Assembly (NCBI GenBank): GCA_030427255.1
Contig: JAUHWY010000011.1
Location: forward strand, 1 to 64,000
Length of the DNA: 64,000 nucleotides
Origin: Bacteroidia bacterium
Lineage (GTDB): Bacteria > Bacteroidota > Bacteroidia > CAIKAF01
Direction of reading: 5' to 3'
Position 1 is the first letter of the stretch. Every line of letters starts with the position of its first letter. Positions 1-64,000 of this stretch are shown here, piece by piece. The translations under genes and the position numbers were made by a program. The notes under the pieces were generated by a model. The model searched no databases and was not told the DNA's origin. It worked only from the letters and a program-made list of their open reading frames with translations.

Positions 1-775
1 AGATTTGGGTTCCGTTATAGTTGCTGGTAACAGCAGCCGTTGCGGTAACAATCGGCGGTTCGGTGATGGTGATGCTGTCGGTGAAGGTGCAACCGTTGGC
101 ATCTGTCACAGTGTAGCTGTAGGTTCCTGCCGCCATGCCATTGTTGGTCATATTGGTGGAACCATTGCTCCACAATATGGTGTAGTTGGGCGTTCCTCCG
201 GCTGGAGTTGCGACCAGTGTACCGTCGGAAGCTCCGTTGCAAGAGATTTGGGTTCCGTTATAGTTGCTGGTAACGGTGGCCGTTGCGGTAACAATCGGCG
301 GTTCGGTGATGGTGATGCTGTCGGTGAAGGTGCAACCGTTGGCATCTGTTAGAGTGTAGCTGAAAGTTCCTGCCGCCACGCCATTGTTGGTCATATTGGT
401 AGAACCATTGCTCCACAATATGGTGTAGTTGGGCGTTCCTCCGGCCGGAGTTGCGGCCAGCGTACCATCGGAAGCTCCGTTGCAAGAGATTTGGGTTCCG
501 TTATAATTGCTGGTAACGGTGGCCGTTGCGGTAACAATCGGCGGTTCGGTTATGGTGATGTTGTCGGTGAAGATGCAACCGTTGGCATCTGTGACGGTGT
601 AGCTGAAAGTTCCTGCGGCCACGCCATTATTGATCATATTGGTGGAACCATTGCTCCACAATATGGTGTAGTTGGGCGTTCCTCCGGCCGGAGTCGCGAC
701 CAGCGTACCATCGGAAGCTCCATTGCAAGAGATTTGGGTTCCATTATAGTTGCTGGTAACGGCGGCTGTTGCCGT
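1..775. repeat. Tandem 243-bp coding repeats (SprB units)
   Basis: The same sequence phase (AGATTTGGGTTCC) recurs at 1, 244, 487 and 730, an exact 243-bp period or 81 codons. Copies differ at only a few percent of bases, so they look recently duplicated or homogenised by recombination. Copy number further left cannot be seen and may be collapsed in an assembly. Confidence 0.9.
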
Positions 776-2218
776 TAGCAGCGGTGGATCCGTTAATGTA
801 GATGTTAGAGTATCGATACATCCGATAGAGTCGGTAACCAAAACTTGATAAGAACCCTGACTAACACCCATTAGATCTTCGTTGGTACTCCCATTAGACC
901 ATTGAAAAGAAAAGGGTGGGTAAGGTCCCGATAGACTTAAGTCAATACTGCCATCAGAAAGTCCCGAACAAGAGGGGTTGACGGGACTTAGCGTCCCATT
1001 TGCTTGGAAGGGCATAAAGTTTATTCTAACCGTATCTGTATCAGGTGGACAACTACCTGTGAGGATAGAAACCAAGTATAAATCAACATAGCCCTGTCCA
1101 AGTTCGCCAGCACTAGGGGAATAGTTTCCTGAAAGACTAGTGTCCGTAGGAGAAAAAGTTCCATTCCCTCCAAACCATTGGGCCGCAGGGGATCCGGTTA
1201 CTCCACCCTGGAGATTTACCAAAGGAGCTTGGTTACAGACGATTTGGTCAGGCCCAGCTAAAGCAGCAATGGGTTGTGTAAACTCGGTGACTGTTACAGA
1301 CTGGGTAGCAGTGGCACAAAGTGTGGAGTCCGTCACAGTTACTGAGTAGGTTCCGATCCCCACAAAAACGGAATCAGTTGTGGGGCCATGTCCCCATTGG
1401 TAGGTATACGGTTGGGTTCCTCCACCACCTTGTGCGTAGATCCACATACCTGCCTGTCCGGCACAAATGGTGGGGTTTGGAGGGAAAATGGAAGCGCTCA
1501 GGGTTGGGTTAATATCTACCCTAACCGTATCGCAAAAAGTAGCCGTGTCGCAGATGTTCCCTGTAGATCCACACACCAAGTATTGGATTGAACTTGGGTA
1601 CCCGGGCTGAGGGGTAACATTTACTTGATTACAACCTGAGGGGCAATCCAAGTAGTTGTCATAGGAGCCCATTGGTCCTGGTGAAATGGAGGTCCAAGTC
1701 ACGGTGGTGCTATCCAGATTTTGTACGGAAAGCCCTATGCTGCACCCATCATTGGTAACCACATTGCTAGGTCCTTGAGGTGCTCCCAAGGAACGAATTT
1801 GATAAGTATTGGAATTATTCCCCGGCTTACAAAATGTAATAATGTGTGGACCAGCGCCATTGAGACAAACAGCCTCACCTACTTGAGTGTAAGGGCCACA
1901 GTTTATTTGGTAAAAGAGAGCACCCGGAGGAACTGCACCGGAGGCAATGCTAAATTCAATGCCGTAAGCGTTTGAATCTAACGTGACCACAAACTCAATG
2001 CAATTACTTGCTGTGCCACAACAATTTCCTCCTCTTTGAACCGAAGGACTTAACCAGTTGCCGTTGGGTTGTCCGGTTAAGTTTACGGAGTAAGAGGGGA
2101 CCGATGGGTCACAACCACTTTGAGCATTAAGGGTTTGCGATAAATAGGACGGGCTTAAAAAAAGGCATACCAATAGCCCATAGCCCGTCAGATTGGGGGA
2201 TCTGTACGGTTTTTTCAT
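1..2218 (-). CDS. Giant secreted SprB-repeat surface protein, N-terminal part (3' end outside window)
   Basis: Reading the minus strand from the ATG at 2218 gives an uninterrupted frame of about 739 codons that leaves the window without a stop. It begins with a signal peptide (MKKPYRSP..., hydrophobic core, then ...LNAQSG). A cysteine-rich N-terminal region of about 230 residues follows, then PKD/SprB-like beta-sandwich repeats with the hallmarks GGTP-Y-W-S/TNG, G-Y-V-TD-NGC and D-TITEPP. The distal part is 81-residue units encoded by nearly identical 243-bp DNA repeats. Such repeats are typical of T9SS-exported adhesins such as SprB. The C-terminal sorting domain, if present, lies beyond base 1. 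Function inferred: cell-surface adhesin or filament. It is divergent from mnmE. Confidence 0.85.
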   Translation of the reverse strand, partial: MKKPYRSPNLTGYGLLVCLFLSPSYLSQTLNAQSGCDPSVPSYSVNLTGQPNGNWLSPSVQRGGNCCGTASNCIEFVVTLDSNAYGIEFSIASGAVPPGALFYQINCGPYTQVGEAVCLNGAGPHIITFCKPGNNSNTYQIRSLGAPQGPSNVVTNDGCSIGLSVQNLDSTTVTWTSISPGPMGSYDNYLDCPSGCNQVNVTPQPGYPSSIQYLVCGSTGNICDTATFCDTVRVDINPTLSASIFPPNPTICAGQAGMWIYAQGGGGTQPYTYQWGHGPTTDSVFVGIGTYSVTVTDSTLCATATQSVTVTEFTQPIAALAGPDQIVCNQAPLVNLQGGVTGSPAAQWFGGNGTFSPTDTSLSGNYSPSAGELGQGYVDLYLVSILTGSCPPDTDTVRINFMPFQANGTLSPVNPSCSGLSDGSIDLSLSGPYPPFSFQWSNGSTNEDLMGVSQGSYQVLVTDSIGCIDTLTSTLTDPPLLTATAAVTSNYNGTQISCNGASDGTLVATPAGGTPNYTILWSNGSTNMINNGVAAGTFSYTVTDANGCIFTDNITITEPPIVTATATVTSNYNGTQISCNGASDGTLAATPAGGTPNYTILWSNGSTNMTNNGVAAGTFSYTLTDANGCTFTDSITITEPPIVTATATVTSNYNGTQISCNGASDGTLVATPAGGTPNYTILWSNGSTNMTNNGMAAGTYSYTVTDANGCTFTDSITITEPPIVTATAAVTSNYNGTQI

Positions 2219-2241
2219 AAGTGGGAGTAAATAGGAGATTA

Positions 2242-2273
2242 CCAATTTAGATAATCTTTATATAGAATGCAAA
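2242..2273 (-). promoter_or_regulatory. Putative Bacteroidota promoter of the SprB-repeat gene
   Basis: On the minus strand TTTG (2273-2270) is followed after 20 bases by TAAATTGG (2249-2242), one mismatch from the TAnnTTTG -7 consensus. The -7 box is 23 bases before the ATG at 2218, giving a short leader. Confidence 0.5.
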
Positions 2274-2337
2274 CTTCACATAACGAGAGGCTTGCTCTGA
2301 AAAAAAATATTCAGTCCCAAGAAGATATTTTGGTTTC

Positions 2338-2345
2338 TACCTTTG
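2338..2345 (+). promoter_or_regulatory. -7 box TACCTTTG of mnmE, implying a leaderless mRNA
   Basis: TACCTTTG matches TAnnTTTG exactly and ends four bases before the mnmE ATG (2350). Transcription should start about 5-7 bases after the box, so at or next to the start codon. No convincing -33 TTTG is seen at the usual distance. The same string TACCTTTGCCCTATGCAT precedes the gene at 14292. Confidence 0.5.
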
Positions 2346-2349
2346 CCCT

Positions 2350-3729
2350 ATGCATGACTTTTTGCACCAAGACACCATAGTAGCACTTGCCACTCCCCCC
2401 GGAAGCAGCGCAATTGGCCTGTTGAGGATTTCCGGTGCTGCGGCTTTTGATTTGGCCGGAGCCTTTTTTTTGCCCCTAGGTGCGGAAAGCCCTCAAATTC
2501 CCAACAAACCCCGCAAAGCTCAGTTTGGGCGTTGGATGGACGGAGCAGAAGCTTTGGATGAAGTTATCTTAACCATTTTTCCCTCTCCGCATTCCTTTAC
2601 CGGTGAAGATGTGGTAGAAATCGCCTTTCATGGTTCGCCTTACATACTTTCCAGAGCCATTCAGCAATTGAGTGAAGCCGGATGCCGCCCTGCCTTGGCC
2701 GGAGAATTTACGCGTCGGGCCTTTGTTCGAGGTAAAATGGATTTGACCCAAGCAGAGGCCATTGCCGATTTGATTGCTTCTGAATCCGAGGCCTCGGCCA
2801 AATTAGCCATGCAACATGTAAAAGGTCATTTTTCGTCCAGAGTAAAGGCCATGCGTGATCAATTGATTGAATTTGCCTCCTTGCTTGAATTGGAACTTGA
2901 CTTTTCGGAGGAAGACGTGGCCTTTGCCGACAAAAACCAACTGAAAAACCTTTTGAGCGCGCTGCAAAAACAAATTGAAGGACTCTTAGGCAGTTATCAA
3001 ATGGGAAATGCCATAAAGCATGGCATTCCGGTAGCTATTGTAGGTCCTCCAAACGCCGGGAAAAGTACGCTGCTTAATGCCTTGCTGGAGGACGAACGCG
3101 CTCTGGTGACCGAAATTCCGGGAACCACCCGAGATACCATCGAAGACGATGTAATTATTGAAGGACTTAAATTTCGGTTTATTGATACCGCAGGACTCCG
3201 CGAGACTGAGGATAGGGTAGAGCAGTTGGGCATTGAACGGAGCCATCAATCCATTCAAAAAGCCGAATTGGTGATTCGTTTGGCCGATGCCCAACAAGAA
3301 ACCGAATCTGCCGTTTCTGCGGAGGTAAAAACATGGGCGCAAAACACGGGAAAAAGTACCGAGGACTTTTTGGTGGTATGGAATAAGGCCGATTTGGTGC
3401 CGGAGCTTATGGAAAGCAAAAAGCTATGGTTGGTGGCTCCCAAAAGCCTGGGCTTGGACCAATTAAAACGCGCTTTACTGCAGCGCATTCAAGACAAAGG
3501 CTATGAAGCCGGCGCTTTGTACATCAGCCAAGCCCGCCACCGGGATGTATTGACCAAGTCTTTGGAAGGTTTACAGCGGGTTGAGGAAGGTTTGGAGAGC
3601 GGTTTGACCAGCGATTTGGTGGCCTTGGATTTGCGCTATGTATTGCACAGCCTTGGGGAGTTGACGGGGGATATAAGTAATGAGGAGGTATTGGGGGCTA
3701 TTTTTTCGAAGTTTTGTATTGGGAAGTGA
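2350..3729 (+). CDS. mnmE: tRNA uridine-5-carboxymethylaminomethyl modification GTPase MnmE
   Basis: MnmE works with MnmG to install the cmnm5 group on U34 of certain tRNAs. The 459-aa protein has the normal family length and order: a formyl-THF-binding N-domain (about 1-120), a helical domain, an inserted G domain, and the C-terminal FCIGK motif (455-459) whose cysteine is catalytic. The G domain shows GPPNAGKST (about 232-240), DTAGLRE (about 279) and NKAD (about 344). The start at 2350 fits family N-termini (DTIVALATPPG directly after a short leader peptide). The gene stands alone, downstream of its own -7 box. Confidence 0.97.
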   Translation: MHDFLHQDTIVALATPPGSSAIGLLRISGAAAFDLAGAFFLPLGAESPQIPNKPRKAQFGRWMDGAEALDEVILTIFPSPHSFTGEDVVEIAFHGSPYILSRAIQQLSEAGCRPALAGEFTRRAFVRGKMDLTQAEAIADLIASESEASAKLAMQHVKGHFSSRVKAMRDQLIEFASLLELELDFSEEDVAFADKNQLKNLLSALQKQIEGLLGSYQMGNAIKHGIPVAIVGPPNAGKSTLLNALLEDERALVTEIPGTTRDTIEDDVIIEGLKFRFIDTAGLRETEDRVEQLGIERSHQSIQKAELVIRLADAQQETESAVSAEVKTWAQNTGKSTEDFLVVWNKADLVPELMESKKLWLVAPKSLGLDQLKRALLQRIQDKGYEAGALYISQARHRDVLTKSLEGLQRVEEGLESGLTSDLVALDLRYVLHSLGELTGDISNEEVLGAIFSKFCIGK

Positions 3730-4124
3730 GTGAGATAGCTAATCTTTGATTTGGGCAATCGAAAGAAGAAAATCCGCAGAAACGGTGAAGTAGAGGAAAC
3801 GATAATTCGCGAGATAGAAGTTGGAAAGGCTGATAAATACAAAAGCCCAAACCCAACATCTATTGGAAGCCATGGCCTACCATTTAAAGCGGTCCCCCGG
3901 CCTGGTTATGTTCATGAGTTAAAAAAGGAGGAAAAGGGGGCGATTTCGCCCGAAATGCCATGAAAAAGGTCAAAAATGTGACCAAAACAATCGAAAAAAT
4001 TATAAAATCTCGAAATTGAGGCAGAAAAAATCAAGAATAAGCACCTAAAAAGGGCTTGGTTGAAAACGTCAACGGTCTCAACCGGTTAGTTGATCAGTTC
4101 AACAAGATAAAACCAATCAACATT

Positions 4125-4142
4125 TGATGTTTTTATGCATCA
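4125..4142. promoter_or_regulatory. HipB-1 operator O1 (TGATG-N8-CATCA)
   Basis: An 18-bp inverted repeat with half-sites TGATG and CATCA separated by 8 bases. It is the most upstream of three identical-architecture palindromes before hipB-1. The spacing matches the N8 layout of the E. coli HipB operator, although the half-site sequence differs. Confidence 0.6.
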
Positions 4143-4165
4143 TTATCGTTATTTAAAAGTCTTTA

Positions 4166-4183
4166 TGATGCTTATATACATCA
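4166..4183. promoter_or_regulatory. HipB-1 operator O2 (TGATG-N8-CATCA)
   Basis: Second 18-bp palindrome, centre 41 bp from O1. It lies just upstream of the -33 element (4192-4195). Confidence 0.65.
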
Positions 4184-4191
4184 TTTGGTTT

Positions 4192-4223
4192 TTTGGATAA
4201 TACCCCTTTATTCAGTATATTTG
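4192..4223 (+). promoter_or_regulatory. hipBA-1 promoter, TTTG-N20-TATATTTG
   Basis: TTTG at 4192-4195 and TATATTTG at 4216-4223 are separated by 20 bases and both match the Bacteroidota consensus exactly. The -7 box shares two bases with operator O3, and the -33 box is 8 bases after O2, so a bound repressor would block RNA polymerase. Confidence 0.7.
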
Positions 4224-4239
4224 ATGTGATTTTACATCA
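4222..4239. promoter_or_regulatory. HipB-1 operator O3 (TGATG-N8-CATCA)
   Basis: Third 18-bp palindrome, centre 56 bp from O2, covering the end of the -7 box and the predicted transcription start. It fits autorepression of the toxin-antitoxin operon. Confidence 0.65.
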
Positions 4240-4261
4240 TTAAAGCTTAATTCTGGCTATT

Positions 4262-4612
4262 ATGAAGGAATTTTCCACCATAGAGTTGAAGCAAATGACT
4301 GATGATATGATCATTAAGGCCATTGGCGAATACATACGATCAATACGATTAGAAAGAAATTTAACCCAAGAACAATTGGGTGATCGGTCAGGTGTCCATA
4401 GAACGACCATACGTGACCTTGAATTGGGGAAGAGAAGTACACTGCTTACACTCATACAAGTATTGCGTTCATTGGACCAATTACAAACTCTGAAAAACTT
4501 CAAGGTTTCAAAGGAGTTGAGTCCACTTGAACTGGCAAAACTCGAAACCAAGGAAAGGAAACGAGCAAGCGGGTCAACATCTGATCAGAAAACCAATACA
4601 TCAGACTGGTAA
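4262..4612 (+). CDS. hipB: HipB-like antitoxin / XRE-family repressor
   Basis: A 116-aa protein with a Cro/C1-type helix-turn-helix at about 24-75 (RSIRLERNLTQEQLGDRSGV, then HRTTIRDLELGKR). The C-terminal tail is polar and Lys/Ser-rich. The stop shares bases with the ATG of the next gene (TAATG, 4609-4614), so translation is probably coupled to the HipA-like toxin. By analogy with HipB it should neutralise the toxin and, with it, repress the operon through the three palindromes upstream. It belongs to the HipB/YdaS-like class by context; sequence alone gives only the XRE family. Confidence 0.85.
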   Translation: MKEFSTIELKQMTDDMIIKAIGEYIRSIRLERNLTQEQLGDRSGVHRTTIRDLELGKRSTLLTLIQVLRSLDQLQTLKNFKVSKELSPLELAKLETKERKRASGSTSDQKTNTSDW

Positions 4613-5913
4613 TGATCAGAACAGCATATGTCAATATTTGGAACAAGCGAGTTGGTGCAGTTGCTTGGAATGAGAATGATGGGACAGCATCATTTGAGTA
4701 TGACCCTGATTTCATTGAAACCGGATTGGATTTATCACCCATTATGATGCCTTTGGATGAATCTCGGAATTACAGATTCCCGGATCATCGAAACACATCT
4801 ACATTTAAAGGTTTACCGGGATTGCTCGCTGATGTCCTGCCAGACAAATATGGTAATGCACTCATCAACCAATGGCTCCTTAGAAACAACAGGCCGGCCA
4901 ATAGTATAAACCCGGTAGAAACCCTGTGTTTTATTGGTCAGAGAGCAATGGGCGCATTGGAGTTTGAGCCTACGGTACCTAAGACAAAAGGGCACTCCAT
5001 TAAACTTGAAATGAGTGAACTGATTGACATCACCTCAAAAATTCTTTCAGGAAGGCAAGAGTTTCTCACCAAGCTCCAGCCAAATCAAGAAAAAGCCTTA
5101 CAAGAAATCTTAAAAATCGGAACATCTGCCGGTGGAGCACGAGCAAAAGCATTGATCGCATTCAATAAGGAAACTAAGGAGATTAGGAGTGGTCAAGCTA
5201 ATGCGCCCAAGGGATTTGAACATTACCTAATCAAGTTTGATGGCATTGAAGATGAGCAATTTGGCACATCCATAGGATATGGAAGGGTTGAAATGGCTTA
5301 TTACAAGATGGCCCTTGATGCAGGAATTGAAATGATGGAAAGTGAATTGCTTGAAGAAAATGGCCGAGCACACTTCATGACCAAAAGGTTTGACCGGGTA
5401 CAAGGAAAGGATAAAATTCATGTCCAGTCTTTCTGTGCCATGCGGCACTATGACTTCAAAGACATTGATGTATACTCCTATGAAGACTTATTCGAGACCA
5501 TGAGGCTTCTTGTATTGCCCTACCCTCAAGCAGAACAGCTATTCAGAAGAATGGTGTTCAATGTTATTGCTCGAAACTGCGATGACCATACAAAGAATTT
5601 TGCCTTCACCATGGATAAAAGTGGAGAATGGTCACTTTCTCCGGCTTTTGACGTCTGCCATGCCTATCGACCATCCAGTACATGGGTGAGTCAACATTGC
5701 TTGAGCGTCAATGGTAAAAGAAACAACATTGAACGATCAGACTTGCTCGAGGTGGCAAGAAAAATGAATATCAAAGGAGCTAGTAAGATCATTGATCAGG
5801 TAGATCAAGTGATCGGAAGGTGGAGAGCATATGCAAATGAACAGAAAGTTGATCCGGAGTTAAGGGATGCCATCGAAAGTACGCTTGTTAGAATGAATAA
5901 AGATAAAGCATGA
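4612..5913 (+). CDS. hipA: HipA-family serine/threonine kinase toxin
   Basis: At 433 aa this is close to the length of E. coli HipA (440), which phosphorylates GltX and induces persistence. It carries a glycine-rich nucleotide loop GTSAGGARAKA (about 170-180). The catalytic loop NCDDHTKNF (about 321-329) has the expected DDH-x2-N pattern, and SPAFDV (about 343-348) is the Mg-binding segment. The N-terminal subdomain is also present, so this is a full-length HipA rather than a split HipST form. It overlaps the gene before by one base and the gene after by four (ATGA), forming a three-gene operon. The residues needed for kinase activity look intact; the target is unknown. Confidence 0.93.
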   Translation: MIRTAYVNIWNKRVGAVAWNENDGTASFEYDPDFIETGLDLSPIMMPLDESRNYRFPDHRNTSTFKGLPGLLADVLPDKYGNALINQWLLRNNRPANSINPVETLCFIGQRAMGALEFEPTVPKTKGHSIKLEMSELIDITSKILSGRQEFLTKLQPNQEKALQEILKIGTSAGGARAKALIAFNKETKEIRSGQANAPKGFEHYLIKFDGIEDEQFGTSIGYGRVEMAYYKMALDAGIEMMESELLEENGRAHFMTKRFDRVQGKDKIHVQSFCAMRHYDFKDIDVYSYEDLFETMRLLVLPYPQAEQLFRRMVFNVIARNCDDHTKNFAFTMDKSGEWSLSPAFDVCHAYRPSSTWVSQHCLSVNGKRNNIERSDLLEVARKMNIKGASKIIDQVDQVIGRWRAYANEQKVDPELRDAIESTLVRMNKDKA

Positions 5914-6308
5914 AACTACAAAAGATAGAGTACAGCGATCTTAAATCTCGGCAGAAAGAAAACTATAATTACCATAAAATTGCTTCAATACTTGCCGACT
6001 ATGGTTACAACTCCATATGGCTGAACGACGACTGGGAAGGTGCAGACTTCATTGCCATACATATTGATGGAAATCAGATGTTGAAGGTACAACTGAAAGG
6101 AAGGGTGACCATCGACCAGAAGTATTTAGGTAAAGACATTTCCATTGCTTTTTCGTTGGACCAAACCAGCTACTACCTCTATCCACATGACGAAATATTC
6201 GAATTGATTACTGATCATTCAGATGGAGCAAAAAAGAATGGAGCAAGGAGTATTCATTATATTCCTAAATGGCTTATTCCTCATCTGGAAAAGTACAAAT
6301 TGGCCTAA
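5910..6308 (+). CDS. Third gene of the hipBA-1 operon; small protein with PD-(D/E)XK-like signature
   Basis: A 132-aa protein starting inside the hipA stop (ATGA overlap), hence almost certainly co-translated. I do not recognise a named family. Residues 43-65 read as EGADFIAI ... LKVQLKGR: an Asp (46) followed about 15 residues later by hydrophobic-Gln-x-Lys (Q61, K63). This is the layout of the D-Xn-(E/Q)XK core of restriction-endonuclease-like proteins, especially those written GxDf...vQvKgr. No signal peptide or membrane segment. Inferred role: a nuclease-fold accessory effector or a modulator of the HipA toxin. Other readings, such as an inactive structural domain, remain open. Confidence 0.7.
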   Translation: MKLQKIEYSDLKSRQKENYNYHKIASILADYGYNSIWLNDDWEGADFIAIHIDGNQMLKVQLKGRVTIDQKYLGKDISIAFSLDQTSYYLYPHDEIFELITDHSDGAKKNGARSIHYIPKWLIPHLEKYKLA

Positions 6309-6375
6309 CAATGTACCTTATTTGTACCTGTAGTCGTCGGCCAAAACTGGACAAAAAAATCCAAATGCTTAAATT

Positions 6376-6446
6376 ATGTTTATGAGCAAACAAAGAAAAA
6401 CGTTCAGTTCCACCTTCAAGACCAAGGTAGCCTTGCAAGCCATATT
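6376..6446 (+). pseudogene. Truncated IS3-family transposase OrfA remnant
   Basis: From the ATG at 6382 the frame reads SKQRKTFSSTFKTKVALQAI, which resembles the first 20 or so residues of IS3-type OrfA (RR/KxYSxEFKxKVALEAI). The similarity stops near 6447, where the 3' end of the convergent hipA-2 begins. The preceding 45 bases (from about 6330) could be the IS left end. No inverted repeat or OrfB is left. This marks an old insertion between the two hip modules. Confidence 0.55.
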
Positions 6447-7712
6447 TTATTCAGAAAATCTAAAGGCCCTGGACTTAAGCGCACACTCGGCATTAGAAAT
6501 ACCATATTTTTTGGCAACACCTCTCCAGTGTTTAACCGCATGGGTTACTTCTTCCATAATTTTGTGAGCACGCGTAGTATCCAATCTAAAGAATTTAGCT
6601 ACCTCTAGTGCCAAATCAAAATCCAGGGCGTTATTGCTGTTTGAAATGTTCAAACTAAGCCCTGTTCCTGTCTCCATAGGGTTGATATCATAAGCCGGAG
6701 AAAGGACCCAACCTTCAGCATGAAGAATAAAACCATGATTGCGCAAATGATCATCGGTATTCGATACACTGATGCTGAAAACTATCCTTCGCCAAAGCTC
6801 TTCCAAATCAGCTTCTACATTTCCTCCGTAGGTAGTCAAAAAATCAACAATATCAAGATAGCTTGCCCCTTCTTGGCCATCAACAAAACCTAGCATAGTC
6901 ATGGCCGAGGCGAAATGAACTCTTTTTCCATCCGATGTGCGATCGAAGCGTTTGGTTAAAAAGGTGTGGTGCTTACCGGAAAACTGTTGTGCCTTACATT
7001 CTGCCATTTTTATTCCCGCAGCTTTCGCTAACTCATAGGTTACCGTTTCCCAGGCTCCAATATTAAATGAATCATGGCCACTGGGGAATTTTGCAATCCA
7101 TAGATGTCCCTGTTCATCCACTATATTTGCTTTAGGTCGTGCACCACCCAAAGAACTCCCTGGAGCCACTAACCTATTTAACCATTTAAGATAGTCTGGA
7201 TCATCCACCACATTTTCATCTTCCAACCTTAAACTGGCTTGTTCCAATTCCCGAATAGATGCCCATGGCGGAGATGCCATTTGGTTGTTGTTATCTAAAA
7301 ATGGTCCATTTGCAGCCAGTTTGAAACGGAGTCCGCCCATCCGATTACCGTCATATACACCCAATAGGTAATCTGTTTCATACAGATTGCGCTCTCTCCT
7401 TCCTTCCTTTCTGGCTAATGCTGCCTCCCGTCTCCGCATCAGAATTCTCCCCCATCGATCGGGTGAAGAATCCAAGAAAGCACCAAAATTTGCTTTATCA
7501 TCATTCAGATAGTGTAATCCGGAATATAAGGTCAAATCAGGATCTAAAACCTGTGCAAATCCTTCCTGAAGCCATTCCTGTTCATACTCGAATGAAAAGA
7601 CCTCCTTGCCTCGCAACAACTCAGAATGAAGCACCCCTATGAGGCTTGGGCCATTTATTTCCTTCCAATCGGCATACACGTATAAATCTCTTCGTGCGCT
7701 TTTTTTATTCAT
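6447..7712 (-). CDS. hipA: Second HipA-family kinase toxin, divergent from the first
   Basis: A 421-aa HipA-like protein, clearly paralogous in fold but different in sequence from the one at 4612. The nucleotide loop SLGGARPKAN is at about 187-196, the catalytic loop NTDDHLRNHGF at 318-328, and SPAYDINP at 338-345. All kinase residues appear present. Its ATG overlaps the stop of the antitoxin gene by four bases (ATGA). No third gene follows; the IS3 relic lies immediately beyond its stop. The module converges on hipBA-1, so the two toxin genes meet tail to tail. Confidence 0.93.
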   Translation of the reverse strand: MNKKSARRDLYVYADWKEINGPSLIGVLHSELLRGKEVFSFEYEQEWLQEGFAQVLDPDLTLYSGLHYLNDDKANFGAFLDSSPDRWGRILMRRREAALARKEGRRERNLYETDYLLGVYDGNRMGGLRFKLAANGPFLDNNNQMASPPWASIRELEQASLRLEDENVVDDPDYLKWLNRLVAPGSSLGGARPKANIVDEQGHLWIAKFPSGHDSFNIGAWETVTYELAKAAGIKMAECKAQQFSGKHHTFLTKRFDRTSDGKRVHFASAMTMLGFVDGQEGASYLDIVDFLTTYGGNVEADLEELWRRIVFSISVSNTDDHLRNHGFILHAEGWVLSPAYDINPMETGTGLSLNISNSNNALDFDLALEVAKFFRLDTTRAHKIMEEVTHAVKHWRGVAKKYGISNAECALKSRAFRFSE

Positions 7713-8032
7713 GATGGCTTATTCCTTTTAGGTGCGCGCTTGCCGGTTTCCAAGTTTGCGTCTTGTAGTTTTCTTCCCAATGCATCATCCTTGGCTACAA
7801 GTAAGAAATCCTTCTCCAGGCCGAGCACTTTTAATACATTCAGGTATTGACCAATCCCAACACCAGGGTGGCCCTGCTCGATCTTCAATAGAGTAGTCCG
7901 TCCCATCCCGGCACGCTCCGCTACTTGTGTGGTGCTCAATTTTCTTCTGAGACGCGCCAATCGTATATTCTCGCCAAGCTCTTCCATTATGCGCTGAATC
8001 CTTGGAAGTAAAGTCGGGGTCTTATTTGCCAT
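7709..8032 (-). CDS. hipB: HipB-like antitoxin of module 2
   Basis: A 107-aa protein with an XRE helix-turn-helix at about 20-75 (IRLARLRRKLSTTQVAERAG, then MGRTTLLKIEQG) and a basic C-terminal tail. It overlaps hipA-2 by four bases. The ATG at 8032 lies inside the left arm of a 17-bp inverted repeat that also contains the -7 box, so autoregulation is likely. It differs from the first HipB in sequence and in operator, which argues against cross-regulation. Confidence 0.85.
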   Translation of the reverse strand: MANKTPTLLPRIQRIMEELGENIRLARLRRKLSTTQVAERAGMGRTTLLKIEQGHPGVGIGQYLNVLKVLGLEKDFLLVAKDDALGRKLQDANLETGKRAPKRNKPS

Positions 8033-8087
8033 AATGTATTATTAAAGATACAAATATATGTATTTTTGATTCTTTAATCATACATTA
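8032..8087 (-). promoter_or_regulatory. hipBA-2 promoter with nested inverted repeats
   Basis: The -7 box TATATTTG lies at 8058-8051 (minus strand), with TATG, one mismatch from TTTG, 20 bases upstream (8082-8079). An outer inverted repeat pairs 8032-8048 with 8071-8087 (16 of 17 bases). An inner one, ATACA-N6-TGTAT, spans 8048-8063 and covers the -7 box. This fits a repressor site over the promoter. Confidence 0.6.
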
Positions 8088-8206
8088 AGCAATGTTATGC
8101 GTTCAACTCAATTCAATGCAACTTAGCCTTCAAAAGGATAAAAGCTCCAACTATTCCATAGCGGAATACAACGCAGACCCTAATGTTCTTTTCAGGGTTA
8201 AAATAC

Positions 8207-8290
8207 TGACTCGAAGATGCTGACTCGAAGATGCTGACTCGAAGATGCTGACTCGAAGATGCTGACTCGAAGATGCTGACTCGAAGATGC
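8207..8290. repeat. Six identical 14-bp tandem repeats (TGACTCGAAGATGC)
   Basis: Six perfect head-to-tail copies starting at 8207, 8221, 8235, 8249, 8263 and 8277. It passes directly into a second array of 13-bp units. Confidence 0.95.
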
Positions 8291-8294
8291 TGAC

Positions 8295-8383
8295 CGCAGC
8301 GTCAGTACGCAGCGTTAGCACGCAGCGTCAATACGTAGCGTCAGCACGCAGCGTCAGTACGTAGCGTCAGTACGTAGCGTCAG
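8295..8383. repeat. Seven 13-bp tandem repeats (CGYAGCGTYARYA)
   Basis: Seven near-identical units from 8295, the last partial. Each equals half of the CTGACCGCAGCGTCAG palindrome found at 48.3 and 56.5 kb, so the array seems to have grown from that module. Confidence 0.9.
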
Positions 8384-8427
8384 GAACAAGATTGCTGTTA
8401 GGTTAGCAAGGAGTAGACCGTCTCAAA

Positions 8428-8640
8428 CTATGCAAGTGAAAAAGCCCCGACAATCAAACTTAAAACCCCGCTGATTACAATAATCCAAACTAAGGTGTTG
8501 GTATTCCCCCTGGTTTTCTCCGCTGCCTCATAGGTCAACCAGTTCGTATACAGGATTTCCATCTGTATGTCTTTTTCTGTATAATCCTGCCTATTGGACT
8601 CAAATTCAATGCGCTTTTGCGATTTTGGAGCTTCTGACAT
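8428..8640 (-). CDS. Small single-span membrane protein, unknown function
   Basis: A 70-aa ORF with a polar N-terminal half (MSEAPKSQKRIEFESNRQDY...) and one C-terminal transmembrane helix at about 49-69 (TLVWIIVISGVLSLIVGAFS). Composition and the tail-anchor-like layout look genuine, but no family is recognised. It stands alone beside the decayed MITE copy. It could be a short chance ORF. Confidence 0.5.
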   Translation of the reverse strand: MSEAPKSQKRIEFESNRQDYTEKDIQMEILYTNWLTYEAAEKTRGNTNTLVWIIVISGVLSLIVGAFSLA

Positions 8641-9080
8641 GGTACTAAAAGGTTGTGTTTACTCTCCAAATATAATAAAATCCCATTTTGAATCAATGAA
8701 AAGATATCCTCTATTCCCAATCTTATGGAAATTAAAAGGCTACATCCTTACCTTATGAACTTTTTGTCAGGCTTTAACCTGATGTTACACTATATTTTGT
8801 CAGGCTATAGGCTTACTTGCAATTTGATAATGTTAGTTTATATCCTTACTTTTTAGAATTAATGAAAAGCAAATGCACACCGCATCCTTAATTGTGGCGT
8901 ATCTAAAGCTCTATTTACATAGGGCACTTATTACCTCAGCCCTTCCTCCCACATTTTAATTTTTAATAACGCCCTCTTACCATCACAAACCTTAGCTTTG
9001 CACGGTATTTTTTACATTTTTTAATGACCGCTGCTGAACTTCATGTACATACAAAGGTTGTAGTAAATAAATTCATCCGA
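8641..9080. other. Intergenic region before the TonB receptor
   Basis: AT-rich, no convincing gene. GTCAGGCTTTAACCTGA and a second TTTTGTCAGGCTATAGGC occur near 8766-8810. TAGCTTTG at 8993-9000 is a good -7 box for the receptor gene, giving a leader of about 75 bases to the ATG at 9081. Confidence 0.5.
8993..9000 (+). promoter_or_regulatory. -7 box TAGCTTTG of the TonB receptor operon
   Basis: Exact match to TAnnTTTG 80 bases before the chosen start codon; no clear -33 TTTG at 19-20 bases. Confidence 0.45.
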
Positions 9081-11462
9081 ATGTCGTTTAAACCTACGTG
9101 GATTTTCCTGTTCTTTTTTCTTTGCGCTTTCCAAGCATTTGCCCAAAAAAACGCCAAAGCCACACTCAGCGGTTACATTCGCGATGCTTCCAGCGGTGAA
9201 GCCCTCCTTGGCGCTACCGTAATTGTGAAAAATACCACCACCGGAGCCGTTGCCAATAATTTCGGTTTCTACTCCCTTACGCTCGACAAGGGAACCTACA
9301 TCATCGAATGCAAATACATTGGCTTCAATAGCCAAATAGATACCATCAACCTGCAATCCGACATCACCCGTAATTTTGAACTTGGCACCACCGTCATTAC
9401 CACCCAAGAATACACCGTAACCGACGACCTAACCAAACAAAACACCGAAAGTACCCGCATGAGCACCATTGAGCTTAAAATGGAAGAAGTGCGCAAAATG
9501 CCCGTCATTTTTGGTGAGGTCGATGTGCTTAAAACCATTCAACTCCTTCCCGGGGTCGCAGGTGCTGCCGAAGGTACTTCAGGTTTCTATGTCCGGGGAG
9601 GTGGACCCGACCAAAACTTGATTTTGCTCGACAACGCCACCGTATACAACGCTTCCCACCTATTTGGTTTCTTTTCGGTCTTTAATTCCGACGCTATCCG
9701 AAATGTGGAATTGGTCAAAGGCGGTATGCCAGCACGCTACGGCGGTCGACTTTCTTCGGTGCTCGATATTTCCATGAAAGAAGGCAATATGCGGGAGTGG
9801 CACGGCCAAGGCGGAATAGGCCTCATCGCCAGCCGCATGGCCGTGGAAGGCCCTATCGTTAAAGACAAACTCTCGGTGCTGGCCTCTGCGCGACGCACCT
9901 ACATCGATTTGCTGCTCTTGCCCTTCTCCGGCGAAGGCAGCGATTTGGAGGGCAACTCTTACTTTTTTTACGACCTCAACGCCAAAGTGCAATGGAAAAT
10001 AGGGGAGAAGGACCGACTTTACCTAAGCGGTTATTACGGCGAAGATGTCTTTGCCTTTCAATCCCCCTCCGGCGATTTGGGCATCGATATCCCCTGGGGT
10101 AACGGAATTGCCAGCCTCCGCTGGAACCACCAATTCAGCTCCAAGCTTTTCCTGAACACTACCGCTACTTTTTCGGACTATTCCTTCCGTACCGCGGCCG
10201 AAGACGAGGATTTCTCTTTTGAGCTGCGTTCCGGAATTCGCGATTACAGCCTCAAAACCGATTTTAGCTGGATTCCCAACCCAAACCATACCCTCCGTTT
10301 CGGCACCGAAATGATTTTCCACGAGTTCACCCCAAGCACGGCACAGGCAACCTTAGAAGACAATGCCATTGGCGTGCCTTCAGCCCAAACCTTGTATGCA
10401 CACGATTGGATGCTCTATGCCGAAGACGATTGGGACATTAGTACCCGCTGGAAACTCAATTATGGCTTCCGACTTTCCTATTTCCAACATACCGGCCCTT
10501 TTGACCGCTTCGTAAAAGGACCCGATGGACTCAATACCGATACCATCTCCTACGGAACCTTCGACAATATCCAAGATTACTACCGCGCAGAACCAAGGCT
10601 TGCATTGCGCTTTAGAATCAATGAGAACTCATCCCTCAAAGGAGCCTTTACCGTAAATTACCAAAACCTTCACTTGGCCAACCTGGCTACGGTGAGTTTG
10701 CCCACCGACATCTGGCTTCCGTCTACCGAAATCATTCCGCCCCAAGAGTCCATGCAGTGGAACGTAGGCTACTTCCGAAATTTCTTAAACGATAAAATCG
10801 AAACATCGGTGGAGTTGTATTACAAACACATGAACAACCTCATCGAGTACCGCGACAACAGCAGTTTTGGCGACATCGTAAACGACAATCCCGACAACAT
10901 CCTCTCCATTGGCAAGGGACGCAGCTGGGGCATGGAACTCTTCATCAAAAAATCCGTAGGCCGCCTCACCGGCTGGATTGGCTACACCCTCGCTTGGACC
11001 CAACGCTTCGACTTCCCCAAAGACGAGGTCAGCTACGACGGCGACTTCTTTTACCCGCGCTACGACCGCCGACACGACGTAAGCATCACCGCCACCTACG
11101 AAATCAGCGATAAGTGGACAGTCTCCGGAATTTTTGTCTTCTCCAGCGGAAACGTGCTCGCCGTGCCTTCCGAATTCTATTTCTTAGGCAACGACATTGT
11201 TCCATTCTTTACCGACCGCGACAACTACCGCATGATGCCTTACCACCGCATGGACCTCTCAGCCACTTACCAAGTCCACAAAAACGACAAATGGGAATCC
11301 AGCCTCAACATTAGCATATACAATGTATACAGCAGGCTCAACCCCTTCTTTATTTTCTTCGACGCCCAAGACAACGAAGAAACCGAAACCCTGCAATTTC
11401 AAGGCAAGCAGGTGTCTTTGTTCCCCATCATCCCTGCCGTAACCTGGAATTTTTCGTTTTAA
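9081..11462 (+). CDS. TonB-dependent outer-membrane receptor
   Basis: From the ATG at 9081 the product is 793 aa. It starts with a signal peptide (MSFKPTWIFLFFFLCAFQAFAQ), which is why this start is preferred to 9024. A carboxypeptidase-regulatory-like beta-sandwich (about 25-110; SGYIRDASSGEALLGATV) comes next, then the plug domain with FYVRGGGPDQNLILLD, and a long C-terminal beta-barrel ending in an aromatic residue (WNFSF). It imports an unknown substrate across the outer membrane with TonB energy. The DUF4249 lipoprotein downstream is its common partner in Bacteroidota. Confidence 0.93.
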   Translation: MSFKPTWIFLFFFLCAFQAFAQKNAKATLSGYIRDASSGEALLGATVIVKNTTTGAVANNFGFYSLTLDKGTYIIECKYIGFNSQIDTINLQSDITRNFELGTTVITTQEYTVTDDLTKQNTESTRMSTIELKMEEVRKMPVIFGEVDVLKTIQLLPGVAGAAEGTSGFYVRGGGPDQNLILLDNATVYNASHLFGFFSVFNSDAIRNVELVKGGMPARYGGRLSSVLDISMKEGNMREWHGQGGIGLIASRMAVEGPIVKDKLSVLASARRTYIDLLLLPFSGEGSDLEGNSYFFYDLNAKVQWKIGEKDRLYLSGYYGEDVFAFQSPSGDLGIDIPWGNGIASLRWNHQFSSKLFLNTTATFSDYSFRTAAEDEDFSFELRSGIRDYSLKTDFSWIPNPNHTLRFGTEMIFHEFTPSTAQATLEDNAIGVPSAQTLYAHDWMLYAEDDWDISTRWKLNYGFRLSYFQHTGPFDRFVKGPDGLNTDTISYGTFDNIQDYYRAEPRLALRFRINENSSLKGAFTVNYQNLHLANLATVSLPTDIWLPSTEIIPPQESMQWNVGYFRNFLNDKIETSVELYYKHMNNLIEYRDNSSFGDIVNDNPDNILSIGKGRSWGMELFIKKSVGRLTGWIGYTLAWTQRFDFPKDEVSYDGDFFYPRYDRRHDVSITATYEISDKWTVSGIFVFSSGNVLAVPSEFYFLGNDIVPFFTDRDNYRMMPYHRMDLSATYQVHKNDKWESSLNISIYNVYSRLNPFFIFFDAQDNEETETLQFQGKQVSLFPIIPAVTWNFSF

Positions 11463-11498
11463 TGCGTAGCGGGCAACAACAACATAGTATTTGTTTTT

Positions 11499-11690
11499 TG
11501 GGGGCCTGCCCGTCCTTAGGGCCGGGCACCGGGCCTTCGGTCGCAGCCGGTTCGCACCGCTTCCGCCATGGCAATCGCCGTGCCGGAGTTTGCCCTTTGG
11601 GCTCCACTGCGGCACGGCGGCCATGGCTGGAGCGCTGCTTCACCGGGCTGACTACCCTCAGTCCCTGGCCCGTTGCCCATAGCACATTCC
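11499..11690. repeat. GC-rich folded intergenic element E1
   Basis: About 190 bases of about 65% GC between the TonB receptor and DUF4249 genes, inserted after a run of T. Contains several long inverted repeats (for example GCCGTGCCGGAG against CTGCGGCACGGC). Part of a dispersed family with ten members in the window. Confidence 0.6.
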
Positions 11691-11712
11691 CCCCATCAAT
11701 CCTTAGATCTTT

Positions 11713-12585
11713 ATGAAAAATCTCGCGCTACTTAGCCTTTTGTTCTCCTTTGCGGTGGTTTCCTGCGAAACAGACATCGACCTTACCGTTCCTGTAAACG
11801 AAGTAGGTCTGGTAGTCGATGCTTCTATCGAACAAGGCCAATTTGCTAAAGTTTCACTCACAGAAACCTATCCCTATACCCAAGTGATTTCCCTCGATAG
11901 TTTGTTGGGCCTTGTAGTAGATTCTGCCACCGTTGTTCTTAGCGATGGACTCATTACCGATACCTTGGAGTTTACCATAGACCCCAACAGTTTTCCGCCC
12001 GTGTATTACAGAGGAACCAATCCTGCGCTTATGGGACAGGTGGGGCGTACCTACTTTCTTACCGTCATTGCCGGCGATGTTACTGCCACTGCCTCTACTA
12101 CCATTCCTGAGATCGTTTCTTTAGACAGCCTTGCTTTTGAGCCCGATGGCGACGAGCCTGAATTTGGCCGCATTCGCGTTTGGTTTCGCGACCCTCCGGT
12201 GGCCGGAAATCATTACCGGGTTTTTGCTCGTACTCAAGAATTTCCTGCTTTTTCGCCCCCACGCCGCAGCGTCTTCGAGGATCGGATTGTGAACGGCGAC
12301 ACCATTTTCTTCGATATTTCCAAACCCGATCCTTTGCCCTTCTTTTTAATCTCCGACACCTTGGAATTTGACGAACGCCGCCGATATACCAGCGGAGATA
12401 CCGTTCAAATTAAGTTTTGCTCCATCACACGCGAAAGCTTTTCCTTTATACGCACCTTCGAGGCGGCCTCCGGTAGTTTTGAGAATCCCTTTTCGGCACC
12501 AACCTTTGTAAAAGGCAATGTAGAGGGCGCCATTGGTGGTTTTGTAGGTTATGGTGCCAGTTATCACACATACATCGTTCCTTGA
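11713..12585 (+). CDS. DUF4249-type outer-membrane lipoprotein
   Basis: 290 aa with a lipoprotein signal (FSFAVVSC, Cys18) and a beta-rich body beginning ETDIDLTVP. This is the typical start of DUF4249 proteins, which sit directly downstream of a TonB-dependent receptor. Likely anchored at the outer membrane as a substrate-capturing or plug partner of the receptor at 9081. The 250-bp gap holds a GC-rich folded element that could attenuate or process the shared transcript. Confidence 0.85.
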   Translation: MKNLALLSLLFSFAVVSCETDIDLTVPVNEVGLVVDASIEQGQFAKVSLTETYPYTQVISLDSLLGLVVDSATVVLSDGLITDTLEFTIDPNSFPPVYYRGTNPALMGQVGRTYFLTVIAGDVTATASTTIPEIVSLDSLAFEPDGDEPEFGRIRVWFRDPPVAGNHYRVFARTQEFPAFSPPRRSVFEDRIVNGDTIFFDISKPDPLPFFLISDTLEFDERRRYTSGDTVQIKFCSITRESFSFIRTFEAASGSFENPFSAPTFVKGNVEGAIGGFVGYGASYHTYIVP

Positions 12586-12589
12586 GTTG

Positions 12590-12597
12590 TACCTTTG
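12590..12597 (+). promoter_or_regulatory. -7 box TACCTTTG of trxB
   Basis: Exact TAnnTTTG match just after the DUF4249 stop, 32 bases before the trxB ATG. Confidence 0.5.
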
Positions 12598-12629
12598 CGG
12601 TATACTTTAAGAGTTCATATTTTTAGGCC

Positions 12630-13595
12630 ATGAGTGAAGAAAAAGAAATCATCCCCTGTTTAATTTTAGGTTCAGGACCTGCCGGCTACACGGCGGCTAT
12701 TTATGCTTCGCGTGCCGGCCTCAATCCGGTCATGATTACCGGAGCAGAACCCGGAGGTCAACTCATGATCACCAACGATGTCGAAAACTACCCGGGCTAC
12801 CCCGACGGCATCATGGGGCCACAAATGATGGAAGATTTTAAAAAGCAAGCCGAACGCTTCGGAACCGACGTTCGTTTTGGAATGGGAACAGCGGTCGATT
12901 TTTCGCAACGCCCTTTTAAAATAGAAGTTGACGGAAGTAAAACCGTATATGCCGAAACCCTAATTATTTCTACAGGTGCCTCTGCCAAATGGTTGGGAAT
13001 TGAGAGCGAACAAAGGCTCAATGGAAAAGGCGTTTCTGCCTGCGCGGTATGCGACGGCTTTTTTTACCGCAATCAGGACGTAGCCATTGTAGGTGGAGGA
13101 GATACCGCATGCGAGGAAGCCACCTATTTATCTAAGATTTGCAACAAAGTGCACATGTTTGTGCGCCGCGACGAAATGCGGGCAAGCCAAATCATGCAAG
13201 ATAGGGTGCTAAAAAACCCAAAAATTCAGGTGTATTGGAATACCGAAACCGATGAAATCTTAGGGGATGATGTGGTAGAAGGAGTCCGTATAAAGAACCG
13301 TATCTCCGGAGAAACCGAAGAAATTCCGGTAACCGGCTTTTTTGTGGCCATTGGCCACAAACCCAATACCGACATTTTTAAAGGAAAATTGGCCATGGAC
13401 GAGGCCGGCTATTTAATTACCAAAGCCGACAGCACAGCCACCGAGATTCCCGGTGTTTTTGCTGCCGGCGATGTGCAAGACGCCATTTACAGGCAGGCCG
13501 TTACTGCGGCCGGTACCGGTTGTATGGCTGCCCTGGAGGCGGAACGCTTCCTGGCGGCTCAGGAAGCACACGCTGAGGCCGAGACGAAGGCCTAA
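12630..13595 (+). CDS. trxB: Thioredoxin reductase
   Basis: 321-aa NADPH-dependent flavoenzyme that reduces thioredoxin. FAD-binding GSGPAG is at 14-19, the redox-active CAVC at 138-141 followed by DG, the NADPH loop GGGDTACEEA lies about 20 residues further on, and the C-terminal FAD motif AAGDV is present. Length and order match bacterial TrxB. It has its own -7 box. Its last 95 bp are overlapped by a convergent ORF on the other strand. Confidence 0.97.
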   Translation: MSEEKEIIPCLILGSGPAGYTAAIYASRAGLNPVMITGAEPGGQLMITNDVENYPGYPDGIMGPQMMEDFKKQAERFGTDVRFGMGTAVDFSQRPFKIEVDGSKTVYAETLIISTGASAKWLGIESEQRLNGKGVSACAVCDGFFYRNQDVAIVGGGDTACEEATYLSKICNKVHMFVRRDEMRASQIMQDRVLKNPKIQVYWNTETDEILGDDVVEGVRIKNRISGETEEIPVTGFFVAIGHKPNTDIFKGKLAMDEAGYLITKADSTATEIPGVFAAGDVQDAIYRQAVTAAGTGCMAALEAERFLAAQEAHAEAETKA

Positions 13596-14211
13596 TCTTA
13601 CCGAGTTGCATGGATAGGTTGAGTCCTAAATGAAAGGGCAAGCTTTGTATATTCCAAGCATGGTTTCGGGTATTTCCTTCAAAACCGCCGTCCAGTTGCG
13701 TATAGCTGTATTCCAAGCCAAGAATTTCTCCACGCAACCAGAAACGCGAACCTAAAGGAACCCAAAGTTCAGCACTTAACTGAAGGCCTAAGTGTTGACT
13801 TGGCCCTTTCCAACGGTGCATCAGTTGAGATTGCCACCAATGTTGCTCTTCTTGGTGTCCAAATGCCCAGGTAAAACGGCAAAAACCCACCACTTTTATT
13901 TTTCGGATTTGAGGATTTGGCGTATAGCCCAAAACCAGTCCGGCGCCATATTGATGCATCTTGCCCTCGCTACGGCTTTGTAGTTGATTGCTGGAATGCC
14001 CTCCAAAGGTCCCATGAACATTAGCTCCCATCCAAAGGCTTTTTTGTTGGAACAACACTTCTGCATGAACACTGCCGCTGTGTTCGGATAATGCATTTGC
14101 CTCGGTTCTTTTAAAGCCAACCGAAGGACCAATCAACCATTGGCTGCAGGCTTGGGATTGCAAACCTGCCCAAAAAAATAAGGATAAAGAATAATGAAAA
14201 ATAACCCGCAT
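13501..14211 (-). CDS. Putative outer-membrane beta-barrel protein overlapping trxB
   Basis: 236 aa with a signal peptide (MRVIFHYSLSLFFWAGLQSQACSQ) and alternating amphipathic strands typical of small Bacteroidota barrels. The barrel-like part seems to end near residue 205 (LGLNLSMQLGK). The remaining 30 Pro/Arg-rich residues are read from the antisense of trxB, which suggests the original stop was lost and translation now runs into the neighbour. Family not identified. Confidence 0.65.
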   Translation of the reverse strand: MRVIFHYSLSLFFWAGLQSQACSQWLIGPSVGFKRTEANALSEHSGSVHAEVLFQQKSLWMGANVHGTFGGHSSNQLQSRSEGKMHQYGAGLVLGYTPNPQIRKIKVVGFCRFTWAFGHQEEQHWWQSQLMHRWKGPSQHLGLQLSAELWVPLGSRFWLRGEILGLEYSYTQLDGGFEGNTRNHAWNIQSLPFHLGLNLSMQLGKIRPSSRPQRVLPEPPGSVPPPGQPYNRYRPQ

Positions 14212-14279
14212 GGCATTGTATTTGCGGGTGGGGTAGGGTAAAATTAAGAAAAAAGCAAAGCTTTACAAAGCACAAAACT

Positions 14280-14287
14280 TACCTTTG
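14280..14287 (+). promoter_or_regulatory. -7 box TACCTTTG, implying a leaderless mRNA
   Basis: TACCTTTG ends four bases before the ATG at 14292. The 18-base string from the box through ATGCAT is identical to that before mnmE. The encoded signal peptide begins at this ATG, so the start codon is secure. Confidence 0.5.
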
Positions 14288-14291
14288 CCCT

Positions 14292-14810
14292 ATGCATAAG
14301 CGATTGATTTTTGCCTTACTTGCTCCTATATTTTTTCTTGGGACCTGGGCTTTTGCGGTTCAGAAAACGCCAAGCATGCGCGTAGGTCTTCTAACAGACT
14401 TTGCCTTGCCCTTTGACCTTAAACCTGCCCAAATAAGCCAAGAACAAGTGGACCTGTTGGGTTTGCTTACACCGGATAGTTGCCAATTGGTGTTAAACAA
14501 ATATGCCAAAGGCAAGGATATACAGTTATTGGTTTCCTTGCCCTTTATGACTTCTGATTTCGACATTGAGTCAGCTTTAATGACCAAAGAACAGCATGTG
14601 AGAAAAAGAGTTGATCGATGGCATCAACACCAAATACCTTCCTATTTATACCAAGAACACGGGTACACCGTTTTTAGAGTCCTTTTTATGGAGCATCAAT
14701 CCAATATGAGGGTTTGTATTGATTTGGTGGCACGCTTAGAGCAGGCAGGCCCACTGGAGGAGGGCTTTGTCCAAGAAGAACATTTTGTATTAACTCGTTT
14801 AAAAGATTGA
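14292..14810 (+). CDS. Secreted protein of unknown function
   Basis: 172 aa with a signal peptide (MHKRLIFALLAPIFFLGTWAFA). The mature part is mixed and contains two cysteines; no family recognised. It is followed after 3 bases by a lipoprotein gene and the pair is probably co-transcribed. Translation should start from a leaderless or near-leaderless message. Confidence 0.7.
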   Translation: MHKRLIFALLAPIFFLGTWAFAVQKTPSMRVGLLTDFALPFDLKPAQISQEQVDLLGLLTPDSCQLVLNKYAKGKDIQLLVSLPFMTSDFDIESALMTKEQHVRKRVDRWHQHQIPSYLYQEHGYTVFRVLFMEHQSNMRVCIDLVARLEQAGPLEEGFVQEEHFVLTRLKD

Positions 14811-14813
14811 TAG

Positions 14814-15380
14814 ATGCATAAAGTAGCTAAGGCTTTAGCCCTTGGGGGCGTACTAATTATAGCCCTAAGTTTAAGTCAATGCCGTATGGGTATGGGTGGA
14901 GCCCGGGGTGGGGCAAAAGGACTTCCCTCTCCCAAATACTACCTTTCCTTGGTAAAGGACCAAGGCTATATGCTCTTTTGGAAGCCTCAAAAATTTAAGG
15001 GTGCAGGAGAAAAGGTAGCCATGGATTACACCTTGTTTGTAGATCAAAACTATGTATTGACAAATCAAGATTCCATAGACATTCGCTTTACTTGGAAAAC
15101 CAAAGAAAGGCCGAATACCGAGCTTTTGCCCTCCATAGGGTTGAGTCAGTTTGGCGATAGCTTGCTCTTTGGAGATTTTAAAACGGTTTTTCTAAAGCCA
15201 AATAAAAGGAGCTGGGAATGGAGGCTCGAAGCAAAAATTTCCAAGGAAGCTTTTCTGCAAAACTATTTGGCCAAGCAGGACAGGTGGTTTTTGCATTTGG
15301 GAAGTTTATACCTAATGGAAACCACAAAACACTACCATGTAAGGGGACTTATGCGCCAAATGCACGACCGCCAATTTTAG
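14814..15380 (+). CDS. Lipoprotein of unknown function
   Basis: 188 aa with a lipobox ending LSLSQC (Cys23). The mature part is mostly beta, with Trp/Phe-rich segments (KNRSWEWRLEAKISKEAF-like) but no recognised domain. The gene starts 3 bases after the secreted-protein gene, pointing to a two-gene unit acting at the envelope. Confidence 0.7.
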   Translation: MHKVAKALALGGVLIIALSLSQCRMGMGGARGGAKGLPSPKYYLSLVKDQGYMLFWKPQKFKGAGEKVAMDYTLFVDQNYVLTNQDSIDIRFTWKTKERPNTELLPSIGLSQFGDSLLFGDFKTVFLKPNKRSWEWRLEAKISKEAFLQNYLAKQDRWFLHLGSLYLMETTKHYHVRGLMRQMHDRQF

Positions 15381-15488
15381 AATACATGGGAGTAACTGCG
15401 TATTTCACAATTAAATGTGCATTAGTTTCATAAAAAATGTTGGTGGTTATTTGAATTCCTATTATACTTGCGCTTAAATCTTAACGTT

Positions 15489-15776
15489 ATGAAAAAGATC
15501 AACAAACTAATGATGGCTGCCGTAGTTGCCGGTGGAATGATTCTTTCTTCTTGCTCAATCACCATGCCGGTGAATGCTACTTCTAACCCTGTGGGTAACA
15601 AAGTAGGTATGTCTTCCGGTAGCTGTATCTTCGGATACCTTTGCTTTGGTGTAGATGCTTCTATCCAAACTGCAGCTGCTAACGGTGGTATTTCTAAAAT
15701 CTCTACAGTAGACATGAAGATGAAAAATCTTTTGGGTATTGTAGTTACTTACGAAACCATCGTAACCGGAGAATAA
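15489..15776 (+). CDS. TRL-like family lipoprotein
   Basis: 95 aa. The lipobox is MILSSC (Cys22), followed by a short mature domain with GNKVGMSSGSCIFGYLCFGVD, DASIQTAAANGGISKISTVD and a terminal TIVTGE. These match the TRL-like family: GxKxGxxC, DASIxxAAxxGGIxKIxxVD. Members are small envelope proteins of unknown role, often expressed strongly. A strong intrinsic terminator follows, so this is a single-gene unit. Confidence 0.85.
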   Translation: MKKINKLMMAAVVAGGMILSSCSITMPVNATSNPVGNKVGMSSGSCIFGYLCFGVDASIQTAAANGGISKISTVDMKMKNLLGIVVTYETIVTGE

Positions 15777-15799
15777 GTAACTCCACAATTTTTTAAAAG

Positions 15800-15829
15800 C
15801 TGCCTCTCTTGTAGAGGCAGTTTTTTTTT
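15800..15829 (+). terminator. Intrinsic terminator after the TRL-like gene
   Basis: 8-bp stem CTGCCTCT / AGAGGCAG with a 5-base loop, followed by nine T. Confidence 0.9.
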
Positions 15830-15837
15830 GTCCAAAA

Positions 15838-15975
15838 TTTTGCGCCCCCGATGGAAGCAGGTAGCCCACAGGGTGCAGAGGCTTGGGCTTAGGAGCTGTG
15901 GGCGTGTGGAGCTTTGCGGAACGCCGACCACAGCCCTAAGCCCGCCTTTGCAACCGAGGACTACCGCAGACAGCG
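15838..15975. repeat. GC-rich folded intergenic element E2
   Basis: Contains a long stem pairing GGGCTTAGGAGCTGTGG with CCACAGCCCTAAGCCC around AGCTTTGCGGAAC. The loop sequence recurs inverted in element E5. Confidence 0.65.
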
Positions 15976-15991
15976 GGAATTGGCGCCCAAA

Positions 15992-16480
15992 TCAAACCTT
16001 CTTTCTTCTCAAACCCAAGCCCAAAATCACCGCACTGAGCAGCAAGCAAATGCCTATGCCCCAAGGCATCCAGCCTAAGTCCTTTTGTCTTTGTTCCCAA
16101 TATTTTTGGCGACGGTTTTCCAAGTCGGAGGGCACGGAAACTATGTGCCAGGGCCATACGTTTCCGTGTTCTTTGCCCATGTGGCAGCCACAAAATTGCG
16201 GTTGATTTCTAAGTGCCCCGGCCAAGCTGTCGGCGTCCGCGCCTCGGTATTGCAGCCGACCTTCCGGGCTTGTGATTTGAAGGTACAGGGCATCTTTGTT
16301 TTGAAAGACCCCGGTGGCTTCTTTTACCCGCACTTTTTCAATGTCAATCCAGTTTAGGCAAAGGCATTTCTCCAGTGCTTGGTCTTGCTGCAACACCTGT
16401 TTGCTGAGCCAGTACAAAGCGCTCAGGCTCAATGTGGCAAACAAAGCAGCCATCAACAAGGATTTAAATCGAATCTTCAT
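15992..16480 (-). CDS. Two-span membrane protein of unknown function
   Basis: Starting at the ATG at 16480 (MKIRFKSLLMAALFATLSLS) the product is 162 aa. It has an N-terminal transmembrane segment, a 100-residue extracytoplasmic domain with two cysteine pairs (CLC, CGC) and a C-terminal helix (GIGICLLLSAVILGLGLRRKK). The longer reading frame is not used because it runs back through the S4-domain gene, whose stop this start overlaps by 17 bases. Likely last gene of a recG operon. No family recognised. Confidence 0.6.
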   Translation of the reverse strand: MKIRFKSLLMAALFATLSLSALYWLSKQVLQQDQALEKCLCLNWIDIEKVRVKEATGVFQNKDALYLQITSPEGRLQYRGADADSLAGALRNQPQFCGCHMGKEHGNVWPWHIVSVPSDLENRRQKYWEQRQKDLGWMPWGIGICLLLSAVILGLGLRRKKV

Positions 16481-16847
16481 CGGGTTTGAATTCATCCAAA
16501 TCGCGGCGTTCTTTTTTGGTGGGTCTGCCGGTGCCGCTTTGCCTTTCGCCTTGCCGGAGCACTTTGCCACCGGACAAAACCGCTGTTTGTGGCGGCGTTA
16601 AATCTACCCGATAGGCATTCAGTTGTTTGGCCGGCAGTCGTTGCTTGGGAATTTCCAGTATGCGAAATTGAAACACAAAGGGCGATTTAGAAAAACTGAT
16701 TTCGTCGCCGGGCAATACCACCTTCGATGCTTTTTGGGTTTTGCCTTGCATTTTTACTCGGCCTCCTTGGCACGCTTCGGCGGCTTGGGTGCGGGTTTTG
16801 GTGTAGCGCAGCATCCAAAGCAGTTTATCTATTCTTGCTCCGTTCAT
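16464..16847 (-). CDS. S4-domain RNA-binding protein, Hsp15/HslR-like
   Basis: 127 aa. An N-terminal S4 domain (ARIDKLLWMLRYTKTRTQAA...RVKMQGK...PGDEISF) with a basic C-terminal tail is the layout of Hsp15, which binds stalled 50S subunits carrying nascent chains. The ATG at 16847 overlaps the recG stop (ATGA), so it is probably translated with recG. Confidence 0.85.
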   Translation of the reverse strand: MNGARIDKLLWMLRYTKTRTQAAEACQGGRVKMQGKTQKASKVVLPGDEISFSKSPFVFQFRILEIPKQRLPAKQLNAYRVDLTPPQTAVLSGGKVLRQGERQSGTGRPTKKERRDLDEFKPDEDSI

Positions 16848-18946
16848 GAGATCATGGACCAATCGTTTCGTGATTCTTCTCGAACCTGAAGGTAGCGTTT
16901 TAGTCCTTGGTGTTTTTCCAGGGAAAGCTCCGGGTCTTGGCCCAGCAAGGCCTCGGCTTCTGCACGGGCGTGGTGCATAATGAATCGGTCTTCGGCCAAA
17001 TCGGCAATTTTAAATTTCAAATCACCGCTTTGTCTGGTACCTTCAATCTCTCCCGGGCCCCGCAGTTCCAAATCTTTTTCGGCAATTTTAAAGCCGTCGT
17101 TGGTTTCGCACATGATCCGCATACGGGCTTTGCCTTCTTCGCTGAGTTTTGGTCCCGTTAGTAAAATGCACCAGGATTGATCGGCCCCTCTGCCTACGCG
17201 TCCCCTCAACTGGTGCAATTGGCTAAGGCCAAAGCGTTCGGCGCTTTCAATAACCATGAGGGTGGCGTTGGGTACGTTTACGCCCACCTCAATTACGGTG
17301 GTGGCCACCAAAACCTTTACTTCCCCCTTTACAAAACGCCGCATAACGTCTTCTTTCTCGGCAGGTTTCATTTGTCCGTGCAGCAAATCGGCCGGGACAT
17401 CGGGCATGGCTTTTTTGAGCCGTTCAAACCCTTCCAAAAGGTCTCTAAAGTCAAGGGTTTCGCTTCCCTCAATGAGGGGGTAAACCATATAGGCCTGTCG
17501 GCCTTCCTGAATTTGTCCTTTAAGGAAATTATAGGCTTCCAATCGGTAGGCCTCGTGGCGGTGCACGGTGCGTACGGGTTTTCGGCCCGGCGGCAATTCG
17601 TTAATGATGGATACGTCTAAGTCTCCGTAGCGGGTCATGGCCAAGGTTCTGGGTATGGGGGTTGCCGTCATTACCAATACATGGGGTGGGAGCGGACTGC
17701 TTTTGTTCCACAAGCGCGCTCTTTGAGCCACTCCAAAGCGGTGCTGTTCATCAATAACGGCCAAGCCTAAACGGTGAAACTGAACCACATCTTCGAGCAC
17801 GGCATGGGTGCCTACCAGGATAGGCATGCTACCCTCGCGGAGGGCTTGGTGCAATACTTTTCGGGCAGCAGTTTTGGTAGAACCTGTGAGCAAACCCACC
17901 TTTAAACCCATGGGGTTCAGTAATTCCTGTATGCTTTGCGCATGTTGCTGGGCTAAAATTTCTGTGGGAGCCAAAAGCACCGACTGAAATCCGTTGTCTA
18001 ACGCAAGAAGCATGGAAAAAACGGCCACAACGGTTTTTCCGGAGCCAACGTCTCCTTGAAGTAGGCGGTTCATTTGACTTCCCGAACCTAAATCATGCCG
18101 AATTTCTTTAATCACCTGTTCTTGTGCACCGGTAAGACGGAATGGAAGATGATGCTTATAAAAATCGAGAAAGGCCTCGCCTACTTTTTCGAAGGGAAAG
18201 CCTTTTTGCTGGGCTTTGCGCAGATCGCGTTTACGCAACAGGCGCATTTGAGCCATAAATAGCTCCTCGAATTTGAGTCTTAGCCGAGCTTTTTGCATGC
18301 TGGGTTCGTCGGGAGGAAAATGCACTTGGCGAAGGGCGGTATTTCGGTCCGGCAAATCCAGTCTTTGCAAAAGGTCATGGGGAAGGTTTTCTGCAATTTT
18401 TACAGGAAATTGCTCCCAAACTTGGCGCACAAACTTGCCTATTTGCATGGGGCCTAGTCCTGATTTTCGGCTTTTTTCGGTGCTTGGATATACCGGTTCC
18501 AATCCCCGATTTACCGGAGTTCCTTCAGAAAAAAGTTCGAATTCCGGATGCGATACCTGCACCATGCCTTGGAAGAGGGTGGGTTTGCCAAAAAACAAAT
18601 AGACTTTGCCCGGTACTAGCCGTCCCACCAGCCAGTCTGTTTTGCCAAACCAAACTAAGGTAGCACTTCCGCTTTTGTCTTGAATATGTGCCACAAACCG
18701 CTGCCGGGACTTGTTTGTTCCCGCGGTTTCTGCGCTCAATACGACACCTAAGAATTGCACGTTGTGGGTTTTTTGGGCCAATTCCGATAAGGGAGTTAGT
18801 TTGGTTCGGTCTTCGTAACGAAAGGGAAAGTGGGTAATAAGGTCGGCGTAGGTAGCAATGCCCAACTCCTCTTTAAACACCACGGCCTTTCTGGGGCCCG
18901 CTCCTTTCAAAAAAGCCACCGATGTATCCAGTACGCTGCTGCCCAA
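16844..18946 (-). CDS. recG: ATP-dependent DNA helicase RecG
   Basis: 700-aa branch-migration helicase that reverses stalled replication forks. OB wedge domain in the first 200 residues; Walker A GDVGSGKT at 298-305, DEQH at 399-402, TATPIPRT, and the C-terminal RVGRGADQS motif. Start taken as the TTG at 18946, because an in-frame TAA lies four codons upstream and no nearby ATG fits the family N-terminus. Its -7 box TATTTTTG is at 18969-18962. Confidence 0.95.
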   Translation of the reverse strand: MGSSVLDTSVAFLKGAGPRKAVVFKEELGIATYADLITHFPFRYEDRTKLTPLSELAQKTHNVQFLGVVLSAETAGTNKSRQRFVAHIQDKSGSATLVWFGKTDWLVGRLVPGKVYLFFGKPTLFQGMVQVSHPEFELFSEGTPVNRGLEPVYPSTEKSRKSGLGPMQIGKFVRQVWEQFPVKIAENLPHDLLQRLDLPDRNTALRQVHFPPDEPSMQKARLRLKFEELFMAQMRLLRKRDLRKAQQKGFPFEKVGEAFLDFYKHHLPFRLTGAQEQVIKEIRHDLGSGSQMNRLLQGDVGSGKTVVAVFSMLLALDNGFQSVLLAPTEILAQQHAQSIQELLNPMGLKVGLLTGSTKTAARKVLHQALREGSMPILVGTHAVLEDVVQFHRLGLAVIDEQHRFGVAQRARLWNKSSPLPPHVLVMTATPIPRTLAMTRYGDLDVSIINELPPGRKPVRTVHRHEAYRLEAYNFLKGQIQEGRQAYMVYPLIEGSETLDFRDLLEGFERLKKAMPDVPADLLHGQMKPAEKEDVMRRFVKGEVKVLVATTVIEVGVNVPNATLMVIESAERFGLSQLHQLRGRVGRGADQSWCILLTGPKLSEEGKARMRIMCETNDGFKIAEKDLELRGPGEIEGTRQSGDLKFKIADLAEDRFIMHHARAEAEALLGQDPELSLEKHQGLKRYLQVREESRNDWSMIS

Positions 18947-18961
18947 TGTTGTGCTTTACTA

Positions 18962-18969
18962 CAAAAATA
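18962..18969 (-). promoter_or_regulatory. -7 box TATTTTTG of the recG operon
   Basis: Exact TAnnTTTG match on the minus strand, 15 bases before the TTG start, giving a very short leader. Confidence 0.45.
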
Positions 18970-19002
18970 CAAAACATAATGGGAGCGTTTGTAGGCTTGG
19001 GC

Positions 19003-19010
19003 TACCTTTG
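19003..19010 (+). promoter_or_regulatory. -7 box TACCTTTG upstream of the OmpA-like gene
   Basis: Exact -7 match 35 bases before the ATG at 19046; back-to-back with the recG promoter. Confidence 0.45.
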
Positions 19011-19045
19011 AAATACCAATTCATATTCTGTTACGTTTAAATCGT

Positions 19046-19849
19046 ATGCGCTTGTATCTATACTTTTTGTGCTTGCTCTTTTTGGCTCCCATGTCCAGAG
19101 CGCAGCAAGCGTTTTGGACCTTGTACTTTGAAACGGCTTCGGCCCAAAGCCCGGTGGATGGACTGCCTCAAGCCTTGCACCCGGACAGCATGAAAGGCAA
19201 TTTGGTGGTGGTGGGATATACCGACCCTGCTGGGAATGTGGCTTCTAACAAAGCGCTTGGTTTGGCTCGGGCCAAGTTTTTAAAGGCCCAATTATTGGCT
19301 TTGGGTTGGCCTTCGGACCGAGTTCTGGTAGAAAGCAGGGGAGAGCAGCATGAGTTTTGGGCCCTGAGTTATCCTTTGCAACGCAAGGCCGAAGTTTTAT
19401 TTGTGCCCACGGTTTCTTCCCCAAAACCCGGGTGTCGTGCCCATTTTTCAGGAGCTATTTTGGGGAATCGGGTGGTAGAAGGACATATTTCCAAAATTTA
19501 TGACCTCCAAGACCCTGCCGGAGAAATGGTAGGTGCAGGACGCTACCCTGACAATACCCAAGCTTTTCCTAAGGCCGTGGCTACTACCTTCGATGCCATA
19601 GCTGTGGATGAGGGAACTTCGGTAATTTTATATGCCGAACCCAATTTTGGAGGAGCACCGGTGGCCCAACTCCAAGGCCCTGCCGTTTTGGTCAACACCA
19701 TTTGGTTTGGCGATCAACGCTACTTGAACAGTGCATTGGCACCGGACAGCTTATTGGATGCACTTTTTCCGGCCGAAGTACGCAGTTTTTCATCAGACAA
19801 CATGCACCTTTGGTCCAATGGGTCGGTTATTGTGCAATGCAAGGACTAA
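19046..19849 (+). CDS. Secreted OmpA-like / beta-gamma-crystallin-like fusion protein
   Basis: 267 aa with a signal peptide (MRLYLYFLCLLFLAPMSRAQ). Residues about 21-130 resemble an OmpA C-terminal peptidoglycan-binding domain (YFETAS..., VVVGYTDPAGN, NKALGLARAKFLKAQLLALGW). Residues about 140-262 contain a crystallin-type Greek-key signature, VILYAEPNFGG. The order (OmpA first, crystallin-like after) is unusual. Likely periplasmic or outer-membrane-associated, perhaps linking the wall to a Ca-binding module, although the canonical Ca-binding motif is not obvious. It converges on the next gene with 8 bases between. Confidence 0.65.
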   Translation: MRLYLYFLCLLFLAPMSRAQQAFWTLYFETASAQSPVDGLPQALHPDSMKGNLVVVGYTDPAGNVASNKALGLARAKFLKAQLLALGWPSDRVLVESRGEQHEFWALSYPLQRKAEVLFVPTVSSPKPGCRAHFSGAILGNRVVEGHISKIYDLQDPAGEMVGAGRYPDNTQAFPKAVATTFDAIAVDEGTSVILYAEPNFGGAPVAQLQGPAVLVNTIWFGDQRYLNSALAPDSLLDALFPAEVRSFSSDNMHLWSNGSVIVQCKD

Positions 19850-19857
19850 ATACCCTT

Positions 19858-20829
19858 TTACCAACCGAGCAACCAAGCAAAAATCAAAGGAGCTACAATG
19901 GTGGCATCCGATTCTACAATGAATTTTGGGGTGTCTATATCTAACTTTCCCCAAGTGATTTTCTCGTTGGGTACGGCGCCACTGTAAGACCCATAACTTG
20001 TGGTGGAATCTGAGATTTGACAGAAATAGCTCCAGAAAGGCACATCGGTCCATTCCAAATCCTGGTACATCATAGGCACTACGCAAATGGGGAAATCACC
20101 GGCTATGCCGCCGCCAATTTGAAAGAACCCCACGCCTTTGCCGCTTGAGTTGTTCCTGTACCAATCGGCCAACCAAGTCATGTACTCAATTCCGGATTTC
20201 ACCAAGGAGGGCTCTAAGATTCCCTTTATGCAATAACTGGCAAAAATATTACCCATAGTAGAATCCTCCCATCCGGGTACCACAATGGGCAGGTTTTTCT
20301 CGGCAGCCGCAAGCATCCAACTGTTTTTGGGGTCGATTTCATAATGCTCCTCCAATACCCCGCTGAGCAGCATTTGGTACATATACTCATGGGGGAAATA
20401 GCGCTTCCCTTCGGCTGCAGCTTTTTTCCACAAGGCTTCCATGTGTTTTTGCAAACGACGAAAGGCCTCCTCTTCGGGAATGCAGGTGTCGGTTACTCTA
20501 TTGAAGCCTTTTTCCAAAAGCTCCCATTCGTCTTTAGGACTTAAATCGCGGTAATGAGGCACCCTTTTGTAATGGCTATGAGCCACCAAATTCATGATGT
20601 CTTCCTCTAAATTGGCACCCGTACAAGAAATGATGTCCACTTTGCCTTGACGAATCATTTCGGCCAATGAAAGCCCCAATTCAGCCGTGCTCATGGCACC
20701 GGCCAAAGTAACCATCATTTTGCCCCCCTCACTTAGGTGGGTTTCGTAGCCTTTGGCGGCATCCATCATGGCGGCTGCATTAAAGTGCCGATAATGATGC
20801 GCCATAAATTGAGAAACAGGTCCTTTCAT
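19858..20829 (-). CDS. Deoxyhypusine-synthase-like enzyme
   Basis: 323 aa from the ATG at 20829. Family hallmarks: GGKMMVTLAGAMSTAELGLSL, the SCTGANLEEDI nucleotide loop and GGGIAGDFPICVVPM; the C-terminal half is also conserved. Bacterial members act on polyamines, for example homospermidine synthase-type transfer of an aminobutyl group from spermidine, not on eIF5A. The agmatinase gene 10 bases upstream in the same operon supports a polyamine role. Product identity is inferred. Confidence 0.85.
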   Translation of the reverse strand: MKGPVSQFMAHHYRHFNAAAMMDAAKGYETHLSEGGKMMVTLAGAMSTAELGLSLAEMIRQGKVDIISCTGANLEEDIMNLVAHSHYKRVPHYRDLSPKDEWELLEKGFNRVTDTCIPEEEAFRRLQKHMEALWKKAAAEGKRYFPHEYMYQMLLSGVLEEHYEIDPKNSWMLAAAEKNLPIVVPGWEDSTMGNIFASYCIKGILEPSLVKSGIEYMTWLADWYRNNSSGKGVGFFQIGGGIAGDFPICVVPMMYQDLEWTDVPFWSYFCQISDSTTSYGSYSGAVPNEKITWGKLDIDTPKFIVESDATIVAPLIFAWLLGW

Positions 20830-20839
20830 GTTAAATTTT

Positions 20840-21847
20840 TTAAGATGCGTGCACTGCGGCACATAATTGAAACAACATTCGGGCGCCCACATTGGCGTCC
20901 CATTCGGTGGGGCCGGGTACTACCTCAACCAAGTCAAAACCAATGACCTTGCGGCCGCTTTCTACCACCATCTGTACCAAGCGGCAAGCCTGATAAAAAC
21001 TTAAGCCTCCGGGTACCGGGGTGCCGGTACTGGGGCATAGCGAAGGATCTAACCCATCGATATCTACACTTATGTATACCTCGTTGCCCAATGGCTTCAA
21101 AAGAGAGGCTACCCAAGCTTCAAAACCTTTGCCCTCTAATAGATGGGCTTGCATTTGGGCATCGGTATGCAGGTGTACTTTGGCATGTTCATTTGCCAAT
21201 TCGGCCTCTTCTTGGCACAGGTCTCTAATGCCTACTTGAACCAAAACTTCTATGGATGGAACTTGGGCCAAGCTGTTGTACATGATGGAGGCATGACTGT
21301 AGGTAAAACCTTCATAAGCCTTTCTAAGGTCGGCATGGGCGTCAATTTGCAGCATGGAAAAGGAACCATGGTGCTCTCCTAAAGCCTGATAATAGCCCAA
21401 GGGGGTGCTATGGTCACCACCCACCAAACCCAAGCGTTTTCCCTGACGCAAATGAGCCAAACAGGCGGCCTTAACGGCGGCGTTCATGGATGCGCAGGCT
21501 TGATTGATTTGTTCGATTTCGGTGGAGGAGTTGTGTTGGCCTTCCCAAAGGTCAGCCAATACCTTTTCCACCAGCTTGCGGGTGGCCAGGTTGCTCTCCT
21601 CCAATCCTTCAGGAGCCGAAAGCAAGGCGGTTTTGTATTTCCAGATTTCCGGCAACCAATCCGAATAAAGATCTACTTGTTTGGATGCATTCAGAATGGC
21701 TTCCGGCCCCCGCTCCGCTCCATTTCCATAGGAAACAGTTGCTGCCCATGGCACCGGCAATAAAACCAACGAAGATGCTTCTGCCGACCAAGGCAGTCCA
21801 AAAATTCCACTATCCTCCGTAGCCGGGCCGTTCCAATCAAATTCCAT
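20840..21847 (-). CDS. speB: Agmatinase / arginase-family ureohydrolase
   Basis: 335 aa with all metal-binding motifs of the family: GGDHS, DAHADLR and SVDIDGLDPSLCPSTGTPVPGG, plus a late E in FDLVEVVPGP. It hydrolyses a guanidino compound (agmatine most likely) to urea and an amine. With the deoxyhypusine-synthase-like gene downstream it forms a putrescine to longer-polyamine module. Arginase or formiminoglutamase activity cannot be excluded by eye. Confidence 0.85.
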   Translation of the reverse strand: MEFDWNGPATEDSGIFGLPWSAEASSLVLLPVPWAATVSYGNGAERGPEAILNASKQVDLYSDWLPEIWKYKTALLSAPEGLEESNLATRKLVEKVLADLWEGQHNSSTEIEQINQACASMNAAVKAACLAHLRQGKRLGLVGGDHSTPLGYYQALGEHHGSFSMLQIDAHADLRKAYEGFTYSHASIMYNSLAQVPSIEVLVQVGIRDLCQEEAELANEHAKVHLHTDAQMQAHLLEGKGFEAWVASLLKPLGNEVYISVDIDGLDPSLCPSTGTPVPGGLSFYQACRLVQMVVESGRKVIGFDLVEVVPGPTEWDANVGARMLFQLCAAVHAS

Positions 21848-21924
21848 ACATGCAAAAATGGCAGTACAAAGATGCGTTAAAGTGTAAAATTGTCAGCTAA
21901 AATGCAAAAAAGATTTAAGAAAAG

Positions 21925-21937
21925 TGACACTATGTCA
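21925..21937. promoter_or_regulatory. Palindrome TGACA-CTA-TGTCA upstream of hsp20
   Basis: Perfect 5-bp arms around three bases, 60-70 bases before the hsp20 start, in the divergent speB/hsp20 spacer. A plausible repressor or heat-shock control site. Confidence 0.4.
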
Positions 21938-21996
21938 TTTATATTCAAATGGTTAGCTTTTTGCTTACATGTTCCAAAACAAGATATATGTATCCT

Positions 21997-22416
21997 ATGA
22001 AATCTAGCACGCACAGCCCCCTAAATTTTGATCAATTGTTTGAGGAGCTATTGAGCCCTCGGCGCATCCATAACAAGAACGCCATAGTGCGCCCTGCGGC
22101 ACGCATTTTGGAAACTCAGGCAGGTTTTGAAATTGAATTGCTGGCTCCCGGTTTTAGCAAAGCAGACTTAAGTATGACCTTACATGGGGACCAACTTGTG
22201 GTCAAAGGGCAAAGCAAGCCGGGAACTAGAGATGCCGAAACAAAGACCTGGTTGAGTGAATTTCAATTTTCGGATTTTGAACGAAGCTTTCAGCTACCTG
22301 AAAGTATTGATGTGGAGCACATTGAGGCAGAAGTAAAGGAAGGGATTCTTTGCATTAAGCTGCCTAAAAAGCCGGAATTGCAGGCGCCGCAGCCCAAGCA
22401 AATATCTATAAACTAA
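21997..22416 (+). CDS. Small heat-shock protein Hsp20
   Basis: 139 aa from the ATG at 21997 (an in-frame ATG at 21988 adds three residues). The alpha-crystallin domain covers about 30-125: ILETQAGFEIELLAPGFSKAD, LVVKGQ and FSDFERSFQLPESIDVEHIEA with the terminal LCIKLPK. It is an ATP-independent holdase that binds unfolding proteins. A strong terminator follows, so it is monocistronic. The palindrome at 21925 may control heat induction. Confidence 0.93.
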   Translation: MKSSTHSPLNFDQLFEELLSPRRIHNKNAIVRPAARILETQAGFEIELLAPGFSKADLSMTLHGDQLVVKGQSKPGTRDAETKTWLSEFQFSDFERSFQLPESIDVEHIEAEVKEGILCIKLPKKPELQAPQPKQISIN

Positions 22417-22449
22417 AGGTTTAGACTAGTTCTAAAACGATGTAATGAG

Positions 22450-22477
22450 CCGTCTCTTTTGGAGACGGTTTTTTTTT
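22450..22477 (+). terminator. Intrinsic terminator after hsp20
   Basis: 7-bp stem CCGTCTC / GAGACGG, loop of five bases, followed by nine T. Confidence 0.9.
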
Positions 22478-22487
22478 GGGGGCCCCG

Positions 22488-22655
22488 GTTCCAAATAAAA
22501 AGCAAGATTTCTAACCGGCCCTTGCTCCGGTCGTTTGCTTTGCCTGTAGGGCATCCGCAGGCTTGCGGGGTCCCCGGAAGTTTCCGGGGCCTCCTCAGCC
22601 GGCGGCTGCTCCTCAGCCAAAACAAACGGCCCTCCGTTTGGCCGGGGGGCCATTC
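22488..22655. repeat. GC-rich folded intergenic element E3
   Basis: Contains the hairpin CCCCGGAA-GT-TTCCGGGG followed by CCTCCTC. Element E9 has the same hairpin with a G-C to C-G swap at one stem position. Located between the hsp20 and HU terminators. Confidence 0.65.
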
Positions 22656-22682
22656 TATGGAATTTTTTGCCAAAATTGGTGC

Positions 22683-22708
22683 AAAAAAAAAGCTGCCTTT
22701 AGGCAGCT
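22683..22708 (-). terminator. Terminator after HU (bidirectional)
   Basis: AGCTGCC-TTTA-GGCAGCT stem (22691-22708). Runs of T follow on both strands, longest on the minus strand, which serves HU. Confidence 0.85.
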
Positions 22709-22729
22709 TTTTTCGGTGTAAAGATTCAA

Positions 22730-23002
22730 TTACTTTACTGCGTCAGAAAGTTCAGCACCTGGCTTAAACTTCACTACGTTTTTCGCAGAAATTTTGATTT
22801 CCTTACCGGTTTGGGGGTTACGTCCGGTGCGGGCAGCGCGGGAAGAAACACTCCAAGAGCCAAAACCTACCAAAGCTACACGGTCACCTTTTTTCAAGGT
22901 ATCGGTAGTGGTTTCAATAAAGGCATCTAAAGCTTTTTTGCTGTCGGCTTTAGAAAGACCGGAATTGTTTGCGATCGCTTCGATCAATTCAGCTTTGTTC
23001 AT
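22730..23002 (-). CDS. HU-family DNA-binding protein
   Basis: 90 aa, the standard HU length, beginning [20 protein letters not shown]. It has the DNA-contacting beta-arm segment with [14 protein letters not shown] and a lysine-rich C-terminus. It bends and compacts DNA as a dimer. Start at 23002 chosen from family N-termini, not the longer frame. Promoter TTG-N19-TAAATTTG at 23080-23051 gives a leader of about 45 bases. Confidence 0.96.
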
Positions 23003-23050
23003 GATGTAAAGATTTAGTGTGTAATGAACAGGTATTTGAAATACGTTAAG

Positions 23051-23080
23051 CAAATTTATAGGCCTGAATGAGGAATGCAA
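23051..23080 (-). promoter_or_regulatory. HU promoter, TTG-N19-TAAATTTG
   Basis: On the minus strand TTG (23080-23078) and TAAATTTG (23058-23051) are 19 bases apart, matching the Bacteroidota pattern. Confidence 0.55.
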
Positions 23081-23220
23081 GTCAAACCCCTTGAAAACAG
23101 GGGCTTTTGTTAATAAAACAGCCTTTTTGTTGATAAGTGCCCCCATTTTTGCCTCCTTTAGCCGCTAATAATGACCCATTTAGAAGGGGGAAAGGGGACT
23201 TAAGGACCCCAAACAAGGCT

Positions 23221-24183
23221 TTAGAGGGTAGATTTTTGCCAGCGAACAGGTCGGTTTCTTAGGCCACGCAAAAAATCTGAGGCCGGCATGGCCTTTTTGC
23301 CCGGGGCTTGCACTTGGGTCAGGCGCAGCACTCCATCCTTAAAGCCTAGAAAAAGTTCCTCATGCTCTATGCCAATGCTTCCGGGTAGCATTTTTGGAAG
23401 GTCCTCCCATTCAGCGGCGTGCACCTTTAGCTCCAAAAGGCTTTCGTCGTCCATGATCAATTGCACCCTGGTACCGGGGAACGGATAGAAGGCACGGATA
23501 CAGCGTTCGGCTTCATTTACAGAGAATTCGGGAGCCAAGCACCCGTGTTCTTTTTCCAGTTTTGGAGCTTCGGAGGGACTCCGGTGGGGAAGCTTTGCCA
23601 ATTCGGATTGGGAAGTGGCCTTAAACTTCCCGGATTCCAACAAATCAAGCGTTTCGAGCAACAGGCTTGGGCCGAGCTGCATCATTTCTGTATAGAGGCT
23701 GCTCCCGGTTTCTGTTCCGTTTAAGGCAATTTCCTTTTGCAGCAGCACGTCCCCGGTATCAATGGCATGCGCCAAACGGAAGGTACTTAGGCCGGTTTTT
23801 TCGGCTCCTCGGGCAATGGCCCATTGAATGGGTGCTGCTCCTCGGTAGGCCGGAAGCAGGGAAGCGTGCAGATTAATGGTTCCAAGCCTTGGTGCCGACC
23901 AAATCACTTCCGGAAGCATTCTAAAGGCCACCACCACATTCAAATCTAAGCCGAGTCCATGAAAGAAATCCACAAATTCCGGCGACTTAAGGTTGGTGGG
24001 CTGATGTACGGGAAGTCCCAGTTCTAGTGCCTTTTTTTTGACCGGCGAAGCTTGGGGACTGCGGCCTCTGCCGGCAGGTTTGTCAGGTGCAGTAATCACA
24101 GCAGCAATGCTATGATGGCTTTGATGCAGGGCTTCTAAGCAGGGAACGGCAAAGTCGGGGGTTCCCATGTAGGATATAGTCAT
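23221..24183 (-). CDS. fmt: Methionyl-tRNA formyltransferase
   Basis: 320 aa. Formylates initiator Met-tRNA using 10-formyl-THF. The catalytic segment NLHASLLPAYRGAAP lies at 104-118 (N104, H106), with D142-type residues in AIDTGDVLL downstream, and a C-terminal tRNA-binding OB-like domain. Length matches the family. Divergent from the large T9SS protein, with a 93-bp spacer holding TAAATTTA, which reads the same on both strands and could be a weak -7 box for either gene. Confidence 0.97.
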   Translation of the reverse strand: MTISYMGTPDFAVPCLEALHQSHHSIAAVITAPDKPAGRGRSPQASPVKKKALELGLPVHQPTNLKSPEFVDFFHGLGLDLNVVVAFRMLPEVIWSAPRLGTINLHASLLPAYRGAAPIQWAIARGAEKTGLSTFRLAHAIDTGDVLLQKEIALNGTETGSSLYTEMMQLGPSLLLETLDLLESGKFKATSQSELAKLPHRSPSEAPKLEKEHGCLAPEFSVNEAERCIRAFYPFPGTRVQLIMDDESLLELKVHAAEWEDLPKMLPGSIGIEHEELFLGFKDGVLRLTQVQAPGKKAMPASDFLRGLRNRPVRWQKSTL

Positions 24184-24276
24184 TAATTAATAGAATAAGG
24201 TTGTTCTTTTTTTAAAAAGAGGCTAGTTACGCCCAAGATAAATCGTAAATTTAGAGCGGATTAAGTCCACATTTTT

Positions 24277-27264
24277 ATGTCAAAGTTAATACCAACTGTT
24301 CTTTTATCCGCTATTGGATGTTTGGGAAGTCTTTTAGCTCAAAACCCTGCATGTTATTCCAATGCCTCTATGGAGGGGAATTCACAGGCTCATGTTGTAC
24401 CCGCTCCATGGCAAGCATGTTATGGTTCGCCCGATACCCAGCCCGGGCAATGGGGCATTAATTTACCTGCTTCCAATGGCAATACCTACGTAAGCTTTTT
24501 GCATGCAGGAAATAATCCAAACGGGTATAAGGAGGGTATGACCCAATTGCTCAATCCTTGTTTGGTAGCCGGAAATACTTATACCATTTCTGTGGACTTG
24601 GCCCACAGCCCCATTTACAATACTGCCGGTCCGGGAAACTGTCCATCCAGTTTTGCCATGTATGCTGGAAGCTCACCTTGCGCCATTGCAGAAACCTTGT
24701 ATACCTCTGGTCCCATAACCCATACCGGTTGGCAAACCTATAACATCACATTTACTCCTACCCAGAACTATTGTTATATATCCTTCGCTCCTTACCATAC
24801 CGGTAATTGCAGCGGTTACATCAATATTTTGATCGACAATTTTAGTTGTGTGCAAAATGCTTTGGTATCTACTGCCGCCACCGACGAATCTTGTCCCGGA
24901 GCCTGCGATGGAATGGTAGTAGCCACCACCAATCAAGGAACACCGCCATTTAGTTTTTCCTGGAATCCGGGAGGTTCTACCAACGATACCATTCAAAACC
25001 TTTGTCCGGGAACATACACGGTAACCGTTACGGATGCCAATGGTACTCAGGCTACTTCTTCTGCAACGGTGGGTTCACCTCCGGCAATCAACTTGTCTGT
25101 TTCAGGGCAAAATATTTCGTGCAACGGAGGCAGCAATGGCAGTGTTTCGGCCAATGCTAGCGGCGGTTCGGGTCCTTTGTCCTACCTGTGGTCTCCCGGC
25201 GGAAGCACTTCTTCTTCTGTAAACAACTTGCCTGCAGGAACCTATGTGGTAACGGTTACCGATACCAACAACTGTTCTTTGCAAGACAGCATAACGCTTA
25301 CGGAGCCAAGCCCTCTTGCGGCATCAATTAATGTTACCACTCCTTTGTGTCCCGGCACAACATCTGCTGCATTAGCTGCTTCAGGATCGGGCGGAACTCC
25401 GGGTTATCAGTATACTTGGTCCAACAATCAAACCGGACCAAACTTAAATAATATAGGACAAGGATTTTATTTGGTTACGGTAACGGATGCAAATGGGTGT
25501 ACTGCTCAAGACAGCATTACCTTAAACCCTCCTACGCCCATCCAAATTTCAGGTCCTCAAGTGCAAGACGTTTCCTGCTTTGGTGCAGCAGATGGCGCAT
25601 TGAGCTTTAATGTAGCAGGAGGCACGGGAAATCTTAATTATGCTTGGACAAACACCGGAAGCAATTCAGCACAGGCTGCTAATTTAGCTCCGGGAAACTA
25701 TACCCTGATAGTAACCGATGCCAATGGCTGCATCGACTCTGCTCAAGGATCCATCATAGAACCACCGGTACTTAACGCTTCCATAAGCTCTACCCAAAAC
25801 GTATCGTGCTTTAATGCGGCAGACGGCCAAGCAAGTGCGGATGCAGTAGGCGGGGTTGGTCCTTACACCTTTGCCTGGTCAAACAATCAAAACGGAACAA
25901 ACAGCACCGGCTACTGGCCCGGAAACTTCTGGGTGGTGGCAACCGACCAGAACGGTTGTACTGATAGTGCCTATTTCAGCATTACCGAGCCTAGCCAATT
26001 GACTTTACAGCTCACCACTTCCGTGGACAGCACCTGCGACGGGCAAAGTTTTAATGCCAATGCAGCTGCCGGTGGTGGGACGGCTCCCTATCAGTACTTA
26101 TGGAGTCCTGCCGCGGGAATCAATGCCCAGGCTAGCTTTACGGCGGTTGAAGGTCCAATGAACATAACTTCCACCGTTACCGATGCAAATGGGTGTTTAA
26201 TCAATCAATCCACGGTGGTTCGCGTGGGAAGCAATCCGCAAGCGGGTCTTGCATACCAACCGGTGTGCTTAGGCAATCCCATTCAACTGACGAGTCAGGC
26301 AACCAACAGCACCGGAACCATCATAATGGAAGAGATAGATCCGGGCGATGGTTCAGGTAGTCAAACGGCAAGTCAAATTTCTCATATATATAATGCAATT
26401 GGTCCATGGAATGCCAGGCATGTAGTACAGACAGAATTTGGCTGCGTAGATACCGTCCAGCAACCCGTGTTGCTGTTCGATGTCCCTCAAGCCACCTTTT
26501 CTGTAAATCCCGATGAGGGCTGTGCTCCTTTGTGTCCTCAGTTTACCGACAACTCCACGGTGCAAAATGCTACCATTGCCGCTTGGAATTGGACGGCCAA
26601 TGGAATGAACTTTGCCGGTACGGCCAACCCAAGCCATTGTTTTGAAAACCCGGGCAGTTATCAGGTGGGACTTGAGGTTACCTCTTCGGATGGATGCACC
26701 GCTGTGGCTCCCAACACACACCAATTAACGGTTCATCCAAATCCCGTAGCTGCCTTTAGTTACGATCCAGCTGTAGCCACTATGGACAACCCCTTGGTTA
26801 CTTATGAAAACCGGTCTGATTTAGGAAATAGCTTTTTATGGACCTTTTTTGATGGGTCTACCCAGACAGGAGAAGTAGTTACCTATAACTATTTAGATAC
26901 AGGTAGGTACTGTGTTCATCTACAAGTAACAACAGAACATGGGTGTATAGACGATGTAGAACAATGCAGTCCCGTGCGTTTGAATGTGAATTTTCATGTA
27001 CCGAATACCTTTACTCCCAACATCGATGGTCTAAATGAGCGTTTTCGGGTGTATGGAACCGGAATTGAGGAGGGAGAGATGTGGATTTTCGACCGCTGGG
27101 GTGTGCAATTGTTCTATACCAAAGACATTGAGAAAGGCTGGGATGGCCGAAATCAAAGAGAGCCTAAGGGAGTAGCCCAAGGGGTGTATGTGTACAAAAT
27201 TGATTTGTTGGACAGCTTTGGAGAGCTACACACCTTGGTGGGTAAGGTGAATTTGTTGAGGTAG
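24277..27264 (+). CDS. T9SS-exported multidomain protein with SprB/PKD repeats and gliding-type CTD
   Basis: 995 aa. Signal peptide to about residue 21 (...CLGSLLAQN). An N-terminal beta-sandwich of about 170 residues with many cysteines looks carbohydrate-binding-like (WQTYNITFTPTQNYCYISFAP). Several SprB-type repeats of about 80 residues follow (GGSxxYLW, GTYVVTVTD). Two PKD-like domains come next (near 700-830). The end, VPNTFTPNIDGLNERFRVYG...WDGR...GVYVYKIDL, is the gliding motility-associated, type B sorting domain. Expected location: cell surface. Same broad class as the protein at 1-2218. Confidence 0.92.
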   Translation: MSKLIPTVLLSAIGCLGSLLAQNPACYSNASMEGNSQAHVVPAPWQACYGSPDTQPGQWGINLPASNGNTYVSFLHAGNNPNGYKEGMTQLLNPCLVAGNTYTISVDLAHSPIYNTAGPGNCPSSFAMYAGSSPCAIAETLYTSGPITHTGWQTYNITFTPTQNYCYISFAPYHTGNCSGYINILIDNFSCVQNALVSTAATDESCPGACDGMVVATTNQGTPPFSFSWNPGGSTNDTIQNLCPGTYTVTVTDANGTQATSSATVGSPPAINLSVSGQNISCNGGSNGSVSANASGGSGPLSYLWSPGGSTSSSVNNLPAGTYVVTVTDTNNCSLQDSITLTEPSPLAASINVTTPLCPGTTSAALAASGSGGTPGYQYTWSNNQTGPNLNNIGQGFYLVTVTDANGCTAQDSITLNPPTPIQISGPQVQDVSCFGAADGALSFNVAGGTGNLNYAWTNTGSNSAQAANLAPGNYTLIVTDANGCIDSAQGSIIEPPVLNASISSTQNVSCFNAADGQASADAVGGVGPYTFAWSNNQNGTNSTGYWPGNFWVVATDQNGCTDSAYFSITEPSQLTLQLTTSVDSTCDGQSFNANAAAGGGTAPYQYLWSPAAGINAQASFTAVEGPMNITSTVTDANGCLINQSTVVRVGSNPQAGLAYQPVCLGNPIQLTSQATNSTGTIIMEEIDPGDGSGSQTASQISHIYNAIGPWNARHVVQTEFGCVDTVQQPVLLFDVPQATFSVNPDEGCAPLCPQFTDNSTVQNATIAAWNWTANGMNFAGTANPSHCFENPGSYQVGLEVTSSDGCTAVAPNTHQLTVHPNPVAAFSYDPAVATMDNPLVTYENRSDLGNSFLWTFFDGSTQTGEVVTYNYLDTGRYCVHLQVTTEHGCIDDVEQCSPVRLNVNFHVPNTFTPNIDGLNERFRVYGTGIEEGEMWIFDRWGVQLFYTKDIEKGWDGRNQREPKGVAQGVYVYKIDLLDSFGELHTLVGKVNLLR

Positions 27265-27631
27265 GAATTTCCCATTTTGTCCTAAATCATTTATCCAAAC
27301 CCGCAAGGGGTAGGATTTTGGTAGGTTTTAATGATAAGTAGGCTTTTGTTTAGCACGGGACGCTCCAATTTCTGTGATGTAGAGATTTTCATTTTTTCAA
27401 TAAATTGAAAATCAGTCACTTGCTATTTTTTATATAGAGATTTTTCTCCAAAAAATGGAACATTTTTCGGAGCTTAAAGCGCCCCGGCGGAGGCCAATTA
27501 GCCTGCCGAAGTGGGGTGCACAGCCGCCGAGGCGGCAAGAGCGACCAAAGGAAGCTCCTTGCCGCCTCTTGGCGGCGTAACTACCCCACAAGACAGCTAA
27601 TGGACGGAGACGGATAAGGCGCCCAAAACAA
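27265..27631. other. Intergenic region with an inverted repeat and element E4
   Basis: No gene. GATTTTCA (27384-27391) pairs with TGAAAATC (27406-27413), a weak hairpin. The right half is GC-rich element E4. Confidence 0.5.
27477..27630. repeat. GC-rich folded intergenic element E4
   Basis: Ends in inverted GCGCC/GGCGC. A nested long hairpin pairs TTAGC...TGGGGT...GCCGCCGAGGCGGCAAG with CTTGCCGCC...ACCCCA...AGCTAA. It shares its right end (GACGGATAAGGCGCC) and layout with E7. Confidence 0.7.
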
Positions 27632-28501
27632 TCAGTTTCCCCCTTTTACCTCAAACAATTCCAATTTATACACTACGTTTTCCATGGGGGGAATGTACAA
27701 ATCCGGGCTGCCTTCTTCGCCCCAAGCAAAAGTGTAGGGTACCACCACCATGGCCGTTTCCCCTGTGCGCATTCCTTTTAAGCCTTCGTAAAAGCCTAGG
27801 GGAAAGCTGCCGCCTCCCATGCGCAACCAAACCGGAGCCTCGGTTCCCCAAATGCCATCTAAGGGTTTGCCGGAAAAGTCCAAAAGCAGGTACTTTACCA
27901 ATACGCTGTCGCCATAGCGCGGGCTTTGCCCCTCAGAAACAAAGGTCTCTTTTATTACAAAGGGCTCTAAGGGAACATTTTCAACATCAGGTCGGTAAAG
28001 CTGCACGTACATTTTAAAGGCATCTACCGCGGTACTTTGTCTTTGGCGCTTGTCTTGCCGTTCTTTTTCGGCATAGCCTTCTGCATTAAGGACCTCGCGC
28101 ATGCGAAATCTGAGGCGCACCAAACTGTCCGCAGCCATGCCTTCTACCCTTAAATTTTTGAAAAAGGGATTTTTTTTGAAATGCGCATATTCCCACTGAA
28201 AGGAACCACTGTCGCCCACCGAAATATGCTTTAAGGGATGCACCAAATCGTAGGGGTCTGTGGTGGGACGCATGAGCACTTCCAAGGAAAAACCGCCTGT
28301 GGGAGCCAAAATGGAATCTTGGCTGTTGCAAAGCCAGGCATCCATAACCATATACTTGGCGTCGTCTCCCTCGGGACCGCCATCCAAATCCACGTCCAAG
28401 TCATAGCCGAATCCGTCGGCAACTTCTTCGTATCCGCTCCAAGGACCACAACTGCAGAGCAGGATTGAAAGGGCAAAGCAAAGGGAATACGCAGGGCTCA
28501 T
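27632..28501 (-). CDS. FKBP-type peptidyl-prolyl isomerase lipoprotein
   Basis: 289 aa with a lipobox ILLCSC (Cys17). A non-catalytic N-terminal half of about 190 residues precedes an FKBP domain (SPRYGDSVLVKYLLLDFSGK ... GFYEGLKGMRTGETAMVVVP). It should catalyse prolyl isomerisation in the periplasm or at the outer membrane. The start overlaps the stop of the upstream FKBP gene by four bases, so this is the last gene of the DHH-FKBP-FKBP operon. Confidence 0.85.
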   Translation of the reverse strand: MSPAYSLCFALSILLCSCGPWSGYEEVADGFGYDLDVDLDGGPEGDDAKYMVMDAWLCNSQDSILAPTGGFSLEVLMRPTTDPYDLVHPLKHISVGDSGSFQWEYAHFKKNPFFKNLRVEGMAADSLVRLRFRMREVLNAEGYAEKERQDKRQRQSTAVDAFKMYVQLYRPDVENVPLEPFVIKETFVSEGQSPRYGDSVLVKYLLLDFSGKPLDGIWGTEAPVWLRMGGGSFPLGFYEGLKGMRTGETAMVVVPYTFAWGEEGSPDLYIPPMENVVYKLELFEVKGGN

Positions 28502-29031
28502 GGCAAAATTTCAATTAGGGTAATGTCGTACCAAACGGGATTGTAGGGCGGAATTTTGTTTCGGTCGCCCACCAATCCAAAGGCTCGGTGAGAGGGCATA
28601 AACAAATAAGCGCGGCCTCCCTCGGGAATGTATTTGATGCCTTCGTGTATGCCGCTTTCTACTTCGTCGTAATCTACCCGAAACAACTCGAAACCTTGGT
28701 TTTCTTTGGAGGCATAACAAAGGGTGCCGTCCAATAGTCGGACTTCGTAATCTATACGTACCATTTGTCCACTTTTTGGCGGCTTTCCGTGACCTTCCTT
28801 GAGCATTACAATGCGCAAGCCGGTGCCGGTTTCTTGGGGCTCCCAGCCGCGACGTTCAATAAAGCGGTCGATAAGCAAATCCTCTTCTTTTAGAAACCGC
28901 TTGTTTACCTGAACCAAGGCTTCCTCTAACTTTTCGCCCTTAAGCACCAAGGGTTCTTGGTTTTTTGGCGGGTCGGGCGGGCCGCAGGCAAGGCAAAAGG
29001 CCAAGAGTAGGGAGGCGGGGAGGAGTTTCAT
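28498..29031 (-). CDS. FKBP-type isomerase lipoprotein, GldI-like
   Basis: 177 aa with lipobox FCLAC (Cys16). A single FKBP domain (GKPPKSGQMVRIDYEVRLLDG ... VESGIHEGIKYIPEGGRAYLFMPSHRAFG) follows a helical linker. Size, lipid anchor and context with a DHH phosphoesterase and ndk resemble GldI, an FKBP lipoprotein required for gliding and T9SS function in Flavobacterium. Whether this one is the GldI orthologue or its neighbour copy is inference. It overlaps both neighbours by four bases. Confidence 0.8.
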   Translation of the reverse strand: MKLLPASLLLAFCLACGPPDPPKNQEPLVLKGEKLEEALVQVNKRFLKEEDLLIDRFIERRGWEPQETGTGLRIVMLKEGHGKPPKSGQMVRIDYEVRLLDGTLCYASKENQGFELFRVDYDEVESGIHEGIKYIPEGGRAYLFMPSHRAFGLVGDRNKIPPYNPVWYDITLIEILP

Positions 29032-30050
29032 GCGAATTGCTCAGAAATAATGGAAAGAAAAAAGGCTTCGGCTTCTTCGGCCGTGCCGTTATAACGTCCA
29101 CCGGCGGCATTTTTGTGTCCTCCGCCCGAAAAAAAGCGTTCGGCCATTTGATTTACCACGCAATCGCCTTTAGAACGGAAACTGATGCGTGTAATGCCCG
29201 GGTCTTTTTCTTGAAACAGCAGCCCCATTTTGTTTCCTGCAATGGAGAGGGTGTAATTTACCAATCCCTCGGTATCGCCGCTTTCAATCTTGTAATCCAA
29301 TACATCTTTATGCGTTAGCACCATCCATGCCAAGGGCAAATCCGGGTGCTGCTGTAAGCGGTCTTTAAGGGCAAATCCGGTAAGCTTTAACCTTTGCAGG
29401 CTGTTGGTATCAAAAATTTGGGTGCTCAGTTCGGGGTAATTCACTCCACTTTGCAGCAGCCGTGCTGCGGCTTGAAAGGTTTCGGACCTCACGGCATGCT
29501 TAAAGCCTCCGGTATCGGTTAAGAGTCCACACATAAGTGCGGTGGCCATTTCCGTATTGAGTCTTTCCTTATGCAGCAGCTCGCATACCAACTCACAGGT
29601 GCTGCTGGCCGAAATTCTATGCAAGCATTTGTCGAAGGATTCCGGTTCGGGGTGATGGTCAATCATCCAAACCGGTCCGGTCCTTTTTTGGAGCGCTTTG
29701 GCTGCGGATTCTCCACCTCGGTCCCGCCGCGAATGGTCCAATAGTACCACCAAATCAGCGCCCTCAATCAGCGCTTCCCAATGGGTAGCTTGGTATTCCA
29801 AAATGGCAAGCTCGGAGCTTTGCGGCAAAAAGGATAAATTTTTTGGGTAGGCGTCCGGGCAAAGCAGGTGCGCAGAAAGTCCTAAACTACGTAGCCAAAG
29901 ACCTAAGCCCAAGAGGCTGCCCAAGGCATCGCCATCAGGTCTTTGGTGGCAAAGCAATACAAGAGAAGTATCCTTCCCTAAGCGTGTAAAATCCTCTGCA
30001 TTTAGTGCGCTGTTCAATCCAATTGCTTTGTTTAATTTTGCGGCCATCAT
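29028..30050 (-). CDS. DHH-family phosphoesterase (NrnA-like)
   Basis: 340 aa from the ATG at 30050, chosen because the longer frame runs back through ndk. Motifs: [12 protein letters not shown] (motif I), [14 protein letters not shown] (the DHH motif) and a C-terminal DHHA1 substrate-binding segment [10 protein letters not shown]. Family members degrade nano-RNA or pAp, or dephosphorylate cyclic-dinucleotide products. First gene of a three-gene operon with two FKBP lipoproteins; divergent from ndk with 34 bp between start codons. Confidence 0.88.
30033..30040 (+). promoter_or_regulatory. -7 box TAATTTTG upstream of ndk
   Basis: Exact TAnnTTTG match 45 bases before the ndk ATG, lying inside the first codons of the divergent DHH gene. 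Confidence 0.4.
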
Positions 30051-30084
30051 TGACCAAGGGTCGAAATTAACAAACAGAAAGGAC

Positions 30085-30507
30085 ATGAACGGAAACCGTA
30101 CCTTTACCATGATTAAGCCCGATGCTGTAGGCAACGGCCATATTGGAAACATCCTTAAGGACATTCAGGACGCAGGATTCAAAATCATTGCCATGAAATT
30201 TACCCGTTTAAGCGAAGGCCAGGCCGGGAAGTTTTATGAAGTGCACAAGGAGCGTCCTTTTTACGGAGAATTGGTAAGCTACATGTCTTCCGGTCCCATT
30301 GTAGCCGCCATATTAGAAAAAGACGATGCCGTAGCATCCTTCCGTACCCTTATTGGAGCTACCGATCCTTCGCAAGCGGCTCCCGGTACCATCCGTGCCA
30401 AATATGCCGAATCTATTGCCGCTAATGCAGTGCATGGCAGCGACAGCGACGAGAACGCCGCCATAGAAGGCAGTTTTTTCTTTAGTGCTTTAGAACAGGT
30501 GGGATGA
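30085..30507 (+). CDS. ndk: Nucleoside-diphosphate kinase
   Basis: 140 aa. Transfers the gamma-phosphate of ATP to NDPs through a phospho-histidine, here H117 in NAVHGSDS. The N-terminus [12 protein letters not shown] fits the family and fixes the start at 30085, not the longer frame at 30028. The stop overlaps the trmH start (ATGATGA), so the two are an operon. Confidence 0.97.
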
Positions 30508-31193
30508 TGCTTCCGGAGAAGCTCCGGACAGCAGCATACCTGCAATTCTTGTATGCCCATATTTCTCCTCATAAAGCTTCGCTTTTTGAGGAGAAAGTGG
30601 CGCATAGAACCCGTCATGTGTGTGTGGTGCTCGAAAACATTTATCAGTCCCACAACGCCAGTGCCGTGTTGCGCTCTTGCGATTGTTTTGGCGTTCAAGA
30701 CGTGCATGTGATTGAGTCGGAACAGCAGTTCTCTACGGTCAACGAAATTTCCTTGGGCAGCAGCCGTTGGCTTAGCCTACACCGCTACGGCGGACCCAAT
30801 GCTACAGCAGATGCGGCAGCCCGGTTGAAGGCCAAAGGCTACACGATTTTGGCTACTTCGCCTCACCAAGATGACCTTTGTTTGGAAGAGTTGCCTGTGG
30901 ATAGGCCTATGGCCTTGCTGATGGGCACCGAAAAAGAAGGCCTAAGCTCGGAATCCTTAGCCTTGGCCGATGGCTACCTGCGCATTCCCATGGTGGGGTT
31001 TACCGAGAGCCTAAATATTTCCGTAGCTGCGGCCGTGAGCATGCATCATTTGGTTTGGAAGTTAAAACAAAGTCAAAAAGAATGGCAACTTTCAGCCGAT
31101 GAACAACTTGAACTCAAGATTCAATGGGCCGAACAAGTTACCCGCAGAGCATCTTTTATGAGGCAACGTTTCCTTGATTCCCTTAGGCAGTAA
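30504..31193 (+). CDS. trmH: SpoU-family tRNA (guanosine-2'-O)-methyltransferase, TrmH-like
   Basis: 229 aa. The SPOUT motifs are [19 protein letters not shown] (motif 1), MGTEKEGLS (motif 2) and [18 protein letters not shown] (motif 3), forming the knotted SAM site. The C-terminal extension with QWAEQVTRR is typical of TrmH, which methylates G18 in the tRNA D-loop. Translation is coupled to ndk. Confidence 0.9.
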
Positions 31194-31259
31194 ACTTTTT
31201 GGGAATTATGGCTTTGTTGCCGTTTCCTGTTTGCAGTTTTATTAGCAATTTTGCTCCCC

Positions 31260-33506
31260 ATGTTTCAAATCAAATACGCCCGGCTTATTGTTGCTTTGGT
31301 AGCTGTCCTAACTTTAGGAGCAGCTTGGCGCGCAAGCCATGTGGGTTTCAATTACGATTTTGAAGCATTCTTTCCCGAAACCGACCCGGAAACCCATTTC
31401 TTTCTGAATTTTCGTAAGCAGTTTGGCCCCGACAACGACTTTGTGTTGGTCGGGATTCAACATAGGGAAGGGGTTTACCAAAGCGATTTCCTGCTTAGAA
31501 TACAGGCCCTAACCGATTCGCTTAAAACCATTAAATGGGTAGAACGCATCAACGCACCTACCAATGTTTCCTCTTTTATTCGAGACCCACTCATGGGTTC
31601 AGCATTAGAAATTCCATACCTACACCCGGAAAAACCCGAACTGCTGCCTTCGGACTCCGCCCGAATTTCTAAGGCTCCTGAGTTGATGGGCTCCTTATTT
31701 TCTAAGGATGGAAAATCGGTGGCTTTGGTTATAGACCACACGCCTTACATTGGCGATACGGCTTGTCAACCGCTTAGCGAGCAAATCGAAGCCATCACCG
31801 CTTCTTTTGGATTTGACGAGTACCATATTGCCGGCCGATGCATTGGCCAATCCTATTATGTAGATATTATTAAGGGAGAATTGGCCATGTTTTTAATCAT
31901 AGCCTTCTTCCTGATTTTGTTGGTGCTTTTTGCCATTTTCCGAACTTTTTGGGGCGTTACGGTGCCGGTGCTTATGGTTATAGTGGCGGTGCTTTGGACC
32001 GTAGCTTTAATGGAGGTGACCGGCAAAGAAATGGACGTGTTGGCCAACATCATTCCTACCATTATTGTGGTGGTGGGGCTTTCGGTGGCCATTCATTTCA
32101 TGACCAAGTTTTTGGACGTGCTCAAGCAGGGAAAAAATCACCAGGAATCGGTAAAATCGGCGCTCAAACAAGTGGGTTTGGCCAATGTGTTTACCACGGC
32201 CACCACCATGACCGGTTTTGCCAGTTTGGCAACGTCGGGAATTATTCCCATCGATGATTTTGGCTTGTATGCCGCTGCCGGCGTAGGCTTTTCTCTGCTT
32301 TTGTCCCTTACTTTTTTGCCAGCTTTACTCATTTTGGTGCACCCTTCGGCTTCCAAGGTCAAATCTCCCCAATGGTTTGGGCCATTATCTAAGATTTACG
32401 ACTGGCTCTCGCTCCACCCTAAGTATATTTTCTCCTTTTTCTTGGTCTTGTTGGTGGCAGGTATTGCCGGAACCTTGCAGGTGCGCGAAAACACCTACCT
32501 TATGGAAGACTTGGCACAGAACAGCAAACTGGCCAAGGATTTCAGGTTCTTTGCGCAGGAATTCAACGGTACCCGGCCCTTTGAATTGGCTTTGGAAGTT
32601 AAAGATACTTCCCTCAACGTTTTCGATCGCCCCGTTTTGGAATCCATTCAACAAGTGGAGCGTGCTGTAGATTCCATTTATGGCATTCAGATGTTGTTTT
32701 CGCCCCTGTCTTTGGTGAAGGGAGCCAACCGGGCCTGGTCAGGCGGCGATCCGGAGGCATATTTACTTCCCGAAAGCAACTCTCGCCTGAGCCGCATTCA
32801 GAGAGACTTGCAGCGCTTTAAGCAAGACAGCCGTTTTCGACAATTGATTTCTGAAGATCAAAAAGAGGCTCGAATACGCGGCATGCTGCCTGACCTGGGC
32901 TCAGAAAAGGCCTGGGAATTACGGCAATCCTTTGAACAATGGATTCTAGGAACCCAATTTCCGGCAAAGGTGGATTTTTCACTTACCGGAACCGCGGAAC
33001 TTATCGACAAAAACAACCGCAACCTGGCCCTGAACATTGCCCAAGGACTGGCCATCGCTTTTTTGCTCATCATGGGCATTATTATGTATTTGTTCCGCTC
33101 CATTAAAATGGTGCTTATTTCTCTGATTCCCAATTTACTGCCTTTGATTCTATTGGCCGGAATTATGGGTTGGTCCGGCATTAGCCTCAAAATCTCCACC
33201 GCCATATTGTTTACCATTGCTTTTGGGATTGCGGTGGACGATACCATCCATTTTTTGACCAGACTTAGGTTCGAACAAAAAGCCGGATACAGCACCCAAG
33301 ATGCGCTGCGTCAAGCCTTTTTGCACACCGGCAAACCCATACTCATCACCACCGGAATTTTATGCGCCGGCTTTTCCATTCTGGGCGTTTCCAGCTTCAT
33401 GGCCACCAAAATGATAGGCTTACTTACCTCTGTAGTACTGATATTTGCGGTATTGGCCGATTTGGTATTATTGCCGGCTTTGTTCAAAGTATTGAAAATT
33501 AAGTAG
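31260..33506 (+). CDS. RND-superfamily transporter (MMPL/SSD type)
   Basis: 748 aa from the ATG at 31260. Twofold architecture: one N-terminal helix, a large extracytoplasmic domain, then a five-to-six helix bundle, repeated in the C-terminal half. The conserved segments AIHFMTKFLDVLKQGK and AVDDTIHFLTRLRFEQKAG occupy equivalent places in the two halves. Relatives are proton-driven exporters of lipids or hydrophobic compounds. No membrane-fusion protein or outer-membrane channel gene is adjacent, which favours the MMPL-like class. Substrate unknown. Confidence 0.88.
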   Translation: MFQIKYARLIVALVAVLTLGAAWRASHVGFNYDFEAFFPETDPETHFFLNFRKQFGPDNDFVLVGIQHREGVYQSDFLLRIQALTDSLKTIKWVERINAPTNVSSFIRDPLMGSALEIPYLHPEKPELLPSDSARISKAPELMGSLFSKDGKSVALVIDHTPYIGDTACQPLSEQIEAITASFGFDEYHIAGRCIGQSYYVDIIKGELAMFLIIAFFLILLVLFAIFRTFWGVTVPVLMVIVAVLWTVALMEVTGKEMDVLANIIPTIIVVVGLSVAIHFMTKFLDVLKQGKNHQESVKSALKQVGLANVFTTATTMTGFASLATSGIIPIDDFGLYAAAGVGFSLLLSLTFLPALLILVHPSASKVKSPQWFGPLSKIYDWLSLHPKYIFSFFLVLLVAGIAGTLQVRENTYLMEDLAQNSKLAKDFRFFAQEFNGTRPFELALEVKDTSLNVFDRPVLESIQQVERAVDSIYGIQMLFSPLSLVKGANRAWSGGDPEAYLLPESNSRLSRIQRDLQRFKQDSRFRQLISEDQKEARIRGMLPDLGSEKAWELRQSFEQWILGTQFPAKVDFSLTGTAELIDKNNRNLALNIAQGLAIAFLLIMGIIMYLFRSIKMVLISLIPNLLPLILLAGIMGWSGISLKISTAILFTIAFGIAVDDTIHFLTRLRFEQKAGYSTQDALRQAFLHTGKPILITTGILCAGFSILGVSSFMATKMIGLLTSVVLIFAVLADLVLLPALFKVLKIK

Positions 33507-33507
33507 G

Positions 33508-33662
33508 TTTTTGGGCTGCCGGCCGGGCCATCACCCTCCGGGCCTTTTGCAAGGCATGTAGTCCCTAGGGCTGCGGTGGTTCCGCAAAGCTACACCTCCT
33601 CGCCCAAGGGTCTACACGCCTTGCTTTAGGCCGCTCCCGGGTTCTGTCCCTGGCAGAGATCG
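33508..33662. repeat. GC-rich folded intergenic element E5
   Basis: Stem pairing GCAAGGCATGTAG with CTACACGCCTTGC around CCCTAGGGCTGCGG. It contains GTTCCGCAAAGCT, the reverse complement of the E2 loop. Confidence 0.65.
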
Positions 33663-33715
33663 CTTTTCATGGGAAGCAACTGGCACATTCAACCAAAAAT
33701 TAGGCTATTAAAGGA

Positions 33716-33823
33716 GAATGGTGAATGATGAATGATGAATGGTGAATGATGAATGGTGAATGGTGAATGATGAATGGTGAATGATGAGGGATGAATGGTG
33801 AATGATGAATGATGAATGATGAA
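33716..33823. repeat. Heptamer array GAATGRT
   Basis: About 15 tandem heptamers GAATGGT/GAATGAT with one interruption (GAGGGAT). Low-complexity; antisense translation gives an IHHSPFT-like peptide that is not a gene. Confidence 0.9.
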
Positions 33824-33827
33824 GTAT

Positions 33828-33955
33828 AGACGGGATGCCTCCCGTCTCTTCATGATGAGGTAAAGACGGAATATCTTCCGTCTCTCGATGATGAGGTAAA
33901 GACGGGATATCTCCCGTCTCTCCATGATGAGGTAAAGACGGGATGCCTCCCGTCT
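33828..33955. repeat. Four hairpins with exact 36-bp period
   Basis: Stems AGACGGGA / TCCCGTCT with a 4-base loop (TGCC or TATC) start at 33828, 33864, 33900 and 33936, separated by a conserved spacer with ATGATGAGGTAA. The second hairpin has AGACGGAA / TTCCGTCT: both stem positions changed together, keeping the pair. Confidence 0.9.
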
Positions 33956-34125
33956 CTGCATGGTCTTTGTGGTGCTAAAGGATTCATGCAAGGTCAGGAA
34001 GCGGCAAAAAGGGAGGGCGGTACGGTTTGATTCACAGACTCTTTCAGGTATTTTTAAAAGGGAAAAACAGTCCATTACTTTGTTTTTACCCATTTTTGAG
34101 TCAGTACCTACGGTATCCTAAGGCA

Positions 34126-34575
34126 TTAAGTCGAAGGGTTTAACTCCCATAACTCCCACGGAGCTCCACCCCAAGCAAAGCCCTTTTTCAAACAAAAGCC
34201 CAAGCGGCGGAGCAGCCTTTTGGAACGCCAATGATCGGCCCGCACTTGCGCCTGTACTTGTTTGGGTCCCTCGGCCATCCAGGCATTGGTCATAGCGTAG
34301 GCCAGGCCCTTTCCGCGCTGCTTGGGATGTAGACGAAAACGAAGATCTGCGTTTTCTTGGGTCGGTTCGAACCTATGAAAGGCTACCAAGCCTACCGGTC
34401 CAAACTTTGAATGGCAAGCCAAATGCCAAGAGTTTAGCCTCACATGTCTAAGCAATGGTTCTCCCCATAAAATGCCATCTGCGGTATATTGTAGGGTAAG
34501 CGGATCGTTCCAAAGCTGCTGCAACCAAGCCAAGGAGGCTTCTTGTGGGTCAACAAACTGCCAGTTCGATTGCAT
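34126..34575 (-). CDS. GNAT-family N-acetyltransferase
   Basis: 149 aa. The acetyl-CoA-binding motif A reads RLHPKQRGKGLAYAM (Q/R-x-x-G-x-G), preceded by a beta strand GLVAFHRFEP and followed by ADHWRSKRLLRRLGFCLKKG (motif B). Substrate unknown. It begins 2 bases after the stop of the barrel protein gene upstream and is probably in its operon. Confidence 0.8.
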   Translation of the reverse strand: MQSNWQFVDPQEASLAWLQQLWNDPLTLQYTADGILWGEPLLRHVRLNSWHLACHSKFGPVGLVAFHRFEPTQENADLRFRLHPKQRGKGLAYAMTNAWMAEGPKQVQAQVRADHWRSKRLLRRLGFCLKKGFAWGGAPWELWELNPST

Positions 34576-34577
34576 TT

Positions 34578-35102
34578 CTAAAAATAATCCAAGTTCATGG
34601 TAAGCCCAAGGCGGAATTCCATGGCTCCCATTTCTACCACGCCAAACATCAGGCGGTACCGGAGGCCAAATTCAAGGCTGGTGATGTCTCCAATCTCCAT
34701 TAAAACGCCCGCTTGCGGCGACACTTGAAAAAATGCAGTGCCCGTGTATAAATCCAAGCCCATTTGACTTCCCGCATATGGCCTAAACAGGGCCCCTTCG
34801 GGTTTTAGAAAGAACTCCGGCCCCACATTAAGGCCAATCAATTGACCATCTAAATTTCCCTGCTCAAAAAGCAAAAACAAACTGCCTTCCCCATTGATGT
34901 TGAGCCAATCGTTGACAAAAAACCGGTTGTTGCCATAAAAACCAATCCCCCAACCGTCGCCTGTAACAGAATTAAACCTTCCGTCGGGAATCATAAACTG
35001 CAGGCCTAAACCCGAATAGTTTTGGGACTTTAGTTCGTGGGTGTTCCCAAGGCAAAAAAGGAAGAGCACGCCGGTTAAAAATGCGCGGAAAAGCCTATGC
35101 AT
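34578..35102 (-). CDS. Outer-membrane beta-barrel protein
   Basis: 174 aa from the ATG at 35102 (MHRLFRAFLTGVLFLFCLG, signal peptide ending ...HELKSQ). About eight amphipathic strands with Gly/aromatic patterns and a C-terminus LTMNLDYF ending in an aromatic residue, as barrels need for BAM insertion. No specific family identified. First gene of a two-gene unit with the acetyltransferase. Confidence 0.75.
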   Translation of the reverse strand: MHRLFRAFLTGVLFLFCLGNTHELKSQNYSGLGLQFMIPDGRFNSVTGDGWGIGFYGNNRFFVNDWLNINGEGSLFLLFEQGNLDGQLIGLNVGPEFFLKPEGALFRPYAGSQMGLDLYTGTAFFQVSPQAGVLMEIGDITSLEFGLRYRLMFGVVEMGAMEFRLGLTMNLDYF

Positions 35103-35166
35103 GATGCTAAGATACGCAAAGGAGTGCGTTAGGGCAGAACCCACGATTTTTTCTTAATTTAACCAC

Positions 35167-35643
35167 ATGCAAAGTGCTAAAAACCCAAGATTTGAATCCT
35201 TGTTACAGGCTTATGGTGAGAGCCATCAGAACCCATTCAACAAATCGGTGCATTGGTGGTGTGTTCCCTTAATTTTCTTCTCCATTTTTGGTTTGGTGGC
35301 TTGCATTCCGGTGCCCTCGTTTTTTCCCGATGGCCTGCATTGGGCCAATGTGGTATTGGTTTTGGTCCTGTTGTATTACGCTTGGCTTTCTCCTTTGCTT
35401 GCCCTTGGTTTTTTACTTTTTGGAGGTTTGGTAGCATTGGGAAATCAACAATTGCTGAGCTACGGCAGGCCGTATCTTTTGACCTTTTCCTTGCTTGTTT
35501 TTTTCCTGGCTTGGGCCGGTCAATTTGCAGGCCATGCAGTGGAAGGAAAGAAACCTTCTTTTTTGAAAGACATTCAGTTTTTGTTGATAGGACCTGCTTG
35601 GCTCATGCATTTTATTCTAAAGAAACTGCGTTTGCCCTATTAA
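35167..35643 (+). CDS. Mpo1-like (DUF962) membrane protein
   Basis: 158 aa with four hydrophobic helices. Conserved residues of the family are present: YGESHQNPFNKSVHWWCVPLI near the N-terminus (His-rich metal site) and AWAGQFAGHAVEGKKPSFLKD in the second half. Yeast Mpo1 is a Fe-dependent dioxygenase acting on 2-hydroxy fatty acids; the bacterial role is less clear. Single gene, divergent from the barrel protein. Confidence 0.88.
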   Translation: MQSAKNPRFESLLQAYGESHQNPFNKSVHWWCVPLIFFSIFGLVACIPVPSFFPDGLHWANVVLVLVLLYYAWLSPLLALGFLLFGGLVALGNQQLLSYGRPYLLTFSLLVFFLAWAGQFAGHAVEGKKPSFLKDIQFLLIGPAWLMHFILKKLRLPY

Positions 35644-35649
35644 ACCCGC

Positions 35650-36282
35650 TTACCAACTTACAAAAGGCATGGCTTGAGGGTAATCAAAGGCCTCGGTTTG
35701 GCTTATCAAGTAATTGGCCAAGTCCTCTCGGGAAATTTTTGTGCTGCCATGCACACCAACCCAACCCACACGGTATTGATTTTTTTCCGGGCCATTGACC
35801 AATCTGGGAGCCCTTACGATGGTCCACTCAAGTCCACTGCCTTTTAATACTTCGGCATGGTCCTTAGCATCGCGAAGTAAATGAGGAACCATCAATTTCA
35901 TTATTCCACGGATGAGCAGGTCGGGTAGTTTGGGCTGGTCTTTATCGGGGAAAGCTAAGCCTCCACCCGATAAAGAAAGAATGCGAGAAACCCCGGCACT
36001 TTTCATGGCTTGAACCAGGTTGGAAGTTCCTAAGCTTTGAATATCTTTTGGCCCCCCTTTAACTTGACCAAATAAATTGAATACTAAGGAAGTGCCATGA
36101 ACCAATTCATGCAAAGAGTTTAGGTCTAAGACATCTCCCTTTACCCAGGTTAGCTTAGGATGCTGTAGTTCGATTTTGTTGGGGTTTCGGTAGAGCGCAC
36201 GCAGGCTGTGCCCTTGATTCAAAAGCTTTTCTACGGCAAGTATTCCGGTTCTTCCGGTGGCTCCGGTTATGGCAATGTTCAT
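35650..36282 (-). CDS. NAD(P)H-binding SDR-like protein (NmrA/QorB type)
   Basis: 210 aa from the ATG at 36282. N-terminal Rossmann motif ITGATGRTG (5-13), later LSLSGGGLAF and a C-terminal WTIVRAPRLVNGP typical of atypical SDRs that bind NAD(P)H. Often paired with redox-sensing HxlR regulators; here hxlR lies divergently 240 bp away across a palindrome. Likely a quinone or aldehyde-stress response oxidoreductase or sensor. Confidence 0.85.
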   Translation of the reverse strand: MNIAITGATGRTGILAVEKLLNQGHSLRALYRNPNKIELQHPKLTWVKGDVLDLNSLHELVHGTSLVFNLFGQVKGGPKDIQSLGTSNLVQAMKSAGVSRILSLSGGGLAFPDKDQPKLPDLLIRGIMKLMVPHLLRDAKDHAEVLKGSGLEWTIVRAPRLVNGPEKNQYRVGWVGVHGSTKISREDLANYLISQTEAFDYPQAMPFVSW

Positions 36283-36335
36283 GTGTTTTATTTTCAAAAT
36301 TAAGTCAATCCATTCTTGCTAACTAAAGTTATAGT

Positions 36336-36349
36336 ACCTACCTTTAGGT
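36336..36349. promoter_or_regulatory. Putative HxlR operator ACCTA-CCTT-TAGGT
   Basis: Perfect 5-bp arms in the divergent spacer between the SDR gene and hxlR, inside a longer imperfect repeat (CTAACTAAAG near 36319 against CTTTAGGTTAG at 36342). It lies 54 bases before the SDR start. Confidence 0.5.
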
Positions 36350-36361
36350 TAGTTAATTGAT

Positions 36362-36512
36362 TTGCCGCCCGGACCGGTGCGAAAACCCCGGATGGGCAAG
36401 GGCTTTGGGCAGCCGTGCCTTCCCGTGGCGGAGCGCAGCAAGCCCCCGGGAAGGCCGGATGCCCTAGCCCTTGGCCACCGGAGTTGCAGCGAGGGCCGGA
36501 AATGCGGCCCAA
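36362..36512. repeat. GC-rich folded intergenic element E6
   Basis: Stems pair GGGCAAGGGCT with AGCCCTTGGCC and CCTTCCCG with CGGGAAGG. Sits just upstream of hxlR, so it would be in that gene's leader if transcribed. Confidence 0.6.
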
Positions 36513-36524
36513 AAACAAAAAAAA

Positions 36525-36854
36525 ATGAAGGTTAGTCCATCTTGTCCCATCCGAACCACCCTCGAAATGTTGGGTGGTAAATGGGCCTTTCTTATTTTAC
36601 ATGCCTTGCATGCGTCGCCCATGCGTTTTGGGGCTTTGAACAAGGCCATTCCGGACATTAGCGAGAAAATGCTGGCTCAGGAGCTTAAGCGTTTGGCAGA
36701 CAATGGCTTGGTGGAGCGTAGGAATTATGGCGAAGTACCTCCGAAGGTCGATTACCGGCTCACCGATATTGGAAAAGAGGCCCACGCTCTTATTGGGCCA
36801 ATTCGAGATTTTGGTTTGAAGTATGCACATTTTTTAAAACAAGCGGATTCATGA
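36525..36854 (+). CDS. HxlR-family winged-helix transcriptional regulator
   Basis: 109 aa from the ATG at 36525. The N-terminal CPIRTTLEMLGGKWAFLILHAL and RFGALNKAIPDISEKMLAQELK are the classic HxlR signature; the cysteine near the N-terminus (Cys7) is at the position used for thiol or aldehyde sensing in YodB/HxlR relatives. It overlaps the aldehyde dehydrogenase start by four bases and likely controls both that gene and the divergent SDR gene. Confidence 0.92.
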   Translation: MKVSPSCPIRTTLEMLGGKWAFLILHALHASPMRFGALNKAIPDISEKMLAQELKRLADNGLVERRNYGEVPPKVDYRLTDIGKEAHALIGPIRDFGLKYAHFLKQADS

Positions 36855-38239
36855 ACCCACACATTTCAGCCGTTTTCGAGGCTCAGCGAGAGGCATTTAC
36901 CCGGGCGGAGTTCAGCAGCTATGCCCGGCGATTGGATCGATTAAAGCGCCTTAAAAAGGCATTGAGGCAAAGAGAGTCGACCTTGGCAAAGGCTTTAAAG
37001 GAAGATTTGGGAAAATCCGGATTGGAATCTTGGATGACCGAGTTTTCGGTAATTGAGTCTTCCATCGCACAAGCTGAGCGTGAGCTCAAGCATTGGATGC
37101 GTCCAAAACCTTTGAGCGGGGGACTGTTGATTTGGCCGGGCAATGCCCGCTTGATTCCTCAGCCCAAGGGTCAAGTGCTTATTTTATCGCCATGGAACTA
37201 TCCGGTGCAGTTGCTTTTGGTGCCACTTGTGGCTGCTTTGGCAGCAGGAAATACAGCCTTGCTTAAACCCTCGGAAATGGTACCTCATGTTTCTTCTGAA
37301 TTGGCCGGCTTAATAAAGGATTGTTTTGCGCCTGAGGAGGCAGCCCTTATTGAGGGTGGGCCGGATATGGCTAAGGCCCTGACTCAGTTGCCTTTGAACC
37401 ATATCTTTTTTACGGGAAGCAGCAGGGTAGGGCAATTGGTATATGAGGCTGCAGCCAAGCAACTGATTCCTGTTACCCTGGAACTGGGTGGAAAAAACCC
37501 GGTTTGGATGGACGAGACCGCAGACCTTTCGACCACTGTGCGCCGGTTGTTTTGGAGCAAAGCTTTGAATGCCGGACAAACCTGTTTGGCGCCCAACCTT
37601 TTGATGGCCCCTTTAGCTTTGAAGGAAAACATAGTGGAAGCATGGAATGCCTGTTGCAAGGATAGGTTTGGGGGTAGCTTAGACTTGGCCGAAGACTTGG
37701 GAAGTATCGTAAATAGCGCACATTTTGACCGTTTGCAGGCATTTTTAACGCAGGGTAAACCATTGACTAAGTTGGAAGTAGAATCGAAAACAAGACGTAT
37801 ACTCCCTGTACTACTTGAGGTGGAAGTAGAGCCGAGTGAAGAGGTGTTTGGTCCCATTTTGCCGGTGCAATGGTATGTTCCTGAGGAATCCGAAAGCAGG
37901 TGGAAGGCCATGGAAGCGCAAACCCGCAAAGAGGGTCCTTTGGCGGCCTATTTGTTCAGCAAGTCCAAGGCCAAGAAAAGAGCCTTCAGTTATGGCATTC
38001 GTTCGGGCGGGGCCTGCATAAACGATACCACCTTGCAGTTTACAGTTTCGGATGCGCCATTTGGTGGGGTTGGCAATAGCGGCATGGGAGCCTACCATGG
38101 GCGCTATGGTTTTGAGGCATTTTCGCACATGCGTACGGTGGTAAGCCGGAAGTTCTTCTTTGATTTGCCGGGTAGATTCAATCCCGGTGCATTTCCGGAG
38201 GCTTGGATAAAAAAAATCATCGCTTTCTTGATGCATTAA
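36851..38239 (+). CDS. Aldehyde dehydrogenase (class 3-like)
   Basis: 462 aa, the short form of the superfamily. NAD-binding and catalytic motifs: LSPWNYPVQLLL, GNTALLKPSE, FTGSSRVGQLV, VTLELGGKNPVW (general base Glu) and NAGQTCLAPN (catalytic Cys about 244). The C-terminal GGVGNSGMGAYHGRYGFEAFSH is typical of fatty or coniferyl aldehyde dehydrogenases. Co-translated with the HxlR regulator, which suggests induction by aldehyde or electrophile stress. Confidence 0.95.
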   Translation: MNPHISAVFEAQREAFTRAEFSSYARRLDRLKRLKKALRQRESTLAKALKEDLGKSGLESWMTEFSVIESSIAQAERELKHWMRPKPLSGGLLIWPGNARLIPQPKGQVLILSPWNYPVQLLLVPLVAALAAGNTALLKPSEMVPHVSSELAGLIKDCFAPEEAALIEGGPDMAKALTQLPLNHIFFTGSSRVGQLVYEAAAKQLIPVTLELGGKNPVWMDETADLSTTVRRLFWSKALNAGQTCLAPNLLMAPLALKENIVEAWNACCKDRFGGSLDLAEDLGSIVNSAHFDRLQAFLTQGKPLTKLEVESKTRRILPVLLEVEVEPSEEVFGPILPVQWYVPEESESRWKAMEAQTRKEGPLAAYLFSKSKAKKRAFSYGIRSGGACINDTTLQFTVSDAPFGGVGNSGMGAYHGRYGFEAFSHMRTVVSRKFFFDLPGRFNPGAFPEAWIKKIIAFLMH

Positions 38240-38253
38240 GAAAGCGATGATTT
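38207..38253 (-). terminator. Terminator of the tRNA-Ala gene
   Basis: A 16-bp perfect stem (38214-38229 with 38238-38253) followed on the minus strand by eight T. It overlaps the last codons of the convergent aldehyde dehydrogenase. Confidence 0.85.
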
Positions 38254-38257
38254 GAAG

Positions 38258-38331
38258 TGGAGCATAACGGAGTCGAACCGATGACCTCTACAATGCCATT
38301 GTAGCGCTCTAGCCAGCTGAGCTAATGCCCC
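38258..38331 (-). tRNA. tRNA-Ala (GGC)
   Basis: 74 bases. Acceptor GGGGCAT pairs with ATGCTCC and includes the G3-U70 wobble that defines alanine tRNAs; discriminator A. D-arm AGCTCAGCTGGCTAGAGC, anticodon stem CTACA/TGTAG with loop ATGGCAT (anticodon GGC), T-arm with GGTTCGACTCC. CCA is not encoded. Full consensus promoter upstream and a strong terminator downstream. Confidence 0.97.
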
Positions 38332-38352
38332 AATTTTTGTTAAAGAGCGGTG

Positions 38353-38383
38353 CAAAGCTAATTATTTATCATTTTTGTGCAAA
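38353..38383 (-). promoter_or_regulatory. tRNA-Ala promoter, TTTG-N19-TAGCTTTG
   Basis: On the minus strand TTTG (38383-38380) and TAGCTTTG (38360-38353) are 19 bases apart, a complete match to the Bacteroidota promoter; the tRNA 5' end is 22 bases further on. Confidence 0.75.
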
Positions 38384-38391
38384 TTTAATTT

Positions 38392-39273
38392 ATGCCTGAC
38401 GCAAATTTTACCCATGCCGTACAAGCTTTGTTGGAACAAAAGCTATCGATGCCGGTCAACGTTCTTGAAATGCCCCAAATGCGTGGGGGAAGCATAAATA
38501 CTGCCCGAAGGGTGCGTACAGATCAGGGCACTTTTTTCATGAAGCACAACAACTCTGCGGATTATCCCCGGATGTTTCATTTGGAGCAAAAAGGCTTGGA
38601 TTTGTTGCGTTCTGCCGGCGTTTTTAGAATTCCTGAAGTCATTGGAGTTACCGAAACAGGTGGGGAGGATGTATTGGTTTTGGAGATGATTGATGCGGGC
38701 ACGCCTCATTTTGATTTTTGGGTAGATTTTGGCCGTCAGTTGGCTGCCCTGCACCGGAACAGTAACCCACAATTCGGTTTAGATTACGACAATTACATGG
38801 GTTCTTTGCCTCAGAATAATACCTTTAAAGACAGTTGGGCGGCATTTATGGGTGAACATCGTTTGTTGCCCATTTTAAAGAAAGCGGTGGATTCAGGCAA
38901 GGCGGAGCCTGAATTGATTGCTCCGATGGAGCGTTTGGTGGCGCGATTACCGGAAATATTTCCGGAAGAAAAACCGGCCTTATTGCATGGGGATTTATGG
39001 AGCGGGAACTTCATGGCCGACCTAAGCGGAGAGCCTGTGCTTTTTGATCCGGCAGTATATTATGGGCACCGCGAAATGGACTTGGCCATGAGTCGATTGT
39101 TTGGAGGTTTTGAACCTGCTTTTTATCATGCCTATCAAGAGGAATGGCCCTTAGAGCAAGGTTGGGAAGAGCGTGTAGCCCTTTGCAATTTATATCCCTT
39201 GTTGGTGCATGTGCAGCTTTTTGTAGGCAGTTACGTTCAATCGGTACGCAACATTTTGGCGCGTTTCCAATAG
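38392..39273 (+). CDS. Fructosamine kinase family protein
   Basis: 293 aa, protein-kinase-like fold. RTDQGTFFMKHNN holds the ATP-binding lysine, LLHGDLWSGNFM (about 198-209) is the Brenner-type catalytic loop, and FDPAVYYGHREMDLAMS carries the Mg-binding Asp. Family enzymes phosphorylate ketosamines formed by glycation so that they fall off proteins (deglycation). Converges on recO with three bases between. Confidence 0.93.
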   Translation: MPDANFTHAVQALLEQKLSMPVNVLEMPQMRGGSINTARRVRTDQGTFFMKHNNSADYPRMFHLEQKGLDLLRSAGVFRIPEVIGVTETGGEDVLVLEMIDAGTPHFDFWVDFGRQLAALHRNSNPQFGLDYDNYMGSLPQNNTFKDSWAAFMGEHRLLPILKKAVDSGKAEPELIAPMERLVARLPEIFPEEKPALLHGDLWSGNFMADLSGEPVLFDPAVYYGHREMDLAMSRLFGGFEPAFYHAYQEEWPLEQGWEERVALCNLYPLLVHVQLFVGSYVQSVRNILARFQ

Positions 39274-39276
39274 CGT

Positions 39277-39984
39277 TTATTCTTGAGCTAAAACCAAGTG
39301 ACTTTTTATGCTTCGGCTACCCAAAACATGGTATTCCAGGTAATTAACCATAGCTTGGAGCAGACTTCGCCGCTCATTCAAGTCCACCTCGTAGGCTTCA
39401 CCCAGAAGCAATTTAGCAAAGCAACCGGCAATCTTGGGGCTCATTTCAAAACTAGGGTCTGCTCTAGGGTTGGAGGGCACAAAGGATTGCAAAGGAATAG
39501 AAAAGCCCATGCCTAAGTCATAACGGGATGCGTCGGGCCCTAGGCCGGACCATTGAATCAATTCAGCGGTGAAGCGCAAAGGAAGTTGTGCCGGAAGAAG
39601 TGCTTTGCTTAAACAAAGCCTTAGGTATTTTTGAGCAAGCAGGTATAGGTCGGTATCGGCATGGTGTTCTGCAGTGATTTTTTGAAGCACTTCTCCCATA
39701 AACATGCACAAAGCTCCTTGGACCGGTCCGGCCATGGCAGGCGAAAGTCCTTCCAACAGCTGGAAGTTTGAGGCGTAGGGAAGCTTTGCTTTAGCTTGAG
39801 GACTGCTTTCAAATTCCACAAAGGTCATTACTTGAAGAAGTCCGGCAATTTTTTTTCGTTGCGCGGTGCTCAATCGAACGGCATAGTCGTTTTTTTCACC
39901 TAGTTCTTGGAGCACCGAAACAATGCACCCTTGATCTCCAAAGCGGACTTGACGCAAAACAATACCCCGACAGGTTTGGCGCAT
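39277..39984 (-). CDS. recO: DNA repair protein RecO
   Basis: 235 aa from the ATG at 39984. N-terminal OB fold (CRGIVLRQVRFGDQGCIVSVLQE) and the Bacteroidota-type C-terminus ending VLGSRSIKSHLVL. RecO loads RecA with RecR on SSB-coated gaps. The start follows the porZ stop by two bases; recO next to porZ is a recurring arrangement in the phylum. Confidence 0.9.
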   Translation of the reverse strand: MRQTCRGIVLRQVRFGDQGCIVSVLQELGEKNDYAVRLSTAQRKKIAGLLQVMTFVEFESSPQAKAKLPYASNFQLLEGLSPAMAGPVQGALCMFMGEVLQKITAEHHADTDLYLLAQKYLRLCLSKALLPAQLPLRFTAELIQWSGLGPDASRYDLGMGFSIPLQSFVPSNPRADPSFEMSPKIAGCFAKLLLGEAYEVDLNERRSLLQAMVNYLEYHVLGSRSIKSHLVLAQE

Positions 39985-39986
39985 GC

Positions 39987-42269
39987 TTAGTGGATGTACA
40001 AAAACTTGGTAACCATGGCTTCGGAGCCGTCTTCGTTGGTACAAAAAACCAAATATACCCCGGTGGCAGGCCGTCTTCCATCGTACCTTAGTCCGTTCCA
40101 AGTAGCGGTTCCGCCTTGAGCCTGCGTTTTGTAGACCAAATTCCCGGCTACATCGGCAATAATAACATCGGAATCTCTTGCCAAGCCGGTAATGGTTACC
40201 GGTCCGTCATGCGTTTCACGAACGGGGTTAGGAAAGACATAAACATCGCCAAAGCTATCGTCGGCTTCTGTGGCATTGCCTCGGAAGGAAATAATGCCTA
40301 GGTCGGTGCCAAAATACACTTCTCCGCTTAGGGGATCAATGGCTACACACAATACATTATCGGAGAAAAGCGGTGTTTCTCCGGCTCTAAATCGGTGAAT
40401 AACTTCGCGACCATCGTCGCTAACCAATAGGACTCCTGCGCCTTGGGTAGCAATCCATTTTCTATTGGCTCCATCGACCACAATGTCGTTGATAACGGTT
40501 TGCGCCAAAAGGAGCTCGTTGTTGCCATCCTCTGCGGTAATAACAATTCTCTGTCCATTAACGGCTTGTCCTGTAAACAATTGACCGGGACTAAAAACAC
40601 GGATACCGTCTTCGGTTCCTACCCAAATTTCTCCGTTGCGGTCTTTGGCCATGGAGCGGATACTTAGGCTGGGTAAATCTCCATTATTGAATTGTCCGGT
40701 AAGGTATTGCCTTAAACCGGTTTCGGGTTGATAGACGGCAATTCCACGGCCTATGGATGCCAACCAAACATGGCCCAAGTCATCTACCAATACGTCACCG
40801 GTAGGGACATTAACGGAGCTAAATCCCGGAAAATTTACGTTTAGGAGTGTGGTACCATCGGGTCCTTGTTGAATCAAGCCAATATCGGAATACGAGGGGC
40901 TAAACCATAGATTGCTTTCGGAATCAAAAGTTAAACCACCAATTCCAGGTCGTCCTTGACCCAGCGGAACCGGTGGGCCTTGGGTAATATTGGTAAATTG
41001 AAAATCACGAATTTCGTAAAGGCCGGATAAAATAGAGGCTACAAAAAGGTGGGAGGGATCGTTTGGATCGATGGCAATTTGAACAAAATCTGCATGGGTA
41101 AAAGCATAGCCATCGTTACTTTCTCTCAATACCTTCCAAGAGCCATTTCTTCGGTAAAACATTTGGTCTGCCCTAAAACTGGGTCCCCAGGTTGGGCTTC
41201 TGGCGCCTGAGGCTACCCAAATGGTACCATCTTCCAAAACCTTCATGTCGTAAACGTTTTTGGTTTCAGGGCCGGGAGGACCATTTGTTGCACCGTTTTG
41301 GGAAATTATCACCAAGCCTCTACGATCGGATGCTGCATATATTTCACCTTCAGTGGAAATTACAGCTTCTCTAAATGGCCCAAAGGCTTCGCTGTAACTA
41401 AAATCAACTTGCCAAGAGCTGTTTAGGGTTAGTACGGACTCATCTGCCACTACCAATAAGCGGTTTTGAGAAGTTCTCAAGGAGCGGATGGGGCTGCTTT
41501 GGCCTGTATTTACAAGCTGAGGGCTTTGGCCCGGTGCCCAACGCAAGATGCTGTCGGTTTGGTCATTTTTTAAATACACCAAATGGTTTTGATATACGGC
41601 CAAGGACCGGACTCCACCGGCTCCTATGTCGTTTATTTTTTCCCACAGCGTTAGGTTTTTGAAATTAGCTCCCAAGGGAAACCTAAATAAGCCATTGGAC
41701 AAGGCGGCATAGCCAAAATTCTGAAAGGTGACAAAATCAAAACATTGCTGACCCGTAAACAAAGGGTTATCGGAAAAAAGAACCGAGTTTCGGATGACTT
41801 CTTGCCGCATGTCCACCAATACCAACCCAAAGTCGCATGCCAACCAAGCGGAATCTTGAGTAACAAAAATGCGTTGTACTTTGCGGCTGCTGGAAATGCC
41901 TGCACTAAGCAAATCAGGAAAAGCCGTTATTCTGCCATTTTTAATCAAATCGATTTGACCGTCTTGGTACCCGGCAATCCACCAGTTTTGCGTTTTGTGG
42001 TACCGCAGGGCAGAGGGCTGGATGGAACTAAAGCCTTCGGCTGTGGTGTAGGGAATTCTTTCAAAATCCGCAAATTGGTAGCCCCATAGTCCATTTTGAG
42101 AAGCTAAAACCAGTTGATCGGCTCCGGCATCTATGCTTTGACAACGATTCATGGGGACATGCGCTCTCCATGTTCCGGGGGCAATTTGTGCTAAGTTTTG
42201 CTGAGCATTTAGTGCGCCCAAAAGGGAGAATAGTGCGCCGAAGAAAAGAGGGAAATGTTTCATATGCAT
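39987..42269 (-). CDS. porZ: T9SS protein PorZ (two beta-propellers plus CTD)
   Basis: 760 aa. A signal peptide ends near LGALNAQQ. The start of the mature part, APGTWRAHVPMNRCQSIDAG, and the repeated propeller blades (LWGYQFADFERIPYTTAEG; IWVASGA; EIWVGTEDGIRVFSPG; VYFGTDLGIISFRG) match PorZ. The C-terminal 85 residues (VYVFPNPVRETHDGPVTITG ... GVYLVFCTNEDG) are a T9SS sorting domain. PorZ is part of the attachment complex that delivers anionic LPS to cargo at the cell surface. Operon with recO. An in-frame ATG at 42263 is an equally good start. Confidence 0.88.
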   Translation of the reverse strand: MHMKHFPLFFGALFSLLGALNAQQNLAQIAPGTWRAHVPMNRCQSIDAGADQLVLASQNGLWGYQFADFERIPYTTAEGFSSIQPSALRYHKTQNWWIAGYQDGQIDLIKNGRITAFPDLLSAGISSSRKVQRIFVTQDSAWLACDFGLVLVDMRQEVIRNSVLFSDNPLFTGQQCFDFVTFQNFGYAALSNGLFRFPLGANFKNLTLWEKINDIGAGGVRSLAVYQNHLVYLKNDQTDSILRWAPGQSPQLVNTGQSSPIRSLRTSQNRLLVVADESVLTLNSSWQVDFSYSEAFGPFREAVISTEGEIYAASDRRGLVIISQNGATNGPPGPETKNVYDMKVLEDGTIWVASGARSPTWGPSFRADQMFYRRNGSWKVLRESNDGYAFTHADFVQIAIDPNDPSHLFVASILSGLYEIRDFQFTNITQGPPVPLGQGRPGIGGLTFDSESNLWFSPSYSDIGLIQQGPDGTTLLNVNFPGFSSVNVPTGDVLVDDLGHVWLASIGRGIAVYQPETGLRQYLTGQFNNGDLPSLSIRSMAKDRNGEIWVGTEDGIRVFSPGQLFTGQAVNGQRIVITAEDGNNELLLAQTVINDIVVDGANRKWIATQGAGVLLVSDDGREVIHRFRAGETPLFSDNVLCVAIDPLSGEVYFGTDLGIISFRGNATEADDSFGDVYVFPNPVRETHDGPVTITGLARDSDVIIADVAGNLVYKTQAQGGTATWNGLRYDGRRPATGVYLVFCTNEDGSEAMVTKFLYIH

Positions 42270-42294
42270 GCTCCGAAGCTAGTATAACGCAAAT

Positions 42295-44178
42295 TTACGG
42301 TTTATTGTACAGCTCTTTTAGGTGAACCCACTTCCCCTGCACCTGAAACTGCACGGAGTCTTGCAATGGGCCAAAGTTCCATTGCACTCTGAGGGGATGC
42401 TCAATACTGCAATGCAAGGGCTTTGAATTTATGGTACATGAAATCATGCGATCTCTAGGAAGCCTAAACTCCTGTTCCTTAATGAGGCTAACAAAACTCC
42501 CTAAGGGTGGAGCCACCTCAATAGAAAAGTAGCTTTGGATTGGCCTGTTGGCCTTTAACCGGATTTGCCAGTGCAAATAGGAGGTACCCACTTCACCCTC
42601 ACCTTGGCATTTTTCTTGGTTTAACATCCATTGGAAATTGCGTTTTCCGGCAAATGCGGTGTCTATAAAAAAGGAACCGGAAGGTGCTTTTTCTGACCTT
42701 TGCAAGCTAAAGAAGTTCCATGCCAGATTTAGGCTTTTGGACGAATCCATTGGTGTAAATCCTTGGAATGGCAAGGTACAAAAGGCTTGGTAAGCTTGGG
42801 CGGAGGCAAGGTAATGAACAAAAGCCACCGGTTCATCCGAAGAGGAAGACCAGTGGCGCTCTTTTAAACTATCTAAAGCCAGACAATCGGATGGGTCATG
42901 AAGCTGTACCCATTTATCCGGGCTTTGCCTGAGCAGGTGGTTTGCCACTGCTTTTGGAAACTCCACCAAAATGGCCGGTACCCGGTTTTGATTACTTGCT
43001 AGGAACCGTTCTACGGGACGGATGTCTACAAAAGGAGTGGTTCTAAATATTTCATTCTGAAAAAGGGTGGAATAGGCCAGTAAAAAAGAAAAGGCCAGAA
43101 AAATGGGTGGTTTAAGTTGTCTAAACCACTTATTTCCCAATTGAAGCATAGCCGCCAAAGCAAAGGGAAGTAAAGGCACCAGCATGCTTTCGTGAAGTAT
43201 CGACCGACCATGAAAACCTGCTGCAAACAAATACAAAAACAGAGAAGAAAGCACTAAGACTATGCTCAACAAGGATAGCTTTTCGGAGGGTAGCCTAAGG
43301 TACTTGGTTACTTTTTTGCTGCGCTTAGCCTTAGAAAAGTATCCCAAAACAAGCATGGCCACTAGGGCCAAACCAACCAACCACGATCGGTTTATCACTT
43401 CTCCAAAAATGGATAAGTAATCTTCCCAGTTGCTTGGTGGAACAAGCCAGCCGTTGGGTCCAATATGCATTTTTTTGGCATGCTGTAGGCTTAGGTGCAA
43501 ATAGGGAAGGGTGCCTAGCGTTGACAATCCTAGGGCAAAGAAGAACGCTTTTCGGTTGTTCCTTTTCAAAAAGAATGCGGAGAACAAACAGAGACTTAAG
43601 GCCACAAAGTAAGAGGGGTAGTGGGTGTAAAACAAGGCAAGTACGGATAAGCCCAAAGCTAGGCCTCGGCTTAAGGGAACCGATTTGTTTCTGTTAAAAA
43701 TCCTGTCCCACTGGTACAAGCTAAGCAGCACTAAGCTTAAGCCCAAGCCATAAGGCCTGGCATAAAAGCCAAAAAGCACCGGTAAGTTTCCACAGGCAAT
43801 AAAGGCACAAACAAGTAGAGCGGTACGGCGGCTGAACCAATTTCCAAACACCTTGTATGCAAAAAAGACGCTGCAGGCAGAAAATAGCACAAAAGGCAAA
43901 CGTATAAGCACCTCTATAGGCGGAACCACCTGCATCCAAAGGGCCAGAATGGTTGCTGTTAGTGGTGGGTGATTGTCGCCTTCACTTAGGGTTTGTCTTA
44001 TATAGTTCCACCAACCCATTTCCTTTATGTGGTACATCACCTGCAATTCATCTACCGTGAACCCGATGGATTGAACCTTAAGAAGGCGAAGCAATAGCCC
44101 TAAGCCGAGCAGCATCCACATCATGTACCGCAAGCTTCGGAGTTTGTCGTCGGAAAAGGCCTGTGCTTTTTGATTCAT
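42295..44178 (-). CDS. GT-C fold glycosyltransferase (PMT/ArnT-like)
   Basis: 627 aa with 9-11 membrane helices in the first 370 residues and a soluble C-terminal part. The first outside loop carries the Asp-Glu pair (FTVDEL) expected for metal-dependent use of a polyprenyl-phosphate sugar, followed by NHPPLTATIL. Relatives transfer sugars to lipid A, glycans or proteins. No sugar-pathway genes are adjacent, so the acceptor is unknown. Confidence 0.8.
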   Translation of the reverse strand: MNQKAQAFSDDKLRSLRYMMWMLLGLGLLLRLLKVQSIGFTVDELQVMYHIKEMGWWNYIRQTLSEGDNHPPLTATILALWMQVVPPIEVLIRLPFVLFSACSVFFAYKVFGNWFSRRTALLVCAFIACGNLPVLFGFYARPYGLGLSLVLLSLYQWDRIFNRNKSVPLSRGLALGLSVLALFYTHYPSYFVALSLCLFSAFFLKRNNRKAFFFALGLSTLGTLPYLHLSLQHAKKMHIGPNGWLVPPSNWEDYLSIFGEVINRSWLVGLALVAMLVLGYFSKAKRSKKVTKYLRLPSEKLSLLSIVLVLSSLFLYLFAAGFHGRSILHESMLVPLLPFALAAMLQLGNKWFRQLKPPIFLAFSFLLAYSTLFQNEIFRTTPFVDIRPVERFLASNQNRVPAILVEFPKAVANHLLRQSPDKWVQLHDPSDCLALDSLKERHWSSSSDEPVAFVHYLASAQAYQAFCTLPFQGFTPMDSSKSLNLAWNFFSLQRSEKAPSGSFFIDTAFAGKRNFQWMLNQEKCQGEGEVGTSYLHWQIRLKANRPIQSYFSIEVAPPLGSFVSLIKEQEFRLPRDRMISCTINSKPLHCSIEHPLRVQWNFGPLQDSVQFQVQGKWVHLKELYNKP

Positions 44179-44183
44179 TTGGG

Positions 44184-44191
44184 TACCTTTG
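44184..44191 (+). promoter_or_regulatory. -7 box TACCTTTG of pdxH
   Basis: Exact TAnnTTTG match 22 bases before the chosen ATG at 44214. Confidence 0.5.
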
Positions 44192-44213
44192 GGAAAACGA
44201 TCGCTTATATCCT

Positions 44214-44861
44214 ATGAAAACGTATTTGTCAAAACTCCGTAAAGATTATAAAATGATGTCATTATCGGAGGACGAAGCGGGCGATGACCCCATAAAACTT
44301 TTAGAGAAATGGCTTTCAGATGCTGCAAATAACAATGTATCTGAGCCAAATGCCATGGTACTTTCAACGGTAGACGCTCAGGGAATTCCTCATTCTAGAG
44401 TTTTGCTATTGAGGAATTTAGAGCAAAAAGGACTTAGCTTTTACACCAATTATCAATCCGAAAAAGGCACGCACCTGGCAGACAATCCACATGCTGCCAT
44501 AAATTTTTTCTGGGTAGACATGGAACGTCAGGTTCGGATTGTGGGTAAGGTGGAAAAGATTTCGGTTATGGAATCTAACGAATACTTTCAATCCAGACCA
44601 CGGCAAAATCAAATTTCGGCTTGGGCATCGCCTCAAAGCGAGGTGGTTGCCAATAGAGAGGCATTAGAGGCCAGGTTTCGCGAGTTTGAGCAAAAATTTG
44701 AGGGACTGCAGGAAATCGAAAAACCACCGTTTTGGGGAGGTTACCGGCTATCTCCTTCGCGGATGGAGTTTTGGCAAGGCCGTCCGGGAAGGTTGCACGA
44801 CCGTATTCGTTTTAGTTTAGAGGAAGACCAATCGTGGAGAAGGGAACGCCTTGGTCCATAA
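44214..44861 (+). CDS. pdxH: Pyridoxamine 5'-phosphate oxidase
   Basis: 215 aa from the ATG at 44214 (MKTYLSKLRKDYKMMSLSED), preferred to the GTG at 44163 by family N-termini and by the -7 box. FMN and substrate motifs: AMVLSTVDAQGIPHSRVLLLR, FYTNYQSEKGTHLADNP, RPRQNQISAWASPQS and the C-terminal PSRMEFWQGRPGRLHDR. Oxidises PNP/PMP to pyridoxal phosphate in vitamin B6 metabolism. Confidence 0.96.
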   Translation: MKTYLSKLRKDYKMMSLSEDEAGDDPIKLLEKWLSDAANNNVSEPNAMVLSTVDAQGIPHSRVLLLRNLEQKGLSFYTNYQSEKGTHLADNPHAAINFFWVDMERQVRIVGKVEKISVMESNEYFQSRPRQNQISAWASPQSEVVANREALEARFREFEQKFEGLQEIEKPPFWGGYRLSPSRMEFWQGRPGRLHDRIRFSLEEDQSWRRERLGP

Positions 44862-44897
44862 TTTGAACTTGATAGGCATTTCACTTGTTGTATAGCT

Positions 44898-45359
44898 ATG
44901 TTTTCACCGGTCTTCTTTATTGCATTAATTGCCGCTTTGCTCCTTACAGGCATTGCTTGGTATGCTGCTTTGGTGTATTATCCCTCCTTTACCTATTGGC
45001 AAAAAGAAGCCATTCCCTTGCGTGGACCTTTAGTGCATAATAGAGGCTTTTTGCTCATGTTTCCGCTCATGTCCTTGGAGCTGCTTACCAGTTTTGCCGT
45101 AGTGATTTTTAGCGTTAAGGTGCTCTCCGCCGACACCCCGGGAGGTGACTCTTTTCTAATGATGAATGGCATCGCTTTTTTTATGCTTTTGGCCATTTGG
45201 TTTATTTCTTTAGCCTTAATGCGGCCTGCAAGAAAACAGTTTTTTAAACAGCCCGACAGCAAAGTGCACCTGCAGCTCATTCGAATTCAATACGTTCGCA
45301 CCGGCTTGTGGACCCTGAGGGCTATTTTGATGGTTTTGTCGGTGGTTCAAAAGGCTTAA
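44898..45359 (+). CDS. Four-helix membrane protein of unknown function
   Basis: 153 aa with four hydrophobic helices (about 5-27, 50-72, 85-108 and 130-150). No family recognised. It ends one base before the VWA gene, so it is probably co-transcribed with the VWA/MoxR pair; this is the only clue to its role. Confidence 0.7.
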   Translation: MFSPVFFIALIAALLLTGIAWYAALVYYPSFTYWQKEAIPLRGPLVHNRGFLLMFPLMSLELLTSFAVVIFSVKVLSADTPGGDSFLMMNGIAFFMLLAIWFISLALMRPARKQFFKQPDSKVHLQLIRIQYVRTGLWTLRAILMVLSVVQKA

Positions 45360-45360
45360 T

Positions 45361-46455
45361 ATGCAAACAGGATATTTAATTACCCGGTTTGTTGCTCCCG
45401 AAAAGGATCCCTTTGACCGCTTGCTGCCCATGTTTAGGGAATTGCTCTTGATAAGCTCCGGAAATGTGGAGGAAACCCTTGACTGGCTCCGTGAAGTGGA
45501 TAGGCAGCATCAAATTACCGATAAGGACTACACCATCGAAGATTTTATTGAGGAGCTATTCGAACGCGGCTATTTGCGCCAAGCAACTCCGGGTTCTAAA
45601 GGAGGGGCCCAAGCTACCGAAAAGGCAGACCGAATGATGCGTGAAGCTGCCCTGGAGCAAATTTTCGGAAAACTCAAACGAGATACCGGAGGACAGCACC
45701 GAAGCACAGGAATAGGAAATAAAGAAGAATGGCAAGGTTCGTATCACTCCTACAATTTTGGTGACCCTCTGGAAGATATAGACTTAAGCTTGTCCATGCA
45801 AGAGGCCATGCGCCGCACCGGATCTTGGCAACAGATGGAAGAACAAGATTTAAGGGTGCGCGAAAGCGAAAGCAAATCTAAAGTAGCTACAGTTTTGCTC
45901 ATCGATATTTCGCATTCCATGATTCTGTATGGTGAAGACCGCATTACTCCCGCTAAAAGGGTAGCCATGGCACTTGCAGAATTGGTGCGCCGAAAATACC
46001 CGGGCGACCACCTCGAAATAGTGGCCTTTGGCAACGATGCACACCGAATATCCATTAAGGATTTACCTTATTTACAAGTTGGACCATTTCATACCAACAC
46101 CGTGGCCGGCCTTGAAATGGCCTTGGATATTTTACGGAGACACCGAAGTGCCAACAAGCAAATTTTTATGATTACCGATGGCAAACCTACCTGCCTGAAA
46201 GAAGGCAAAGCTTATTATAAAAACAGCTTTGGTTTGGATGAAAAAATCTTGAACCGCACCTTGAATTTGGCCGAGGTTTGTCGCCGCCAATCTATTCCTG
46301 TAACCACCTTCATGGTCGCCCAAGATCCTTGGTTGGTAGAATTTGTAGAAGAATTCACTGAAATCAACGGCGGTAGAGCATTTTTTAGTGATTTAGAAGG
46401 CTTAGGAAGCTTGGTCTTTAGAGATTTTGAAAAAAACAGACGAAAAAGATTATGA
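45361..46455 (+). CDS. VWA-domain protein partnered with a MoxR-like ATPase
   Basis: 364 aa. A helical N-terminal half of about 170 residues precedes a von Willebrand A domain with the MIDAS motif DISHS (about 182-186), a later conserved Thr in [11 protein letters not shown] and ITDGKPT (Asp). No signal peptide or membrane helix, so cytoplasmic. Overlaps the ATPase gene by four bases. MoxR-VWA pairs act like chaperones in metal insertion or complex assembly, similar to Mg-chelatase ChlI/ChlD. Confidence 0.88.
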
Positions 46456-47933
46456 GCGAAAAACCCTCTATAGCAACTTTAGGAGCCCTAAAAGCTTCCG
46501 GGTATCAATTCAAAAGCGTTGCCGAAGAGCTGAAGCATAATTTGTTGCTCGCCATATCCAATAATCAACACGTTTTTGAGGGAGTTTTGGATTATGAAGA
46601 CACCGTTATTCCTGAATTGAAACGAGCCATTTTGGCCAAACACCACATCAACTTTTTGGGGATGCGGGGGCAAGCCAAAACACGCATGGCACGCATGATG
46701 GTGGAGCTTCTTGATCCTTGGATTCCTGTGATTAAAGGCATTCCCATTCCCGACGATCCCTTGGCTCCTGTGTTGCCTCAAAGCAAACGGCTAATTGAGG
46801 ACTTGGGCGATGAAACCCCCATCGATTGGATGCACCGCAGCGATCGTTATGTAGAGAAACTGGCTACACCCGACGTAACAGTGGCAGACCTTATTGGAGA
46901 CATTGACCCCATTGCTGCCGCCCGCAAAGGAACAGGTCTTGGCGACGAAGACGCATTGTTTTTTGGACTTATTCCTAAGGCCAACCGATGCCTGTTTGTT
47001 TTGAACGAACTCCCCGATTTGCAAGCCCGTATTCAAGTTGCCCTTTTCAATATTCTTCAAGAAGGAGACATCCAAATCCGTAGCTTTAGATTCCGATTGG
47101 CTTTAGACATCTCTTTTGTGTTTACCGCCAATCCGGAAGATTACACAAACCGAGGCAACCTAATTACTCCGCTCAAAGACCGAATTGGAGCCCAAATCTT
47201 GACCCATTACCCAAGAAGTTTGGAGGCAGGCATGGCCATTACCCGGCAAGAAGCCAAGATTTCTAAGGAGCTTCTGGAAAGGGTATCGGTTCCCGATTGG
47301 ATGTTTCGCCTTTTTGAACAAGTGAGTTTTGAGGCACGAAAAAGTGATTTAATAGACCAGCGCAGTGGGGTTAGTGTCCGTTTATCGGTTTCGGCGCTAG
47401 AAGCCTTGTATGCTCAGGCCGAACTCCGCATGGCGATGAACGGGGAAAAGAAAACCCATATGCGCATTACCGATATGCTGGCCATGGTGCCGGCCATTAC
47501 CGGAAAAGTAGAGCTGGTGTACGAAGGCGAACAAGAGGGCAGGCAAACCGTTGCGCACACCCTAATCAATAAAGCCATTCGAAGCTGCTTTACCGAAATA
47601 TTTCCCGATCCGGAACGCATGAAGCGAAGCAAAGAAGGCGATGTGTATGCCCCATTATTGGCTTGGTATGGTCAAGGCAATGAAACCGACCTTGACGCCA
47701 TGGCCTCCGATAAGGACTATAAGCAAAGCTTAGAAGCAGTGCCGGGGCTGCGTGCTTTTGCCGAAAAATATGGCCGAAGCCAAGGAGAAGAAACGCTAGC
47801 CCTTATGGAATTTGTGCTTTTGGGCTTGGCCGAGTTCTCTCGCTTGGGTAAACACCTCAGAAATCAAGAAATCCAACTTTCTGACCTCCTGAATGCCATA
47901 ATGAACAGCGAGGAAGAAGACGATTTTTCATAG
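46452..47933 (+). CDS. MoxR-like / Mg-chelatase-related AAA+ ATPase
   Basis: 493 aa. Walker A GMRGQAKTR (about 70-78), an acidic insertion, Walker B-like CLFVLNELPDL, then IQVALFNILQEGDIQIRSFRFRLAL and FTANPEDYTNRG, the sensor region typical of MoxR and chelatase I subunits. About 150 residues longer than minimal MoxR, with a helical C-terminal extension. Acts as the motor of the VWA protein encoded just upstream. Client unknown. Confidence 0.88.
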   Translation: MSEKPSIATLGALKASGYQFKSVAEELKHNLLLAISNNQHVFEGVLDYEDTVIPELKRAILAKHHINFLGMRGQAKTRMARMMVELLDPWIPVIKGIPIPDDPLAPVLPQSKRLIEDLGDETPIDWMHRSDRYVEKLATPDVTVADLIGDIDPIAAARKGTGLGDEDALFFGLIPKANRCLFVLNELPDLQARIQVALFNILQEGDIQIRSFRFRLALDISFVFTANPEDYTNRGNLITPLKDRIGAQILTHYPRSLEAGMAITRQEAKISKELLERVSVPDWMFRLFEQVSFEARKSDLIDQRSGVSVRLSVSALEALYAQAELRMAMNGEKKTHMRITDMLAMVPAITGKVELVYEGEQEGRQTVAHTLINKAIRSCFTEIFPDPERMKRSKEGDVYAPLLAWYGQGNETDLDAMASDKDYKQSLEAVPGLRAFAEKYGRSQGEETLALMEFVLLGLAEFSRLGKHLRNQEIQLSDLLNAIMNSEEEDDFS

Positions 47934-47943
47934 AATCTTGATC

Positions 47944-48092
47944 CGGCGCCCGGATGGACGCGATAGCCTGTATGGGACGAGGCAGCGTCGGCCCCGCTGA
48001 GCCGGGCGGAGCGCATGCAAGCCCCGGAGAAGCGTAGGGACGACCTGCCAAGGCACATACAGCTAAAGCGGAGAGCCGGATAGCGCCCCAAA
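47944..48092. repeat. GC-rich folded intergenic element E7
   Basis: Ends GGCGCCCGGAT and CCGGATAGCGCC. Arms TAGCCTGTATG and CATACAGCTA pair. Same layout and right end as E4. Confidence 0.7.
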
Positions 48093-48113
48093 AAAATCTA
48101 ATTTCCCCAATTA

Positions 48114-48256
48114 GAGACCGTTGACACGTTGCTATTCTGGCGGCGACTTTGCGTTACGTCCAAATCTCAAGTTCCTCATTTACAATCAGTAAACTGCGGA
48201 CATTCAATTTGGCCGTGCCTTAATTCGCCTTGAAAACACAACGCGTCAACGGTCTC
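48114..48256 (-). mobile_element. MITE copy 1 (short form, 143 bp)
   Basis: 18-bp terminal inverted repeats GAGACCGTTGACACGTTG / CAACGCGTCAACGGTCTC. Flanked by AATTA at 48109-48113 and 48257-48261 (5-bp target duplication). No coding capacity. Its reverse complement is the backbone of the 327-bp copy at 56413 without the palindromic modules. Confidence 0.85.
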
Positions 48257-48261
48257 AATTA

Positions 48262-48381
48262 GAGACTGTTGATGCGTTGCGTTTTCAAGACACAGTTCCT
48301 GAACGCAGCGTCAGGGTTTATAATCCTGACCGTAGCGTCAGGGCAGGATTGCCGCCAGAATAGCGTCGCATCACCAGTCTC
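48262..48381 (+). mobile_element. MITE copy 2 (120 bp, core deleted, two palindromes)
   Basis: Starts GAGACTGTTGATGCGTTG and ends GCATCACCAGTCTC, with AATTA on both sides (48257-48261, 48382-48386). The inner part holds CTGAACGCAGCGTCAG and CTGACCGTAGCGTCAG and lacks the backbone core. Confidence 0.8.
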
Positions 48382-48428
48382 AATTAACGTTAGTTTAAAA
48401 GTACATCCTTACCTTGCAAAGAAAACGC

Positions 48429-50036
48429 ATGCGGCGCTTTGTCATTTTCTTGATATTTCTTGGTTTAGCTGGCACCCTAAAGGCGCAACTTCCCCCAAAA
48501 TTGGTGGTGTATATTTCGGTGGATCAAATGCGGGCAGATTACCTGTTTCGTTTTCGTAAGCTATTTACAACCACAGGCTTACTGCGCATGGAGAGCCTAG
48601 GGCGGGTGTATAGAAACCACCATTACAGCTATGTGCCCACCTACACCGGCCCGGGACACGCTACCCTCAGCACCGGCACTTGGCCTTATTATCATGGCAT
48701 TGTGGCCAACGATTGGTTTGATAGAGAAGTGCGGCGAAAGGTCTATTGCGTCGAAGATGCCAGTGCTCAGCCGGTGGGTACTTCCCACAAAAATGGTCAA
48801 ATGAGTCCCGTTTGGCTTAGAAGCAGCACCCTTGGCGACGAGCTGAAGCTGGCCTATCCCGAAGCAAAGTCGGTGGCCATTGCTTTAAAAGACCGGGCGG
48901 CCATCCTTATGGCCGGTCATTCTGCCGACGGTGTGTACTGGTTCGACGAAAGCACAGGACGTTTTGTTAGTTCCACCTTTTATACCCAAAGTTTACCTGC
49001 TTGGCTTGAGCAATTCAACGGCAAAAAGCGTGCAGAAACCCTGCTTCAAGACGATTGGACCCTGAGTATTCCCGAAGCCATGCTTCAAGATTTTGGTCCG
49101 GACGAAAGTCCCTACGAAATGCCCTTTAAAGGGCACGAAAAAGTGACTTTTCCCTATCCGCTCAAAAAAATTGCCAAAGAAAAGGGCTTGGGGCTCATAA
49201 AATCTGTGCCGGGCGGAAATACCATCACCTTTGAAATGGCTCAAGCTGCCATTGAGGGCGAAGGACTGGGGCAAGATTATCAGCCCGATTTACTGCATCT
49301 GAGCTTTTCGGCCACAGATTATTGCGGCCACCAATTTGGACCTCGCAGCTTGGAATTGGCCGACATGTACCGACGTTTTGATGAAGAAATGACCTTGTTT
49401 TTGAATTACTTGGATCAGACCGTCGGAAAAGACGAATATGTGGTGGTGTTAAGTGCCGACCACGGTGTAGCCGACAACCCACATGCCATGGAGGCACAAC
49501 ATATTCCGGCAGGGGTAATTCCTCCCAACTTCGAAAAAGAGTTGATGGAATGGTGCCATAGGGAAGGAGCCCCGGGTGCCGTTTTGGCCTTTGAGAACTT
49601 GCAGATTTATTTTGATTACCCTGCTCTGGAGGCCGCAGCTGTGCCTTTGCCTGCTTTTCGTCTTAAGCTGGAGCAATGGCTGCACAAGCAGGCCTGGGTA
49701 CAAGATTTGCTTTGGGCGGATCAGGTCGACGCTCATTTAAACCATCCCTTAGCCACGGGTTTTGCCGCACGAGGCTATGGAAAGCAGCGTTCCGGTGACC
49801 TTATGTTGTTGCTTGCGCCGGGTTACGTAGAGACGACCTTTGATGGCAAGGGGGCCACCCACGGAAGCCATTATGCCTACGACACACACGTGCCATTGAT
49901 TGTATTTGGCAAGGGCATGGACCGATTGGAGTGGCATGGCCCAACACGAGTGGTAGATATAGCGCCCAGTGTGGCAAGCCTACTTCAAATTCGGGCTCCC
50001 AATGCTTCGGTTGGAAAGGTGTTGCCGGGTTTTTGA
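48429..50036 (+). CDS. pafA: PafA-type alkaline phosphatase
   Basis: 535 aa from the ATG at 48429 with a signal peptide (MRRFVIFLIFLGLAGTLKAQ). The alkaline phosphatase superfamily core is clear: VYISVDQM (metal Asp), TYTGPGHATLSTGT with the nucleophile Thr (71-79), a Lys-x-Arg pair in ALKDRAAI as in PafA, and VVVLSADHGV and GSHYAYDTHVPLI for the second metal site. A periplasmic phosphomonoesterase that releases phosphate. The preceding in-frame TTG at 48414 is a less likely start. Confidence 0.93.
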   Translation: MRRFVIFLIFLGLAGTLKAQLPPKLVVYISVDQMRADYLFRFRKLFTTTGLLRMESLGRVYRNHHYSYVPTYTGPGHATLSTGTWPYYHGIVANDWFDREVRRKVYCVEDASAQPVGTSHKNGQMSPVWLRSSTLGDELKLAYPEAKSVAIALKDRAAILMAGHSADGVYWFDESTGRFVSSTFYTQSLPAWLEQFNGKKRAETLLQDDWTLSIPEAMLQDFGPDESPYEMPFKGHEKVTFPYPLKKIAKEKGLGLIKSVPGGNTITFEMAQAAIEGEGLGQDYQPDLLHLSFSATDYCGHQFGPRSLELADMYRRFDEEMTLFLNYLDQTVGKDEYVVVLSADHGVADNPHAMEAQHIPAGVIPPNFEKELMEWCHREGAPGAVLAFENLQIYFDYPALEAAAVPLPAFRLKLEQWLHKQAWVQDLLWADQVDAHLNHPLATGFAARGYGKQRSGDLMLLLAPGYVETTFDGKGATHGSHYAYDTHVPLIVFGKGMDRLEWHGPTRVVDIAPSVASLLQIRAPNASVGKVLPGF

Positions 50037-50054
50037 ACCTTTTTTTTTAAGTTT

Positions 50055-50217
50055 TGGGGCGTAGCCGGGCCCTTACCTTTACTCCGTGTTGCCCACCACA
50101 CGGGTCGCTAAGGCACAAAGGAGCTCACCGAAAAAAACGGTTCCGCTCTTTGTGCCTAAGCGTCCCGGCGGCGTTCAACTCCGGGGTATCGGTGCGGTCC
50201 CTACGCCGAATCCCCGG
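50055..50217. repeat. GC-rich folded intergenic element E8
   Basis: Outer ends GGGGCGTAG and CTACGCC are inverted. The inner stem pairs CGCTAAGGCACAAAG with CTTTGTGCCTAAGCG. Ends and stem are shared with E10 at 63470. Confidence 0.75.
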
Positions 50218-50299
50218 TAAAGATTCAAATCTGACCATTATATGGAGGCTGTTTGCCTGCTTTTCTCTATTTTCATACACTACTTAGGATCTGCCTGCC

Positions 50300-53200
50300 A
50301 TGCAAAACTGCCTTTCAAAACTCTACCTTTTCTCTTTTTTATTGGCTATGCTTTCCTGTTCCGGAGAGGAATCCAAAGAATTCGCCGATGTAGATCCTGC
50401 ATTTGCAACCTATGTGCAGGCCTTTTCTTCGGGGTATCAGTCTCGAAAAAATCCCATTACGGTGCGTTTTCATAAGCCTCCAGAAAAGGCCGCTTCCGTG
50501 GAAGACTTAAATGCGCTTTGGGAAATACGTCCTGCTATTCCGGGAAAGGCACGGTGGAAAGATTCCAGAACCTTAATTTGGGAGCCTGAAGCCCCACTTC
50601 CTTCCGCTACGCGCTATTCTATTTCCCTTGATTTGGACGCCCTTATGGAGGTGAAGTCAGGCTTGGAAACCTTTAGTTTTGACATGCAAACCTACACCAT
50701 GACGGTGGGCTTTTCTCAGGGTAATTTGGAAAGCAAAAGGGAAGATAATTATCAGTGGAACAGCTATAAAGCAGTGCTTGAAAGCTCCGACTGGTTGTCC
50801 GAGGAGGAGATTCAAAACGCCTTTGCAGCCAGCCAAAACGGTCGAAACCTCTCGGTGCGCTGGGAACGACACCTGCAAGGAAAACTCCATAGCTTTGTTT
50901 TAGACAGCATTGAGCGTAAAGAAGAGGCAGGGACCGTGCAATGTGCTGTCCAAGGTGCATCCATCGGCATGGAGGAGGATGTGGAGCACAGCTTTTCCAT
51001 TCCTTCCATTTTTGACTTTTTTGTGACCCAGGCCGAGGCCATTTCCGGTGAGGAGGGCATGATTCGTATTCATTTTAGCGACCCCCTCGACCGGAGCCAA
51101 GAGTTTGAGGGAAAGGTGCTTCTTTCTTCCGGTTCACCTTCCGGTTTCTTTTGCTATGGACATACGCTTGACATCCGCAGCGACCGCTTGCTCCGCGGCG
51201 AAATTACCGTAGAGCTAACCAAAAGCATTCGAAACAGCATGGGCAATCCGCTCAAATTGGCCTTTTCGCAAACCTTAAGTTTTGAACAAGAAAAACCCGC
51301 CTTAAGACCTATTGGCAAAGGCTTTATTCTCCCAACCGAAGGAGAAGTCTTTTATCCTTTTGAGGCCGTGAATCTTAAAGCGGTTCACTTAAAAGTCCTA
51401 GAAATAAAGGAGCAAAATCTACACCAGTTTTTTCAGGTAAATGCCCTTGGCGAAGAAGAGCAACTCAATCGGGTAGCTCGGCAAGTGGTTTCCAAAACCA
51501 TTCCTTTGCCCCACGAACATCCTAAAGAATTGGCCGCTTGGAAACGTTACCACATTAACCTAGGCGACTTGTTAAATACCAAAGAAGGATCCGTTTTTCA
51601 AGTGGTGCTTGGTTTTGGACCCCAAATGACCACCTTAGCCTGCAGCTCAGAATCCGAGGGGAATTTAAGAGAAATAGACGATGCATCGGCCAACCCATGG
51701 GTAGCCTGGAAGGAGGAGGACGAAGCATTTGACAGTTGGGGATATTCCATGGATTTGTTGGGAGAAAACCGCTACTACAGCGATCCGGATTACAATTGGA
51801 ACGAACGAGAGAACCCCTGCAACCCGGCCTATTATACTATGGGAAGGTTCTTATCGCGAGCCTTGCTGGTGTCGCGCCTCGGACTTTCGGCACACCAAAC
51901 CCCGCACCAAAGCTTTTTATTTGTGACCACCGACCTAATCACCGGAGAAGCACGGTCAGCAGCCCAAATTCAGGTCTTTGATTTTCAAAAGAATCTATTG
52001 TTTGAATCCACCACCAACGGCGATGGTTTTGTGGAATGGCCGGCCAAGGTAAAAGCCAGACCTTTTTTGGTAAGTGCCAGCCATCAAGGCTCTAAGGCCT
52101 ATTTGAGGCTAACCGGAAACGATGCGGTAGACCTGAGCTTTTTTCCGGTGGAAGGGAGCCAAAGTGCCTTGGGGGGCACCAAAATCTTTACCTATACGGA
52201 ACGTGGTGTACGCAGACCCGGCGACAGCATTTTTGTGGGCTGTATTATTGAGGACCGACAAGCGTTTTTGCCGGAGGGACTACCCGTAGTGCTTGAATTG
52301 CGTGGCCCTGAGAACCAAGAACTGCTCAAACTGGTGGAACCTCTGCCTAAAGACGGACACCTTATGTTTCGCTTTGCCACTGCAGCTGATGCGCCCACCG
52401 GAAACTACCGAGCAAGCATTCAGGCGGGCCCCTTAAGCACCGTGCGTAGTTTGTTGGTAGAGACGGTGAAACCCAACCGATTGGCCATAGAAACCCGTGC
52501 GCCCTCAGTCCTGCATGCCGAGGCACGTTTAAAAATCAATGCCCAGTGGCTGCATGGAGCACCCGCCGGCAGGCTTAAAACCGATGTGTTGATTGATTTC
52601 AGCAACGACTACAATCCCTTTGCTCAATGGAAAGGTTTCCATTTCCCTGCATTGCCTAGCCATGAAACACCGGCTGAAATGGAGCTTTTTGAAGGAAGCT
52701 TAAGGGAAGATGGTGCGGTGGAAATCCCTTTGTCCAACCTTAGCGATATCAGCGATTTGCCTTTAAAGGCCTCCGTTCAAATTAAAGTGTACGAACCTTC
52801 GGGCAATTTCTCTACCGACAAGCTGGTGCTTCCCATGCGCAATGCCAAAACCTATCCGGGCCTTAAATTGCCCAAGGAAGCGGAATCTTGGGAGGGACTT
52901 AAGGCCGGACAGAAGTATCCTTTTCAATTGGTATTGTTGAACCGTGAGGGCATGCCCAAAGCGGGCAGGCTTCGTTTGCAAGTGGCAAAATTAGAAGAGG
53001 TTTGGTGGTGGGATGTATATTCTTACGGCGATGGTAACTACCGCAGCCGTAAGGTGCAACGCCCTTTTTACTCCGAAATAATTCAGGTGAGCGAAAGCCA
53101 AAAATCAGTAGCTATTGCATTCCCTGAACAGGCCTACGGAGCCTATGAGGTAAAGCTTACCGAACTTAATTCAGGTCGAAGTGCCGAAGCTTGGGTCTAC

Positions 53201-55822
53201 GTTAGAAACAGCCGATATGCCGAACGAGGCGAAGGAAATGAACAAATTTCACTCCTGGACCTAAGCCCCTCCAAAAGTGACTACAAGGTTGGAGATAAAC
53301 TCCAATTAAACATGGCGTCTTCCCAAGCGGCATCTGTTCTGGTTTTGGTAGAAAACAGCAGAGGCATTTTGCATAAAGCATGGGTACGACCCTCGGAGCT
53401 TTCTTCTTTTAGCCATACACTAAGTGAGGCAGCGGCACCTAACGTGTTTGTCAGTGCCTGGGCTTTTTTGCCGCATAAGGCCACCCTAAACGGAAGTCCT
53501 GCACGACTTCTGGGCATGTGCAATGTGCCGGTTTTGCATCCAAATGCAGCCCTGAAACCAAAGATTGATGCCCCGGAAGAAGTAAGGCCTTCTGAAAGTT
53601 TCCAAGTTCAAGTGAGCGAGGCCAACGGAATGGCAATGTCCTACAGCATTGCTTTGGTTGATCAAGGCTTACTTAGTCTTACCCGCTTTAAAACTCCGGA
53701 TCCTTTTGCCCACTTTTTTGCTCCGGAAGCTTTTGCCGGAAAAAAATGGGACATGTACGATAAGGTAATGCAGGCCTTTTCTTTAGACCACTCCAAGGCT
53801 CTTTTAACCGGTGGAGACGCTGCCATTGATCCTGATGCAGCCTCAAAAGCTAGACGTTTTGAACCGGTGGTCCGGGTTCTTGGACCCTTTAACTTACCCA
53901 AGGGTTCTACGCAAAAGCACCGGTTTAACCTCCCCAATTATATGGGCAAACTCCGACTCATGGTGGTGGCGCATGCCAAACCCGGAAGCTATGGCTCTAC
54001 GGAAAAATACGTGAAGGTGAGCCAACCTTTAATGGCCTTAGGTACTTTGCCCAGAGTGTTGCGAACCAACGAAACTACCCGTGTTCCGGTCACCGTTTTT
54101 GCCGGTAAGCCCGGTATTGGACGCGTTAAAGCAAGAATAAAACTGGAAGGCCCACTGGAATTGGTGGGATCGGCAGAACAAGAAATTGAGTTCCGGGAGG
54201 CGGGAGAAAAAACCATTTTCTTTGAAGTAAAGGCAAAGGAGCAAGTGGGTAAAGCCCAGCTTTCCGTGCATTTAAAAGCCTCCGGACAACAAGCCGAATG
54301 GAGCAGTCCCTTGTCCATTAGTTATACTTCTGCCCCTGTGCGCCATTCCATGGCACGGGTATTGGCTCCGGGTGAGTCCATAATGCTTCGCCCCGATTTT
54401 GTTGGAATCCCTAAAACCCGTCAGTTTTCTATTTCTGCTTCTTGCGCACCTCCCATTCATTTGGAGGAACATTTGGATTATTTATTGACTTACCCTTATG
54501 GCTGCACCGAGCAAATCAGTAGCAAGCTTCTTGCCCAGCTAGCTTTGCCCAAGTTGCTGGAGCTTTCCAACAAGGAACAGGCCCAATGGAAGTTTTCGGT
54601 ACAGCAGGGCTTGGAAAGTCTAAGCTTAAGGCAATCTTCCGATGGAGGGATTAAGTACTGGCCAGGCCAAAGCTATTCCGACTACTGGGCTTCTTTCCAT
54701 GCCGGCTTAGCCATGTTGACAGCTCAGGAGCAAGGCTTTGTAACTCACCTAGGTGCTTTGCAAGCCCTCTTGGAATATGGAAAACAGGAAAGTGGACGCT
54801 TCAGGTTCGATCCCCGCAAGCCATCCGAAACCCTGAGCCAGGCGCAATGGTTGTTTTTGTTGGCTAAAGCAGGAAAACCCAATGTTAGTGCCATGAACTA
54901 TTTAAGGGATAGGCCCTTGCAAGATGCCGGTACTTTAATGTTTTTAGGTGCTGCTTATGCCTTGTCCGGCAATCAAAGCCAATCCCAAAGTCTGCTTCTT
55001 CAGGCGGGTAGAACCGGCAGCACCAATTGGAGATCAAACCTTATGGACCAGAGGGCTTTGGCTTTAATCATTGGCCAAAAAATGGGAGCTAAAGACCTTG
55101 TTCAACAGCAATTGATGGCAATTTCGGAGGATCTTTCGGGAGGGCAATGGCACCCCACCTTTTCGAGGGCTTTGGCCCTTCATGCCGTGGCCGATAGGAT
55201 GCACTCAACGGCAGGAGCTAAACCCTCCATGGCATTGGTGTGGAATGGCACCCAAGAGGCGTTGAGCTCAAATGAAGTTTTGCTGCGCAAGGACTTTGGA
55301 GGGCAGAACTTGGAGCAGGGCGTGCGCATCACCAATACCTCCGGGGCTACCTTGTTTGTGCATGGATTGGTAGAAGAGGTGCCTTATCCCGGGCGCGAGC
55401 CTGAAATCAGCAAAGGCTTCTCGGTGAACACCCGCTTCTTATCCATAAACCGAAAACCCATAGACGTAAAACGCCTGAGCTCCGGCACGGATTTTATTAT
55501 GGAACTAAAGCTAGAATACCTAGGTCTTGAACCCCATCTCAGCCATGTAGTATGGAATCAATGGATTCCTTCCGGATGGGAAATACGCAACAAAAGAGGG
55601 ATGGCCACCAATGCCTACAATTTCTATCAAGACATTCGCGACGATCGGGTGTTTACCGCGTTTGATTTGCAGAAGGCTCGGTCTTCTACTTTAGAAATTC
55701 ATTTAACGGCTACCTATCCCGGAAGCTATGTGTTGCCGGGAACAATGGTGGAGGCCATGTATTTGCCGAATTATCGGTACCAAAGCAAAAGCAGTAGGAT
55801 AGAAGTATTTGCAGAAGATTAA
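50300..55822 (+). CDS. Alpha-2-macroglobulin family lipoprotein
   Basis: 1840 aa. Lipobox LLAMLSC (Cys20). Successive MG-type beta domains in the first 1100 residues (for example RGVRRPGDSIFVGCIIEDRQ), a bait-like stretch, then a thioester domain with YPYGCTEQIS (Cys about 1402; C-x-E-Q) and the terpene-cyclase-like helical fold around it. Bacterial A2Ms trap foreign proteases in the periplasm or at the surface. The usual partner PbpC is not next to it; instead a DNA glycosylase gene follows after two bases. Confidence 0.93.
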   Translation: MQNCLSKLYLFSFLLAMLSCSGEESKEFADVDPAFATYVQAFSSGYQSRKNPITVRFHKPPEKAASVEDLNALWEIRPAIPGKARWKDSRTLIWEPEAPLPSATRYSISLDLDALMEVKSGLETFSFDMQTYTMTVGFSQGNLESKREDNYQWNSYKAVLESSDWLSEEEIQNAFAASQNGRNLSVRWERHLQGKLHSFVLDSIERKEEAGTVQCAVQGASIGMEEDVEHSFSIPSIFDFFVTQAEAISGEEGMIRIHFSDPLDRSQEFEGKVLLSSGSPSGFFCYGHTLDIRSDRLLRGEITVELTKSIRNSMGNPLKLAFSQTLSFEQEKPALRPIGKGFILPTEGEVFYPFEAVNLKAVHLKVLEIKEQNLHQFFQVNALGEEEQLNRVARQVVSKTIPLPHEHPKELAAWKRYHINLGDLLNTKEGSVFQVVLGFGPQMTTLACSSESEGNLREIDDASANPWVAWKEEDEAFDSWGYSMDLLGENRYYSDPDYNWNERENPCNPAYYTMGRFLSRALLVSRLGLSAHQTPHQSFLFVTTDLITGEARSAAQIQVFDFQKNLLFESTTNGDGFVEWPAKVKARPFLVSASHQGSKAYLRLTGNDAVDLSFFPVEGSQSALGGTKIFTYTERGVRRPGDSIFVGCIIEDRQAFLPEGLPVVLELRGPENQELLKLVEPLPKDGHLMFRFATAADAPTGNYRASIQAGPLSTVRSLLVETVKPNRLAIETRAPSVLHAEARLKINAQWLHGAPAGRLKTDVLIDFSNDYNPFAQWKGFHFPALPSHETPAEMELFEGSLREDGAVEIPLSNLSDISDLPLKASVQIKVYEPSGNFSTDKLVLPMRNAKTYPGLKLPKEAESWEGLKAGQKYPFQLVLLNREGMPKAGRLRLQVAKLEEVWWWDVYSYGDGNYRSRKVQRPFYSEIIQVSESQKSVAIAFPEQAYGAYEVKLTELNSGRSAEAWVYVRNSRYAERGEGNEQISLLDLSPSKSDYKVGDKLQLNMASSQAASVLVLVENSRGILHKAWVRPSELSSFSHTLSEAAAPNVFVSAWAFLPHKATLNGSPARLLGMCNVPVLHPNAALKPKIDAPEEVRPSESFQVQVSEANGMAMSYSIALVDQGLLSLTRFKTPDPFAHFFAPEAFAGKKWDMYDKVMQAFSLDHSKALLTGGDAAIDPDAASKARRFEPVVRVLGPFNLPKGSTQKHRFNLPNYMGKLRLMVVAHAKPGSYGSTEKYVKVSQPLMALGTLPRVLRTNETTRVPVTVFAGKPGIGRVKARIKLEGPLELVGSAEQEIEFREAGEKTIFFEVKAKEQVGKAQLSVHLKASGQQAEWSSPLSISYTSAPVRHSMARVLAPGESIMLRPDFVGIPKTRQFSISASCAPPIHLEEHLDYLLTYPYGCTEQISSKLLAQLALPKLLELSNKEQAQWKFSVQQGLESLSLRQSSDGGIKYWPGQSYSDYWASFHAGLAMLTAQEQGFVTHLGALQALLEYGKQESGRFRFDPRKPSETLSQAQWLFLLAKAGKPNVSAMNYLRDRPLQDAGTLMFLGAAYALSGNQSQSQSLLLQAGRTGSTNWRSNLMDQRALALIIGQKMGAKDLVQQQLMAISEDLSGGQWHPTFSRALALHAVADRMHSTAGAKPSMALVWNGTQEALSSNEVLLRKDFGGQNLEQGVRITNTSGATLFVHGLVEEVPYPGREPEISKGFSVNTRFLSINRKPIDVKRLSSGTDFIMELKLEYLGLEPHLSHVVWNQWIPSGWEIRNKRGMATNAYNFYQDIRDDRVFTAFDLQKARSSTLEIHLTATYPGSYVLPGTMVEAMYLPNYRYQSKSSRIEVFAED

Positions 55823-55824
55823 CC

Positions 55825-56397
55825 ATGGTAAATTCCAAGCTTTTCTTAGCAAGCGAAGACGTTTGCTCTTTGGCGAAAGAACTTCTGGGAAAAGAATTGT
55901 TGGTTTATTCTCCTCAGGGCCTTTGCTCAGGCATCATTTGCGAAACAGAAGCCTATGCCGGTGCAAGCGATAGGGCCTCACATGCCTGGAACAACCGAAG
56001 AACTCCCCGGACAGAAACTATGTTTGGTCCACCCGGCACAGCCTATGTGTATCTATGTTATGGCATGCATTGGTTGTTCAATATCGTTACCGGCCCAAGG
56101 GAGGTTCCTCATGCCGTGCTCATTCGTGCGGTTTGGCCTAAGCAAGGCTTGGAACTCATGGAAATGCGCCGAAAAATAAAGGCTACGGCCCCTGATTTCA
56201 GCAATGGCCCGGCCAAGTTAACTAAGGCTTTGGGGATTGACGGTTCCTTAAATGGAAAAGCCATGCATCCGCAATCTTGGTTTTTGAAAGAGACGGACTA
56301 TCGCCCTCAACACATTGCTTGTGGACCAAGAATCGGTATTGATTATGCCGGTGATGCCAAGCATTATCCCTACCGGTATTGGTTGCCAAACAGGTGA
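55825..56397 (+). CDS. 3-methyladenine DNA glycosylase (AAG/MPG family)
   Basis: 190 aa. Hallmarks of the family: ELLGKELLVY, GIICETEAYAG (catalytic Glu), DRASHAW, MFGPPGTAYVYLCYGMHWLFN and NGPAKLTKALGID, ending RIGIDYAGD. Removes alkylated purines. It starts two bases after the A2M stop, so it is probably co-expressed with it. Confidence 0.95.
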   Translation: MVNSKLFLASEDVCSLAKELLGKELLVYSPQGLCSGIICETEAYAGASDRASHAWNNRRTPRTETMFGPPGTAYVYLCYGMHWLFNIVTGPREVPHAVLIRAVWPKQGLELMEMRRKIKATAPDFSNGPAKLTKALGIDGSLNGKAMHPQSWFLKETDYRPQHIACGPRIGIDYAGDAKHYPYRYWLPNR

Positions 56398-56412
56398 TGC
56401 TTAGAGCTTATC

Positions 56413-56739
56413 GAGGCCGTTGACGCGTTGTGTTTTCAAGACACAGTTCCTGACCGAATCGTCAGGGGTCTTTGAAACCGACCGCAGCGTCGGTTCGAAT
56501 TAAGGCACGGTCAAATTGAAAGTCCACTGACGCTGCGGTCAGGGCAGGCCGGAGTTTACTGATTGTAAATGAGGACCCCTGACGCTTCGGTCAGGATAAA
56601 AAACTTGAGATTTGGCCGTAACGCAGACCCTGACGTTCCTGTCAGGGTTTATAATCCTGACCGCAGCGTCAGGGAAGAAGTCCCTGACCGAAGCGTCAGG
56701 GCAGGATCGCCGCCAGAATAGCAACGCGTCAACGGTCTC
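56413..56739 (+). mobile_element. MITE copy 3 (long form, 327 bp)
   Basis: TIRs GAGGCCGTTGACGCGTTG and CAACGCGTCAACGGTCTC. TTATC flanks it on both sides (56408-56412, 56740-56744), a 5-bp target duplication; the right copy includes the stop codon of the next gene. Relative to copy 1 it has four insertions (56441-56495, 56526-56553, 56576-56601, 56636-56707) that carry seven CTGAC...GTCAG-type palindromes. No ORF. Confidence 0.9.
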
Positions 56740-58170
56740 TTATCGTTGAATACGCAGCTTTTGCCTTTGCACAACTCCCTGTGCATCTACCCATTCCAAT
56801 ATATAGTGGCCGTTGGGCCAATCCATGGGAAGGGAAAGCGAGGCATTTTCTGCCGGAGGTTTGGAGCTTTCCCAAAGCAGCCTACCCGATGCGGTAAATA
56901 TCCGTATTTGCTTAGGAAGGGCCCCCGTGGGTGGATTCAGGCTTTGGTTGGCAGGGTTTGGATACCAAAAATGGGCTTCTTCCATGTGCTGAGGCACAGA
57001 CAAGACCAAACCGGATTGAAAAATACCCGGCATAAGGCTGTCCAAACCGCTGCGCCATACAAAGTGGCGGTCTCCTTCGCTGCCTGAAACCACAGCTTTT
57101 CGATCCACTGGATTCCAATACAAACCTTGGCCTATACTCACTTGGTTTCGGGGAAACCAATGAATGGCCGCCTCCTCAAAATCCATATTCATGGTCAACA
57201 GGTAGGGCGAAACAGGACCTGCATTGGGATAGCTGGCGGTATAACCGGTTACCAACAAGGTGTCGTTACCCAGCCACTCGGCCTGAAAACCGGCATCGGT
57301 GCCGCTTTCGCCCACATAACCATAGCGCTTTACCTGTCCGTTTTCATTTAAACGAACTACAAATAAGTCAAAGGCAAAGCCTTGATTGGTGGTTGACTCT
57401 CCAATCAAGAAAATATCGCCTTGGCTATGTGCCAATAAGGTTTGATTCCCGTTTACGTTTTGATCGGTAATAAGCCGCTGCCACTTGAATTGACCCAAGG
57501 AATCCAAAGCCACCACCATATTTCCGTAACTGCCCAAAAGCACATCTCCGCTGAGCAGCCAAAAACCTTGGGGGTGCCAAGCCAAGCCTTGTCCTACATC
57601 GTTTTGGGTATCTCCTCCAAAAAACTCCCACAACTTGGCACCGGAGCCATCTGTGGCATAAAGCCATAGGTCGTTGTCGTTTCCTCCGGGGCGGGTGTGG
57701 GTACCCAACCAAGCTAAGCTACCGTTAGGGGCTTCCATTACCCGCTTAAAGGAGGCATTGCCTAGGGGAGCGGTAATGGTTTTGGTCCAAAGGGTATCCA
57801 ATTGTGGGTTTAAGCGCGCCATCCAAGCTCGGGAGCTGCCTTGGGCATTGTACCAAAGTCCTGCCAAGGCATAATCGCCGTTGCTAAGCTTGGCAACAGC
57901 ACCGGGAGCTGCATTTCCGGGAACTTCAATATGCTTAATGGTCAGCGTTTGAAGCTGGGCGTCTAGTACATACAAGCAAAACAGGTCTTGGTTGGGCTGC
58001 TGAACCGGACGTTCCGCACCAAAAAACACATAATGGCCGGCTTGTGACCCTTCTACCAGATTTCGACCAATGCAATTGCCCTGATCCGGCCCAAAAACAC
58101 GGTGTTGTGCAGGCAAATCAGCGCTTAGGCTTGCAAAAAGAAAACAAACAATGCCTATAAACTTATTCAT
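56740..58170 (-). CDS. T9SS cargo protein with type A sorting domain
   Basis: 476 aa with a signal peptide (MNKFIGIVCFLFASLSADLPAQ). The body has repeated GDYALAGLW / DIFLIGEST / TLLVTGYT strands that look like a beta-propeller of delta-60-type repeats. The last 75 residues (FWYPNPANQSLN ... IFTASGRLLW ... GHYILEWVDAQG ... LRIQR) are a type A sorting domain. Surface-attached or secreted, role unknown. The start overlaps the VanY gene stop by 8 bases. Confidence 0.85.
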   Translation of the reverse strand: MNKFIGIVCFLFASLSADLPAQHRVFGPDQGNCIGRNLVEGSQAGHYVFFGAERPVQQPNQDLFCLYVLDAQLQTLTIKHIEVPGNAAPGAVAKLSNGDYALAGLWYNAQGSSRAWMARLNPQLDTLWTKTITAPLGNASFKRVMEAPNGSLAWLGTHTRPGGNDNDLWLYATDGSGAKLWEFFGGDTQNDVGQGLAWHPQGFWLLSGDVLLGSYGNMVVALDSLGQFKWQRLITDQNVNGNQTLLAHSQGDIFLIGESTTNQGFAFDLFVVRLNENGQVKRYGYVGESGTDAGFQAEWLGNDTLLVTGYTASYPNAGPVSPYLLTMNMDFEEAAIHWFPRNQVSIGQGLYWNPVDRKAVVSGSEGDRHFVWRSGLDSLMPGIFQSGLVLSVPQHMEEAHFWYPNPANQSLNPPTGALPKQIRIFTASGRLLWESSKPPAENASLSLPMDWPNGHYILEWVDAQGVVQRQKLRIQR

Positions 58171-58915
58171 AACACATTGGGTTTAGGCCCTCCACATAGG
58201 CGGCCACCATGCCAATGCTCGGCGCACTCTCCGCCCCGGCAAAGCCTTGAATGTCGTGGTCGCTTAGTAAATCAGCATACATTTTGGTTAGAGGAGCCGC
58301 TAATGGCATGTAAGACCAATGCCACTTTTCCTCTTCATAGCCGCTAGGTCGACGGTTTCCTTTGCGGCTGTAAGGCTGGCAAAACCCATACCCGGCAGCG
58401 TGTTTTTGGAGCCAGGCATACTCACTTTTGCCGGGCTCTTTTAAAAAATAGCTGTCGTTTAAATTGTTGATATCAAAATCGGTGCCCCAATGGTGCCGCG
58501 ATGTGCCCGGCATGGAAGAATACCTTAAAATAAACAAAGCACGCGCTTTGGCCTCAGGATGAGACTTGGGCAAAAACTTACCCTCCACTTTTCGCTTACC
58601 GGTCCATTTGGCTTCCCAAATCGATTTTTGGCGGTAAAAACTACGCGTAGCACTTATGATCTTTAATCTAACTCCATCTTTTTCAGCCGCTTTTGCCATT
58701 TCTACAAAGGCCGTAAGGGCCTCTTTTCGCAAATAGTGGCCGGAACGATCGGCGTAGGCTGCAGGCACTTCCGCAAACCAGTCCGGATGCTCCGAAGCCT
58801 CAAATTTGCCCTGCAAATAGTGCGCCGTATCTATTTTTTCAGGTATGGGGCTCAGCGGCATTTGACTGTGCACCATCAACAGGGTGCTCATGCATAAATC
58901 AAGAATAAAGTGCAT
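58163..58915 (-). CDS. VanY-type D-alanyl-D-alanine carboxypeptidase
   Basis: 250 aa. Zn-site motifs SRHHWGTDFDI (H and D ligands) and EEKWHWSY (catalytic Glu-x-x-His) belong to peptidase family M15B. The N-terminus is weakly hydrophobic (MHFILDLCMSTLLMVHSQM) and may be a signal peptide. Trims the D-Ala-D-Ala end of peptidoglycan stems. Followed by the T9SS cargo gene with an 8-base overlap. Confidence 0.88.
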   Translation of the reverse strand: MHFILDLCMSTLLMVHSQMPLSPIPEKIDTAHYLQGKFEASEHPDWFAEVPAAYADRSGHYLRKEALTAFVEMAKAAEKDGVRLKIISATRSFYRQKSIWEAKWTGKRKVEGKFLPKSHPEAKARALFILRYSSMPGTSRHHWGTDFDINNLNDSYFLKEPGKSEYAWLQKHAAGYGFCQPYSRKGNRRPSGYEEEKWHWSYMPLAAPLTKMYADLLSDHDIQGFAGAESAPSIGMVAAYVEGLNPMCYE

Positions 58916-58980
58916 GCTCTAAGGTACATGTTTTTGCCCATTTTAGGGTGGTTTCTTCCCTAGTGGTCTGGGCAGCAGAC

Positions 58981-59014
58981 TGCTACAATTGTAGCATGTG
59001 CTACAATTGTAGCA
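58981..59014. promoter_or_regulatory. Two identical 16-bp perfect palindromes, 2 bp apart
   Basis: TGCTACAATTGTAGCA occurs at 58981-58996 and again at 58999-59014. Both are perfect palindromes, centres 18 bp apart, 66 bases upstream of the VanY start. Looks like a tandem operator; no regulator gene is adjacent. Confidence 0.6.
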
Positions 59015-59067
59015 GTTGCATGGTTTAATTGTTTTTTTGGCGGCCATATCCCGCTGTCTCAAGTAGT

Positions 59068-59190
59068 GCCTCAACCTCAGGCCATGGCTCCGGCGCTCCG
59101 GGGTCCCCCGAAACTTCGGGGGCCTCCTCGCTGCTCGGAGCCATTGGCCTTTGGTTTTCGGCAGCTACTTTGCTCCATCGGGGGCCGGGA
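59068..59190. repeat. GC-rich folded intergenic element E9
   Basis: Hairpin CCCCCGAA-AC-TTCGGGGG followed by CCTCCTC, the same position and flank as in E3 but with one base pair swapped. Confidence 0.65.
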
Positions 59191-59311
59191 ATCTACTAAG
59201 CTAGTAGCCTTTTGATTTAAAAGGGAATGGTTCCCCTTAAAAAGCCCTTGGGGGCGGTCTTTTCTTTGCATAGCCAAACAACCATTAACTTTACTCCCGC
59301 ATCTGTTGCTT

Positions 59312-60781
59312 ATGCCCAGAACTGTTTTGATTTTGTTGTTGGCCTTTGCTGCGCTTTTTTCTTGTGGCGAATCTGCTCCCGAAGGACAAGAAACCCTTTC
59401 CAAAGCTCAAGCCTCCGACTTGCTTGAAGCCTGGCCCGATAGCGGTATATACCCCCTAAGGCAGCACATCTCCAGCCAGCATACGCCATTGGACAAATTC
59501 AAGATAGAACATGCCTTTGACGGAGATCCTGAAACACGCTGGGAAAGTAGGGTAGGCCTCAATGTGGGCGAAGGAATGTATTGGACCTTTGATGGGCTGC
59601 CGGCTAAGGAAATGCAAGTGGATGTCGCAAAAGGTGCGGGCTTGGCCAGGGTATCCGCAATACGGGTGTGGCTGAATGGTAGTTTTTTGGGTCAATTTCC
59701 TTCCGGTGCTCCGGTTTCTTTTCATGCCCCGGTTTACGAATTGGTGGTTCAATTGCTGTGCGATGAGGGCTGGAACCCGGTGAGCTTGCCTCTAAACAAC
59801 CGTTATGGAGATTCCCTAATGCTTACCAAACGCTATTTTTCTAAGATGTACAATTCTCGTCCGGTAGGTATTTCCGAAATTCGCTTTCTGGATCATTCCG
59901 GAGCCGTGATGCCGGTAAAGGCTAAGCCAAGATACTCCGCCAATATGAGGGTGACCGGACCGGGCTACAAAACCGATAAGTACACCTTACACGACGGCTT
60001 GCTGTACTCAGGGATTCGGCTCAGACCCGGGGAAGGCGATCGGCGTTTTTTTTACCAGTTTAGAACCAACTTACCCTTACAGGGCTTTCGACTTTTTGCC
60101 ACAGGTGCGGAAGATGCCCGCATGACCTTTCGCTTGTTTCCGCCCAACGGTGAGGAGCGTTCTTGGGAAGTCAAGCCCGGTTGGAATGTGCTACCGGTTC
60201 TAAAAGATACCTTGGGTGGGCGTCATTTTTCATTTGGCTGGCAAGAGGTACCTCGCATTCCGGAATTGGCCCTTATGGAATTGGACATTTGGTCGGGTGC
60301 CCGCTGGTTTCAATTGGTAGAGGACTCCGTGGAATCTATGCCCCTCCGCCGAAAGGACAGCTTAATGAAAACCGCATTGGCTCCCATGGTTGACCAGGTA
60401 ATTCGCTACGAAAGACATTGGGCCAAATCTCCAAGCGATGGAACGGTATGGGATGGTGAACGAGATGTACCTTTTGATACGCAAGAGCGCCAATGGGAGC
60501 GCATCGAAAGTTGCTTCCGTGCCGATGGTAGTTTCTGGTATTTTTTGGAATTTGGAAGACCATTGGAGCAAAGCGGCGCACGTTACCTGGCTTTGGGACG
60601 CTGGTTCCCTGTCGACTCCAGTTTTCAAAACTTAGCCTTGACCTACGATTATTTTTCAGAAAACACAAACAGCACCACCAGGCTCTACGATAAAGGAAGC
60701 GATAGTTTAAAGGTACACTTGGACCAAAGCCTTTTCCAGTCCTCCGACCCTTGGTTGCGGGGATTCCCTTTGCGTTATTAG
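59312..60781 (+). CDS. Lipoprotein with discoidin / NADase-type glycan-binding-like domain
   Basis: 489 aa from the ATG at 59312. Lipobox AALFSC (Cys17). Residues about 60-200 read like an F5/8-type or NADase-type glycan-binding domain (AFDGDPETRWESRVG, VSAIRVWLNGSFLG, EIRFLDHSG). The rest is beta-rich with no recognised family. Probably an outer-membrane glycan-binding lipoprotein; a catalytic role cannot be read from the sequence. Confidence 0.7.
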   Translation: MPRTVLILLLAFAALFSCGESAPEGQETLSKAQASDLLEAWPDSGIYPLRQHISSQHTPLDKFKIEHAFDGDPETRWESRVGLNVGEGMYWTFDGLPAKEMQVDVAKGAGLARVSAIRVWLNGSFLGQFPSGAPVSFHAPVYELVVQLLCDEGWNPVSLPLNNRYGDSLMLTKRYFSKMYNSRPVGISEIRFLDHSGAVMPVKAKPRYSANMRVTGPGYKTDKYTLHDGLLYSGIRLRPGEGDRRFFYQFRTNLPLQGFRLFATGAEDARMTFRLFPPNGEERSWEVKPGWNVLPVLKDTLGGRHFSFGWQEVPRIPELALMELDIWSGARWFQLVEDSVESMPLRRKDSLMKTALAPMVDQVIRYERHWAKSPSDGTVWDGERDVPFDTQERQWERIESCFRADGSFWYFLEFGRPLEQSGARYLALGRWFPVDSSFQNLALTYDYFSENTNSTTRLYDKGSDSLKVHLDQSLFQSSDPWLRGFPLRY

Positions 60782-60800
60782 AAACGCAGCGAGGCGGAAT

Positions 60801-60925
60801 CCACAGCTTTCTCAGAAAAGGCCTACGAATTTTCGGTATCCATTCAAAAAGTCCTTAAATTTCCATATGCCATCGGCCATCCAAACCAAAAACTGCAAAG
60901 AATCAAGCGAAATTTGCTTTTCAAA
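60801..60925. repeat. Dispersed repeats P (60801-60835) and Q (60866-60925)
   Basis: Block P (CCACAGCTTTCTCAGAAA...) recurs at 62501-62535 and 63412-63446. Block Q (CCAAACC...AAAGAATCAAGCG...TTTGCTTTTCAA) recurs at 62348-62406. Their order is P-Q here and Q-P at 62.3-62.5 kb. Confidence 0.8.
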
Positions 60926-61045
60926 ACTTGATACCAAGGCCGGTAATGAATGGCTTTGCTGCTCGGGGCAAGTATTCCGGCGGAGCTGTTCGTTTGAGTT
61001 TAACCAGCCGGAAAACAAGCTCTATTGGAATTGCAAGAAGTTTTT

Positions 61046-61372
61046 TTAGGGAACCAGTTTAAAAATCTGCTCCAGTTCTTTATCAGAAATGGTACTTTTT
61101 TCCGATTTATCGAAAATGGAAGCAAGATAAACCGTATTCTGGGCTACCTTAAAATACGTAATCACTCTTGCACCACCCTATTTCCCTTTGCCTTTTGAGG
61201 CAATGGCAAGGCGTATTTTATAAAAACCATTCCCAATGGCTGTACCCTGTTCCGGGGCATTGCTAAGCAATTCGATAAGCCCGGCCAAGTCCCTTTTAAG
61301 CGAAGGATATTTTTTTGCCAACCGTTTAGCCTGCTTATCGAATAACGGTAAAGACGCAACATTATAACTCAT
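61046..61372 (-). pseudogene. RelE/ParE-type toxin interrupted by an amber codon
   Basis: The frame from 61372 encodes a RelE-superfamily fold (PLFDKQAKRLAKKYPSLKRDL, FYKIRLAIASKGKGK) and stops at TAG, 61178-61180. The same frame continues to TAA at 61046 with GGARVITYFKVAQNTVYLAS, the expected rest of the family. Homologues normally read KGKGKSGGARVI, so a Ser codon TCG changed to TAG explains the break. Full length would be 108 aa. Overlaps the antitoxin gene by 11 bases. Confidence 0.85.
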
Positions 61373-61595
61373 CCAACAGATCCTTTGCAGGTCGTGCGTT
61401 TAGTTTGCCCTGTTCCACCAATTTAAGCTCTGTTACAGCTTCTTTGAGTTCTTGCAAAATCTGTTCTTTGCTAGGCTCCTCATATTCCAATGCTTCCAAA
61501 TCTTTATACCGTTTTTTTAGTTCCTTCCACTCGCTGATGGGAATGTAAACTCCGGTAGCTTTTCCTTTACCGTCTTGTATTATTTGTACTTTCAT
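61362..61595 (-). CDS. Antitoxin of the RelE-type module
   Basis: 77 aa (MKVQIIQDGKGKATGVYIPI...). A short N-terminal beta segment and long helices rich in Glu/Lys fit a small type II antitoxin with an N-terminal DNA-binding part and C-terminal toxin wrap. It directly precedes and overlaps the interrupted toxin. With the toxin dead this gene is now expendable, although it could still neutralise related toxins. Confidence 0.75.
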   Translation of the reverse strand: MKVQIIQDGKGKATGVYIPISEWKELKKRYKDLEALEYEEPSKEQILQELKEAVTELKLVEQGKLNARPAKDLLDEL

Positions 61596-61602
61596 GTCTA
61601 AG

Positions 61603-61746
61603 TTATTTAGGCGTTATGTTTAGATGAAAGAAATCCTGAAACTTCTTTTTACAAGCATGGTATCCAGCTTTTTTCGGCAACCCTTTCTCATGGCGGATCT
61701 GTTTTTTTAATTCGCCTACTTCCCTTTGCAATGCTTCGTTATAAAG
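61603..61746 (-). pseudogene. C-terminal fragment of a coiled-coil protein
   Basis: An open stretch of 47 codons without a start codon, beginning after an in-frame TAA: NEALQREVGELKKQIRHEKG ... ACKKKFQDFFHLNITPK. Heptad-like and basic, ending 8 bases before the antitoxin start. Probably the 3' remnant of a lost gene. Confidence 0.35.
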
Positions 61747-61825
61747 TTAGTCAATCTAACAATTATGGGAGAAAAGAGAAGCTTCATAAACCATAACGGC
61801 CTAAAAGAGTATCTGTTTTGTGAAG

Positions 61826-62275
61826 ATATGAGAGTCCCAGGGGGGGCCAGAATGAGAATGAGAGAGAGAATGAGGAGTTAAACTCCATAAATCACCCGAG
61901 CCCATAGGAGTATTTATATTTTGAAGATCCCGAGCCCCCGGGTGTCCAGAATGAGCATGAGAGAGAGAATGAGGAGTGAAACTCTATAAATCACCCAAGC
62001 CCATAGGAGTATTAATATTTTGAAGATCCGGAGCCCCCGGGTGTCCAGAATGAGCATGAGAGAGAGAATGAGGAGGTAGCGACGCATCATTATGCGTCGC
62101 CATGATTAAAAGGAACGTAATATCTAAGACAATCTATATTTTGAAGATCCGGGAGCCCCCGCTTGTCCGGAATGAGCATGAGAGAGAGAATGAGGAGTGA
62201 AACTCCATAAATCATCATAGCCTATAAGAATATCTATTTTGTGAAGATCGGGGCCCACCCCCCATGGACAAGTTA
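61826..62275. repeat. 99-bp purine-rich tandem repeat, array 1
   Basis: The core GAATGAGCATGAGAGAGAG with GAATGAGGAG recurs with exact 99-bp steps (reference points 61847, 61946, 62045), then 122 bp later (62167) because a hairpin repeat interrupts that unit. Each unit also has GGAGT-GAA-ACTCC, TTTTGAAGATC and GGAGCCCCCGGGTGTCC. Confidence 0.9.
62079..62100. repeat. REP-like hairpin GCGACGCAT / ATGCGTCGC, copy 1
   Basis: Perfect 9-bp arms with loop CATT. Interrupts the third unit of the 99-bp array. Confidence 0.85.
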
Positions 62276-62347
62276 CGGAATCCCATACCGGAAGCCGTAA
62301 ATTAAACGTTTATAAACGGATAGTCACGGGATTTTTCTAACTTGAGG

Positions 62348-62535
62348 TATGCAAGCGGCTGTCCAAACCGGAAACTCCAAAGAATCAAGCGGAATTTGCT
62401 TTTCAAGGGAAGACAAGGCGGTGGCTGGGCTGAGGGGAGCAAGAGATTGGAGCAAGAGCAAGAGGGTAGCGACGCATTGCCATGCGTCGCTCGGCGGCAT
62501 CCACAGCTTTCTCAGAAAAGGCCTACGAATTTTCG
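62348..62535. repeat. Blocks Q (62348-62406) and P (62501-62535) around a second hairpin
   Basis: Second copies of the two dispersed repeats, in swapped order relative to 60.8 kb, with a REP-like hairpin between. Confidence 0.8.
62469..62490. repeat. REP-like hairpin GCGACGCAT / ATGCGTCGC, copy 2
   Basis: Perfect 9-bp arms, loop TGCC, the same loop as in two hairpins of the 36-bp array at 33.8 kb. Confidence 0.85.
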
Positions 62536-62703
62536 TAAACCCTTGTCGCTGTTGGTATTCGCAAATTTTTAAGGATATGGGATGGTTTTGGGAAAAATTA
62601 GAAGTTTGGTGAGGATTTTGAATGAAAGGTGAGAATCTAACAGGTATAATTCCGTGTTAGGGTTATGGCAAATTCTTTATTCTCTTGGACCACTTTTCGG
62701 GGT

Positions 62704-62973
62704 TTATTGATGTGTGAATACTGCTCTTAAAATAACCATTTTTAAACCTTCATCCACGGTAAAATGAAGCATAAACGGAAATTTTTTCATAGGTAAACAC
62801 CTAACATTATCGTAACGTATGTTAAAAAAAGGATGTTTTTCTAAAACAAGTAAGTGCTTATTTAAACTTTCTTCAAATCTTTTTCCTAAACCTATTTCTT
62901 GGTCTTCATAATAGTCAATAGCCTGTTGAATGTCTTTAATTGCTTCAGGATCAATGAAAATGCTGAAAGTCAC
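62704..62973 (-). CDS. ParE/RelE-family toxin
   Basis: 89 aa with the family pattern: DPEAIKDIQQAIDYYEDQEIGLG (helix 1), FEESLNKHLLVLEKHP, YDNVRCLPMKKFPFMLHFTVDE (strands with the conserved Arg/Phe) and a final VILRAVFTHQ (normally R-V-x-H). Intact, unlike the toxin at 61.2 kb. Expected to inhibit gyrase or cut mRNA. Two bases after the antitoxin gene. Confidence 0.88.
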   Translation of the reverse strand: MTFSIFIDPEAIKDIQQAIDYYEDQEIGLGKRFEESLNKHLLVLEKHPFFNIRYDNVRCLPMKKFPFMLHFTVDEGLKMVILRAVFTHQ

Positions 62974-62975
62974 TT

Positions 62976-63185
62976 TTAAGGCTTTTCTTTAAAAATAAAA
63001 TGTTTTCTTGCATCTTCCCATGGAACCATTTTACCCGCTTCCGTAGTGCTGATTCGTCTGCGAACCTCAGCTTTATGCTGCTCCGTAATGTTCGTTTGTT
63101 CAGAAACTTCAATGCCAAGTTGGTTCATGAGTTCCAACACAAAACTTAATTTATTCTCCGGTATTCTTATTGTTAGCTCTTTCAT
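62976..63185 (-). CDS. Antitoxin of the ParE-type module
   Basis: 69 aa (MKELTIRIPENKLSFVLELM...). An N-terminal ribbon-helix-helix-like start (ELTIRIPENK) and a charged C-terminal helix (EVRRRISTTEAGKMVPWEDA) suggest a type II antitoxin that binds DNA and wraps the toxin encoded next. Confidence 0.8.
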   Translation of the reverse strand: MKELTIRIPENKLSFVLELMNQLGIEVSEQTNITEQHKAEVRRRISTTEAGKMVPWEDARKHFIFKEKP

Positions 63186-63411
63186 AGTATTCTAAAGAAT
63201 AGTTTTCTTCCGTTTATTGTTTGCAGGGCCTTTTAAATGCCGAATACTTGGTGGGCATTCCAAATTTAGACAATTAAAGTGCATTTTAAAAACCTCCGAT
63301 AATCCTTTTAAACATAACAGATTTGCTTTTAGAATCATCACAAGTCCCTGACTAATTTAGGGCAGGAGGAGTTTTGGACAAATTCATTTGATAAAGCGTT
63401 TTAAGCGCGGC

Positions 63412-63446
63412 CCACAGCTTTCTCAGAAAGGGCCTAAGAGTTTTCG
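63412..63446. repeat. Third copy of dispersed block P
   Basis: CCACAGCTTTCTCAGAAA followed by GGGCCTAAGAGTTTTCG; a few bases differ from the copies at 60801 and 62501. Immediately upstream of E10. Confidence 0.75.
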
Positions 63447-63469
63447 TAATGAATTGTGGTTGTTGGTTT

Positions 63470-63612
63470 TGGGGCGTTTCCGGGCCCTTACCTTTACTCC
63501 TCGCCGCCACCGCAGGGAGCGCTAATGCCCAAAGGAGCTTCCTGTGGTCGCTCTTTGTGCCTAAGCGCTCCGGCGGTCGCGGCTGTGGGGTATCGGTGCG
63601 GTCCCTACGCCA
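63470..63612. repeat. GC-rich folded intergenic element E10
   Basis: Shares with E8 the left end (TTTTGGGGCGT..CCGGGCCC, then TTACCTTTACTCC), the CTTTGTGCCTAAGCG arm and the right end GGGGTATCGGTGCGGTCCC. The centre differs. Confidence 0.8.
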
Positions 63613-63616
63613 AAAG

Positions 63617-63905
63617 CAGAGTGGGTTTGAGAGTGAGAGCGAGGAGTGAATCTCCTTAAATCCTCGCAGCCTTTAAGAATATCTATATTTTGAAGATCCG
63701 GGGCCCAACGCTTGTCCGGAATGAGAATGAGAGAGAGAATGAGGAGTGAAACTTCATAAATCATCATAGCTATAAGAATATCTATTTTGTGAAGATCTGG
63801 AAACCCTCAAGTATTTGGAATGAGAATGAGAGAGTGAATGAGGATAAGGAGTGCATCTTCAAAAATCAGGATAACAGATAAGCGTATCTATTTTGTAAAT
63901 ATCGA
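63617..63905. repeat. 99-bp purine-rich tandem repeat, array 2
   Basis: About three diverged units; the GGAATGAGAATG core lies at 63718 and 63817, again 99 bp apart. Same family as the array at 61.8 kb. Confidence 0.85.
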
Positions 63906-64000
63906 AGCCACGGGATGGCTTTGCTTCAAGTGCGTTTTCTTTGGGGGCTTGGAGTAAGGGCCGGATAAGGCGCCATGAAAAAAATAGTTTACGAAAGAAA

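Follow-up and report, generated by a model that had tools for sequence, protein, structure and literature searches.

The window, the whole stretch of 64,000 nucleotides that was analysed (positions 1 to 64,000 of contig JAUHWY010000011.1 from a Bacteroidia bacterium), carries on its plus strand a group of three co-directional genes that overlap one another. The first, hipB (4262-4612), encodes a putative 116-aa HTH antitoxin and autoregulator (HTH_3, 1.1e-10; couple_hipB, 1.7e-11, which lies under the curated cut-off). This runs into hipA (4612-5913), which encodes a 433-aa protein with the features of a full-length HipA Ser/Thr kinase toxin; the two reading frames share one base at 4612 within the junction TAATG. 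The third gene (P0003, 5910-6308) shares the four bases ATGA (5910-5913) with the 3′ end of hipA, and encodes a 132-aa protein with a predicted PD-(D/E)XK fold and the residues D46...Q61-L-K63.

The N- and C-terminal domains of HipA are present in a single chain (PF13657, 66 bits and PF07804, 169 bits). The kinase motifs comprise S172 in TSAGGARAK, the catalytic D324 in NCDDHTKN and the Mg-binding D347 in PAFDV, and the motifs of D324 and D347 align with the same motifs of Legionella HipT(Lp), for which structures have been solved. With an HTH antitoxin gene immediately 5′ of a full-length kinase having both catalytic and Mg-binding motifs, hipB-hipA is, as judged from its sequence, a complete and conventional toxin-antitoxin module. 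Three co-directional genes with 1- and 4-base overlaps, and a full-length HipA with intact catalytic residues, had been noted in a preliminary description of this DNA; the open reading frames, both Pfam domains and the kinase motifs bear this out.

Upstream of hipB lie three perfect copies of an 18-base, operator-like palindrome, TGATGY-N6-RCATCA (4125-4142, 4166-4183 and 4222-4239), with no further exact match in the window. Allowing up to one mismatch gives 4 matches, a number reached in 0 of 100 shuffles. In other hipBA modules HipB operators are located upstream and HipB blocks the HipA kinase; by analogy the three palindromes are probably HipB operators. Taken with the gene overlaps, these operator-like palindromes suggest one HipB-controlled transcript covering all three genes. 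HipB would bind the three palindromes, and by virtue of the overlaps all three genes would be repressed together, while the HipA kinase would be blocked by HipB as in other hipBA modules.

The genes lie within a variable stretch of 4.7 kb (3764-8437), placed after mnmE, that is missing from a sister species (G004). The two genomes are colinear on both sides of it with 87-90% nucleotide identity, and the corresponding gap in G004 is occupied by a different HTH gene. In the window the stretch holds both of two hipBA modules, the nuclease gene and an IS fragment. The fragment directly follows the third gene and is the left end of an element that we take to be IS3-type (6328-6443, ~116 bases, plus strand), including the N-terminus of orfA (MSKQRKTFSSTFKTKVALQAI); elsewhere in this genome, stretches 80-94% identical to it are found in five further positions. 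The G+C content is 37.8% in the third gene, 42% in hipA and 47.4% in the window. Acquisition of the nuclease gene by rearrangement in a variable spot fits these observations.

The second hipBA module (6447-8032, minus strand) is only distantly related to the first, and converges on it tail to tail with the IS fragment in between. It comprises hipB2 (7709-8032, minus strand), the HTH partner (HTH_31, 7.4e-10) of hipA2 (6447-7712, minus strand), which encodes a second HipA of 421 aa (PF07804, 2.2e-52). The palindromes, the IS fragment and this second module are all absent from the preliminary description. The hipBA of G004 (59% identical) is located in a separate insert that matches window 27272/27277. 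This insert of ~4 kb (L146, 8602-12574) contains hipBA together with 322-aa and 279-aa genes, which are presumably AbiEi/nucleotidyltransferase-like, and its place is empty in the window. At the start of the window (1-772) a 243-base unit is repeated in tandem, with 3.2 copies and a 94% match, and may belong to a gene for a repetitive surface protein.

The 132-aa protein was modelled with AlphaFold2 using an alignment of 47 sequences, giving a pLDDT of 93.2 and a pTM of 0.85. The confident predicted model has the alpha-beta-beta-beta core of the PD-(D/E)XK fold with the D and (E/Q)xK elements on neighbouring strands, D46 being located on strand 45-51 and Q61-K63 closing strand 57-62; the conserved residues sit at the active-site positions of this fold. 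The structural neighbours (Foldseek, VIA-align) include Hjc (2wcw, Z 9.1), I-Ssp6803I (2ost, Z 8.7) and the DREN of SPARDA (9qcc, Z 8.2), scores that are only slightly over the tool's 'common' level, with top rows that consistently belong to one fold class. Several restriction enzymes are also among the matches. E17, D41, G44, D46, Q61, K63 and R65 are invariant in 47 of the 47 aligned relatives, so that D46/Q61/K63 is not a chance match. Both the three residues and the PD-(D/E)XK-like character had been put forward from the sequence in the preliminary description, and the fold prediction, structural matches and alignment bear them out. The window copy is alone among the 47 in having no Trp at the otherwise invariant position 107, and the loop there is shorter. 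A PD-(D/E)XK fold with a D...QxK active site is thus well founded on the predicted model, from which we infer a DNA nuclease that depends on metal and is of the I-Ssp6803I/DREN/Hjc type.

Searches with the single 132-aa sequence gave nothing useful against Pfam, NCBIfam and PDB sequences, and no match in phage genomes; PADLOC returned just PDC-M02A (E 0.033). Assignment to DUF4365 was considered and rejected: the protein has no Pfam match, and comparison of the family profile with five DUF4365 sequences was negative. Among the 47 relatives 8 have DUF4365 Pfam matches, which are weak (best E 0.0012).

Relatives of the nuclease were gathered from plasmids (9), Bacteroidota genomes (2 besides the window), GTDB species genomes (80 of 208, spread over many phyla) and viral contigs (5). 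The family ORF was not recovered in 2 of the resulting 97 loci (L019 and L097). When all ORFs of each locus were searched for HipA, it was found near the family gene in 1 of the 97 fetched loci, several of them short or cut off where a contig ends, and that one is the window's own. The converse comparison gives the same picture: among the closest relatives of HipA whose loci were fetched (57-68% identity), hipB is present in 29 of 29 and the nuclease in none. In a 395-genome sample of the class HipA relatives are present in 166, and a profile search detects the nuclease in one, the present genome. The phylum sample has the nuclease in 3 of 395 genomes including this one, the profile search giving the same set, and the other two Bacteroidota carriers have no HipA within their 1.5-kb flanks. 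The preliminary description had envisaged a distinct HipBA-nuclease system and had called for a neighbourhood survey of whether homologues always follow hipA. They are scattered over many phyla, an outcome that the description had itself named as refuting, and none of those fetched besides that of the window is near HipA; the proposal does not survive these counts. The HipBA-nuclease layout is a one-off within everything searched and not a recurring system, and a single case of this kind does not qualify as a new type of defence. Rarer HipA-linked copies of the nuclease may exist, the genome-contig relatives covered being those 80 of the 208. In the literature searched, hipBA is nowhere described together with a nuclease gene; Gerdes et al. 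distinguish 10 Hip gene organisations, none with a nuclease being named in the available passages of that paper (PMC8262856).

The family has a more regular home elsewhere. An MmeI-like MTase (~915 aa) is encoded near the family gene in 39 of 95 loci (about 40%), and 37 of these 39 also carry a DEAD helicase (~690 aa) and a GIY-YIG/T5orf172 protein (~398 aa). The usual order is MTase, family gene, helicase, GIY-YIG. These loci (L002, L003, L017, L018, L020, L021, L023, L024, L034, L088 and ~29 more) are mostly from Alphaproteobacteria; in L088, from a member of the Bacteroidia, all four cassette genes are present with the family gene last, overlapping the upstream gene by 4 bases. The DnmA(YeeA)-YeeB-YeeC cassette has been described with three genes, with mention of unnamed, uncharacterized neighbours, and an effect on phage sensitivity is reported for its Vibrio version (PMC9973331). 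In cassettes of this type the family gene looks like a fourth component, so far without a name. No homologues of the MTase, helicase or GIY-YIG protein were found in the 3.4 kb around the third gene of the window (L001). A useful by-product of the analysis is this nuclease family, which recurs as an extra gene in the DnmA-YeeB-YeeC cassette, is found in many phyla, has a strict E...D...QxK site and has no fitting Pfam or NCBIfam model.

Other members occupy various positions. Within four species of Paracoccus (L046, L061, L083 and L087) the family gene lies directly after the same neighbour, identified as pdxJ in L061, with either a 4-base overlap or a 2-base gap between the two, and gives the impression of having settled in the chromosome there; the gene downstream (~135-160 aa) may by its position be acpS. 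It is found after recG and after alaS in other loci. A copy in Paenochrobactrum gallinarii (L026, 6004-6414) lies between ruvA and ruvB, which is suggestive given the Hjc-like fold. In a member of the Verrucomicrobiaceae (L080) the family gene follows a phage tape-measure gene, and the same ORF arrangement occurs in viral contigs L093 and L094. A protein of 323 aa from a member of the Dehalococcoidia (L047, 5938-6909) contains two tandem copies of the domain, the second seemingly without the QxK site. In a tree the window copy grouped with orphans outside the cassette; the grouping is weak (90/84), the branch long and the columns few, and so no origin was drawn from it.

The locus probably arose by a recent capture, in this lineage, of a stand-alone, active-looking PD-(D/E)XK nuclease downstream of a complete hipBA, where it would be regulated by HipB. 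The toxin-antitoxin pair would work normally, with the nuclease co-expressed by chance of its position; what the latter would gain from its place behind hipA is mainly a HipB-controlled, low-dose expression. The third protein would act alone or with partners of its own, independently of HipA, and the data can be explained without any dedicated biochemical connection of the kinase to the nuclease. Since the active site is intact the third gene is not simply decaying debris.

A true tripartite module, in which the nuclease would be a second toxin or defence effector, restrained by HipB or through phosphorylation by HipA and freed upon loss of HipB or phage infection, is unlikely. In its favour, the overlaps are tight with one operator region, the kinase and nuclease active sites are both intact, the nuclease relatives belong to a restriction-type cassette, and activated DREN nucleases can kill cells (PMC12205087). 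This has to be set against a single occurrence, with no other fetched family member beside HipA and no examined HipA relative with the nuclease. Nor is the 4-base overlap a special sign of partnership with HipA, because overlaps of the same kind are formed with unrelated upstream partners (pdxJ, the cassette MTase and the GIY-YIG gene). That such a module has newly formed here, with HipB repressing and the HipA kinase regulating a DREN-like nuclease, is distinctly improbable; if true, one operon would bring together a translation block and DNA cleavage as its two effectors. Some functional link could have evolved, because the ATGA overlap and the common operator region make co-expression likely; we give little credence to a new coupling that evolved after capture, interesting as it would be, which nothing beyond that likely co-expression supports.

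Very unlikely is a selfish free-standing endonuclease of the homing type, which would insert itself into ever new sites and for which hipBA would be one place of landing among others. The homing endonuclease I-Ssp6803I is among the best structural matches, and the family gene is found in many unrelated operons (those of pdxJ, ruvA/ruvB, recG, alaS and the phage tape-measure gene) with little disruption. However, no intron or intein is seen, the position is stable across species in Paracoccus and in the MmeI-like cassette as expected for a useful gene, and Hjc and DREN have the same fold and are not homing enzymes. The least probable reading, in which an IS-linked rearrangement made the junction and the third protein is a passenger, inactive or irrelevant, that is due to be lost, draws on the IS fragment just behind the gene, the single occurrence and the Trp missing in this one sequence of 47 with its shortened loop, but is countered by an open frame, the retention of all catalytic residues and a fold predicted with high confidence.

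Among known systems, the locus resembles type II HipBA in the hipB-hipA order, the HTH antitoxin, the full-length two-domain HipA kinase and the operator-like palindromes upstream, and differs in the extra co-oriented gene after hipA, which none of the 29 closest relatives examined has. It shares with HipBST three genes and a Hip kinase. In contrast to that system, where HipS is a protein of its own encoded upstream of the short kinase HipT, HipA is unsplit here, PF13657 and PF07804 being in one chain; the third protein has a nuclease fold and follows hipA, where HipBST has a HipS-like domain before the kinase.

The third protein itself matches the fold of I-Ssp6803I and archaeal Hjc along almost its entire length (Z 8.7-9.1, rmsd 2.8-3.0), whereas the identity is ~15%, and there is no intron and no evidence of junction cutting here. 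The DREN/DUF4365 domain of SPARDA has the same PD-(D/E)XK fold and a similar size. Its catalytic residues in NbaSPARDA are D41, Q60 and K62 (PMC12205087), corresponding to D46, Q61 and K63, and its G-I-D...V-Q-I-K setting mirrors G-A-D46...V-Q61-L-K63 of the third protein. The sequence homology is marginal, and unlike SPARDA there is no APAZ domain and no short Argonaute in hipB, hipA or the 132-aa gene. While the operon in the window is without a DnmA(YeeA)-YeeB-YeeC cassette, it is in or at such a cluster of MmeI-like MTase, helicase and GIY-YIG protein that the 39 family loci described above are found.
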